A DNA stretch of 38,313 bases. Source: a virus. Of this stretch, positions 1 through 38,313 are shown one piece after another. Numbering within the stretch: the first letter of the stretch is position 1; every line of letters begins with the position of its first letter. Made by a program: the position numbers and the translations under genes. The notes beneath the pieces are model-generated. The model was not told where the DNA came from and ran no database searches. It was given only the letters and a program-made list of their open reading frames with translations. Location of the stretch: the IMG/VR virus record IMGVR_UViG_3300021197_001435, positions 1 to 38,313 of that record, one strand, 5' to 3'.

Positions 1-607
1 GGCTCCTTTGCAGATGGCAGACGGGATGCTTTTCGACCTTCCAGACATATCCGCGACATCTCTCCACGGTGAGAAGAGGAAAACGATTGATCAGCGTTGT
101 CAACTTGTAGCAGATCAAGTCAATAGCTCAGATCAGCCTTGGATTGTTTGGTGTGAATCAAATGACGAAAGCGCAATGCTTAAGAAGCTCATACCGGATG
201 CCGTGGAGGTTAAAGGCTCTGATTCGGTGGAGTCGAAAGAGAAAAACCTCTTATCATTCAGTGAAGGGGAAGCGAGAGTGATCATTTCCAAGCCTAAAAT
301 TTGTGGATTTGGAATGAACTGGCAACACTGCAGAAACATCGCTTTCGCTTCAATCTCATACTCCTACGAGAAATTCTACCAAGCAGTCCGCAGATCGTGG
401 AGATTTGGCCAAAATAAAGAGGTTTCTGTTCTAGTAGTCTTGGCCGATTCAGAGCTTCCAGTTTGGCGATCCATCGAGAGGAAATCAACAGATCACGAAT
501 CGATGAAAAGCTATATGAAGCTCGCAGTTTTCAAGAAACACGAAGGCCGATCTGTTAAAATTGATTACAATCCAACCAAGAAAGCCAGCCTTCCAAGCTG
601 GTTATAA
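1..607 (+). CDS. SNF2-like phage helicase, C-terminal part
   Basis: This is the second RecA-like lobe of a superfamily 2 helicase. The gene begins at 37568 at the other end of the window, and joining base 38313 to base 1 keeps the frame, giving one protein of about 450 aa. Visible motifs are a motif V-like stretch ending in CGFGMNW and motif VI QAVRRSWRFGQ, the arginine-finger signature of SNF2/DEAD-type phage helicases. No start codon is needed here; a TTG at base 8 is internal. The likely role is ATP-driven DNA translocation or unwinding next to the methyltransferase at 36690. The exact function is unknown. Confidence 0.88.
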   Translation, partial: APLQMADGMLFDLPDISATSLHGEKRKTIDQRCQLVADQVNSSDQPWIVWCESNDESAMLKKLIPDAVEVKGSDSVESKEKNLLSFSEGEARVIISKPKICGFGMNWQHCRNIAFASISYSYEKFYQAVRRSWRFGQNKEVSVLVVLADSELPVWRSIERKSTDHESMKSYMKLAVFKKHEGRSVKIDYNPTKKASLPSWL

Positions 608-612
608 AAAAA

Positions 613-1206
613 ATGAACAACGAAATAAAACAGGCAATCAGCCTATTTGAGAGAATGAAGGAAGGGAATATCAATTCAATAAGCGCAATGTGCGCTCTGT
701 TGATTGTGTTTCAACGTAGGGGCGTTGAGTTTGAGAACGTGCAGAACCTCCTAAGAACAGACAAAGACGCAACACAGGCCATTCTAGGAGGTTTACGCAA
801 GAAAGGCTACATCAAGAGCGAGCGGCCACAGCTCGGAACGGTTCGGAAGTGTCGATACTACATGACCAAGCTGGGGAACGATCTAATCGGGACTATCGAA
901 AGATTCGACACGATATCACCGCAGAGGGCTTCCCTTGTGATGTTCTTAAGTATCAGAGCGCTTGGGGTTACCAGACCAAGCCAGCTTTTAATACTTCTCA
1001 AAGTCGCGAGCGAGCCAGGAATCAGCATCCAAGCCTTGGTTAATGGCACCAAATTGAACAAGTGCTTTCTTTACGCCTCGCTCCTTAAATTCAGAAACAT
1101 GGGCATAATCCATGCCGATAAGGTTGGGATCGGCAAAGTTAAAAGCTTTGTCTATTTTCCAAAAGAGAGCCTTAACAACATCTTAAAACCCAGAACAGCA
1201 GCTTGA
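613..1206 (+). CDS. Tandem winged-helix DNA-binding protein
   Basis: The 197-aa product appears to hold two successive winged-helix units, at about residues 15-95 and 105-190. Each has the pattern of a recognition helix followed by a basic wing (for example ILGGLRKKGYIKSERPQ and LLKFRNMGIIHADKVG), as in MarR-like folds. The start lies 5 nt after the helicase stop behind an A-rich leader with no Shine-Dalgarno sequence, so it is probably in the methyltransferase-helicase operon. It may be a transcriptional regulator or a DNA-recognition partner of the helicase. I do not recognise a specific family. Confidence 0.6.
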   Translation: MNNEIKQAISLFERMKEGNINSISAMCALLIVFQRRGVEFENVQNLLRTDKDATQAILGGLRKKGYIKSERPQLGTVRKCRYYMTKLGNDLIGTIERFDTISPQRASLVMFLSIRALGVTRPSQLLILLKVASEPGISIQALVNGTKLNKCFLYASLLKFRNMGIIHADKVGIGKVKSFVYFPKESLNNILKPRTAA

Positions 1207-1207
1207 T

Positions 1208-1324
1208 ATGAACGAAGACGAAAACAAATGCCTCCACGGCAACGATGAATACAACTGCCGGGAGTGCGACTATAAAGCAGATCGAGAGCATGAATTCACA
1301 GAACCAACACAAGAAGAACTATGA
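1208..1324 (+). CDS. 38-aa zinc-finger-like peptide
   Basis: This short acidic ORF begins one base after the stop of the winged-helix gene and overlaps the next gene by ATGA. That tight packing is the main support. It carries CLHG at residues 8-11 and CREC at residues 17-20, a CxxH/CxxC pattern that could bind one zinc ion. Similar tiny Cys-rich proteins are common in phage early operons, but their functions are unknown. Confidence 0.5.
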   Translation: MNEDENKCLHGNDEYNCRECDYKADREHEFTEPTQEEL

Positions 1325-1650
1325 ACGAAACACAAATGGCCATGAGAGGGGCTGATATCAAAGCAGAGGCCTACAAGCGCCAAGCTGACAGCTTGCAAGA
1401 CCAGTTGACGAAAGCGCTGGAGGAGGTTGCCAGGTTGTCAGTTCCTAAATACGGGACATGGCAGCCGATTGAGACAGCCCCGAAAGGAGGGTTTATTTTG
1501 GTGATCAGCGATGTGATGGAGGTCTCATATTATGATGAATCTAGTGAGACGTGGGTGAACTCATTGTGTGACTGGATCGAACCTACCCACTGGATGCCAC
1601 TACCAGAAAGTCCGGACAATGACCGGACAACGACCGGACAAGAACGATGA
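1321..1650 (+). CDS. DUF551-like phage protein
   Basis: This 109-aa protein starts with a short predicted coiled coil (residues 10-40). It then has the DUF551-type pattern: WQPIETAPKGG, ILVISD, YYDESSETWVN and THWMPLPESP. DUF551 proteins are widespread in phages and have no established function. The last residues (PDNDRTTTGQER) are encoded by the 11-bp CCGGACA repeats and lie outside the domain, as though the repeat array was added to the gene end. It overlaps both neighbours by ATGA, indicating translational coupling. Confidence 0.7.
   Translation: MNETQMAMRGADIKAEAYKRQADSLQDQLTKALEEVARLSVPKYGTWQPIETAPKGGFILVISDVMEVSYYDESSETWVNSLCDWIEPTHWMPLPESPDNDRTTTGQER
1612..1640 (+). repeat. Three CCGGACA repeats with an 11-bp period
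   Basis: CCGGACA occurs at 1612, 1623 and 1634, separated by ATGA-like spacers, at the 3' end of the DUF551-like gene. Exact 11-bp phasing puts the copies on one face of the helix, which suggests protein binding. Related arrays lie at 29625 and 30623. Confidence 0.7.
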
Positions 1651-1976
1651 AAGCACTCTGTATTATAGCCCTAGCAGCTCTCTTTATGTATTACATTAAA
1701 CCAGTCAGAAGCGACTTCATCAATGACCCCACAATAGACGGCTCCAGCGATGAAGCATTCATGGAGTCTCTGGTTGAGGTCAAGAAAGGACTAAGCCAGG
1801 ACGAAAACAAGCTCTTCGACCTGGCCGTGTCGTCACACATCACCACACCCGTTAACGCGGCCATTCTGGGAGCAATGCCGCCAGAGAAGAAGGTCGAGAC
1901 GGTATCCGCAATGATGCGCTTGGAATTCGATGGTATGACGGCGAAAGAGATTATCGAGAGGGCTAAAACCCATTGA
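1647..1976 (+). CDS. Small secreted or membrane-anchored protein (DUF6694-like)
   Basis: The 109-aa product begins with a hydrophobic stretch at residues 3-16 (CIIALAALFMYY), which is a signal peptide or membrane anchor. There is no lipobox cysteine. The rest resembles the DUF6694 pattern: a segment like IDGSSDEAFMESL, a helix with LSQDENKLFDLA, and a C-terminal DGMTAKEIIERAK. The function is unknown. It overlaps the upstream gene by ATGA and ends the operon before the structured region at 1990-2110. Family assignment is by pattern only. Confidence 0.55.
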   Translation: MKALCIIALAALFMYYIKPVRSDFINDPTIDGSSDEAFMESLVEVKKGLSQDENKLFDLAVSSHITTPVNAAILGAMPPEKKVETVSAMMRLEFDGMTAKEIIERAKTH

Positions 1977-1989
1977 CAAGCCTCATTAA

Positions 1990-2110
1990 GGCGCTTTAAT
2001 AGCGCCATACCACCTTAGCGGGACGGTTATACATCGAAGAATTTTTAATTCCTCACATCAATATCCGCCGTCCCGCTAGACATTTTTAGGATATCGATGT
2101 GAGGTTTTTT
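1990..2110 (+). promoter_or_regulatory. Structured leader: hairpin plus interleaved helices (possible pseudoknot)
   Basis: Three helices can form. A hairpin pairs GGCGCT 1990-1995 with 2001-2006. Helix A pairs 2016-2026 with 2068-2078 (11 bp, perfect). Helix B pairs 2051-2066 with 2089-2104 (15 of 16). The order A5'-B5'-A3'-B3' is that of an H-type pseudoknot, and the two helices share no bases, so they can coexist or compete. Helix B is followed by six T, so it can act as a terminator. The start codon of the replication gene follows at 2119. Control of replication-gene expression is an inference. Confidence 0.6.
2051..2110 (+). terminator. Intrinsic terminator-like hairpin upstream of the replication gene
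   Basis: A 15/16-bp inverted repeat (2051-2066 with 2089-2104) is followed directly by TTTTTT at 2105-2110. It closes the upstream operon or attenuates the replication operon. Its 22-nt loop contains the 3' half of another helix (2068-2078). Confidence 0.6.
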
Positions 2111-2118
2111 AATTTAAG

Positions 2119-2883
2119 ATGATCAGAATAAATAAATGGTGGGAGCAATTCGAGAATGCTGGCTCCCGTAAACTAGTTACGATACGACACTTTAGCTCTG
2201 TCGTCGGTAATGACTCGAAAGGCTATCGAAAGTTGATGAAGTCAGGGTCTAAAGGTCTAGCTGCCTTTGGTGTGTTCCAAGCCTTATGCCAGCTAATGGG
2301 AGGGCTTGGAGTTGACGCTAGAAAGGTTGGGGAAACTCGTAATTCTGATGGGTCATTATTGGACTTGGAAGACCTTTCAGACCTAATCAGGGTTAATTCC
2401 AAGCAAATCGATGACGCAATCTCACTTCTTTGTGAAGTGAATTGGATAGAGCGGCTGGAACCCTTGATAAATAAGGAATCTCCCAACGATCTCCCATCGT
2501 CTCCCAACGATCTCCCATCGTCTCCCACTGATCTCCCATCGTCCGCCAACGGAGAGGAGGGGAGAGGAGAGGAGAGGAGGGAAGGGGAATCTTTGTCCCA
2601 AAAATGGGACGCTTGTTTCCTTTCTGAAATTTGGAAGATGGCACCTGAACCATCCCGAAGACGATCTTCAAAAAAACAAGTCTTGGCAGCTTGGAATGCC
2701 ACCAAGGACAAACCAAACGAAGAGGATGTCATTTCAGCATTCGAAGCTTGGACCAAATGCCACGACTGGCAGAAGGAAGGAGGCCAATTTGCTCCATCTC
2801 TCCATCTCTGGTTCAAAAACGAGAAATGGGAAAGCGTTCCAGATGACTCAAAAAATAATTCAAACGCTACAACCTGCCTATGA
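2119..2883 (+). CDS. Phage replication initiator / replisome organiser
   Basis: The 254-aa protein has a winged-helix-like N-terminal region (about residues 1-115), a linker, and a C-terminal region (about 160-245). The C-terminal part has the tryptophan-rich pattern of phage replisome organisers (AWNATKDKP, WTKCHDWQKEG, LHLWFKNEKWE). The linker (residues about 120-142) is a threefold repeat of the type SPNDLPS, encoded by 21-bp DNA iterons. As in lambda O, the origin may therefore lie inside the gene. It overlaps the DnaB-like helicase by ATGA, fitting an initiator plus helicase-loading pair. Family membership is inferred from layout and context. Confidence 0.72.
   Translation: MIRINKWWEQFENAGSRKLVTIRHFSSVVGNDSKGYRKLMKSGSKGLAAFGVFQALCQLMGGLGVDARKVGETRNSDGSLLDLEDLSDLIRVNSKQIDDAISLLCEVNWIERLEPLINKESPNDLPSSPNDLPSSPTDLPSSANGEEGRGEERREGESLSQKWDACFLSEIWKMAPEPSRRRSSKKQVLAAWNATKDKPNEEDVISAFEAWTKCHDWQKEGGQFAPSLHLWFKNEKWESVPDDSKNNSNATTCL
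2479..2550 (+). repeat. Iterons inside the replication gene (probable origin)
   Basis: Three direct 21-bp units occupy 2479-2499, 2500-2520 and 2521-2541, followed by a partial fourth unit. Each unit contains two copies of TCTCCCAnCG. A pure-purine tract rich in GGAGA follows (about 2549-2589). Iterons within an initiator gene beside a compositionally skewed tract resemble the lambda-type origin. Binding by the encoded protein is inferred. Confidence 0.65.
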
Positions 2884-4145
2884 ATCCAACTCCAATAGCT
2901 AACAAGGAAGCCGAGAAAGCTCTCATCGCTGCCTTGATCCACAAAGGAAAAACCCTGACGACGATAGCGCACGGCCAAGGAGTTTCCTCAGAAATGTTCA
3001 CTTCGACAGCCTGTAAAATTCTATTCGTGGCAATCTCCAGCCTTTGCGATGGATCTGAGAAATACGACGATATCGAATTGATTTCAGAACTGAAGAAGGG
3101 GAATCGACTTGAGGCAATCGGCGGACAAATCACAATCATGGATATTGCCTCGGAGTATCGAGCCGGAAGGTCATTTGAGAAAATATGCTCTGAAGTTAAG
3201 AAATTCCACGTCTTGAGGCAAATAAGCCTTAAATGCTCTCAGATCGATTCTAACGCTAGGGACGGCCAAGAGGCGTCAGACCTCACAAGTGAACTCAAAA
3301 GCGCAGGAGAGGAGCTTACAGGAGTTCTATCTGGTGATTCTGACGTGATCAAAGCAAAAGAGGCTTCAAGGTTGTTCATGGCAGAGTTTGAGGAACTCGC
3401 AATGAGCAACGAATCGCCAGGAATAGAAACAGGAATACCCCAAATAGACAACATCACCGGAGGCCCAAGAAAAGGGGAGTTTTGGGTTATTTGTGGCCCA
3501 ACATCAGGAGGAAAGTCTGTCCTCACTTTGCAGATGGCCGCTAATGCTGTCAGGAATGATAAGCATGTCCTTCTATTCTCACTGGAAATGACAGCCTCAG
3601 AGGTGATTTGCAGAATGGTATCCAATCTTGGAAGGATCTCAATGGGAGATCTCACAAATCCAAATAGTGGAGGCGAAAAAGTAATCAAGAAAACCCTAGT
3701 CAAAATACGTAATGGGGTGAATTACATAGCCGATAAAAATCTGAAAATTTCAGACAAAAGCGGAATGACATCAGACTGGATCGTAGCGCAAAGCGAAAGA
3801 GTCAACGAACTAGAGCCTGTCGATATGATCGCCATTGATTATATCCAATTAGCCGAAGGAAGGGAAAGAAAGGGACAGTCAAGGGAGCAGGAGATTTCTA
3901 AAATATCCAAGCAATTCAAGCAACTGGCCAAGAAATGCTCATGCCCAGTGATTACGCCATCACAGCTGAACGATGATGGGAAGCTAAGAGAATCCCGTGG
4001 TATCGGACATGATGCGAACGTAGTCCTTGAGATAAAGGAGGATGGGATATTCGTAGCCAAAAACCGTAACGGAAAAAGATTTGTGACTCTACCTCTTGAG
4101 ATGAACGGGGAATATCAAAGATTCGAGACTAAAAAACAACAATGA
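2880..4145 (+). CDS. dnaB: DnaB-like replicative helicase
   Basis: The 421-aa product has a DnaB N-terminal helical domain (residues about 8-140) and a RecA-like ATPase domain (about 180-415). Walker A is GPTSGGKS at about 204, the LFSLEM motif follows, Walker B is MIAIDYIQL, and SQLN precedes an arginine-bearing loop (RESRGIG). This is the hexameric fork helicase, acting with the upstream initiator, with which it shares an ATGA overlap. The length is slightly below bacterial DnaB but normal for phages. Confidence 0.93.
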   Translation: MNPTPIANKEAEKALIAALIHKGKTLTTIAHGQGVSSEMFTSTACKILFVAISSLCDGSEKYDDIELISELKKGNRLEAIGGQITIMDIASEYRAGRSFEKICSEVKKFHVLRQISLKCSQIDSNARDGQEASDLTSELKSAGEELTGVLSGDSDVIKAKEASRLFMAEFEELAMSNESPGIETGIPQIDNITGGPRKGEFWVICGPTSGGKSVLTLQMAANAVRNDKHVLLFSLEMTASEVICRMVSNLGRISMGDLTNPNSGGEKVIKKTLVKIRNGVNYIADKNLKISDKSGMTSDWIVAQSERVNELEPVDMIAIDYIQLAEGRERKGQSREQEISKISKQFKQLAKKCSCPVITPSQLNDDGKLRESRGIGHDANVVLEIKEDGIFVAKNRNGKRFVTLPLEMNGEYQRFETKKQQ

Positions 4146-4287
4146 CAGCAGCAATATACCTAATCACATCATCTGGGCTTACCAAGACGACAGCGAAGAG
4201 GCTACAGACGAGGAGTTAAGGGAGTTTTTCTCAGGAACGAGTGAATTAATAGATGCGCACCAAGACCGTAAAAGTGAAAACAACTGA
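4142..4287 (+). other. Small ORF with a change of frame, possible frameshifted gene
   Basis: An ATG at 4142 overlaps the helicase stop and opens a frame that ends after 25 codons at TAA. The adjacent frame stays open to TGA 4285-4287 and reads as a plausible acidic protein (WAYQDDSEEATDEELREFF, then SGTSELIDAHQDRK) but has no ATG of its own. A frameshift between the two would give a protein of about 48 aa. It may be a decayed gene, a sequencing indel or a programmed frameshift. No slippery heptamer was recognised. Confidence 0.3.
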
Positions 4288-4348
4288 AAAGAAGTTTGAC
4301 GAAAGACCAAAAACAAACAAGGATTCAGACATCACCAAACAAAAATAA
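4253..4348 (+). CDS. 31-aa basic peptide
   Basis: The ORF (MRTKTVKVKTTEKKFDERPK and so on) is lysine and threonine rich with no recognisable domain. It fills the gap before MazG exactly, with its stop 3 nt from the MazG start, and its 5' end overlaps the preceding small ORF. Support is position and tight spacing only. Confidence 0.35.
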   Translation: MRTKTVKVKTTEKKFDERPKTNKDSDITKQK

Positions 4349-4351
4349 AAA

Positions 4352-4654
4352 ATGACACTAAACCAAAGAGTCCTTAAATGGGCAGACGAAAAGGGAATCC
4401 TAGAAAATGGCTTCCCACTAGCACAGTTCTCGAAAATGCGAGAGGAAGTCGAGGAGCTGGAGGAAGAACTCTATTCAGAGGACTTTGAAGCAAATGAACG
4501 ATCAAAAAACGAGCTAGGAGACGTGATCGTCACTGCCATAATTCTCGCAAACCTTATCGGCTCCAGCTATGACGAATGCCTTACTATGGCCCTGGACAAG
4601 ATCGAAAAGCGCACCGGCAAAATGCAAAATGGCCAATTCGTTAAAGACCAATAA
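4352..4654 (+). CDS. mazG: MazG-like nucleotide pyrophosphohydrolase
   Basis: The 100-aa all-alpha protein carries the MazG metal-binding signature EEVEELEEE (residues about 31-39) and ELGDVIV (about 54-60), which bind magnesium in (d)NTP pyrophosphohydrolases. Phage MazG enzymes hydrolyse nucleotide triphosphates or stress nucleotides. The length suits a single-domain phage MazG. The start follows an A-rich leader, and the gene lies in the replication operon. Confidence 0.85.
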   Translation: MTLNQRVLKWADEKGILENGFPLAQFSKMREEVEELEEELYSEDFEANERSKNELGDVIVTAIILANLIGSSYDECLTMALDKIEKRTGKMQNGQFVKDQ

Positions 4655-4676
4655 GCCAACTTTCGGATACAACAGC

Positions 4677-4829
4677 ATGAAACACCTTTTCGACAGACAA
4701 CCTCAGGCCGTGGAGATCGTATCAAGAGCAATACCAACAAGGACCAAAGTGAAGATCATTTGGATGTCTGAATTCGATGATAAGGTTTTTATGTGGATTG
4801 AGAACGCCCCAGAACAGGCGCGCTCTTAG
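4677..4829 (+). CDS. 50-aa protein ending in an attC-like element
   Basis: I do not recognise this small protein (it begins MKHLFDRQPQAVEIVSRAIP). The ATG at 4677 is chosen because the upstream part of the frame overlaps MazG. Its last residues, ENAPEQARS, and its TAG stop at 4827-4829 are encoded by the 5' arm and loop of the hairpin at 4799. The unrelated 50-aa protein at 32436 ends in ENTPEQARP in the same way. The shared tail therefore comes from the element and not from common ancestry of the proteins. Confidence 0.6.
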   Translation: MKHLFDRQPQAVEIVSRAIPTRTKVKIIWMSEFDDKVFMWIENAPEQARS

Positions 4830-4854
4830 CGTCGCCTGCTTCGGCTTGTTAGCG
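4799..4854 (+). repeat. attC-like hairpin element, copy 1
   Basis: AAC 4803-4805, then 15 nt, inner stem CGCT 4821-4824 / AGCG 4828-4831, bulged T 4832, CGCCTG 4833-4838 paired with CAGGCG 4815-4820, extra C 4839, 8 nt, GTT 4848-4850. The stop codon of the upstream gene lies in the loop. The spacing is identical in copies 2, 3 and 5. The element ends about 40 nt before the cytosine methyltransferase start. Confidence 0.75.
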
Positions 4855-4896
4855 TCTTACGATTTACGATTACTATGAACACACAAACCAAAATAA

Positions 4897-5625
4897 ATGA
4901 ATGAGCTACACCTATTTGCTGGCTGCGGGGGAGGAATCCTCGGCGGCATCCTTTGCGGACATCGCCCCTGCTGCGCTGTCGAACTTGAACCATACGCAAG
5001 ACGAGTCCTGCTCCAACGGCAACGGGACGGGATACTCCCGTGGTTCCCTATTTGGGACGATGTCACCACCTTCGACGGCAACCCGTGGAAAGGAATCGCA
5101 GATGTCGTCTGCGGTGGATTCCCTTGCACCGACATCTCCTGTGCTAACCAAAAAGGAGAAGGGACAGACGGCGAACACTCCGGTCTCTGGCGGGAGATGG
5201 CACGGATCATTAGCGAGGTGGGACCACGATTTGTCTTTGTGGAAAACTCCCCAAACCTCGCTTCTCGCGGACTTGGACACGTTCTCGGAGACCTGGCCGC
5301 GATGGGGTATGATGCTGCATGGGGAGTGCTCGGAGGTGACGATGCCGGATTGCTTCACCGGAGAAAGAGAATGTGGATTGCTGCCCACTCCTCTGACGAA
5401 CCCATCGAAGAGAACGCTGGACGATACTGGGAGCAGCGTATCCGCGAAAGGGCAACGCTATGGCGTAAGCCTGTGGCAACTGGCTGGCGGGCAACCATGC
5501 CCCCAATTCCAAGAATGGCTGATGGACTGGGTAACGGGATGGACCGGAATCGAGCCATTGGCAACGGACAGATTCCGGTTGTGGCTGCTGGCGCATGGGA
5601 AATCCTTACCGGCGCCGAGCTCTGA
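4897..5625 (+). CDS. dcm: DNA (cytosine-5) methyltransferase
   Basis: The 242-aa enzyme transfers a methyl group from S-adenosylmethionine to cytosine C5. Motif I is LFAGCGGG (residues 6-13), motif IV with the catalytic cysteine is GGFPCTDIS (about 73-81), motif VI is ENSP, motif VIII is RRKRMW, and motifs IX/X end as RAIGNGQIPVVAA. It is short for the family, with a very small target-recognition region, as in compact phage enzymes. The likely role is protection from host restriction. Nearly all of it is overlapped by another frame starting 4 nt later. It lies between two attC-like elements, like a cassette. Confidence 0.92.
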   Translation: MNELHLFAGCGGGILGGILCGHRPCCAVELEPYARRVLLQRQRDGILPWFPIWDDVTTFDGNPWKGIADVVCGGFPCTDISCANQKGEGTDGEHSGLWREMARIISEVGPRFVFVENSPNLASRGLGHVLGDLAAMGYDAAWGVLGGDDAGLLHRRKRMWIAAHSSDEPIEENAGRYWEQRIRERATLWRKPVATGWRATMPPIPRMADGLGNGMDRNRAIGNGQIPVVAAGAWEILTGAEL

Positions 5626-5659
5626 TTCTCCCGCTAACAGCCAAGAACAAGAACCCTAA
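4901..5659 (+). CDS. Overprinted protein in the +1 frame of the cytosine methyltransferase
   Basis: A 252-aa ORF opens 4 nt after the methyltransferase start and runs 34 nt past its end. Its N-terminus (MSYTYLLAAGEESSAASFAD) and the stretch ETWPRWGMMLHGEC near residue 130 resemble, from memory, hypothetical phage proteins found with Dcm-type genes, which argues against an accidental frame. Its end, ANSQEQEP, is encoded by the attC-like element at 5632, matching tails of three other genes. The middle is Ser/Thr rich, as expected of an overprinted frame. No function is known. Dual coding is likely but unproven. Confidence 0.5.
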   Translation: MSYTYLLAAGEESSAASFADIAPAALSNLNHTQDESCSNGNGTGYSRGSLFGTMSPPSTATRGKESQMSSAVDSLAPTSPVLTKKEKGQTANTPVSGGRWHGSLARWDHDLSLWKTPQTSLLADLDTFSETWPRWGMMLHGECSEVTMPDCFTGERECGLLPTPLTNPSKRTLDDTGSSVSAKGQRYGVSLWQLAGGQPCPQFQEWLMDWVTGWTGIEPLATDRFRLWLLAHGKSLPAPSSDSPANSQEQEP

Positions 5660-5686
5660 AGGGTTTCTTGCTTCGACCTGTTCAAA
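5632..5686 (+). repeat. attC-like hairpin element, copy 2
   Basis: AAC 5636-5638, 15 nt, CCC 5654-5656, loop TAAA (contains the stop codon of the 4901 frame), GGG 5661-5663, bulged T 5664, TTCTTG 5665-5670 paired with CAAGAA 5648-5653, extra C 5671, 8 nt, GTT 5680-5682. Compared with copies 1 and 3 nearly every stem base differs, but pairing is kept. It precedes the small terminase gene. Confidence 0.78.
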
Positions 5687-5738
5687 TTGTGCTTTCACTC
5701 CAATTAAAACCGTCTAACTTTAACCAATTACAAAACAA

Positions 5739-6197
5739 ATGCCAAAAGGACTAAACCAACGCCAAGCCGCTTTCGCTGAATTGCTTGTTCAGGGATTAGC
5801 GGCAAGCCAAGCATACAGAAAAGCAGGATACTCAGCTGAGGGGAAATCAGCAGATGAGGCAGCCAGTAGGCTATCAAGACACGTCAAGGTTAAGGAATAC
5901 ATAGACGAAATGAGGGAGGAAGCTAAGGGAGACGCTATCTACACATCAAAAGAACTACAGAAAGACCTCACGACAATGATGAAGTCTGCTTTGGCAGATG
6001 AGGACAGAACAGGCTTCTCAGCTCTAGCTACTCAATTGTGCAAAATCCAAGGGCTTTACCAGAAAGAGACCGTAGACGTGAACTTGAACTCTGGAGGAGT
6101 CCTTGTGATGCCTATGGCTGGCTCAATCGAGGAATGGAACGGGAACCAGGCCGGAGAAGATCAGAAACGGCTAATGGATGATGCCGTTGATGTTTAG
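5739..6197 (+). CDS. terS: Terminase small subunit
   Basis: The 152-aa protein has the Terminase_2 N-terminal HTH pattern (NQRQAAFAELLVQGLAASQA, then YRKAGYS and ASRLSRHVKVKEYID), then a helical oligomerisation region, then an acidic tail. It recognises phage DNA and starts packaging with the large subunit. It is separated from terL by about 2.3 kb, including minus-strand genes, which is unusual. It lies between two attC-like elements (5632 and 6519). The start codon follows the A-rich leader TTACAAAACAA. Confidence 0.88.
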   Translation: MPKGLNQRQAAFAELLVQGLAASQAYRKAGYSAEGKSADEAASRLSRHVKVKEYIDEMREEAKGDAIYTSKELQKDLTTMMKSALADEDRTGFSALATQLCKIQGLYQKETVDVNLNSGGVLVMPMAGSIEEWNGNQAGEDQKRLMDDAVDV

Positions 6198-6258
6198 AAC
6201 GCGCGAGCTGTGGTGCCCGGAGGGGACGTAATGAGTGAAGAATGAACGAATGGAGAAG

Positions 6259-6549
6259 ATGACAAAAACCGAAATTAAATGTGAGTGCGGCCTAACCGTG
6301 GCCATAAAAGAAGCTGGCCCATGTCCGGTCTGCAACCGTCATCTGTGCCCCACAGGGTCATTACCAGCGTCTTGTTCCCGGACCCGCGAAGCGGGGAGGA
6401 GTGGAGGAGGTCTAATTGAGAAAGACCGGACACTTACCGAAAAGCTAAAATCGATGATTTATCCCGGCGGACCCGAATCACTAATAGACCGGGGGAAACG
6501 CCGTGAGCGGAGCGGGTCCGGGAACAGCCAAGAACACCCGCCCCGCTAG
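6259..6549 (+). CDS. Zinc-ribbon-like protein ending in an attC-like element
   Basis: The first 30 residues carry CECG and CPVCNRHLCP, a CxC/CxxC pattern suggesting a small zinc ribbon. The remaining two thirds are Arg/Gly/Ser rich and coincide with GC-rich inverted repeats, so they may not have been coding originally. The end, GNSQEHPPR, and the TAG stop are supplied by the element at 6519. The start is uncertain: GTG 6235, ATG 6250 and ATG 6259 share the frame. ATG 6259 was chosen because GGAG lies just upstream of it. The function is unknown. Confidence 0.4.
   Translation: MTKTEIKCECGLTVAIKEAGPCPVCNRHLCPTGSLPASCSRTREAGRSGGGLIEKDRTLTEKLKSMIYPGGPESLIDRGKRRERSGSGNSQEHPPR
6373..6526 (+). repeat. 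15-bp perfect inverted repeat next to attC-like copy 3
   Basis: Positions 6373-6387 and 6512-6526 are exact reverse complements (arm TGTTCCCGGACCCGC). The right arm covers the AAC end box of the element at 6519. The left arm contains a GTT box and runs into a small hairpin (CCCGC GAA GCGGG, 6383-6395). The DNA in between is GC rich and could form a large cruciform or RNA stem. Confidence 0.6.
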
Positions 6550-6575
6550 GGGTCGGGTGCTTCGACATGTTCGAA
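6519..6575 (+). repeat. attC-like hairpin element, copy 3
   Basis: AAC 6523-6525, 15 nt, CCCC 6541-6544, loop GCTA, GGGG 6549-6552, bulged T 6553, CGGGTG 6554-6559 paired with CACCCG 6535-6540, extra C 6560, 8 nt, GTT 6569-6571. The TAG stop of the zinc-ribbon ORF is in the loop and stem. It ends 23 nt before the OB-fold gene start. Confidence 0.78.
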
Positions 6576-6598
6576 ATTTAACGAAAAACAAAAAACAA

Positions 6599-6979
6599 AT
6601 GAGCAACAAATACGAAATAACCGGCCAAGTTAAGGTCATCGAGAATACCCAGACCTTCGCGTCTGGTTTCCAGAAAAGGGAATTTGTGGTCACGATCCCA
6701 GACGGGAAGTATCCGCAAGACATAAAGCTGGAGCTGATCAAGGACAATGTGACGGTCCTAGACGGAATCCAGTTAGGAGATGAAATCACCGTTCATTTCA
6801 ATGTCCGAGGCAACGAATACAACGGGAAGTATTACGTCAACCTAGTAGCCTGGCGCATCGAGCAGAAGGAACAGCAGCCGCCAAGGCAAGAACAGGCTCA
6901 AGCTCAGCAACCAGACCAGCCAACGCGACAGAGCCAACCTGAGATCGTTACTGATGATGACGGCGATGTCCCGTTCTAA
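6599..6979 (+). CDS. OB-fold single-strand DNA-binding protein (DUF3127-like)
   Basis: The 126-aa protein matches the DUF3127 pattern: YEITGQVKVI, FASGFQKREFVV, YPQDIKLELI, GDEITVHFNVRG, and YYVNLVAWRIE. This is an OB fold related to SSB. It is followed by a Gln/Pro-rich linker and the acidic tip DDDGDVPF, typical of SSB tails that recruit partner proteins. It likely coats phage ssDNA during replication and recombination. The ATG after AAAAACAAAAAACAA was chosen; longer versions run into the attC-like element. DUF3127 is commonest in Bacteroidota-like genomes. Confidence 0.82.
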   Translation: MSNKYEITGQVKVIENTQTFASGFQKREFVVTIPDGKYPQDIKLELIKDNVTVLDGIQLGDEITVHFNVRGNEYNGKYYVNLVAWRIEQKEQQPPRQEQAQAQQPDQPTRQSQPEIVTDDDGDVPF

Positions 6980-7005
6980 AATAAAAACATTTTAAACCTG
7001 ATTAT

Positions 7006-7020
7006 GTGATGTAGTATCAC
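7006..7020 (+). promoter_or_regulatory. Palindromic operator-like site
   Basis: GTGAT at 7006-7010 and ATCAC at 7016-7020 form an inverted repeat with a 5-bp spacer, ending 3 nt before the HNH gene start. A repressor could block transcription or initiation here. The binding protein is unknown. Confidence 0.35.
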
Positions 7021-7023
7021 TGC

Positions 7024-7515
7024 ATGGATGAATTGAAAACCTGTTTTAAGTGCAGCGAAATGAAGCCTAGGAGTGAATTCTACAAACACTCAGAAATGAA
7101 GGATGGCTTATTGGGCAAGTGCAAGTCTTGCGCAAGGTATGACTCAGCAATGCAATTAGAGAGAAAAAAGCTAGACCCTGAATGGGTGAAAAAGGAGAGA
7201 GAGAGAGTCAGGATGAAGCAAGAAATATACCTCCAAACACCATTAGGTAGGATTCAGAGCAAGGCGCGTGCAAGGGTAAAGAAGCTGGCACGAGATATTG
7301 ACTCATCAAAGTTCGAGCTTCATCATTGGTCATATCGTGAAGATCATCACGCTGACATCATCAAAATGAATATTAATGATCATCGAAAAGTGCACAGATA
7401 CATAAAACTCGATTTGGATCAGCTTCAATTCAGGACCATCAAGGGTGTGTTGATGGACACAAAAGAGAGAGCGCTCACTGAATACGCTAGAATATTGGAA
7501 GATGAAGAGGATTGA
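7024..7515 (+). CDS. HNH endonuclease with N-terminal zinc finger
   Basis: The 163-aa protein begins with a treble-clef-like finger, CFKC (residues 7-10) and CKSC (about 36-39). It is followed by a charged helix and an HNH-like core (ELHHWSY near residue 100, NINDHRKVH near 120). Such proteins cut DNA and are often free-standing homing or packaging-associated nucleases. It lies between the ssDNA-binding protein and a bidirectional terminator. The packaging role of HNH proteins in other phages is known, but the role here is open. Confidence 0.72.
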
Positions 7516-7526
7516 CCACTAATACC

Positions 7527-7566
7527 AAAAAGCCCCGATCCAACTAAGGAACGGGGCTTTGTCTTG
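7527..7566. terminator. Bidirectional intrinsic terminator
   Basis: The stem AAAGCCCCG-a-TCC 7529-7541 pairs with GGA-a-CGGGGCTTT 7548-7560 around the loop AACTAA, with T-rich and A-rich flanks on both sides. It separates the convergent HNH (+) and HTH (-) genes. Confidence 0.85.
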
Positions 7567-7573
7567 TCTGGTT

Positions 7574-7822
7574 TTAGGCTAGCCTATCAATCTCAACCCC
7601 TAACATATTCAGGGTTGCCGGTGGTGGGTCTGTTCCTTGCCAGAACTTCTCTACTGACCTTGGCCCTTTGTATCCACAATGCGCGGCAAAGTCTTTTCTA
7701 GTCCAATTCAGGCGGCTTAAAACAGCGGTTAAGCCTGAGCCGTATCTCATGACCTCCCCGTCATCGTCAAGGATGACAGGGACGCCGTGGGAGCTGGCGG
7801 GATTGTTGCAGGTGATTTTCAT
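7574..7822 (-). CDS. Small HTH protein
   Basis: The 82-aa product has a putative helix-turn-helix between residues 30 and 65 (LTAVLSRLNWTRKDFAAHCG, then YKGPRSVEKFWQG). It resembles short phage DNA-binding proteins of the XRE/Cro type but is not a close match to any I know. It is the last gene of the minus-strand operon 8400-7574, starting 3 nt after its upstream neighbour. It may bind the palindrome at 8449 between this operon and the late operon. Confidence 0.55.
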   Translation of the reverse strand: MKITCNNPASSHGVPVILDDDGEVMRYGSGLTAVLSRLNWTRKDFAAHCGYKGPRSVEKFWQGTDPPPATLNMLGVEIDRLA

Positions 7823-7825
7823 GGT

Positions 7826-8179
7826 TTAATTGGATTTTGTGATTTTGACGCTCTCACGATCAAGGACAACAGCTCCGTCTGGCGTGCGGAAACCAATAGG
7901 CTCTCCGCAGAAATGCCAAAGCTCACTCACAAACTGCGGGTCATCCCATGCACCAGCGGAATCTACTATATCAGTGGGATTGAGTAGGTTGCTGGCCTCG
8001 TTAAGATCAACTCCGAAAAATTCGGAGCAAAACTCAATTGCACGATCATCGACATCAGGTAGATTGGTTCTGAGAGTCCAGACGTGATCTCCGTAGTGGT
8101 CATTGTTGTCGGAGTCGCAAAACAGCATCACGTGTTGGTTATTAAGATCTGGAGTGTGACGACGGTGTGTGAGAGTCAT
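7826..8179 (-). CDS. Acidic hypothetical protein
   Basis: This 117-aa protein is rich in Asp and Asn with several Trp and His (for example DSDNNDHYGDHVW and WHFCGEPIGFRTPDG). It has no signal peptide or membrane segment and I do not recognise its family. The start follows the A-rich leader AACAAAAAAAGACA and a hairpin at 8201-8217. Its stop is 3 nt from the downstream HTH gene, so the two are probably co-translated. Anti-host or regulatory roles are guesses. Confidence 0.6.
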   Translation of the reverse strand: MTLTHRRHTPDLNNQHVMLFCDSDNNDHYGDHVWTLRTNLPDVDDRAIEFCSEFFGVDLNEASNLLNPTDIVDSAGAWDDPQFVSELWHFCGEPIGFRTPDGAVVLDRESVKITKSN

Positions 8180-8200
8180 TGTCTTTTTTTGTTAAAGGTT

Positions 8201-8217
8201 GCCCGTGAGCGACGGGC
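8201..8217 (-). promoter_or_regulatory. Leader hairpin
   Basis: GCCCGT 8201-8206 pairs with ACGGGC 8212-8217 around a 5-nt loop. On the minus strand it lies between the 55-aa ORF stop and the start at 8179, about 20 nt from that start. There is no T tract, so it is more likely an mRNA structure than a terminator. Confidence 0.4.
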
Positions 8218-8232
8218 GGCGCGTGTGGGGTG

Positions 8233-8400
8233 TTATGATCCCAATGTTTGCATTGCCTTGTTAATTGCCCAGTTTGTCAATCCTTCTGAGAAGGGGTCTC
8301 CTTTTGCCATTGCTTCATCTAGGAATTTGTCAGCCAAATCGCTTATTTCGATCTGTTTTTGCTCTTCGTCTTGGATTGCTTTGATTTCGTTGCTTGTCAT
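8233..8400 (-). CDS. 55-aa helical protein
   Basis: The ORF encodes a largely helical acidic peptide (IQDEEQKQIEISDLADKF, then LTNWAINKAM). The start is preceded by the A-rich AATCAAAAAA and overlaps by ATGA the end of a 14-codon upstream ORF (8397-8441). This resembles a translated leader. It is the first gene of the minus-strand operon facing away from terL. The function is unknown. Confidence 0.55.
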   Translation of the reverse strand: MTSNEIKAIQDEEQKQIEISDLADKFLDEAMAKGDPFSEGLTNWAINKAMQTLGS

Positions 8401-8448
8401 TTTTTTGATTGGTTTGGCCGGTGCTTCATTGCCTCCGACATGGACACT

Positions 8449-8513
8449 CTACACAATCCTAGTGTAGGCGCAAGGTGTTTTTGCTCTTTTTATTCATTTA
8501 TTTTCAACTACAC
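8449..8513. promoter_or_regulatory. CTACAC operator in the divergent intergenic region
   Basis: CTACAC 8449-8454 and GTGTAG 8462-8467 form a perfect inverted repeat with a 7-bp spacer. A third half-site CTACAC occurs at 8508-8513, just before the terL start. The site sits between the divergent minus-strand operon and the late operon, where a phage repressor would bind. No convincing -35/-10 pair was found. Confidence 0.5.
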
Positions 8514-8524
8514 TGATTCCAAGC

Positions 8525-10117
8525 ATGTTAAAGGCTAAGAAAAAACCGCCCAACATAGCTTGGGAACCACTTCCGCCATACAAAGGCGCGATGTCCTCCC
8601 AAGCTAGAGCGCTGTCTTGTCCTTGTGACGAGATCTTATTCGACGGGACACGGGGAGCTTCCAAGACAGAGACCCAAATAGCCTACTTTGTCGGGAGGTG
8701 TGGCCTTGGCTATGGCGCGCACTGGAAAGGGGTCATTTTTGACCGGGAATACGGGAACCTTGATGACATTATCAAGAAATCAGAGGACATCATTCCAAAG
8801 GTCTTCCCTAGAGCCAGGTTCCTAGCCTCTGCAGGTAGCCTCAAGTGGATCTTCCCAGACGGGGAGCAGCTATTATTCAGGAACCTGAAAACGCTCCAAG
8901 ACTACCGCAAATACCACGGGCAAGAATTCTCTGGAATTTTTTTCAACGAGCTTACCAGCTACCCAACAGCCCAGCTCTATGATCTGATTCAATCCTGTAA
9001 TCGATCTGGCTTCATTCCAGAGAAGCATTCCGGCAAGCTCACGAAGCAGGACAAGGCAATCATCGAATCAGATCCAGGATGGAGAAAGAATCATCCCGAA
9101 ATTCAAAGCCGAGTCCTCCCAGATATTCCGCTGGTGACATTCTCGACCACTAACCCGCTCGGGCCTGGTCACTCATGGGTAAAGCGTAGGTTTGTAGATC
9201 GTTCTCCCGCTGGAGTTCCAGTCATCGAGACTTCCAAAGTATTTAACCCTCGAACGGGAGAAGAAGAGGATGTCACTAGGTCAAGCGTTCGGATCTTCGG
9301 GAGCTACAAAGAGAACATTTACTTGGATGCTAAGTATGTCGCGTGGCTGAATGGTATCTCAGATCCAAACAGGCGTAAGGCTTGGCTTGCTGGGGATTGG
9401 TCAGTTGTATCAGGCGGGGCGCTATCTGATCTATGGGAGGACAGGATACACGTTATCGAGCCATTTGATATTCCCTCACATTGGAGAGTTGATAGGGCTA
9501 TGGACTGGGGAAGCTCAGCCCCGTTTTCTGTTGGTTGGTGGGCAGAAGCTAACGGGGAGGAAGTCACCCTAGCCAATGGTGAGGTTTGGTGCCCCCCTAG
9601 AGGCTCTTTAATCAATATCGCTGAATGGTATGGCGCGGAATCACTCGACGAGAATGAAGGGCTTAGGCTTGGCGCTGATGAGGTAGCAGAGGGAATCATT
9701 GACAGAGAGCTAGAATTAGTGAAAAATGGCCGTATCAAGGACTTGCCCGAACCTGGGCCGGTGGATTATGCTATTTACTCCGTCAACGATAAAGCGCAAC
9801 GCTCAACAGCTTCCATCATGGAGGATGCCGGTATCGAGTGGACGAAATGCAAGAAAGGCAAGGACTCCCGTGCCAATGGTCTGGAGGTTGTCAGGACGTT
9901 CTTGCGTAACTCGGTTTCAGGAGAAGGGCCAGGAGTTTTCTTTTTCAGATCATGCCCCGCAGCAATCACGATTCTCCCACACATTCCACGAGACGAGAAG
10001 AACCCTGATGACGTTGACACGAACGCCATTGATCACAATTACGACCAGACCCGCTACCGCTTGACAGCTACCGCCGAACACTGGAACAAGCCTTTAACCG
10101 TAAACATGCCCTACTGA
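8525..10117 (+). CDS. terL: Terminase large subunit
   Basis: The 530-aa motor-nuclease drives DNA packaging. The N-terminal ATPase has a deviant Walker A, GTRGASKT (residues 41-48), and Walker B IFFNE (about 138-142), followed by the coupling motif STTNP (about 205). The RNase H-like nuclease domain starts near MDWGSS (about 322), with further acidic residues near DYAIYSVND and AIDHNYD. It is the first gene of the late operon. Its stop overlaps the portal start by one base (TGATG). Confidence 0.93.
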   Translation: MLKAKKKPPNIAWEPLPPYKGAMSSQARALSCPCDEILFDGTRGASKTETQIAYFVGRCGLGYGAHWKGVIFDREYGNLDDIIKKSEDIIPKVFPRARFLASAGSLKWIFPDGEQLLFRNLKTLQDYRKYHGQEFSGIFFNELTSYPTAQLYDLIQSCNRSGFIPEKHSGKLTKQDKAIIESDPGWRKNHPEIQSRVLPDIPLVTFSTTNPLGPGHSWVKRRFVDRSPAGVPVIETSKVFNPRTGEEEDVTRSSVRIFGSYKENIYLDAKYVAWLNGISDPNRRKAWLAGDWSVVSGGALSDLWEDRIHVIEPFDIPSHWRVDRAMDWGSSAPFSVGWWAEANGEEVTLANGEVWCPPRGSLINIAEWYGAESLDENEGLRLGADEVAEGIIDRELELVKNGRIKDLPEPGPVDYAIYSVNDKAQRSTASIMEDAGIEWTKCKKGKDSRANGLEVVRTFLRNSVSGEGPGVFFFRSCPAAITILPHIPRDEKNPDDVDTNAIDHNYDQTRYRLTATAEHWNKPLTVNMPY

Positions 10118-11559
10118 TGCCAATCGACTCACACCACCCAGAATACGACGCTAATTTGAATAAATGGCTCGATATTCGATCCAACTTAGGCGGGGAATAC
10201 GCGATAAAAGCTCAACGGGAGAAATACCTTCCCAAGCCGAATCCTACCGATCTGTCAGCGAGTAACACGGCTAGATACAATGCGTATCTAATGCGATCCA
10301 ACTATTTTGCCGCTACTCGCGAGACTCAGAGGAACCTAGTAGGGAGAGCATTCTCTACCCCTCCCACGTTCACGGGACCGGATGAGATGGATTCACTGAT
10401 TCAGAACGTAGACGGATCTGGAGTCACAGCTGAGCAGCAAGCGAAATGCACGTTGAACCACGTTGTCGCGTATTCCCGAGCTGGTGTTTTCGTCGACTAT
10501 TCGGTTACAGACGGCGAGGCAACCAAAGCAGACGAGGAGGCTGGCTTTGTGGGGGCTAAAATCATTTGCTACGATCCTTTCCAGATCATCAACTGGGACA
10601 CAATCACGGTAGGAGCAAAGACCATGCTTTCGCTTGTGGTTATCGAAGAAGATTACGTTGAGTCTGACGATGGCTATGAGAAGGAATACGCCAAGCAATG
10701 GCGAGAGCTTAGGCTGATCGATGGCGTTTACCATGTCTCGATATGGCGAGAGACTGAGGGCGAGAAAGCCCCCATTGAAACAGTTATCCCTACAGACTCA
10801 CAAGGGCAACCATTCAACGAAATTCCTTTTATCTTCGTGGGCGCTCATGCCAACGAGCCAATGGTGGAATACCCGCAACTCGCTGACATCGCAAATCTTA
10901 ACCTCACTCACTACCGGCTTAGCGCAGACGAGAAGCAGGCGCTCCATTTGCTCCAGCCAACTCTAGCTGTCTCTGGGCTGAATGACAACTGGATCAAGAA
11001 CCATTTCGCTAACGGGTTAAGCCTTGGAAGTTCTGCATACATCCCGCTACCAGAAGGAGCAAGCGCTAGCCTTGTCGAGCCAAAGGAGATCACCGCGCTA
11101 GGCGAGGCTATCAGAGAGACTGAAAACCAGATGCAGAGGCTAGGAGCCAAGCTGGTCGAGGAGTCTGAAGGCACCAAAACAGCGACAGAGGTGAACTCTG
11201 ATGAAGCTGCCAGGACCAGCGTTTTAGCTTCCAACTGTAACAACGTGTCAGCGGCTTACAATAGAGCTTTGGGATTTGTGGCTCGGTTTGCTGGAATCGA
11301 TAACGAAAACGAGGAATACCCAGACGGGGCAACCTATCAGATCAATACTGACTTTGCTGTGATCGGAATGACACCGGAGGAACAGCAAGCCCTAGTCAAT
11401 AGCTGGATATCAGGAGCAATCAGCTACACTGAGATGCGTAAGAAGTTCAAAGAGGCTGGCATTGCTTACCAAGACGACGAGGAGGTCAAGGAAGCGCACG
11501 AGGAGAAACAAGAGAACGACTTCGCCAAGGCTACGGCATCATTCTCTAATCAGGAATAA
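10117..11559 (+). CDS. Portal protein (DUF4055 type)
   Basis: The 480-aa protein matches the DUF4055 portal pattern. RSNYFAATRETQRNLVGRAF is followed by a conserved VFVDYS region, by DPFQIINW, and by the stem region GAHANEP and LNLTHYRLSADEKQ. Portals form the dodecameric vertex ring through which DNA enters and to which the neck binds. The C-terminus is acidic and charged. One-base overlaps with terL and the MuF gene indicate strict coupling. Confidence 0.9.
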   Translation: MPIDSHHPEYDANLNKWLDIRSNLGGEYAIKAQREKYLPKPNPTDLSASNTARYNAYLMRSNYFAATRETQRNLVGRAFSTPPTFTGPDEMDSLIQNVDGSGVTAEQQAKCTLNHVVAYSRAGVFVDYSVTDGEATKADEEAGFVGAKIICYDPFQIINWDTITVGAKTMLSLVVIEEDYVESDDGYEKEYAKQWRELRLIDGVYHVSIWRETEGEKAPIETVIPTDSQGQPFNEIPFIFVGAHANEPMVEYPQLADIANLNLTHYRLSADEKQALHLLQPTLAVSGLNDNWIKNHFANGLSLGSSAYIPLPEGASASLVEPKEITALGEAIRETENQMQRLGAKLVEESEGTKTATEVNSDEAARTSVLASNCNNVSAAYNRALGFVARFAGIDNENEEYPDGATYQINTDFAVIGMTPEEQQALVNSWISGAISYTEMRKKFKEAGIAYQDDEEVKEAHEEKQENDFAKATASFSNQE

Positions 11560-12662
11560 TGGCAGACTCCCTAGCAGACTTGGCGACACGTCAACAGGTA
11601 GCTCTTGAACGAATCAAGAGCGGCTTTGATCGTGAGTTTAAAGGAGTAGCTAGAACGCTCAGAGCCAAGATTAGAGAGATCTTTTCAAGGATCGATGTAG
11701 ACACCCTAGACGAGCTTTCCTTGGGTGAGTTGAATGCCTTGTTAGTCAAGCTATCAAAAGAGCAAACCAAGATCACAGCGGCTTACGTGGACGATTTTGA
11801 GAAGTCCCTGAAAGACGTTGGGGCTATGTCTGCAAAGCTTGAAGTAAGCCAACTAGCCACACTCGACACCGGAGATCTGGCTGCCTTGTCCGTTGTCGCT
11901 CCATCTGCAAACAAGATCTACAAGGAAGCCCTACGGCAACCAATTCAGGCCGTTGGTCAGATGCTAGAGCCTTTTATTGCTCAGTTTCCACCGCAAGACG
12001 TAGCGAGAATGAATAAAGTTATCCGAACCGGATACGCGCAAGGAACGAGCAACCAAGATATGGTCAGGGAGTTGGTGGGGACAAAGAAGAACAACTACAA
12101 AGACGGGCAAGTAGCAATCACTGAGCGCAATGCCTCAGCCGTTACGCATACCGCAACCCAGCATATCAACACGGTTGCGAGACAAGCGACTTGGCAGAGT
12201 GATGACGCGCTAGGTTTGGGCTACTATTGGGTCGCAACTCTCGACAGAAGAACAACTCAACAATGCCGAGGACTAGACGAGACTCATGGTGTGGGTAAGG
12301 AGCCTTTTGAGTATGGCAAGGGACCACTCCCGCCAATTCACGTTCGATGCAGATCCACCACAGTTCCTCAAACAGCCCCAGAATATGAGTTCCTTCAGGA
12401 AGGCCGGACAAGGGCAGCGGTGGGGACAAAGCCAGGACAGGTAGACGGACAGTTGACCTATTATAGTTGGCTCAAGACGCAACCGGCATCATTCCAAGAT
12501 TTCGCGATAGGACCGACGAGAGGTAAACTCTTGCGCAACGGTGGATTGTCATCTGAGCAATTTGCTAATCTGTCGCTCGATAAGAATTTCCAACCGCTAA
12601 CACTAGCGGAAATGGAGGAGGCAAACCCAGCAGCCTTTAAACGAGCTGGGGTAAAACCATAA
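11559..12662 (+). CDS. MuF-like head morphogenesis / minor capsid protein
   Basis: The 367-aa protein has a helical N-terminal part. Near residues 215-275 it has a MuF domain signature: YYWVATLDRRTTQQCRGLDE, then GKGPLPPIHVRCRS. MuF proteins are minor head proteins, often injected with DNA. No toxin domain is evident at the C-terminus. It starts in the portal stop codon (TAATG) and precedes the scaffold, the usual order for such head modules. Confidence 0.88.
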   Translation: MADSLADLATRQQVALERIKSGFDREFKGVARTLRAKIREIFSRIDVDTLDELSLGELNALLVKLSKEQTKITAAYVDDFEKSLKDVGAMSAKLEVSQLATLDTGDLAALSVVAPSANKIYKEALRQPIQAVGQMLEPFIAQFPPQDVARMNKVIRTGYAQGTSNQDMVRELVGTKKNNYKDGQVAITERNASAVTHTATQHINTVARQATWQSDDALGLGYYWVATLDRRTTQQCRGLDETHGVGKEPFEYGKGPLPPIHVRCRSTTVPQTAPEYEFLQEGRTRAAVGTKPGQVDGQLTYYSWLKTQPASFQDFAIGPTRGKLLRNGGLSSEQFANLSLDKNFQPLTLAEMEEANPAAFKRAGVKP

Positions 12663-12675
12663 ACGATAAGGAACC

Positions 12676-13377
12676 ATGACCACGATAAGCAAAGAAGAGT
12701 TTGACGCTCTACCAGAAAGCCTGAAGCCATCTTTTGAGGCTGAGGGGGACAAATACACTCTCAAAGTTGAGGACGTTACAGCGCTCAAGAACGCCAAGAC
12801 CCACGAAAAAGAGGCAAGGCAAGCGGCTGAGGCCAAGCTAGCCACATTTGAGGCGGCTCAAGCGGAAGAGATTGAGAAAGCCAAAGCCCAAGCACTGAAG
12901 GAAGCCAAGGAAAACGGAGACCTGAAGGCTCTGGAAAAAAGCTGGAATGAGAAGCTGGCAGAAAAGGAAGCTCAAATTGAAGCGTTCAGAGTTGAGAAAG
13001 AAAGCGCTCTTATCACAGCAGCAGAGACAAACCTCCTTTCGGGCTTCGCTGACAAGTCAACATCTCCCGAAATGATGCGGCTATATATCAAGGATAAGAC
13101 CAGAATGGAGGTCGTTGATGGGGAGGTCAGAACAACCTTTTTAGATGCCAATCGCGCCCCTACCGCGGACAGCTTGGAGGAATTCACGAAAAAAGTTCTT
13201 GACGATCCGAACGTAAAACCCTTTCTTAAAGGCGGAAAAGGATCAGGCAGCGGTGCTGTAGGTCAAACCGGAGGCGGTGCCTCAACAAAGAAGCTATCAG
13301 AAATGACAGCAACCGAGGAAGCTACTTTTGCGAATAGCGATCCCTCAGCATACGCCGCCGCCCTTGAGTCTAGTTAA
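12676..13377 (+). CDS. Capsid scaffolding protein
   Basis: The 233-aa acidic protein is dominated by a long coiled coil rich in Ala, Glu and Lys (residues about 35-110). It is followed by a domain typical of phage minor structural GP20-type scaffolds and a Gly/Ser-rich tail (GGKGSGSGAVGQTGGG). Scaffolds guide capsid assembly and leave the procapsid. Its place directly before the capsid gene supports the call. AAGGA lies upstream of the start. Confidence 0.82.
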   Translation: MTTISKEEFDALPESLKPSFEAEGDKYTLKVEDVTALKNAKTHEKEARQAAEAKLATFEAAQAEEIEKAKAQALKEAKENGDLKALEKSWNEKLAEKEAQIEAFRVEKESALITAAETNLLSGFADKSTSPEMMRLYIKDKTRMEVVDGEVRTTFLDANRAPTADSLEEFTKKVLDDPNVKPFLKGGKGSGSGAVGQTGGGASTKKLSEMTATEEATFANSDPSAYAAALESS

Positions 13378-13429
13378 GCCGATCGGGTTTTAGGTGGTAA
13401 AAAAGATCACAACCTAAAAACCAAAAACA

Positions 13430-14437
13430 ATGGCAAATACACAAATTGCGGACATCTACAATCCGCTCACCTTCAGCCGTAGAGTTCAGTTGATGCAAAC
13501 TGAGCTTAACGCGTTCAACGCCGCTGGCGTATCAGTCCTAGACGGTCTCATCCGAAATCAAGCCGCCCAAGGTGGTAATATTGGAGAAATGCCACAATTT
13601 AACGGTATCACTACCAGTGAGCCAAATATTGGGACAGACGATCCTAGTGACGTAGCCGTCCCTGATAAGATTGCTAAAGCTACTCAGGTTTACCGCTTGA
13701 ACGCAGCAAACAACGCATGGAACACCATGAACCTTGCTCGTGATTTGGCTCTGGAAGACCCACTTGGCGCAATCACTAACCGTGTCGCGCATTACTGGGC
13801 AACTCATGAACAATCACTTGTCATTAACTCTGCTGCTGGTGTCCTTGCTGACAACGTGGCAAACGATGGCAGTGATATGGTCGAGACTGTTTATGATGAC
13901 ATCGTAACTCCTCTCGATGCTAACAAGATCAGCGGAAGCGCTGTAGTCGATGCCGTTCAAACCCTAGGCGATCACAAGACCAATATCGTTGCCATCGCTA
14001 TGCACTCAAAGCCTCATGCTGATTTACAGAAGCTTGGTTTGCTTGTCGATAACTTCGACCCACAATCTGGTGCAGTTCGATACCAAACCTATCTTGGCTA
14101 CCGTGTCATCGTAGACGATAGCTTGCCAGTCACAGCAGGAACAAACTCGCCAAAATACACCTCTATTCTCTTTGGAAATGGTGCATTTGGTTACGCTCCT
14201 GTAATGCCTGTCATTCCTTCCGAACTCGACAGCACTCCTCTTGCTGGTAACGGCGCAGGAATGGAAACGCTCGTTTCCCGCAATCACTCAATCTACCATC
14301 CTTACGGCTTCCAGTGCCAAGGTGGAGCTTGGGCCGATCCAGGCGGCGGAACTTATGCCGAACTTGCCACTGCTACCACTTGGCAGCGTGTCATTCCGCG
14401 TAAGAACATCGCGCTCGCCTTCCTCGAAACTAACTAA
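13430..14437 (+). CDS. Major capsid protein
   Basis: The 335-aa protein follows the scaffold and has its own A-rich leader and a strong terminator after it, as expected of a highly expressed coat protein. Its sequence is compatible with an HK97-like fold: an N-terminal arm, helical spine (LQKLGLLVDNF), and the beta-rich segment YLGYRVIVDDSLPV typical of capsid P and A domains. There is no delta-domain protease nearby, in line with a separate scaffold. Confidence 0.88.
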   Translation: MANTQIADIYNPLTFSRRVQLMQTELNAFNAAGVSVLDGLIRNQAAQGGNIGEMPQFNGITTSEPNIGTDDPSDVAVPDKIAKATQVYRLNAANNAWNTMNLARDLALEDPLGAITNRVAHYWATHEQSLVINSAAGVLADNVANDGSDMVETVYDDIVTPLDANKISGSAVVDAVQTLGDHKTNIVAIAMHSKPHADLQKLGLLVDNFDPQSGAVRYQTYLGYRVIVDDSLPVTAGTNSPKYTSILFGNGAFGYAPVMPVIPSELDSTPLAGNGAGMETLVSRNHSIYHPYGFQCQGGAWADPGGGTYAELATATTWQRVIPRKNIALAFLETN

Positions 14438-14449
14438 CCATACCACAAC

Positions 14450-14490
14450 GGACCCACCTTGGCCCCTGTGCTGGGGTGGGTCTCTTTTTT
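14450..14490 (+). terminator. Intrinsic terminator after the capsid gene
   Basis: GACCCACC 14451-14458 pairs with GGTGGGTC 14475-14482, followed by a T-rich run to 14490. It lies between the coat protein stop and the next ATG (14496), so it may let coat mRNA outnumber downstream transcripts. Confidence 0.85.
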
Positions 14491-14495
14491 ACATC

Positions 14496-14798
14496 ATGTC
14501 ACTACCGCTCGCAATTTTGAACAAATGCGCAAAAGGAATGTCAATTTCTGATGCCGTATCAGAATACAATAAGACAGCTTCAAAGCCTTACGCTCTCGAT
14601 GGTCAGCCGAAAGCTACCAAAAAGAAAGAGACTGAGACCAACTCTCTAGGATTGCCTGAAGGAAGCCCTGATAACATCGAAGGAATCAAGGCAGCAATGA
14701 AGGCAAAGGGTGTTAAATTTCACCACCTCGCCAAAGAGAAAAAGCTGGTAGCAATCTACCGCGCCGAAGTTCTCAAAGAGGAACCAACCGACAAGTAA
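14496..14798 (+). CDS. Hypothetical head-associated protein
   Basis: The 100-aa protein has an N-terminal helix (MSLPLAILNKCAKGMSISDA), a Lys/Thr-rich linker, and a C-terminal helical part (NIEGIKAAMKAKGVKFHHLA). The ATG at 14496 is taken because the upstream frame crosses the terminator. Proteins of this size between coat and connector genes are often capsid decoration or head-completion factors. I do not recognise the family. Confidence 0.6.
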   Translation: MSLPLAILNKCAKGMSISDAVSEYNKTASKPYALDGQPKATKKKETETNSLGLPEGSPDNIEGIKAAMKAKGVKFHHLAKEKKLVAIYRAEVLKEEPTDK

Positions 14799-14807
14799 AC
14801 AACCGCT

Positions 14808-15323
14808 ATGGCCCTGATCATTGAAGATGGTTCCCTTCCTGCTGGGGCTGACTCGTTCGTAACAGTCGCGGAGGTCAGGGCGTTCGCTGATGCCCTGGCC
14901 TTTACTGGTCTCCCAGTCGATGACGCTGACTTGGAGCCTCATTGCCGCAAGAGCGCTAACTACGTCAGAAGCATTGAATACAAGTTCCAAGGAATTAGAA
15001 TCTCAGTTGACCAGGCTTTAACATGGCCAAGGGAACCTGTTTACATTTACGGTTTTGAATTCCCAAGCGATGAGATTCCGCAAGAGCTAAAGGATGGTTG
15101 TTGCCAGCTCGCGATTGATAGCGCTAACGGGACAGCCTTAGAGCAAAACACAAGCGGACGGACTACGATTAAAGAGCGCGTTGAGGGAGCTGTAGACATC
15201 ACCTACGCAGACGGCTCAGCCTCAGACGGAACTACGAATTTCAACGTGGCTGATTCCTACTTTCAGCCGCTTTACCAAGAACAATTTAAAACCGGAGGCG
15301 GTAACTACATTACTCGAGTCTAA
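14808..15323 (+). CDS. Head-tail adaptor (DnaT-like family)
   Basis: The 171-aa protein fits the phage family annotated as DnaT-like ssDNA-binding, which in this position is a head-tail connector. Features are GSLPAGADSFVTVAEVRAFAD at the start, a basic helix with RSIEYKFQG, the motif ALTWPREPV, and IPQELKDGCCQLAID. It binds below the portal. It overlaps the next gene by one base (TAATG). Confidence 0.8.
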   Translation: MALIIEDGSLPAGADSFVTVAEVRAFADALAFTGLPVDDADLEPHCRKSANYVRSIEYKFQGIRISVDQALTWPREPVYIYGFEFPSDEIPQELKDGCCQLAIDSANGTALEQNTSGRTTIKERVEGAVDITYADGSASDGTTNFNVADSYFQPLYQEQFKTGGGNYITRV

Positions 15324-15730
15324 TGGCACGTTTTGACTACAGTGGTTTTGAGAATACAGCACTGGATTTGATTACCAAATTCGGCCAACCTCTGACGCTG
15401 TATCGCGAGACGAGCGGGGACTATGACCCAACTTTGGGAGATACTGCCACGAAGACTGTAACCTCCACGACTTGCGAGGGAGTCGCTAAACAAGGCTTTA
15501 AAGGGCCATTGAATTTTGATGATGATTTCAAGGAAGATCTAGTCAAAGGAGACGCTAGGCTTTTCATTATTGCTGCTAAAGGAATGACGTTCATTCCCGC
15601 TGCCGGTGACATTCTCGACTATGAGGGATCGACTTGGGACGTTCACGGGATCACACCAGTAAACCCAGCAGGAACGCCGCTCGCATACCATTTAGGATGC
15701 CGCAACAGTGGAAAGGAGATTCCTAGCTGA
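15323..15730 (+). CDS. Head-closure / neck protein
   Basis: This 135-aa beta-rich protein has the size and position of head-closure (stopper) proteins. Segments such as LTLYRETSGDYDPTLGD and FIPAAGDILDYEGSTWDVHG are typical of this group, which seals the capsid after packaging. It starts within the stop of the adaptor and overlaps the next gene by one base (TGATG). Confidence 0.75.
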   Translation: MARFDYSGFENTALDLITKFGQPLTLYRETSGDYDPTLGDTATKTVTSTTCEGVAKQGFKGPLNFDDDFKEDLVKGDARLFIIAAKGMTFIPAAGDILDYEGSTWDVHGITPVNPAGTPLAYHLGCRNSGKEIPS

Positions 15731-16167
15731 TGTCTTTCACAAGCGAAATGGAGTCCTGGCAGAAGGCCGTATCCAAAAAGACAAAAGGGCTTTTCAAGGA
15801 AAGCGCCAAGAATCTTTTCGAGGCTGTAATCTCCCAGACTCCCGTGGGTCAGCCTGACTACTGGAAGAACAAGCCGCCAAAGGGATACTCTGGAGGATTG
15901 CTGAAAGGTAACTGGCAATTCACAAAGAACGCACCTGCCACCGGAGAACTCGATCGTAAGGACAAAGACGGTGGCGCAACTGTCGCTCTAATGTCAAAAG
16001 GACTCGACTCTGTAAACTTCGGAAAGGACTTTAATTTCTTCCTGACAAACAACCTTCCTTACGCTGTCGCCATCGAGGAAGGTGGATCACCACAAACGCC
16101 GCCCCAAGGAATGGTGAGAGGTAATCTCATCAGAATCACCGATATACTTAACCGCAAAACAATATGA
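15730..16167 (+). CDS. HK97 gp10-like tail-completion protein
   Basis: The 145-aa protein has a helix followed by the pattern TPVGQPDYWKNKPP, GGLLKGNWQF and LPYAVAIEEGGS, which matches the HK97 gp10 / minor tail component family. These proteins join tail to neck. It overlaps the next gene by 4 nt (ATGA). Confidence 0.82.
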   Translation: MSFTSEMESWQKAVSKKTKGLFKESAKNLFEAVISQTPVGQPDYWKNKPPKGYSGGLLKGNWQFTKNAPATGELDRKDKDGGATVALMSKGLDSVNFGKDFNFFLTNNLPYAVAIEEGGSPQTPPQGMVRGNLIRITDILNRKTI

Positions 16168-16607
16168 ACGATTCAAATGTTGAAGTTGCGCTGATGGTAG
16201 CGGTGAAGGAATTCCTAACGACTGGGGACGCTCCAATCTACTCAGACGAGAAAGCCATCGCTTGGGAGAACAAGAAATCAAACGCCCCATCTAAAAAAGA
16301 ATGGTCATCAGTCTACTATAGGCCAAATGTCCCCAACGGAGCAACGGTAGGACAGAATGGAAAGGACATTCAAACGGGATTCGTTCAGATCGATTTCAAC
16401 GTAGGGACTGATTCAGGGACCGGATACCTTAGAACGTGGGAGGACAAGGCCAGAATCTTTTTTGCTCCAGGGAATACCTTTGATTATGATGGCTACTATG
16501 TCATCATCACCGAGACAGGAATGAACCTTGGACGAATCGTAGTCAATCACTTTAGACGCTCACTTACTGTGAGTTTTCGCGCCCAATTAAAACGACAAAA
16601 TACATAA
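16164..16607 (+). CDS. Tail terminator (DUF4128-like)
   Basis: The 147-aa protein contains YRPNVPNGATVGQNGKD, a strand-rich centre, and the end ITETGMNLGRIVVNHFRRSL. This resembles DUF4128/gpU-like tail terminators, which cap the tail tube. Position between the gp10-like protein and the tube protein supports this. The start overlaps the upstream gene by ATGA. Confidence 0.75.
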   Translation: MNDSNVEVALMVAVKEFLTTGDAPIYSDEKAIAWENKKSNAPSKKEWSSVYYRPNVPNGATVGQNGKDIQTGFVQIDFNVGTDSGTGYLRTWEDKARIFFAPGNTFDYDGYYVIITETGMNLGRIVVNHFRRSLTVSFRAQLKRQNT

Positions 16608-16611
16608 AACC

Positions 16612-17808
16612 ATGAGTTCAAACGCTAACAATCACCTTCTCTCTTATGTAGTGGAGGACACCATCGGAACAACGCCGACCAATCCCAGATTCACCCGTCT
16701 ACCGGATACCAAAACCTCCATCGCTTTAACTCGTGATACTCTCGAATCCACGCGCATCACTGGCGACCGATTCATGGCTCCTCCTCGACTTGGAGCTAAG
16801 GGAGTGTCTGGTGATCTGCCTGTGCAACTAAGCTATGGAGCTTATGACGACTTCCTGGCATCTGCTTTGCAAGGTGAATGGGTAGACAATAACCCAGGAC
16901 CAGGCACAAAAGACACGATTACCCTTGATGTCGATGCCGTTCCAAATGCAGACGTTGAAGTGGGCGACATCTTCTCAACCACTAATGGTTCTGTCACAGT
17001 GGAACGGATTGACTCCAAACTTCAGGAAGTTGTCTTGATCTATGATGAGGCGGGAGCAATCTCCACGTATCCTCTGTATGGCTTGGACTCTGCCACAATC
17101 GACGGCGAGGTTTTCGCTGTCACTCTATACACAGACGTTGCCGAAGATTTCACCTTGCTCGCTGGTGATACTCGAAAGTCTATGACGCTCCTTCGTGAGT
17201 TCTCCGACTTCGACCCGGGCAAGAAACCTTTTCTTCTGTTCTCCGGCGTTGAGGTCACTACTTGGAACCTCACAGCCGCAGCCAATGGCATTGTAGAGTC
17301 TACCTTTGGCCTGTTTGGTCAAGATGGCCTAGCTCCTGCCGAGGACGCTCCTACAGGAACCAGCTACTCGCCAGCGATTGATACGGAGTTCTATGATACG
17401 TTCTCTGGAGATGTAAAAATCGATGGAGTCTCATTGTGTGAAATCTCAGAGTTCAATCTGACATTGGACAACGGATTCAATCCTAGATACGCTGTCGGGT
17501 GTCCTAATTCTGGAGATCCTTCTATTGGTGATTCAAACCTCACCGGATCATTCACGGCCTATCTTGAGGATGAGAAGTATCTCGAAAAGTTTTACAATGA
17601 AGAGGGTCTGACCCTTGAGCTTACCTTCCTTGATCCAACGGGAAGCGGAATTATTGTTACCCTTCCGAATCTCAAGATTCTAACCGGAACACAAGCAGAC
17701 GTAGGAGACGATCCTGACATCTTCATTCCAGTGAACTTTTCAGCGCACAAAGACGATGCGCTTGGCTCTCACATCTCGATTCAAAGAATCTCGCCTGTGT
17801 CGGTGTAA
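16612..17808 (+). CDS. Major tail tube protein
   Basis: The 398-aa protein is beta-rich and acidic, with the start typical of siphophage tube proteins (VEDTIGTTPTNPRFTRLPD, then SGDLPVQLSYGAYDDFLASA). The C-terminal half carries further beta segments that may be an Ig-like or duplicated tube domain, because 398 aa is long for a simple tube subunit. It is followed by a hairpin and by the tail chaperone gene. Confidence 0.85.
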   Translation: MSSNANNHLLSYVVEDTIGTTPTNPRFTRLPDTKTSIALTRDTLESTRITGDRFMAPPRLGAKGVSGDLPVQLSYGAYDDFLASALQGEWVDNNPGPGTKDTITLDVDAVPNADVEVGDIFSTTNGSVTVERIDSKLQEVVLIYDEAGAISTYPLYGLDSATIDGEVFAVTLYTDVAEDFTLLAGDTRKSMTLLREFSDFDPGKKPFLLFSGVEVTTWNLTAAANGIVESTFGLFGQDGLAPAEDAPTGTSYSPAIDTEFYDTFSGDVKIDGVSLCEISEFNLTLDNGFNPRYAVGCPNSGDPSIGDSNLTGSFTAYLEDEKYLEKFYNEEGLTLELTFLDPTGSGIIVTLPNLKILTGTQADVGDDPDIFIPVNFSAHKDDALGSHISIQRISPVSV

Positions 17809-17814
17809 CATGAG

Positions 17815-17854
17815 GGGGAGGGGGTGTTTTTTTGTTCATTCGCACCTCCTCCCC
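17815..17854 (+). terminator. G-rich hairpin after the tail tube gene
   Basis: Positions 17815-17826 and 17843-17854 can form a 12-bp stem with one G-T pair around a loop starting with seven T. There is no T tract after the stem, so it is a weak terminator, attenuator or mRNA-stabilising structure. Confidence 0.45.
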
Positions 17855-17873
17855 ACATTAATTTTCAGGAACC

Positions 17874-18308
17874 ATGAAAAAAGAAACCAAACCAAAAACC
17901 AAGGAAGTGAAGATGAGCGACTTTTTCACTGCCGGACCAGCTGAGGAGGGTGCTGAAATGCCCATCCGACTGCCTGGGGAATCAGAGACTAGCTGCGTTC
18001 TCATTGTGCGAGGAGCTGACTCTGAGATCTTCAGACGAGCGCAAAACAAGACACTCACTAGAAACGCTGAACTAGCGGCTCAGAGTGGCAATGTCGATGA
18101 GGGCGAGTATGAGGAGCGTAAGGAAGCAAACGTCACTTGGCTGCTCGCTCATTGTATCAAGGAATGGCCATTTGAGGAAGAACTGACAATCGAAAGCGCT
18201 GTTGAGTTCCTCAAGAATGCCCCAGCAATCAGAGATCAAATAAACGTATTCGCTGGCGCTCGAAAGAACTTCACAGAGGCAAATTTAAACAAGCCGCCGA
18301 AGAAATAA
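17874..18308 (+). CDS. Tail assembly chaperone (lambda G-like)
   Basis: The 144-aa acidic protein lies between tail tube and tape measure, the place of lambda G. It has a short N-terminal region and a helical domain (EYEERKEANVTWLLAHCIKE, then FEEELTIESAVEFLKN). Near the end, codons TTA AAC at 18285-18290 preceded by T form the slippery heptamer TTTAAAC. A -1 shift fuses it to the frame ending at 18685. The chaperone coats the tape measure during tail assembly. Confidence 0.85.
   Translation: MKKETKPKTKEVKMSDFFTAGPAEEGAEMPIRLPGESETSCVLIVRGADSEIFRRAQNKTLTRNAELAAQSGNVDEGEYEERKEANVTWLLAHCIKEWPFEEELTIESAVEFLKNAPAIRDQINVFAGARKNFTEANLNKPPKK
18284..18290 (+). promoter_or_regulatory. -1 programmed frameshift site
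   Basis: TTTAAAC is in the correct register (T TTA AAC) relative to the chaperone frame. It overlaps a second shift-prone heptamer, AAATTTA (18281-18287). Slippage leads into an open frame of 131 codons. Confidence 0.85.
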
Positions 18309-18685
18309 CAGCCTATGCGAAAAGACTATTCCAGCTCAACGGACCTTCAGGCGGCGATTCAGGACAAACCAAACGCGAAGCCCTTGAAGGAATCGCTAAA
18401 AACAGAGGGATTGATCCCAGCAAGCTCTACAAGCTGCCACAGATCAATCCTCATTACATATACCTGATTGAATGGTTCTTTGAGGTCAATACCAGCGAGA
18501 ATCTGACATTCCAAGAAATTCAAGCATGGTCAAACCTCAAAGAAATATCCCCAGAACCTTGGGAAATAGACATTCTCTTTCAACTAAAAACACTCCAACT
18601 CAAAACCCGTTTAAATGGCCAAAACAAACCTAGAGATCAACGTAAAGTCAAAGGAGGTCAGCAAGGCCACCGACAGACTAGATGA
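18290..18685 (+). CDS. Tail chaperone frameshift extension (lambda T-like)
   Basis: This frame has no suitable start of its own and is entered by -1 frameshifting at TTTAAAC, making a G-T-like fusion of about 270 aa. Its sequence is protein-like: ITAYAKRLFQLNG, then KNRGIDPSKLYKLPQINPHY, then YLIEWFFEVNTSENLTFQEI. It overlaps the tape measure start (18615) by about 70 nt, as lambda T overlaps H. In lambda the T part recruits tube subunits. Confidence 0.8.
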   Translation, partial: QAAEEITAYAKRLFQLNGPSGGDSGQTKREALEGIAKNRGIDPSKLYKLPQINPHYIYLIEWFFEVNTSENLTFQEIQAWSNLKEISPEPWEIDILFQLKTLQLKTRLNGQNKPRDQRKVKGGQQGHRQTR

Positions 18686-20903
18686 TCTTACGTCTTCATC
18701 TAAGAAGGCAGACAAGGCAACGGACGGACTGGAGAAGGAAACCAAGCAATACGAGAAGACAGCCAGGGCTAGCGCTAAGGCTACCGCAACAGGGACAAAG
18801 AACCTTGGTGCTATGGCTGTTAAAGCTGGTCTAGTTGTCGGTGCTGTCGCTTTGCTGACTAAAGGGCTTAAAGCTTCGGTGGTTGCCTCTGCCAATCTGG
18901 AGACGATTGAAACCTCTTTTGTTTCTATCACTGGAAGCGCCAGTGAAGCGAAAGATGTCATGGAGGATCTAGCATCCTTCACAGCTTCAACTCCATTCCA
19001 GCTTGAAGGAGTAGCAAAGGCAGCAAGGCAACTCATCACGGCCAAGGGAGACACTGAAGGACTAACAGAGGAGCTTCAGACGCTAGGAGATATTGCCGCA
19101 ACTGCCGCTGTTCCTATTGAGGATCTTGCCGCCATTTATACGAAGGCTTTCAATAAAGGGAAAGTCCAAGCTGAGGAACTCAATCAGATCTCAGAGCGGG
19201 GAATCCCAATCATTAAGGTTCTAGCCGAGCAATATGGAGTAACTAAAGAAGAGGTATTCAAGCTTGGATCAGAGGGGAAGATTGCCTTCTCTGACTTGCA
19301 GACCGCTCTCAGGTCAATGTCGGAGGAGGGAGGTATTGCTTTCGGTGCTATGGAGCGCCAGAGCGAGACTCTGAACGGAAAATGGTCTACGCTCAAAGAC
19401 AATCTAAATCTAGCAGCTGGAGCCATGGGGGACTTTATATCTGAAGGACTCGACCTCCCTTGGATAGCCGATCAAGCAACAAAGATAACGGCTGAATTCA
19501 AAAAGTTCATTGAACTCAGAAGAGGCATTGATGCCGAAAGAGAAGGAAGAAGGAAGATTCAACAGGAATACGCGCAATCAATATATGGGCTTCTTGATAA
19601 TGAATTAGAGCTTCTTAAGGATATGGAGAAGACTCAGAAGAAAATCTCTGAGTCTAGTGAGGATCAATCATTCAATCATAAGAAGAATCTTGAACTCCAA
19701 CAGAAAGCGCTTGAGAAAATACAAGGACAGCTTCTAGCTTACGATCATTATGAAGTCGCTCTAAAAAGGGCCAAGACACTCCATCACGACATCACGGAGG
19801 AGATCACTGCAAATAGCGACTCATACCAAGCTTTGCTGTTGAATACGGGAGAGGTTATAGGCCATGAGAAAGAAAGGCTTGAGGCATTACAAGACCAGCA
19901 GAGGAATCTAGGATTTCAGATTGCTCAGATGGAGAGAATGGTTTCTCTTTCGTCCTCTTTCTCATCGTTCATGACCGCTATCCCCTCTTATTTGGGAGGG
20001 CCAGTAGCTCCAGAGCCTATAGTTCCAGCCGCTACTGATCCAATCGAGGAAAAAAGCAAAAATGGAGGCGGCGGCGTAGGTGGGGCTTCCTCAAGAGTAA
20101 CCGAGGAGAAAGAAGCTGTTGAGATTAGATTGGATATTTTAAAAGAGGGATGGGAGTTGGAACGAGCGCTAGAGATGGCTCATTTCGACGAGAGGCGTAA
20201 GAATATCCTAGATGCTGAGAACATCACAGAACAAGAGCGCACGGACCTATTGACTCGAAACGCTGAGATCAGAGCGGAGACGATGAAGGCTATCACGGTC
20301 AGCGAACACGCTGAAACGCTAGGCGCATCTGCTAACTTTTTTGACTCTATGGCGGGGCTTGCTGAAGGATACGGCAAGAGAGGTAGCGCTGTGGCTAAAT
20401 CATTGGCCATCACATCAGCTACAATCAGCGCTTACAAAGCCTTCTCTCTTGCTTTGGCAGATGAGACAGTGCCTTCAACAACTGCGAGGTATCTAATGGC
20501 TGGGGCGTCACTTGCTACAGGATTGGCTAACGTGACAAGAATAGCCAGCGCTGGAAACTATGAGAGAGGCGGGATCGTTCCTGGCACTAGCTTTAGCGGC
20601 GACAACGTATCAGCCAACGTCAACAGCGGCGAGATGATCCTGAACCGATCACAGCAAGCTAACCTATTCAATCAAGCCAACGGGCGAGGCGGTGGGGGCG
20701 GAAACACCATTATCAATACCTACACTTCCAAACCTGTCACAGTGGAGGAAAACAACCTCCCCAATGGAGATCGTCAAATCATCATCAGGGAAGCGGCAAA
20801 CTTAGCCAAATCTGAACTAACTCAGGAGGCAATAAATGGAGGAGGAACTACTTTTCCTGCCTTTCAATCCGCAACGGGATTGCGTAGAAGGGGAACAGCA
20901 TAA
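18615..20903 (+). CDS. Tape measure protein
   Basis: The 762-aa protein sets tail length. It has an Ala/Lys-rich coiled N-terminus, a tape-measure domain (about residues 90-270) with FVSITGSASEAKDVMEDLAS and TASTPFQLEGVAKAARQL, long coiled coils, and a hydrophobic segment near residues 590-650. The Gly-rich end GGIVPGTSFSGDNVSANVNS is common in this family. From the usual rule of about 0.15 nm per residue, the tail would be near 110 nm. Confidence 0.92.
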   Translation: MAKTNLEINVKSKEVSKATDRLDDLTSSSKKADKATDGLEKETKQYEKTARASAKATATGTKNLGAMAVKAGLVVGAVALLTKGLKASVVASANLETIETSFVSITGSASEAKDVMEDLASFTASTPFQLEGVAKAARQLITAKGDTEGLTEELQTLGDIAATAAVPIEDLAAIYTKAFNKGKVQAEELNQISERGIPIIKVLAEQYGVTKEEVFKLGSEGKIAFSDLQTALRSMSEEGGIAFGAMERQSETLNGKWSTLKDNLNLAAGAMGDFISEGLDLPWIADQATKITAEFKKFIELRRGIDAEREGRRKIQQEYAQSIYGLLDNELELLKDMEKTQKKISESSEDQSFNHKKNLELQQKALEKIQGQLLAYDHYEVALKRAKTLHHDITEEITANSDSYQALLLNTGEVIGHEKERLEALQDQQRNLGFQIAQMERMVSLSSSFSSFMTAIPSYLGGPVAPEPIVPAATDPIEEKSKNGGGGVGGASSRVTEEKEAVEIRLDILKEGWELERALEMAHFDERRKNILDAENITEQERTDLLTRNAEIRAETMKAITVSEHAETLGASANFFDSMAGLAEGYGKRGSAVAKSLAITSATISAYKAFSLALADETVPSTTARYLMAGASLATGLANVTRIASAGNYERGGIVPGTSFSGDNVSANVNSGEMILNRSQQANLFNQANGRGGGGGNTIINTYTSKPVTVEENNLPNGDRQIIIREAANLAKSELTQEAINGGGTTFPAFQSATGLRRRGTA

Positions 20904-21385
20904 TGTTTGATTGGCCAGAAACCTTGATGCCGTTGCCTTCTCGATCATTTTCGAGAAGCAACGAGTATTCTAATGCCCGTTCTCGAATGGACTCGGGACG
21001 CGCCAGGCAACGTCCCAGATACACTGAAGAGGTAGCTTTTACGGGTGTCGTTTTCGAATTGGACACAGCGCAGCTTTCCTATTTTAAGGGGATATGGGAA
21101 CACAAGCTGAACAACGGAAACGACTGGTTCACAATGCGCCTTCCAATGGCAGACGGCGAGATCCTGACATTACAGGAAGTAAGATTTATTTCTGATTTTC
21201 AGGAGACTTACCAATCATTCACCGACTGGGAGGTTTCAGCCCAAATCGAATACCGAGACCCACCGACGATCTCAGAGGAAGACTTGGATGATGAAATTCT
21301 AAATTCCCAGCCTGTCCCCGAAAATGTTCTTACCTATGGAGGGGAAGACCTCTACTTTAACGCAAACTATCTTACCTACAATTAA
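20903..21385 (+). CDS. Minor / distal tail protein
   Basis: The 160-aa protein begins one base inside the tape measure stop (TAATG). Its central region (RPRYTEEVAFTGVVFELDTA, then FKGIWEHKLNNGNDWFTMRL) resembles lambda M-like minor tail proteins that join the tip complex to the tape measure. The remainder is acidic and may be a linker to the fibre module. Confidence 0.7.
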   Translation: MFDWPETLMPLPSRSFSRSNEYSNARSRMDSGRARQRPRYTEEVAFTGVVFELDTAQLSYFKGIWEHKLNNGNDWFTMRLPMADGEILTLQEVRFISDFQETYQSFTDWEVSAQIEYRDPPTISEEDLDDEILNSQPVPENVLTYGGEDLYFNANYLTYN

Positions 21386-21388
21386 GCT

Positions 21389-23440
21389 ATGGCCACCTCA
21401 TTAGACACCCCAATCACACCAACATCAGACACGTTGGTTGCGACACTTGACCCAGCCGGAAACGCTACAGCGCGTCAGATTGCCAACTTGGGATTTAATG
21501 ATCATGTTGACGTTAGGAATTACGGCGCAATAGGAGATGGCGCGGCAGATGACACAGCAGCTATTCAAGCGGCTATTGATACGGCCAGACCAGTATTTAT
21601 CCCGCAGGGTGTTTTTAGGACTACTTCAGCTCTGAAATTGAAATATATTGGCCAGGGAATTTTTGGGGCTGGTCCTGTTCTCACTGAAATCTTTTGTGAC
21701 TTTGCATCAGGCAACGGAATAGAGGTAGAGATGCCTGGAGGGACTCAAGCGGTTAGAGACGTAATTATTAGAGACCTCACTATTTATGGACAAGGGGATG
21801 AGATCTTTCCCGCTGGTGTGGTTGATAGTAGTGTTTTCGCAACGACAGGGATCTACGCCCAAGACCCAGCTAATGAAACTACTCTGATTGGAACTCACTT
21901 CATTCTGAACAGGGTCCACGTCCACTCGTTCTCTCGCGGATTCTTTGCACACCAGCAGCCACTCCTATACATGGAGAATTCGGCAATCATGGGATGCAAC
22001 CTCCAAGTTGATTTAGCTGGAGTTGATCAGTTCTGCTTCATTAACTGCCTGTTTCAAGGATGGGGAACCATCGGAGACCGTTATGTGATATCGTTGGAAG
22101 CTACCGTTATCCGAAACCGAACAGCTATCGCGGGAGCTAGCAATCCTGGACCTGGACTGAATCAACAGATTTACGGAGGAATCATCTCAGCAGCTGAACG
22201 CTTGATCGATCAGTCAGCCGGAAACCTGATAGTTGAGTCAACTAATATGGAGGGCATGTGTGAACCTCCTCGAAATGATGCGCTTAACGATGGCACTGTA
22301 GCAACATTCTCAAAGCTTACAGACGGCACGTTAAACCCCGCTCCAACTGTGGGCAACTGGTATAAGGTGACAGCAGACGAGACATCGAATAGCGGGGGCG
22401 AGAATTACTATCGACTCAAAACCGGAGACGGGACAACAGCTACCGATTGGCGAAGGCTCGGAGGCGATGAGGCTATCCTGCTGACAGCAGGAAGCACCAA
22501 CAGGATGATTCTGAAATGCAACCGAGCAGCTGCCAATATCGGACCTGATGGAATCGACTGGGATAATAAAACTATCGTCAGGATCGAGAACAACGGCGTT
22601 TCTGTCCCGCTGCTGTTTTTGGAGGGATGGTGGACTATTCCAAATAATGAATGGCTTGAACAAATCACTATGTATGGGACTGCCTATGGTTCCGGTGTTG
22701 TCTTTAATGATAGCCAATCAATTAGCTTGCCGCTTACTCGTTACGATCAACCCACTGCGTCAGGCGGGGTGATCATTACGGAAAACCCAGTAGGCGGACC
22801 AGAGCTTCAGCGGGAACGGGATTACATCATCAACACGGTCAACAACCCTACAAATGGCATCACTAATAGGGGCGCAAGCATTTATGTGACTCCAGAGAAT
22901 CTGGAAAACCCTGACCGTGTTCTAAGAACACTGAAGCAGCGTGGGACGGGTGACAGCTATCGGGAGAACATGGTCCCATCACATCTGATGGAGCATCTCG
23001 CCACCGACATCTCCAAGCGTAACAACACAGGCGCAACCAAGGAGAACGCCACGCTCTACACATTGCGCCCAAGGATCTGTCAGGAGAATGGAGAGAGGAT
23101 TAGGTTTTCAGTTCGTGGTCGGTTTGCAGCAAACGGCAACAGCAAGACGATCAGCTTCATGCTGAACAATGCAGATCAAATCGTCCTCCCAGCTACGACT
23201 GCTAGCGATGAAGGTTTCCACATCGAAGTGGACTGCATCTACACCCTCACAAATAGATACGACCTCTCCATAAAATACACTCACGGTTCGACAACCTTCG
23301 TTGACTACATTGAAACGCTGGCAGTTGGCTGGGTGGCAGGAGGTTCCTATTTCGGAGTGGGACTTACTGGCGTAGCAACTGACGACATCGTTATCGGCTA
23401 CTCAGAAGCAACTTGGAACTCTTCAGATAAGAAGTATTAA
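21389..23440 (+). CDS. Tailspike with pectate-lyase-type beta-helix
   Basis: The 683-aa protein has a pectate lyase 3-like beginning (DVRNYGAIGDGAADDTAAIQ, then TARPVFIPQGVFR), the hallmark of phage tailspikes and depolymerases. A right-handed beta-helix region of about residues 50-420 is followed by a C-terminal jelly-roll-like part (about 540-680). It likely binds or cuts host surface polysaccharide. It is inserted between the minor tail gene and the tip genes, an exchangeable position. Confidence 0.8.
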   Translation: MATSLDTPITPTSDTLVATLDPAGNATARQIANLGFNDHVDVRNYGAIGDGAADDTAAIQAAIDTARPVFIPQGVFRTTSALKLKYIGQGIFGAGPVLTEIFCDFASGNGIEVEMPGGTQAVRDVIIRDLTIYGQGDEIFPAGVVDSSVFATTGIYAQDPANETTLIGTHFILNRVHVHSFSRGFFAHQQPLLYMENSAIMGCNLQVDLAGVDQFCFINCLFQGWGTIGDRYVISLEATVIRNRTAIAGASNPGPGLNQQIYGGIISAAERLIDQSAGNLIVESTNMEGMCEPPRNDALNDGTVATFSKLTDGTLNPAPTVGNWYKVTADETSNSGGENYYRLKTGDGTTATDWRRLGGDEAILLTAGSTNRMILKCNRAAANIGPDGIDWDNKTIVRIENNGVSVPLLFLEGWWTIPNNEWLEQITMYGTAYGSGVVFNDSQSISLPLTRYDQPTASGGVIITENPVGGPELQRERDYIINTVNNPTNGITNRGASIYVTPENLENPDRVLRTLKQRGTGDSYRENMVPSHLMEHLATDISKRNNTGATKENATLYTLRPRICQENGERIRFSVRGRFAANGNSKTISFMLNNADQIVLPATTASDEGFHIEVDCIYTLTNRYDLSIKYTHGSTTFVDYIETLAVGWVAGGSYFGVGLTGVATDDIVIGYSEATWNSSDKKY

Positions 23441-23445
23441 ATACA

Positions 23446-24615
23446 ATGAACAAGAACGAAGGGAGGATCACGTCCATAACCCATGAATACGGGGATGGAT
23501 CAAGGGATGAATTTGTCCTAAAGGAAGCACAGGCAATCCCCAAAGAACCAACCTTTGAACTGGTGACGGGAGCGAAAGGAGACCCGAACGCATACAAGCA
23601 CCGGTCTTTTGTTCGGGACCGTGAAACGGGGCTGATGCATGGCGCAGGATACAACTGTGATGAGATGATCACTTTTGATCCTGAAAGCGGTAAATCAAGC
23701 TACCGAAAGGAAGTCTTTCTAAGAGGGAGTCAAAGCTACGTGGATGGCTTACAGGCTCCAGATGGCCGCATGTGGTTTAGTCCACACAAAGGGCCAGGAG
23801 TTCTAGTTTTCGATCCCAAGACAAACGAAAGCAAGTTGATAGGGAGAGCGATACAAGCGAGGGGTCTAGCCTTGGATGATGAAGGAATTCTCCACTTCTC
23901 AGAGTTCAGTGGTCATAAAGTCGGGAGAATCTTTCGAGTAGATACCAAAACAGACACTTGGCTTTCTGCTTTGTCATTCACACCAGACCGGACAGGCGCT
24001 CTTTATTCGAAAATCACAGATTGGCAGAGCATCAACGGCAACGGCATACTAGATGGTGTATGGGGGCTTGCTAAAGCTGGGAATGGGAAGCTGGTTTCAG
24101 CTCCATTTGGAGGCGATAGAGGACTCATTATCGACCACTCAACTGGAGAGGTCACCCAAAGCAATGAGGAGCTGAACGGAGGTGGGAACATACCGGAGGA
24201 AGGCTCTAGAGTCCACTCACAGGAGGATGACTACTGGGCGAAATATTCCGGCGCAACCACATCAAGTAAAACAGGAGACGTATTCTTTTTCCCAAGACGG
24301 GCGAAAACCATATGCGTCTACCTATCAAAGCCTGAAAGGTTTATCGAGATCCCGCTTCCTTACGAAGTGGCAGCCGGAAAGGGAACGCGCTCATTCTCGT
24401 CTGTAGAAGGACCAGACGGAAATATCTGGAGCGTAGTCAATGGCCTTCCCTTTGTCTTTTGGATTAATCCCGTTACTTTTGAGATCAAGTCTCACAATAT
24501 CAGCGGTCTCATGGAAGGACTTGGAAACCCTGGCTTCACCTATGGAGCCAGCAATGAAGATTCAATCTATTGTGTGGCTGGACTTGGGAAACATCATTTA
24601 AAAATAACGCCATAG
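23446..24615 (+). CDS. Beta-propeller protein in the tail module
   Basis: The 389-aa protein shows repeated blades like those of SMP-30/gluconolactonase or virginiamycin B lyase: DGLQAPDGRMWFSPHKGPGV, GLALDDEGILHFSEF and VEGPDGNIWSVVNGLP. A six-bladed propeller is likely. Propellers are uncommon in siphophage tails. Lying just after the tailspike, it may be a receptor-binding or sugar-processing tip part. No signal peptide is present, fitting a virion role. Confidence 0.7.
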   Translation: MNKNEGRITSITHEYGDGSRDEFVLKEAQAIPKEPTFELVTGAKGDPNAYKHRSFVRDRETGLMHGAGYNCDEMITFDPESGKSSYRKEVFLRGSQSYVDGLQAPDGRMWFSPHKGPGVLVFDPKTNESKLIGRAIQARGLALDDEGILHFSEFSGHKVGRIFRVDTKTDTWLSALSFTPDRTGALYSKITDWQSINGNGILDGVWGLAKAGNGKLVSAPFGGDRGLIIDHSTGEVTQSNEELNGGGNIPEEGSRVHSQEDDYWAKYSGATTSSKTGDVFFFPRRAKTICVYLSKPERFIEIPLPYEVAAGKGTRSFSSVEGPDGNIWSVVNGLPFVFWINPVTFEIKSHNISGLMEGLGNPGFTYGASNEDSIYCVAGLGKHHLKITP

Positions 24616-24616
24616 A

Positions 24617-25120
24617 ATGCCTAACGACTCCATAGATGAGGCTCTAAAAGAAGTCTACGCGCTGGCTCCAAATGATAGAGTTGTCCTCGATACGTTGGAG
24701 ATTTCACATCCTTCATTGGTCGAGTCTCTTTACATGGTAAAGGATCACAGGGAATGGGATCTTACGATTGAAGGAGGACTGGTTAAAACCTTTGAGCCTG
24801 TGCCTTTTCGGGACCAAGTGCCAGCCACGGGAGACAACGGAATCCAGGATTACAGCGTATCAATTGACAACATCGATAGGAGGGTTTCTGATTTCTTGGA
24901 AAGCGTGAAGTCTGACCCCTCTCCTGTTCAGATGAAGCGCAGACAATACCTCTCGACAGACCCCACAAATCAACTCGTTAATCCTCCACTGACTCTCTAC
25001 CTAACAAGCGTTCAAATCAACGCTTTCGAGGTTGTTGGGAAGGCGACTTTTGGAGACCCCGTTAACCAAGCTCATCCTGGTGAAAAATACACAAGAAATC
25101 GCTTTCCTGCCTTGGGTTAA
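24617..25120 (+). CDS. DUF1833-type tail protein
   Basis: The 167-aa protein contains the DUF1833 pattern (LDTLEISHPSLVESLYMVKD, then FEPVPFRDQVPATGDNGIQ, then LTLYLTSVQIN). This family is found just upstream of NlpC/P60 and J-like genes and corresponds to lambda L-type tip components. The start is one base after the previous stop. Its 3' end overlaps the possible upstream start of the next gene. Confidence 0.8.
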   Translation: MPNDSIDEALKEVYALAPNDRVVLDTLEISHPSLVESLYMVKDHREWDLTIEGGLVKTFEPVPFRDQVPATGDNGIQDYSVSIDNIDRRVSDFLESVKSDPSPVQMKRRQYLSTDPTNQLVNPPLTLYLTSVQINAFEVVGKATFGDPVNQAHPGEKYTRNRFPALG

Positions 25121-25511
25121 AGAGGTCATAGGCTTGCCTTATGAGGTTGGTTCTAATGGCCCTGATTCATTCGATTGCTTTGGCTTGGTGATCTCCTGTT
25201 ATCGCTCACTGATGGGCGTTGAATTGACTAGGGGGAATCTTGACCTATCCAACCACAAGGAGTGCGCTAAGGCCGTAAATAAGCAGGAGAGGTCTGGAGA
25301 ATGGCGAGAGATTGACTTGCCTGTTTCCGGCGATGTAGTCGCAATGGCGAAAGGTCGATTCCTTCATCATGTTGGGATCTACCTTGAAATTGATAGCGGA
25401 ATATGTATTCATGCCGTAGACGGTTCACGCGTCGTCGCTCACTCAATCCAACAACTAAAAACGATTGGATTCAATCAAGTAAGGTTTTTCTCTCATGTTT
25501 CACGTCTTTGA
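25080..25511 (+). CDS. NlpC/P60 tail-tip peptidase
   Basis: The 143-aa product is an NlpC/P60 cysteine peptidase. The catalytic Cys lies in GPDSFDCFGLVI and the His in FLHHVGIYLE, with a third residue probably in IHAVDGSRV. This is the C-terminal part of lambda K, which opens peptidoglycan during entry. GTG 25080 is preferred, as the frame extends upstream only through rare starts inside the DUF1833 gene. It overlaps the J-like gene by 17 nt. No separate endolysin was found. Confidence 0.78.
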   Translation: MKNTQEIAFLPWVKEVIGLPYEVGSNGPDSFDCFGLVISCYRSLMGVELTRGNLDLSNHKECAKAVNKQERSGEWREIDLPVSGDVVAMAKGRFLHHVGIYLEIDSGICIHAVDGSRVVAHSIQQLKTIGFNQVRFFSHVSRL

Positions 25512-28500
25512 AGTAACAAACCCAATCAGCCCCACTGATGGAGTAGAGCGCCAAGCCTATGAGTCAGGGGCTACGCTGGGAAGCATCGCGGGAAGGTATC
25601 GAGAGGATACATGGCTTTGCATTGCGTTTTTGGATGGTAAGCGGTTCTACCCACTAAGGGAAGAATGGGATTTTATAGTGATGAACGACAACGATTCAGT
25701 TTGGTTTGTTCCTCACGTTGGAGCCACAGCTTTCTTTATTCTCTCCGCTCTGATTTCTGTTGTTTCCATCTTCGTATCGCTAACGCTGACACCTCCAGAC
25801 GTAGCAGACCAGCCGGAAGCTGATCCTGTTTTCGACCTAACCGGACAGAAAAATCAGAACAGGCTAGGGAAGGTGATCGAGGACGGCTACGGAAGCCCTC
25901 GCCTCTGGCCATCGTATGGAGCAATGCCATACAATCAATACGTTGGAAACGATCAAATCCAGCTAAACTTATTTTGTCTTGGTCATGGTTCATGGGATGT
26001 GACCGGCCTATTCATCGAGGACACCCCCTTTAGTGACTTCTCTGATATCGAGTATGAGATTGCTCTACCAGGCGAAATCATCAATCTCTTTCCTAACAAC
26101 GTAGAAACATCGACGGAGGTATCTGGAAGCGGCATTTATATGCCAGCGGACAACGAACCAGAAGTTGGCTACATTGGGCCATTCACAGCTAACAGCGCTG
26201 GATCAGAGGCTACTAGATTAGAGGTTGATATCGTTTGCCCGTTGGGTGTTTACGGGATTGGAGGGGGCGATGGAAAACTAAACCTAACCACGATTGCGGT
26301 TGATTTCGAATATCGGGAAGTTGGGGATGTGACATGGCTTCCATTTGACGATTTTACGCACCAAGCATCCACGGTGACGCCATTACGTTTCACACTGTCA
26401 AAGGAAGTCCCGGCTGGTCGCTATGAGGTCAGAGGCATCAGGACGAGCGATAAATCAAGTTCAGGAAAGAATGATACCTACTGGAACGGATTGCGTACAT
26501 TCTTCCCAAACACTGAAGACTTTGGAGACGTGACGATGTTGGCCGTTAAGGCTAGGGCATCCAACACCCTCAACAACCAATCGAGCAATAAAATCAACGT
26601 CGAAGCCACTAGAATGATTCCTGTTCCAGACGGCGAGGGAGTTTTACCAGCATTCGATGACTACCAATCAAGGACGGCTACCCGATCGCCTATCTGGGCA
26701 ATGGTCAATATCCTACGCGCTCCCTACGGTGGGAATTTTGACGATGAGTTCTTGGACCTCGATTACTTCATTTCTGAGGCGTCCATAGCAGAGTCAGAGG
26801 AAATCTATTTTGACTGGATCTATGACCAATCATCAACGGTATGGGAAAACATCAAGCTCCCTTGTTTTGTCAACAAATCAACTCCAATCCTAAAAGGCTC
26901 TCAGGTTTCATTCACAAGGGACCAGCCAGCTAGCCTTCCTTCTGCTTTCTTCAACCCAGAGAACACGCTTGAGGGATCATTTAAGCTTGAACAAAAGCTT
27001 TTCAATATAACCGACCATGACGGGGCAGAGGTTGAATACACTGATTCAACAACTTGGAAGCCTGAAACCGTTCTTTGTCTCCTTCCAGGTCAAGAGGGAT
27101 ACAATCCCAAGAAGATCAAGATTCAAGGGGTAACGGATCGCCAAAAGGCTTTCGAGCTGGGATCGTATCTATGGTTCAAAGAGTTTAACGAGCGCGAAGT
27201 CGTCGAATTTTCCACCGGATTAGAGGGCCATATATCCACCTATGGCGACATCGTGAGGATTGGCTCTGACATTCCACGTTGGGGAGATAGTGGGCTAGTA
27301 AAGGGCATTACAGGCAACACAATCAGCCTTTCTGAGCCTGTGTCATTCACTGATGGGGAAACGCATCAGATAGCTCTAAGAGGAAAATACAATCAAGACC
27401 TTGGGCCTTACGAAGTGACGGAAGGAAGCAACGAAAGAGAGGTTGTTTCAGTTGTTCCGCTTCCTACAGATCAATTCTTTTTCGACTACCAGAACGAGCC
27501 TCCCTATTACATTTTTGGCGTTTCCTCCATCGTTGGGAAAACCTGCCGTATTAACAAACTAACTCCTCAAGGATCTGACACGGTAGGAATCAGCGCCATC
27601 GTTGACGATCAAGGAAGGTTTGCTGACTTTGGCACAGCTCCAGCAATCGGAGACGTTCCTGTCCCTCCTACTATTCCAGACGCTCCCGTAGTTGACGGTG
27701 TCAACGTCACTCCAATCCTTGGGAACGTCAACCTGTCCCTAGTGGCTTGGAATCCCGCCATTGGCGCGACTTATTACATTGTTGAAAGCTCACCGGACAA
27801 TGTGACTTGGGACGCGAGAGGAAACACTACAGGCACGAGCCTGACTATCTCAGTTGCGGAGTCATTCCTATATGTAAGGGTTGCCGCCGTGAATTTGAAC
27901 GTGGGACCGTGGGATACTTGGTCCGGTCTGGTAGGTGTTCCCACTGAGATCCCTGGAGACGTTATCAACCTACAAGTAGACCCCTCTTTTGTTGGTTCTT
28001 CGGCAAGGGTGACATGGGCCGCAGCGATTGGCGCGACAACTTACGAGGTGAAAGTAATCACTAACGCAATCACTAGGATCACTGCCGAGGTATCAGCTTT
28101 GGAATATACCGTCACCAATGAAGCCCTATCGGCTGTCAGTGGCGTTGATAGGGATATCACCTTTGAAGTCACTGCTAAGAACTCGATAGGCTTAGGAGCT
28201 AATACAGCTTCAATTCTGGCTTCCAATCCAACCCCAGCCGCTACGGTGGGAATGTCCTCCTTCATCGTATCAGAGACATCGACAACGAGAACGCACCGGA
28301 TCAGCTGGACAGCCTCAGTTGAAACAGATCTCTCCCGCTATACAGTCTGGCTTTCAGACACCCAAGGATTCACGCCAGCGCCAGGAGACATCATTCACAA
28401 TGGCACCAGCAATACAGTTGATTACATCCAAACCGATACCGGCAGCGGTTTTGTCGCTCTTTACTGGAGAGTTTCAGCGGTTGACGTTTGGGGAGATGAA

Positions 28501-28596
28501 ACCAACATTTCAGACGAACAAGAAATCATTAACGTATTTGGCGTAGGTAGCGGGGACTCGTTCGGAGTCGGTGGCGGTGACGAATTTTCAATCTAA
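25495..28596 (+). CDS. J-like tail tip / host-specificity protein
   Basis: The 1033-aa protein joins an N-terminal lambda I-like part to a J-like body. The I-like part is residues 1-115, with a beta-grasp start and a hydrophobic segment near 78-97 typical of this family. Then come tip domains (TGQKNQNRLGKVIEDGYGSP, then WDVTGLFIEDTPFSDFSDIE). Fibronectin type III repeats span about residues 720-1010, and the end is Gly-rich (FGVGGGDEFSI). It likely recognises the receptor. Fusion of I-like and J-like parts is common in phages of this type. Confidence 0.87.
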   Translation: MFHVFEVTNPISPTDGVERQAYESGATLGSIAGRYREDTWLCIAFLDGKRFYPLREEWDFIVMNDNDSVWFVPHVGATAFFILSALISVVSIFVSLTLTPPDVADQPEADPVFDLTGQKNQNRLGKVIEDGYGSPRLWPSYGAMPYNQYVGNDQIQLNLFCLGHGSWDVTGLFIEDTPFSDFSDIEYEIALPGEIINLFPNNVETSTEVSGSGIYMPADNEPEVGYIGPFTANSAGSEATRLEVDIVCPLGVYGIGGGDGKLNLTTIAVDFEYREVGDVTWLPFDDFTHQASTVTPLRFTLSKEVPAGRYEVRGIRTSDKSSSGKNDTYWNGLRTFFPNTEDFGDVTMLAVKARASNTLNNQSSNKINVEATRMIPVPDGEGVLPAFDDYQSRTATRSPIWAMVNILRAPYGGNFDDEFLDLDYFISEASIAESEEIYFDWIYDQSSTVWENIKLPCFVNKSTPILKGSQVSFTRDQPASLPSAFFNPENTLEGSFKLEQKLFNITDHDGAEVEYTDSTTWKPETVLCLLPGQEGYNPKKIKIQGVTDRQKAFELGSYLWFKEFNEREVVEFSTGLEGHISTYGDIVRIGSDIPRWGDSGLVKGITGNTISLSEPVSFTDGETHQIALRGKYNQDLGPYEVTEGSNEREVVSVVPLPTDQFFFDYQNEPPYYIFGVSSIVGKTCRINKLTPQGSDTVGISAIVDDQGRFADFGTAPAIGDVPVPPTIPDAPVVDGVNVTPILGNVNLSLVAWNPAIGATYYIVESSPDNVTWDARGNTTGTSLTISVAESFLYVRVAAVNLNVGPWDTWSGLVGVPTEIPGDVINLQVDPSFVGSSARVTWAAAIGATTYEVKVITNAITRITAEVSALEYTVTNEALSAVSGVDRDITFEVTAKNSIGLGANTASILASNPTPAATVGMSSFIVSETSTTRTHRISWTASVETDLSRYTVWLSDTQGFTPAPGDIIHNGTSNTVDYIQTDTGSGFVALYWRVSAVDVWGDETNISDEQEIINVFGVGSGDSFGVGGGDEFSI

Positions 28597-28614
28597 ATCA
28601 AACCCCTAGAAAAT

Positions 28615-29595
28615 ATGGCAATTAAAACGCAAGATCAATTTGGAGAGGAACTGGAGCCAACGGCAGATGAAATCTGGATGAATGGCCAGATGAATGACAC
28701 GGGAAACCAAGTTAAAATCCAAGGGAAAAACCTCCCTTTTGAGATCAAGACTGGCGCGGGACTTTGGACGATGAACGCCAACAGCCAGACTGATAGTGAC
28801 CCAGGAACTGGAGTATTCAAATACAACCAGAACAGCCAAGGAACATCGACGTTCATCTATCTCTCCCGTTACGATCTCATGGGACAAGATACCGAAGCTG
28901 ATATTCTGGCAATGCCAACAGGATCTAGGTTTTCTGTCGTTGCCAGCCTATCAGATGGATACGGCCACCAATGGCAGACGACCGGCGCTGTTGTCGATGG
29001 CGGGGACTACATGAAAATCCCAGTCAGCAATCTGGTTGATCTGGGAAACATCCCAAACAACGACAACGCCAAATTCGAAGGAGCTACACAGACAAGCGCG
29101 ACTGTTAGCGTTAGCTCACAAGCTACCGGATGGGCCAACTACGAAGACTCGACCTATACAAGCGGCAGTCCATTAGTCGTGAACAACGCTAGAGTAAAGG
29201 TCACAAATGATGGAGTCACTTCCAACATCACAAGTCAATGGCCTTCGGGCGCTCCAGATCCTTGGAACACTTCAACCAATAAGCTGATTGGAGAGAGTGA
29301 CGGCGATTCCTATGATATCCGAATAGAATTTACGTGTAACAATGGAGCAAGCGTAGCCTATGCCGATCTTGAATTTGATATCGGCGGGGCTATTGGAGTC
29401 TTTTCTACTTCCTTGATCACAGAAGCGAAAGGATCCGGAACGTCAACTGATGAAACTGTAATGGTCTCCTATTTCACCGGATCTACCTTCATTTCCAACG
29501 GTTGCGATATCTACCTAAACACAACACCCACGGGGGATAATATCAGTTTTTGGGATTTTAAATTCTTCATTCGAAGAACTCACAAAGCTGTTTAG
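28615..29595 (+). CDS. Putative tail fibre protein
   Basis: The 326-aa protein lacks cysteine-rich or catalytic motifs apart from one Cys pair near the end. It is rich in Ser, Thr, Asn and Asp with alternating beta strands, like small tail fibres or tip appendages. It follows the J-like gene with its own A-rich leader. Receptor binding is an inference from position and composition. It is followed directly by CCGGACA-type repeats. Confidence 0.55.
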   Translation: MAIKTQDQFGEELEPTADEIWMNGQMNDTGNQVKIQGKNLPFEIKTGAGLWTMNANSQTDSDPGTGVFKYNQNSQGTSTFIYLSRYDLMGQDTEADILAMPTGSRFSVVASLSDGYGHQWQTTGAVVDGGDYMKIPVSNLVDLGNIPNNDNAKFEGATQTSATVSVSSQATGWANYEDSTYTSGSPLVVNNARVKVTNDGVTSNITSQWPSGAPDPWNTSTNKLIGESDGDSYDIRIEFTCNNGASVAYADLEFDIGGAIGVFSTSLITEAKGSGTSTDETVMVSYFTGSTFISNGCDIYLNTTPTGDNISFWDFKFFIRRTHKAV

Positions 29596-29624
29596 ACAAT
29601 GGCTTTAAAGTGACCAGCCAAAGG

Positions 29625-29642
29625 CCGGACAATGGCCAGACA
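29625..29642 (+). repeat. Two CCGGACA-type repeats, 11-bp period
   Basis: CCGGACA 29625 and CCAGACA 29636 lie in the gap between the fibre gene and the lysis-like genes, with the same phasing and ATGG spacer as the arrays at 1612 and 30623. Confidence 0.6.
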
Positions 29643-29695
29643 GTGAATAAACGACTCTTTACAAGCCACATTAAATACACAATATTACAAAAGCC

Positions 29696-29965
29696 ATGGA
29701 CGTAACAGACCCGACAAGATTCGTTGGCGGATTAACCGCGTTGACAATCATGGGATGGTGGATTAGACATTTAATCGGAGAGGTTAAGATCTACAAATCA
29801 GATCTCAAAGAAGCGCGGAAATCTAATTCAGAATTGGCAGAAAGGATTCTTGAAGTTGCAACAGCTTCCAGGATCTATTTGGAGAAAAACGAGGCTCTCT
29901 CCTCATTCTTTAAAGAAAACCAAGAGAAATTCCAATGTCAACACCCTGATCGCCATGAGAAATGA
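29696..29965 (+). CDS. Small membrane protein, holin or spanin candidate
   Basis: The 89-aa protein has one N-terminal membrane segment (residues about 8-26, FVGGLTALTIMGWWIRHLI) and a long charged coiled coil. This topology fits type II signal-anchor phage lysis proteins. It lies after the structural genes, the usual place for lysis genes, and overlaps the next small membrane-protein gene. No endolysin was found beside it, so the lysis call is tentative. Confidence 0.5.
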   Translation: MDVTDPTRFVGGLTALTIMGWWIRHLIGEVKIYKSDLKEARKSNSELAERILEVATASRIYLEKNEALSSFFKENQEKFQCQHPDRHEK

Positions 29966-30176
29966 AGCATTAAGAGCCATAGACTACAATCTAGCCATAA
30001 TCCGCGAGAAGGTCGGGACTGACCTCAGAATCTATGAGACTAATCTGGAAGATGTTCAGGATGAAAGTATTGTAGAATCCCTTGATGCTATTAAACGGGG
30101 AATCAGGTTCAGAAACTTCCTTCTCTCTCTGATCTCGATTGTCTTGGTTGCTGACATCTCGCTCCATTGGTTATAA
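29955..30176 (+). CDS. Tail-anchored small membrane protein
   Basis: The 73-aa protein has a helical soluble part and a C-terminal hydrophobic segment (FLLSLISIVLVADISLHWL). The ATG at 29955 lies inside the end of the upstream gene (11-nt overlap). The mirror-image topology of the two neighbours, one N-anchored and one C-anchored, suggests a holin/antiholin or two-part lysis pair. I do not recognise the family. Confidence 0.5.
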   Translation: MRNEALRAIDYNLAIIREKVGTDLRIYETNLEDVQDESIVESLDAIKRGIRFRNFLLSLISIVLVADISLHWL

Positions 30177-30205
30177 TCACAAAAGTGGTATAATTCGCCA
30201 TTATA
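30167..30205 (+). promoter_or_regulatory. Sigma70-like promoter with overlapping palindrome
   Basis: TTGGTT 30167-30172 and a perfect TATAAT 30189-30194 are 16 bp apart, upstream of the gene at 30253. The -10 box is also the left arm of the palindrome TATAAT-tcgcc-ATTATA (30189-30205), so a bound protein would block it. Confidence 0.5.
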
Positions 30206-30252
30206 TCTTTTTCGGTGTTATTTGTGCTTATATAGCCGTAAATTAACGCGGC

Positions 30253-30633
30253 ATGACGGATGAAGAAAAGAAACTGTTAGACGAAATAAGGCGTGGTCGG
30301 GTTACTGACAGATTTATTTGCCTTGGGACCGCCATCGTTATGGCAACTTTCATGGTCACAATGTGGGACCGTCATCACCCCACGCTTAACAAAAACACGG
30401 TAGCCCCTGAGATCATCACCAACGTGGGATCTGAGCGAGCTGATATAAACTCACGAGCAGAGGGGAGGGGATACTACACAAGGGAAGAATTTGCCAAGCT
30501 GTCAGGGAAGGGCTACCGGACAATCCAGCGCTATGAGGAGCAAGGGAGGCTTTCCCCAGCTCCTGCCAGGTCAAACTCTGGCCAAGTTCAGATTGATCTT
30601 GATACCAAGATTTTGCCCGAGTCTGGACAATGA
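30253..30633 (+). CDS. Membrane protein with MerR-like HTH
   Basis: The 126-aa protein combines a membrane segment at residues 21-38 (FICLGTAIVMATFMVTMW) with a C-terminal MerR-type HTH (YYTREEFAKLSGKGYRTIQR, then YEEQGRLSPAP). A DNA-binding domain tethered to the membrane is unusual in a phage. It has its own promoter candidate, and its last codons lie in the CCGGACA array. It could be a regulator sensing the membrane state, or a fusion of two ORFs. The function is unknown. Confidence 0.55.
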   Translation: MTDEEKKLLDEIRRGRVTDRFICLGTAIVMATFMVTMWDRHHPTLNKNTVAPEIITNVGSERADINSRAEGRGYYTREEFAKLSGKGYRTIQRYEEQGRLSPAPARSNSGQVQIDLDTKILPESGQ

Positions 30634-30689
30634 CCGGAGATAGACCGGACTTTTACGCGCCCCAACATTATCCAGACATTGACCGGCAA
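30623..30689 (+). repeat. CCGGACA-type repeats, 11-bp period (3+2)
   Basis: CTGGACA 30623, CCGGAGA 30634 and CCGGACT 30645 are 11 bp apart. A second group, CCAGACA 30672 and CCGGCAA 30683, is also 11 bp apart. The array spans the stop codon at 30633 and the gap before the convergent minus-strand operon. Confidence 0.6.
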
Positions 30690-30720
30690 GCCGATCACTA
30701 TCCGAAATCTGTCAGATCGC

Positions 30721-30945
30721 TTATTTTAAAATCATTTTGTAGAGGTAATCCCTAGATTCCCCATTGCGAAAGCATTTAATTTCCTCCACGTCATCGCGCT
30801 GGCGTAGTTCCCTGAGCCTCCTAAGCCCTTCACGCTGGCCCGAAGCCTTGATTATGGTTGTTGCCTTGTGAGATCTCCCGTCTCTCATTAGCTTGAATAT
30901 GGCCAACCTGGCACGATTGAAGTCTTGTTTGTCTTTTGTGTTCAT
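30721..30945 (-). CDS. Small winged-helix protein
   Basis: The 74-aa basic protein looks like a single winged helix: ARLAIFKLMRDGRSHKATTI, then a recognition helix GLRRLRELRQRDDVEEIKCF and a short wing (GESRDYLYK). Similar proteins are found in phage early regions as regulators or replication accessory factors. It is the last gene of the minus-strand cluster, 8 nt after the small membrane peptide gene. Confidence 0.6.
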   Translation of the reverse strand: MNTKDKQDFNRARLAIFKLMRDGRSHKATTIIKASGQREGLRRLRELRQRDDVEEIKCFRNGESRDYLYKMILK

Positions 30946-30953
30946 TGGTTTTT

Positions 30954-31076
30954 CTAAATGTTGAAAATCTTGCTGAGGAGGTAATAGCCGCCCAAGTAAA
31001 CTGGGATCAGAAGCGCTAGAAAAGTTCCAGCGTTTACAATCCTCTGAAATAGTCTCATTTTCTCTTGGTTCCTCAT
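30954..31076 (-). CDS. 40-aa single-span membrane peptide
   Basis: The peptide has a basic N-terminus (MRNQEKMRLFQRIVN) and a hydrophobic segment (GTFLALLIPVYLGGYYLL). Its ATG overlaps the stop of the upstream HTH gene (TGATG), strongly suggesting coupled translation. It may act at the inner membrane on host metabolism, superinfection or lysis timing. I recognise no family. Confidence 0.6.
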   Translation of the reverse strand: MRNQEKMRLFQRIVNAGTFLALLIPVYLGGYYLLSKIFNI

Positions 31077-31279
31077 CACTCCAGATCTTTTGAGTTACCC
31101 CCGACCCTATTCATGATTCCCCTGATTTTTATTTCAACTTTATCAGGAATCCCTTGGCTCCTGTAGTTGTAGATCGTGCCTTTCGATAGAGACGTTTTTT
31201 TAGCGAGGAACTCCACGCTGTGCCCGTTGAAATCCATCCACTCGATGAATTCCTTTGTAATGTTGTTTTGATGTTTCAT
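31076..31279 (-). CDS. Small HTH regulator
   Basis: The 67-aa protein carries a helix-turn-helix at residues about 22-45 (VEFLAKKTSLSKGTIYNYRS), like XRE/Cro-type regulators that use TIYNYR as recognition helix. The start lies 10 nt downstream of the attC-like element at 31290. It heads a coupled group with the membrane peptide and winged-helix gene. It is likely an early repressor. Confidence 0.7.
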   Translation of the reverse strand: MKHQNNITKEFIEWMDFNGHSVEFLAKKTSLSKGTIYNYRSQGIPDKVEIKIRGIMNRVGGNSKDLE

Positions 31280-31289
31280 TGTAAAAAAT

Positions 31290-31347
31290 TTCGAACAGGT
31301 CGATGCAGGGAGACGGCTAAAGCCGCTCCTGATCTTGGCTGTTCGGC
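31290..31347 (-). repeat. attC-like hairpin element, copy 4
   Basis: On the minus strand: AAC (31343-31341), 15 nt, CGGC-TTTA-GCCG (31325-31314), bulged T (31313), a 7-nt arm, extra C (31305), 8 nt, GTT (31296-31294). The loop holds the TAG stop of the Cys-rich gene. Outer boxes CGAAC/GTTCG pair. It shares the outer sequences AACAGCCAAGA and TCGACCTGTTC with copies at 5632 and 6519. Confidence 0.78.
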
Positions 31348-31583
31348 TGATAAGGGTTCCCGTCTCCGAATGCTACGCAATGCCCGCAGTATCCGTCTGG
31401 GGCGGTTAAATGGTAGCAGGTAGGACAATGGTATTCCGCGTTTTCTGGGCATTGACAGTCTTCGCTGTCACAAATCGAACATGCCGAACAAGGTGTCGCA
31501 GACAACACAGCCCCGCCGCCAGTTGATCCGGCGCTATTCGGTTCGGGTTTCCCCTCTCTTTGATCTCGGCTTTCCGTGGTCAT
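31317..31583 (-). CDS. Cys-rich zinc-binding protein ending in an attC-like element
   Basis: The 88-aa product has a Ser/Gly-rich start and then four Cys pairs (CSAC-SIC, CQC, CPTC, CGHC), suggesting one or two zinc knuckles. The ATG at 31583 overlaps the upstream stop by ATGA; an in-frame ATG 18 nt earlier is possible. Its end, PNSQDQERL, and stop codon are encoded by the element at 31290. The function is unknown. Confidence 0.6.
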   Translation of the reverse strand: MTTESRDQREGKPEPNSAGSTGGGAVLSATPCSACSICDSEDCQCPENAEYHCPTCYHLTAPDGYCGHCVAFGDGNPYQPNSQDQERL

Positions 31584-32392
31584 GGCTGTGCGTCTGGACA
31601 TTGATCGTTCTCCTGAGAAATTACGGAAGTCCGTCTGCTCCCACCCATCCCATTGCTACCGGATCGGTTTCCTGCCAAAATTCCGAGATGTAGTCCACCA
31701 TCTCCATCAAATCCGATTTCGGTTTGTCCTCCCGAATCATCTTCAGAAGTGCCATCGTTGCCGTCTCGAAGTCGGGTTGATGTTCTTCCAGATACTCCAC
31801 TGTCGTCTGTGGTGGTCGCCTTCTTAATCCGGTATTCCCATCGCACTTTATCAGCGAGGCTTTGCTCTTTGTTTCGTTGTCTGTTTTCATTTGTCCAGGA
31901 TGTTCCTTTGTTTTGCGCTGCGGCTTTCCACCCGCTCGCCTTGTAGATTGTTCCCGCATGCACATCTGTATCCTGATAAGATACAAGCAGCGTTAGATGG
32001 GGCATTTCCTTCACGATCATTCTTCGCATGATTCCGATCATCCTGCTCGCAGAGTTGGGCGGTGCGTCGTCACAGATTGCCATCCTGCGAAGTTCCAGTG
32101 CAGTCTTGCCTTCAGCTAGGCGATTCGCTGCGATTGGACTAGACCAGATTGCCACAGCATAGGCTATGTCGTCATACTCTGCCACATAGCAGGCAGAGTC
32201 TTTATTCCTGACCACGTTTGACCAGTCGATTTTCGGGAATCTTGAGTGCCACAAGGCATTCAGTTCGCAAGCTTGATGCACATTGCACCGCCTGATTTTA
32301 AGTTGGAGCGCAGAGGTCGGAATTGCACCGCCTCGTCCACTTCGGAAAAGTGGCATGCTGTCTGTTACATCATCTGCGCAAAATTGTTTCAT
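31580..32392 (-). CDS. mom: Mom-like DNA hypermodification enzyme (GNAT fold)
   Basis: Residues about 35-170 match the Mu Mom family, a GNAT-fold enzyme that converts adenine to a carbamoyl-type modified base and blocks restriction. Signature parts are ELRRMAICDDAPPNSASRMI, a central helix, and VSYQDTDVHAGTIYKASGW. After residue about 195 the sequence becomes Gly/Ser/Asp-rich and does not look like Mom. In that stretch another frame (31621-31890) looks more protein-like, so the tail may be read-through. It lies between attC-like elements at 32410 and 31290. Confidence 0.8.
   Translation of the reverse strand: MKQFCADDVTDSMPLFRSGRGGAIPTSALQLKIRRCNVHQACELNALWHSRFPKIDWSNVVRNKDSACYVAEYDDIAYAVAIWSSPIAANRLAEGKTALELRRMAICDDAPPNSASRMIGIMRRMIVKEMPHLTLLVSYQDTDVHAGTIYKASGWKAAAQNKGTSWTNENRQRNKEQSLADKVRWEYRIKKATTTDDSGVSGRTSTRLRDGNDGTSEDDSGGQTEIGFDGDGGLHLGILAGNRSGSNGMGGSRRTSVISQENDQCPDAQP
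31621..31890 (-). CDS. Overlapping 89-aa protein inside the mom tail
   Basis: This frame lies wholly within the 3' part of the Mom frame. From residue 30 on it reads as a normal helical acidic protein (TVEYLEEHQPDFETATMALL, then DLMEMVDYISEFWQETDPVA) with the G-first codon bias expected of real genes. The Mom frame there is low complexity. The ATG at 31890 has no clear ribosome site. I do not recognise the protein. Either two frames are used or a former mom stop was lost. Confidence 0.5.
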   Translation of the reverse strand: MKTDNETKSKASLIKCDGNTGLRRRPPQTTVEYLEEHQPDFETATMALLKMIREDKPKSDLMEMVDYISEFWQETDPVAMGWVGADGLP

Positions 32393-32409
32393 AGTCGTAA
32401 AATTAAGAA

Positions 32410-32466
32410 GGAGAACAAGCCGAAGCAGGCGACGCCTAAGGGCGCGCCTGTTCTGGGGTGTTCTCC
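32410..32466 (-). repeat. attC-like hairpin element, copy 5
   Basis: On the minus strand: box GGAGAAC (32466-32460), 15 nt, CGCC-CTTA-GGCG, bulged T (32432), CGCCTG, extra C (32425), 8 nt, box GTTCTCC (32416-32410). The boxes are perfect 7-bp complements. It is nearly identical to the copy at 4799 but with a T-A to C-G change on both sides of the inner stem. Confidence 0.8.
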
Positions 32467-32588
32467 TGAAAAAGCTCAGGCTTGTTTTCTTTCAGCCACT
32501 TCAAGCGGTATTTGTGAAAGCTAAATGCTGTGGCCACCATATTAAATCCAAGTGAGTGGCAGATTCGGAATGTTTCGTCTTCGTTCAT
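32436..32588 (-). CDS. 50-aa protein ending in an attC-like element
   Basis: The small helical protein (MNEDETFRICHSLGFNMVAT, then FHKYRLKWLKENKPELF) is bounded by attC-like elements at both ends: 32605 upstream, and 32410 covering its C-terminus. Its end ENTPEQARP matches the ENAPEQARS end of the unrelated gene at 4677. The start at 32588 is taken because the longer frame runs back through the upstream element. It is unrecognised, and is the cleanest single-gene cassette candidate. Confidence 0.6.
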   Translation of the reverse strand: MNEDETFRICHSLGFNMVATAFSFHKYRLKWLKENKPELFQENTPEQARP

Positions 32589-32604
32589 AGTGTTAATTTG
32601 GTTG

Positions 32605-32665
32605 AGAGAACAAGTCGGAGTAGAGCAATGTCGCTCCGCTCCATGCCTGTCCTCATGCGTTCTAA
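32605..32665 (-). repeat. attC-like hairpin element, copy 6 (divergent)
   Basis: On the minus strand: AGAAC box (32663-32659), GGA paired with TCC, a longer variable tip including GAGC/GCTC, a T at 32627 in the expected bulge position, C at 32620, 8 nt (TCCGACTT), GTTCT box (32611-32607). End boxes, spacings and the GACTTGTTC end fit the family, but the inner stem is irregular. The upstream gene stops inside the AAC box (TTTAGAAC). Confidence 0.55.
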
Positions 32666-32934
32666 ATAGATGGAAACACAGGCTCATCCATTCCCATCGC
32701 TGAGAATACAGGCTCAACGCCATCAGCCTCCATCTCGTCTTCTAAGCAAATTTGGCAAAGTTGGCTTCCTTTGTATTCCTCTAGCTCTAGGTCATCCTCA
32801 TGGCAGCGCTGGCACTCCGTAGAGTTGTCTTCTGATTCTGGTCCTGGCCCGAACTTGTCCAAGCCCCATCCTGTTTTTTCAATTCTGCTCACGAAAGGAC
32901 GATTGCCTAAAACAAAGAAACCGTCAACAACCAA
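32662..32934 (-). CDS. Zinc-ribbon protein
   Basis: The 90-aa acidic protein has two Cys pairs, CQRC (about residue 41) and CQIC (about 60), spaced as in a zinc ribbon. It ends exactly at the attC-like element at 32605. The start is uncertain: the frame opens with TTG at 32934, and an internal GTG (MSRIEKTGWG) is an alternative. It heads the minus-strand cluster, divergent from the gene at 33001. Confidence 0.55.
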   Translation of the reverse strand: MVVDGFFVLGNRPFVSRIEKTGWGLDKFGPGPESEDNSTECQRCHEDDLELEEYKGSQLCQICLEDEMEADGVEPVFSAMGMDEPVFPSI

Positions 32935-33000
32935 ATGAGGAAAAATAAAAAATAATGAAAAGGAGTGGACAAGGGTTTTAGTCTGTGATTTCCTTTCGAC

Positions 33001-33126
33001 ATGAGAACAGCAGCCGCTTTGATCCTTTCATCCTTTTTTGTATTTGGAGCAACTTACATCATTGGGAAACATGGAAGGGATATGGTTGTAACGACCACGG
33101 AAGCTTTTTTGGAACTGACAGAATAG
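33001..33126 (+). CDS. 41-aa membrane peptide
   Basis: The peptide is mostly a single hydrophobic N-terminal segment (AAALILSSFFVFGATYIIG) and a short polar tail (VVTTTEAFLELTE). It lies divergently from the zinc-ribbon gene and ahead of the paired-hairpin leader at 33127. It is too short for family assignment. The start follows the TTTCGAC sequence without a ribosome site. Confidence 0.45.
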   Translation: MRTAAALILSSFFVFGATYIIGKHGRDMVVTTTEAFLELTE

Positions 33127-33200
33127 GGGATAATCCCTAGCAATCGCCCTCTGAGCCTTGACCGGCCAGAGGGCTTTGGAGTGCCTAGATGGCATTTTAA
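33127..33200 (+). promoter_or_regulatory. Double-hairpin leader, copy A
   Basis: GCCCTCTG 33146-33153 pairs with CAGAGGGC 33167-33174 around a loop with CCTTGACCGG. A second hairpin, TGCC 33182 / GGCA 33191, follows, then TTTTA and the ATG at 33205. Copy B at 33690 has the same layout and loop words. Confidence 0.6.
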
Positions 33201-33204
33201 CATC

Positions 33205-33432
33205 ATGAAAACAAAAATTTCATACTCAGCAGCGAAACTCTTTATCAATATCACTAAACGGTGGGCTTATGTCGCCGGAACTGAGGGCGATATGTATCCA
33301 GATGAATGGGCGCTTAAATGTGAGCATTCTCCGCAGCTTTTCACCCTGATCGAGAATGGCCTTGTTACTAGGTGGATGGATGGAGACAGGCAATATATTC
33401 CAACATCAAAGGGCGTTAAGCTTTTTAACTAA
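33205..33432 (+). CDS. Hypothetical 75-aa protein
   Basis: The protein has a basic N-terminus (MKTKISYSAAKLFINITKRW) and a possible winged-helix end (FTLIENGLVTRWMDGDRQYI, then TSKGVKLF). It follows the double-hairpin leader directly and overlaps the next gene by one base (TAATG). The upstream in-frame GTG is rejected because it lies in the leader stem. The function is unknown. Confidence 0.6.
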   Translation: MKTKISYSAAKLFINITKRWAYVAGTEGDMYPDEWALKCEHSPQLFTLIENGLVTRWMDGDRQYIPTSKGVKLFN

Positions 33433-33680
33433 TGAAAGAGGAAGACATTCCAAGCTCGCCATTCCAAGGAAAGCTTGTAGCTAAACAATCATTCCAGCTT
33501 ACCCAGTCCTTATTCTGTTGTTTTTACAGATCGATAAACGATTCTGAATGGTCTGGAAGCTATCCAACGAAGACCAAAAAAGGAGCCCTTGAATCTGTAG
33601 GATGGGCTAATGATGCAGGTTTCGAAATTCTCATTTATGAGATTCAACTCCCAAATGGAAAGCTCAATGATGGGGGGTGA
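33432..33680 (+). CDS. Hypothetical 82-aa protein
   Basis: The protein is of mixed composition with a Cys pair (FCCFYRSIND) and aromatic residues. It starts in the stop codon of its neighbour, so the two are translated together. It shows no membrane segment or known motif. It ends just before the second double-hairpin leader. Confidence 0.55.
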   Translation: MKEEDIPSSPFQGKLVAKQSFQLTQSLFCCFYRSINDSEWSGSYPTKTKKGALESVGWANDAGFEILIYEIQLPNGKLNDGG

Positions 33681-33689
33681 TAAAACATT

Positions 33690-33766
33690 GGCCTTATCTA
33701 TAGATGAAATCACCCGCTTAGTCTTAACCGGCGAGCGGGTTTCATGGTGCCTAGAAACGGCAATTT
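33690..33766 (+). promoter_or_regulatory. Double-hairpin leader, copy B
   Basis: CCCGCT 33713-33718 pairs with AGCGGG 33734-33739 around a loop containing TCTTAACCGGC. Then TGCC 33748 pairs with GGCA 33759, followed by ATTTA and ATG 33770. The stem bases differ from copy A while pairing is kept. Confidence 0.6.
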
Positions 33767-33769
33767 AGA

Positions 33770-33874
33770 ATGAACAAGAACACTATTGAAAAATTCAACA
33801 CCCTACTCTGGCTCGCATATCCCCTGATTGTGTGGGGGCTGATCAAGCTTAATGAGTATTTTGAATTTCAATAA
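33770..33874 (+). CDS. 34-aa membrane peptide
   Basis: The peptide (MNKNTIEKFNTLLWLAYPLI and on) has one hydrophobic span, LLWLAYPLIVWGLI. It starts 4 nt after the double-hairpin leader element, which suggests it is a real regulated gene. Its function is unknown. Confidence 0.45.
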   Translation: MNKNTIEKFNTLLWLAYPLIVWGLIKLNEYFEFQ

Positions 33875-33894
33875 AAACCAAACCAAGTAAAAAA

Positions 33895-34116
33895 ATGAAT
33901 GAACTATTCGGAACAGAAGACATGCCCAGCCCTATGGAGGCTTGGAGACGTAAACACAAGATCGACACCTACCAGTTCCCAGACGGATGGGTAGCCGTAG
34001 TCGGTAACTCAGGAACAAAAGGAGAAGGCCGGACCCGTGAGGAGGCGCTCATGAACTGGGCCACGGTAAGTGAGGTTCCTTGCTGGAAATCTGAACAGAT
34101 GGGAGGATCGAAATGA
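33895..34116 (+). CDS. Hypothetical 73-aa early protein
   Basis: The protein has an acidic start and a compact core (TYQFPDGWVAVVGNSGTKGE, then RTREEALMNWATV) resembling small phage proteins with a beta-beta-alpha fold. It begins after the A-rich leader AAGTAAAAAA and overlaps the next gene by ATGA. It is the first of a chain of coupled genes leading to the exonuclease. Confidence 0.6.
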   Translation: MNELFGTEDMPSPMEAWRRKHKIDTYQFPDGWVAVVGNSGTKGEGRTREEALMNWATVSEVPCWKSEQMGGSK

Positions 34117-34358
34117 GCACTCCAAGGACAGATTCGGCTTACCTCTCAGCAGATGGAGACAATCATGAACGGGTTTCTGCGATGCTGGCAGCTTCTGAGA
34201 AGCTCGAAAGAGAACATTCTGAACTACTGGATGCTTTGATTGAGGTGTCGAGATTGCCCGTGGCGTCATCGTATCCAGACGGACCATGTATTGATAGCGT
34301 GGACATGGACATGGTGAAAGCAGCAATCGCCAAAGCAACCGGAAAGGAGACAGAATGA
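34113..34358 (+). CDS. Hypothetical 81-aa helical protein
   Basis: The protein is mainly helical (VSAMLAASEKLEREHSELLD, then ALIEVSRLP), with a short acidic C-terminal helix. It is of the type often seen in phage early operons. It overlaps both neighbours by ATGA. No catalytic motif was seen. Confidence 0.6.
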   Translation: MSTPRTDSAYLSADGDNHERVSAMLAASEKLEREHSELLDALIEVSRLPVASSYPDGPCIDSVDMDMVKAAIAKATGKETE

Positions 34359-34774
34359 GCAATCCAATACCAAAAGGGGAGGCTTGTGAAGGCGACATGA
34401 GCAAAGCGCTTGATTCAAGGTTCCTAAACGCCATCGTTCTACAAGGAGCCATAGACAAGACAGAGAAGGACTACATCACGCCCACGATTGATCGAGTTGA
34501 GTTTCTTGAGGTTCTGAAATACGAGAACGGGACAACTGATAAAGATGTCTACCTTCTATATTTCCAGAAAAGCGACAAGCCTCTCAAGCTGGCGAAAACC
34601 AACATTAAACGCCTTATTACCCATCACGGCACAATTGGCAAAGGATGGCACGGGAAGAAGATTGCGCTTGGCTTAGAGCAAGACAGAAGGCCAGATCTTG
34701 GCGGTCAAAAAGGACCGTGCGTGCGAGTCTTGAATATCGATCCCGCTACTGGAAAAATGCCTAACGCCTGGTAA
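34355..34774 (+). CDS. Recombination-associated phage protein
   Basis: The 139-aa protein has a central beta-rich region (VEFLEVLKYENGTTDKDVYL, then KLAKTNIKRLITHHGTIGKG, then GKKIALGLEQDRRP). This resembles a family of OB-like proteins found beside RecE/RecT-type exonuclease genes in phages. Its place 4 nt before the exonuclease fits a role in single-strand binding or annealing, but this is inferred from position and pattern. Confidence 0.6.
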   Translation: MSNPIPKGEACEGDMSKALDSRFLNAIVLQGAIDKTEKDYITPTIDRVEFLEVLKYENGTTDKDVYLLYFQKSDKPLKLAKTNIKRLITHHGTIGKGWHGKKIALGLEQDRRPDLGGQKGPCVRVLNIDPATGKMPNAW

Positions 34775-34778
34775 AATC

Positions 34779-35741
34779 ATGAACAACGACACAAAAATAA
34801 AAGAAGGAGTCCATTCAGGGCTAGGAATGGGTGATTATCACGCTTGGAAAATCGATAAAGAAAACCTGATTGAAGGCCCGATTTCATGCTCACTACTCAA
34901 GGACTTCGATGTCAATCCCTACGCTTGGCTTAAAAGTCCAGAAAGGAAGCAGACAGACGCCATGAGGAAGGGGAGCTTGTTTGATGCTGCACTAACTGAC
35001 CCAGGTGCGCTAGACTCGCTGATAGCGTGGCCTGAGCCTTTAACGCCTTGTGTGATCCTTCCATTTGATAGTCTGAGAACCAAGGCAGCGAAAGAGTGGA
35101 AGCAGACACAAGTGGACGCTGGGAATCGCGTATTGACTCAAAAGGAATACGACAAAGAACAAGCTGACCATTTAGAAGCGCTTGAGAATGCCCAAGACGA
35201 GCGGAACAACGCAGAAAAGGCGGCTGATGAAGTCAGAAACCATCCAATCGCGGCAGATATTCTAGACGGAGCTGCGTTTCAAGTCGGGATTGTAGGTGAA
35301 TATGGCGGGATTCCGACTAAGTGCTTGCTTGATATTCTGCCGAGCGAGGATGGGAAATATCCAGAGACGATTTTTGACTACAAGACGATCTCAACCGGAC
35401 TAGATGACGAGTCGATTCGAAAGGCCATTGGCAACTTCAAATACCACTGGCAAGCTGGTTTTTATAAAACGATGGTCAACAAGTTCTCTTTTCGAGTCTG
35501 TGAGGATTTCGGATTCATCTTCCAATGCGTTCACACGTTAGAGGTTAGAGTCGTAATGCTCGATGAGGACGCGCTAATGCTTGGGACTCGGGCAGTAGGT
35601 CAAGCGATGAAGAGGTTCATGAGATGCGCTCACAAGGGCATTCAGAGTCGCTATTTGAAGAGAGCTGATGATGTCAAGCTGATGCCTTACCAAGAAATGA
35701 ATGAAACGGAGCAACTTGAACAGAGGGAGATGAACCAATGA
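34779..35741 (+). CDS. RecE-like PD-(D/E)XK exonuclease
   Basis: The 320-aa protein has the RecE/Exo VIII nuclease core. It begins with SCSLLKDFDVNPYAWLKSPE, followed by GSLFDAALTDP, CLLDILPSEDG, the metal-binding FDYKTIS, and HWQAGFYKTMV (the QxxxY motif). These enzymes resect 5' ends for recombination. It is in one operon with RusA. It overlaps the next gene by ATGA. Confidence 0.88.
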   Translation: MNNDTKIKEGVHSGLGMGDYHAWKIDKENLIEGPISCSLLKDFDVNPYAWLKSPERKQTDAMRKGSLFDAALTDPGALDSLIAWPEPLTPCVILPFDSLRTKAAKEWKQTQVDAGNRVLTQKEYDKEQADHLEALENAQDERNNAEKAADEVRNHPIAADILDGAAFQVGIVGEYGGIPTKCLLDILPSEDGKYPETIFDYKTISTGLDDESIRKAIGNFKYHWQAGFYKTMVNKFSFRVCEDFGFIFQCVHTLEVRVVMLDEDALMLGTRAVGQAMKRFMRCAHKGIQSRYLKRADDVKLMPYQEMNETEQLEQREMNQ

Positions 35742-35911
35742 ACGACGACAAACCAAGCCCAGGCAGCAAGCTAGCTGTCACCATGGGCTGCAAATGCCCC
35801 AAATCAGACAACAATCACGGCAAAGGATCTGGCCGGTATTGTAACCAGAGAAAACCTTTGTTCTGGATCAATGCTGAATGTAAACTCCACGGGATCAAAA
35901 GCCATGAGTGA
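35738..35911 (+). CDS. 57-aa Cys-rich phage protein
   Basis: The small protein has CKCP, NNHGKGSGRYC, and a C-terminal FWINAECKLHG, which together resemble a widespread phage micro-protein with pattern CxCP...NxxG...CPLH. Four Cys/His pairs suggest zinc binding. It overlaps the exonuclease by ATGA and the next gene by 8 nt. Confidence 0.65.
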   Translation: MNDDKPSPGSKLAVTMGCKCPKSDNNHGKGSGRYCNQRKPLFWINAECKLHGIKSHE

Positions 35912-36071
35912 CTTTATTAGAGATAGGAAGCCAACATTGGAAGATTGCGACCACAACGGCCAAGTCCTAGTCAATATCGGCGGTATCGAGTGTGTCGCTG
36001 ATTGGCTGGAGACTAATGGACTGCCTTGGAAATCACTAAACAAGAAAGAAAATGAAACTGATAGTAAATGA
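35904..36071 (+). CDS. Hypothetical 55-aa protein
   Basis: The protein (MSDFIRDRKPTLEDCDHNGQ, then NIGGIECVADWLETNGLPW) has no known motif. It overlaps the Cys-rich gene upstream (8 nt) and RusA downstream (20 nt), so it belongs to the coupled recombination operon. Confidence 0.6.
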   Translation: MSDFIRDRKPTLEDCDHNGQVLVNIGGIECVADWLETNGLPWKSLNKKENETDSK

Positions 36072-36504
36072 GTTTGTTCACGGAGTTCCAAAGGCTCAGC
36101 CAAGGGGACGCGCTACGGCATTTGGAGGGAAGGCTAGAGTGTATGACCCTGGCACTGCCAACGGCTGGAAAGCGCTCATCGCTGCGCAATTAAAGGACCA
36201 TCGCGGGAAGCGCATCACAGGGCCATTAGAGGTTCGTTGCACGTTCAACATGCCAAGGCCCAAGGCTGACTTTGGCACTGGCAAGAATGCTGGCATACTG
36301 AAACCCTCAGCTCCTAAATTCCACACCAAGAAACCAGACATGGACAATCTAGAAAAGGCTGTTTATGACACGCTATCCCATAAGTCAGGAATTGGAGTCT
36401 GGCACGATGACTCACAGATCACGGAGTCACTAAACGTCAAGCAATACGCGGTATCCAGTGATCGAATTGGAATGAGAATTCAGGTCTATTTGCTGGAAGA
36501 TTAA
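36052..36504 (+). CDS. rusA: RusA-like Holliday junction resolvase
   Basis: The 150-aa protein shows the RusA signature HTKKPDMDNLEKAVYDTL followed by GVWHDDSQITE; the Asp residues bind the catalytic metal. The N-terminus (GVPKAQPRGRA) is also typical. It cuts four-way junctions made in replication and recombination and fits its place after the RecE-like exonuclease. The length is slightly above E. coli RusA (120 aa). Confidence 0.92.
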   Translation: MKLIVNEFVHGVPKAQPRGRATAFGGKARVYDPGTANGWKALIAAQLKDHRGKRITGPLEVRCTFNMPRPKADFGTGKNAGILKPSAPKFHTKKPDMDNLEKAVYDTLSHKSGIGVWHDDSQITESLNVKQYAVSSDRIGMRIQVYLLED

Positions 36505-36618
36505 AAAAAGTGAAGAAACCCCTTGCCATGAAAAGCAATCTGGATATTGTGGCTCCAGTTCGACGACTTGAGACCCAACGGACGCAGACTTTTCATTAGT
36601 GTTAGGAATAACCAAATT
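36505..36618 (+). other. Gap with 23-codon ORF before a terminator
   Basis: Between RusA and the terminator lies an untranslated stretch with one short ORF (36528-36599, MKSNLDIVAPVRRLETQRTQ and on). A small RNA ending at the terminator is as likely as a peptide. I saw no promoter that I can support. Confidence 0.25.
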
Positions 36619-36663
36619 GAAGCCTCTACGATTTTCTCAAGTCATCGTAGGGGCTTCTTTTTT
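36619..36663 (+). terminator. Strong intrinsic terminator
   Basis: A 14-bp stem (36619-36632 with 36644-36657, one G-T pair) and six T (36658-36663) end the recombination operon just before the methyltransferase gene at 36690. Confidence 0.9.
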
Positions 36664-36689
36664 ACCCAAGAAACAAAACAAAAAAACAA

Positions 36690-37568
36690 ATGAACAAAAC
36701 AAAAGTAATTGACGAAAAACACGGAGAAGGATGGAGTATCTACAATGCTGATTGCGTAGACTTCGCCAGCAATCTACCGGATGAATCAATTGATTTTTCC
36801 GTGTATTCACCACCATTTGCAAACCTCTATATCTACGGGGATTCAGTGGCAGATATGGGGAATTGCGCTAACGATGCGGAATTCTTTGATCAGTATCGAT
36901 TTCTCATTAAGGAGAAATTCAGGGTCACCAAACCAGGCCGATTGTCCTGCGTGCATTGTATGGACTTGCCAACATCTAAGGCCATGCATGGATACATTGG
37001 GAGAAGAGACTTCTCCGGCGAGATCATTCGAGAGCATATCGAGGCCGGATGGGTGTTTCATTGTCGCGTAACAGTTTGGAAAGATCCAGTTGTTGAAATG
37101 CAACGGACAAAGGCTCACGGTCTACTTCACAAGACTATCAAGAAGGATTCTACCCGCTCAAGGATGGGGAACCCTGATTACCTTCTAGTCTTCGTGAAAC
37201 CTGGCGAGAATGAGAATCCCGTAGAACATACAGCGGAAGAGTTTCCAGTCGATCAATGGCAGGAATGGGCGTCCCCGGTATGGATGGACATTAGGCAAAC
37301 CAACGTATTGAACGGTAGAAACGCCCGTGCTGAGAAGGATGAGCGACACATATGCCCATTACAGCTAGACTTCATCGAGCGTTGTCTGGTCATGTGGAGC
37401 AACCCACAAGATACAGTGTTTTCTCCATTTACAGGGATCGGGAGCGAAGGCTTCATGTCGATCAAGAAAGGCCGAAAGTTTGTCGGGACTGAATTGAAGC
37501 CTGAATACTTCAGCCAAGCTTGCCAGAATCTAGAGATGGCCGAAAGCGAGAAAGGGGAACTGTTTTAA
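36690..37568 (+). CDS. Beta-class DNA methyltransferase (N4-cytosine or N6-adenine)
   Basis: The 292-aa enzyme has motif IV SPPF (residues 40-43) before motif I SPFTGIGSEG (about 250-259), the order of beta-class amino-methyltransferases. SPP[FY] is commoner in N4-cytosine enzymes. The start of the fold, GWSIYNADCVDFASNLPDES, and the end, FVGTELKPEYFSQA, are typical. Its stop overlaps the helicase start (TAATG), so the two are made together. It may protect phage DNA. It lies after a strong terminator and an A-rich leader. Confidence 0.9.
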   Translation: MNKTKVIDEKHGEGWSIYNADCVDFASNLPDESIDFSVYSPPFANLYIYGDSVADMGNCANDAEFFDQYRFLIKEKFRVTKPGRLSCVHCMDLPTSKAMHGYIGRRDFSGEIIREHIEAGWVFHCRVTVWKDPVVEMQRTKAHGLLHKTIKKDSTRSRMGNPDYLLVFVKPGENENPVEHTAEEFPVDQWQEWASPVWMDIRQTNVLNGRNARAEKDERHICPLQLDFIERCLVMWSNPQDTVFSPFTGIGSEGFMSIKKGRKFVGTELKPEYFSQACQNLEMAESEKGELF

Positions 37569-38313
37569 TGAACGCAACCTATCGCAAGTTCCTAGTTAGT
37601 AAGAAAAACAAGGAAACGCCAAAAGCAAAGCCGATCAAGGCTATCCCTCACGAAAGAGCAAAACCCCATCAAGCTGATTGTCTTGTGAGGCTCCTAGAAA
37701 TAGGGCGAGGAGCTGCCTTTCTTGACACCGGACTAGGGAAGACATTCCTACAAGTTGACTTTGCAAGACACATCAAGGGAAAGACTCTCATTGTCGCTCC
37801 CTTGGGAGTCTGTCACCAAACGATCAGAGAAGGCCACGAATTGCTAGGAGTGCCTATCACGTTCTCAAATGATGGAATTGCGAAAGATCAAATCACGATC
37901 ACGAACTATGACCGAATCCATCTATTCGATTCTAGCGAATTTGAGTGCGTTGTTCTCGATGAAAGTTCAATCCTGAAAGGCCAGAATTCAAAGACCAAGA
38001 ACAGAATCATTGAGATGTTCGCGGATACTCCTTACAGGCTAGCTTGCACTGCGACACCAGCGCCAAACGACTATACAGAGATCGGGAACCACGCTGAATT
38101 TCTGGGAATTATGAACACTCAGGAAATGCTAACGCGCTGGTTTGTTCATGACTCTGCTAATACTGGCGATTGGAGACTCAAAGGCCATGCTGTAGAGGAC
38201 TTCTGGGAGTGGGTCTCATCATGGGCTTGCTGCGTATCAAAGCCCTCTGACCTTGGACACAGCGACGAAGGCTATGACCTACCAGACTTGCACGTTGAAA
38301 CGAAAGTGATCAA
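37568..38313 (+). CDS. SNF2-like phage helicase, N-terminal part
   Basis: The first RecA lobe of the helicase completed at bases 1-607. Walker A is DTGLGKT (about residues 53-59), motif II VLDESS (about 129-134), and motif III TATPAPN. The gene begins in the methyltransferase stop codon. The last two bases of the window and base 1 form a Lys codon (AA+G), so the gene crosses the contig ends with no gap. The order of motifs is normal for a DEAD/SNF2-type enzyme. Confidence 0.9.
   Translation, partial: MNATYRKFLVSKKNKETPKAKPIKAIPHERAKPHQADCLVRLLEIGRGAAFLDTGLGKTFLQVDFARHIKGKTLIVAPLGVCHQTIREGHELLGVPITFSNDGIAKDQITITNYDRIHLFDSSEFECVVLDESSILKGQNSKTKNRIIEMFADTPYRLACTATPAPNDYTEIGNHAEFLGIMNTQEMLTRWFVHDSANTGDWRLKGHAVEDFWEWVSSWACCVSKPSDLGHSDEGYDLPDLHVETKVI

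Follow-up and report, generated by a model that had tools for sequence, protein, structure and literature searches.

Complementary boxes around a Mom-like gene point to a gene cassette in an integrase-less array of a complete phage genome

Does the Mom-like gene of this phage, which lies among hairpin elements resembling the attC sites of integrons, belong to a gene cassette, and where would such a cassette begin and end? The window, which is the whole stretch of 38,313 nucleotides that was analysed, represents a complete circular phage genome of 38.3 kb, as the helicase frame continues unbroken across the end of the record into its start. A terminase comparison placed the nearest phages at 53% identity at best. 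We consider it likely, with a probability of roughly 0.8, that the Mom locus represents a gene cassette within an integrase-less cluster (CALIN) of attC-type sites in this genome, and that a cytosine methyltransferase is among the cargo of its sister array. The loci act like integron cassettes in a CALIN-like array; this is a statement on the loci, and canonical attC membership of the individual sites is not claimed.

A covariance model (R1) identified six attC-like hairpins in the window, in two arrays, with E-values from 4e-21 to 3.4e-12; the model was built from nine copies including those of the window, and these E-values are therefore not independent evidence. Array B (32666-31290, minus strand) consists of the modelled sites E6, E5 and E7, and array A (4799-6575, plus strand) of E1, E2 and E3. 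The hairpins of array B were present in a single orientation at 32605-32666, 32410-32466 and 31290-31347, as the original prediction had placed them, while array A lies beyond the coordinates that it covered. Every site has the same orientation relative to its own genes, and the two arrays run in opposite directions at separate loci. Across the rest of the window the next best match had an E-value of 0.54, the reverse strand of E5 being excluded. Independent copies were detected by the model in L140, L097, L005 and L173, and the site family is present in several unrelated phage contigs, with few copies returned by exact site patterns in viral contigs. The arm pattern, allowing up to three mismatches, gave 20 matches against 4.5 expected, a number reached in none of 100 shuffles. 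E1 and E5 are 94% identical across 52 nt, and E3 and E7 have a common right flank, GTTCGAAATTT. Searches of the sites against Rfam and for tRNAs returned no match. One exact pattern, scanned against 84,980 species genomes, revealed no true copy, which counts against the cassette reading; it gave two matches, both apparently due to chance and within coding sequence, and a host integron was rejected as the source of the sites. A separate 48-nt repeat (33142-33189 and 33708-33755, 75% identical) forms a CCCTCTG...CAGAGGG hairpin, precedes small genes and is unrelated to the attC-like sites.

Read in the gene direction, a site takes the form GAACAGCCAAGAACAGG-stem/loop-CCTGCTTCGRCYTGTTC. The AAC and GTT end triplets were invariant in the nine aligned copies, and, as in attC, the consensus fold comprised an R stem, an unpaired central spacer, an L stem in which one base bulges out, and a loop that varies between copies. 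Two-sided changes in at least one sequence were observed for 8 of the 15 pairs of the RNAalifold structure. The single-strand folds were more stable than those of shuffled sequences for E5 (z -6.3), E7 (z -3.8), E2 (z -2.5/-3.6) and the further site E8 (z -2.6/-2.8), which is described below. The preceding ORFs stop at or inside a site (for example ...NSQDQERL, ...NTPEQARP and ...NSQEHPPR, each followed by the stop codon) and the following gene starts 10-60 nt past it, as is characteristic of integron cassette arrays. Two properties count against the cassette reading. The full heptamer consensus RYYYAAC/GTTRRRY was matched by none of the eight right boxes of the window (GTTAGCG, GTTCAAA, GTTCCCG, GTTCGAA twice, GTTCTCT, GTTCTCC and GTTCGGC), which are mostly GTTCNNN, and the extrahelical base of attC, a G on the bottom strand, expected on the R''-L'' arm, is missing from that arm in the folded window sites. 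Instead, a conserved one-base bulge is located on the L'-R' arm in the gene direction, as seen in E5, E2, E7, L140 and L096. In the original prediction, the attC sense strand was taken to be the one that does not carry the genes, a choice consistent with where the bulge lies; in tested phage attC sites, for example those of Tetrasphaera phage TJE1, the sense strand is instead that of the genes.

For an integron cassette to be excised as a circle with a foldable attC, its initial heptamer (GTTNNNN, located in the preceding attC) has to be capable of pairing with its own R'' box. This relation was found in the window, where four of the six intervals between neighbouring sites were perfectly paired over 7-14 nt and the other two paired at 6/7 positions, the latter being a point against the cassette reading.

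Array B opens with E6 (32605-32666, minus strand; R'' TTAGAAC, R' GTTCTCT; E-value 3.4e-12), which closely matches two sites of L140. The first small cassette (32611-32460) contains a 50-aa ORF (32588-32436, minus strand, taken from the ORF list) that had correctly been placed between the elements at 32605 and 32410. Its stop codon falls within the loop of E5 and its boxes, GTTCTCT of E6 and GGAGAAC of E5, pair at 6/7 positions; a search with the protein found no relatives. E5 (32410-32466, minus strand; R'' GGAGAAC, R' GTTCTCC; E-value 4e-21) is followed by the Mom-like gene, a 270-aa frame at 31580-32392 on the minus strand. The proposed identity of this gene was borne out, as aa 95-185 matched PF25680 with 60.8 bits against a curated cut-off of 27.1, and PHROG 1384 (phrog_1384) was matched with an E-value of 2.9e-22. 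The family performs DNA modification of the phage Mu mom type, its members being expected to modify adenine and to block restriction.

The original prediction had bracketed the Mom locus by the elements at 32410 and 31290. Both elements are real; however, the right box of E5 (GTTCTCC) and the left box of E7 (GCCGAAC) pair at 4/7 positions, so the segment 31290-32410 is not one cassette, and we rejected it as such. A hidden long-loop attC-like site, E8 (31483-31613, minus strand), lies inside this segment, with R'' GGAGAAC at 31613-31607, L'' CAGACGCACAGCC, L' GGCTGTGTTGTCTG and R' GTTCGGC at 31489-31483. Its hairpin can be written as CAGAC-G-CACAGCC / GGCTGTG-TT-GTCTG and encloses a loop of ∼80 nt. 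Given the fact that E8 pairs with both neighbours (8/8 to E5 and 7/7 to E7), the Mom cassette spans 32416-31607 on the minus strand, from GTTCTCCT to AGGAGAAC (8/8 complementary), and ends at 31607 rather than at 31290. The same pairing defines a second small cassette at 31489-31341 (GTTCGGC/GCCGAAC, 7/7), which reaches E7 (31290-31347, minus strand; R'' GCCGAAC, R' GTTCGAA; E-value 1.4e-18), the last site of the array. A 94-aa ORF from the ORF list (31317-31601, minus strand) crosses E8 and ends in the E7 loop. Dinucleotide shuffling reproduced both E8 boxes in order, along with an L helix of 7 bp or more, in 1 of 20,000 shuffles. E8 is not detected by R1, and it counts against the cassette reading that E8 and the candidate site E4 of array A were recognised partly via their own boxes. 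What is supported is the general view that an anti-restriction gene lies in a short array of attC-type cassettes whose edges fall in the GTT/AAC boxes.

The content of the Mom cassette is composite. The two Mom homologues found outside, in L093 and L094, are 85-87% identical over aa 1-190 only (32392-31824), starting from the ATG, and neither lies between complementary boxes. Mom proper ends at ∼31824, and the remaining 80 residues are a read-through into an unrelated frame after loss of the stop codon. A partner gene of 59 aa (31621-31800, minus strand, GTG start at 31800) has homologues in L178 and L179 with 77% amino acid identity over 61 residues, where the homology begins at ∼31805 and no such sites occur around the gene. 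Since the Mom relatives stop at aa 190 and the partner homology starts at ∼31805, two phage genes have been joined inside one cassette.

Array A starts with E1 (4799-4854, plus strand; R'' TGAGAAC, R' GTTAGCG; E-value 6.4e-18), followed by E2 (5632-5686, plus strand; R'' CGCTAAC, R' GTTCAAA; E-value 1.3e-18). The right box of E1 and the left box of E2 (GTTAGCG/CGCTAAC, 7/7) delimit a methyltransferase cassette at 4848-5638 on the plus strand. It encodes a C5-cytosine DNA methyltransferase (4897-5625, plus strand; PF00145, 87.6 bits) with homologues in L095 (92% amino acid identity) and L096 (90%). The terminase small subunit gene (5739-6197, plus strand; PF03592, 48.2 bits) is located between E2 and E4 (6194-6380, plus strand; R'' TTAGAAC, R' GTTCCCG), a candidate degenerate long-loop site obtained by reading the sequence and not found by the covariance model. 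The E2 and E4 boxes around it are paired at 6/7 positions, so that array A may include a packaging gene; a search with the terminase small subunit identified no relatives. The right box of E4 pairs with the left flank of E3 at 14/14 positions, and E3 (6519-6575, plus strand; R'' CGGGAAC, R' GTTCGAA; E-value 1.5e-19) is the last site of the array. At the outer ends of both arrays, a search for partner boxes gave no exact one, which counts against the cassette reading.

The methyltransferase region contains two overlapping open frames on the plus strand, 4897-5625 and 4901-5659, with starts 4 nt apart, which score on the methyltransferase PHROGs 363 and 1008. The double frame is also open in L095, L096, L140 and L006, and dual coding is possible. 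A third DNA-modification gene, N6_N4_Mtase (PF01555; 36690-37568, plus strand), is located outside both arrays.

The homologous methyltransferases allowed the edges of this cassette to be compared between phages. The window and L096 are homologous at the nucleotide level over 4886-5629, up to three bases short of the box at 5632, and each of the three homologous genes lies between its own complementary boxes of 7-9 nt, with perfect but different pairs: GTTAGCG/CGCTAAC in the window, GTTCTCC/GGAGAAC in L096 and GTTCTCGCT/AGCGAGAAC in L095. The check put forward in the original prediction, a search for breakpoints in the boxes among related phages, thus works on array A. Among mismatched flank pairs, a common GTT+4 complement occurred in 1.3%. 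Around the 90%-identical methyltransferase genes, the bodies of the attC sites vary from phage to phage on either side, while their boxes co-vary; a simple model in which a gene and its attC move as one does not predict this, and it counts against the cassette reading. A stretch of 22 nt, CTTGTTCTCCTTCTTAATTTTA, is identical in two contexts, preceding Mom in the window and the methyltransferase in L096.

Further perfect intervals were observed in L140 (10/10), L006 (14/14) and L147 (11/11). Six of ten intervals were perfect, compared with a mean of 1.0 in re-pairings, and 32 of 200,000 re-pairings reached six, a statistic that is somewhat generous, since it was their boxes that drew attention to L147 and L006. 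In L147 (235-1125), a 56%-identical methyltransferase is found between near-canonical GTTAGSC-box sites (GTTAGCC and GTTAGGC). As a positive control, all five of the five intervals tested in TJE1 and Polaribacter phage P12002L followed the box rule. In P12002L (L176:37263-38882), the annotated Mom-like gp53 adjoins the methyltransferase gp54, and each lies between perfect 8-nt boxes (GTTACCCA/TGGGTAAC and GTTACCTA/TAGGTAAC, respectively). Mom is thus seen a second time as the cargo of a cassette, in a phage unrelated to this one.

The genome encodes no recombinase of the phage integrase family (PF00589), as determined by a search that detected it in all 14 of 14 control genomes. The arrays therefore do not form a complete integron, and they correspond to integrase-less clusters. 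CALINs are defined by at least two neighbouring attC sites and no integron integrase nearby; each array here contains three to four attC-like sites and PF00589 is absent, a site count that hinges on accepting the sites as attC-type.

The architecture of the sites, their arrangement in arrays, the complementary and co-varying boxes and the cargo families are read directly from the genome. From these we infer the circles, the recombinase, the present-day mobility and the anti-restriction effect that the following mechanism would involve. In single-stranded phage DNA, a site would fold into a hairpin through the R boxes (AAC/GTT) and the L stem, and the GTT box would be cut by a tyrosine recombinase of the integron type, which the host or another element would provide in trans. 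The DNA as far as the next site would be released as a circle, whose own start and end boxes would pair and rebuild a foldable attC, allowing insertion elsewhere. The Mom and C5 methyltransferase families have an established role in shielding phage DNA from restriction. Both arrays carry DNA-modification genes; this cargo would modify the phage DNA and defeat host restriction, and the exchange of cassettes via the trans-acting recombinase would change the protection. We regard as speculative, and rather unlikely, the further notion that phages keep their own attC lineage, in which the bulge that selects the strand lies on the opposite arm relative to the genes, as a currency for phage-to-phage anti-restriction exchange that is served by a recombinase other than a classical IntI or one acting on the coding strand.

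The box pairs also bear on what else the hairpins might be. Dispersed mRNA regulatory elements, such as weak terminators or translation couplers that were duplicated without site-specific recombination, would equally be expected between co-directional genes in a fixed orientation, with the upstream stop in the loop, a start 10-60 nt downstream and folding far stronger than in shuffles. An RNA hairpin, however, needs its own boxes to pair and not those of the next site 150-800 nt away, and it is the pairing between sites that is conserved and co-varies. E2 illustrates this, since its own boxes pair poorly (GTTCAAA vs CGCTAAC), yet it pairs perfectly with E1. Given also the absence of an Rfam match and of a T-run after the hairpins, as a terminator would have, we consider this explanation improbable. 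Similarly improbable is that Mom and the methyltransferase are ordinary phage genes moved by homologous recombination past incidental hairpins. The Mom homologues of L093/L094 and the partner gene in L178/L179 do occur without such sites; against this stands the box-to-box fit of both genes here, of methyltransferases in three other contigs and of the Mom-like gene in P12002L. The bulge on the opposite arm and the non-RRRY boxes would also allow the sites to be substrates of another hairpin-recognising enzyme, for instance a REP-associated or IS200/IS605-type Y1 transposase. We give this very little credence, as Y1 systems need no complementary boxes of 7-14 nt at the cargo ends, and the identical box rule holds in TJE1 and P12002L, carriers of sites that recombine with IntI1 (PMC9892861).

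A different matter is whether the attC sites are dead relics, the cassettes having been acquired in a single illegitimate recombination event with a bacterial integron and passively inherited ever since. Such an origin would fit a genome without a recombinase, the placement of the two arrays at separate loci and in opposing directions, the imperfect boxes of E6/E5 and E2/E4, the degenerate E4 and the lost Mom stop. However, most intervals still pair perfectly and differ between phages, which requires that the pairing be maintained; several unrelated phage contigs contain sites of this family, which, for the one pattern used, is seen in no scanned bacterial genome; and the cargo homologues of L093, L094, L178 and L179 are in phages. 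Relic sites are possible, although we lean against them and favour cassettes exchanged by a recombinase acting in trans.

These results suggest that anti-restriction genes are swappable between phages as ready-made units. Provided that the sites are active, lytic phages would pass such genes to one another as separate cassettes, and the chemistry with which a phage lineage protects its DNA would be exchanged box by box. The test for box covariation works without any attC sequence model and reveals cassettes overlooked by such models; R1 finds no site of P12002L or TJE1 and misses E8. It further allows the fixed polarity of attC relative to the cargo, as held by the current model of strand selection, to be tested.

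Phage CALINs with methyltransferases have already been published for the virulent phages TJE1, P12002L and Pseudoalteromonas phage PH101 (Qi et al., 2023; PMC9892861). Sites of TJE1 and P12002L were tested experimentally and those of TJE1 recombine with IntI1, and the P12002L CALIN is described with two methyltransferases, Mom not being mentioned in the parts consulted (PMC9892861). In the parts of the literature consulted, we found no description of Mom as cassette cargo or of the present attC family, with its bulge on the opposite arm from canonical attC. The arrays presented here resemble the CALINs of TJE1 and P12002L in their attC-type hairpins, the lack of an integrase, the methyltransferase cargo and the inter-site box complementarity of 7-9 nt, and the TJE1 boxes GTTATAC and GTTATGC likewise fail GTTRRRY. 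They differ in the family of site sequences, as R1 is specific to the window-site family and finds nothing in those phages, and in the bulge, which TJE1 carries on the canonical R''-L'' arm and the window sites on the L'-R' arm. Compared with the phage CALINs of PMC9892861, the boxes are mostly GTTCNNN, the arrays are two and separate, and the cargo includes Mom, on which the consulted parts of that paper are silent.

In integron attC sites, only AAC and GTT are strictly conserved (Bouvier et al., 2009; PMC2727003). The window sites share with them these ends, the R and L stems, the unpaired central spacer, the variable terminal structure and a self-complementarity extending past 7 nt, and are unlike them in the arm that carries the extrahelical base (R''-L'' in attC, L'-R' here) and in the unmatched GTTRRRY (PMC2727003).

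With regard to the cargo, the Mom-like gene is a member of its family (PF25680, PHROG 1384) over aa 95-185 and differs in its location within a cassette and in a C-terminal extension of 80 residues that results from read-through into an unrelated frame. The methyltransferase matches the orphan C5-cytosine methyltransferases (PF00145, PHROG 363) over its full length, and such genes are common in phages. What sets it apart, together with its counterparts in L095, L096 and L147, is its location between complementary attC boxes.
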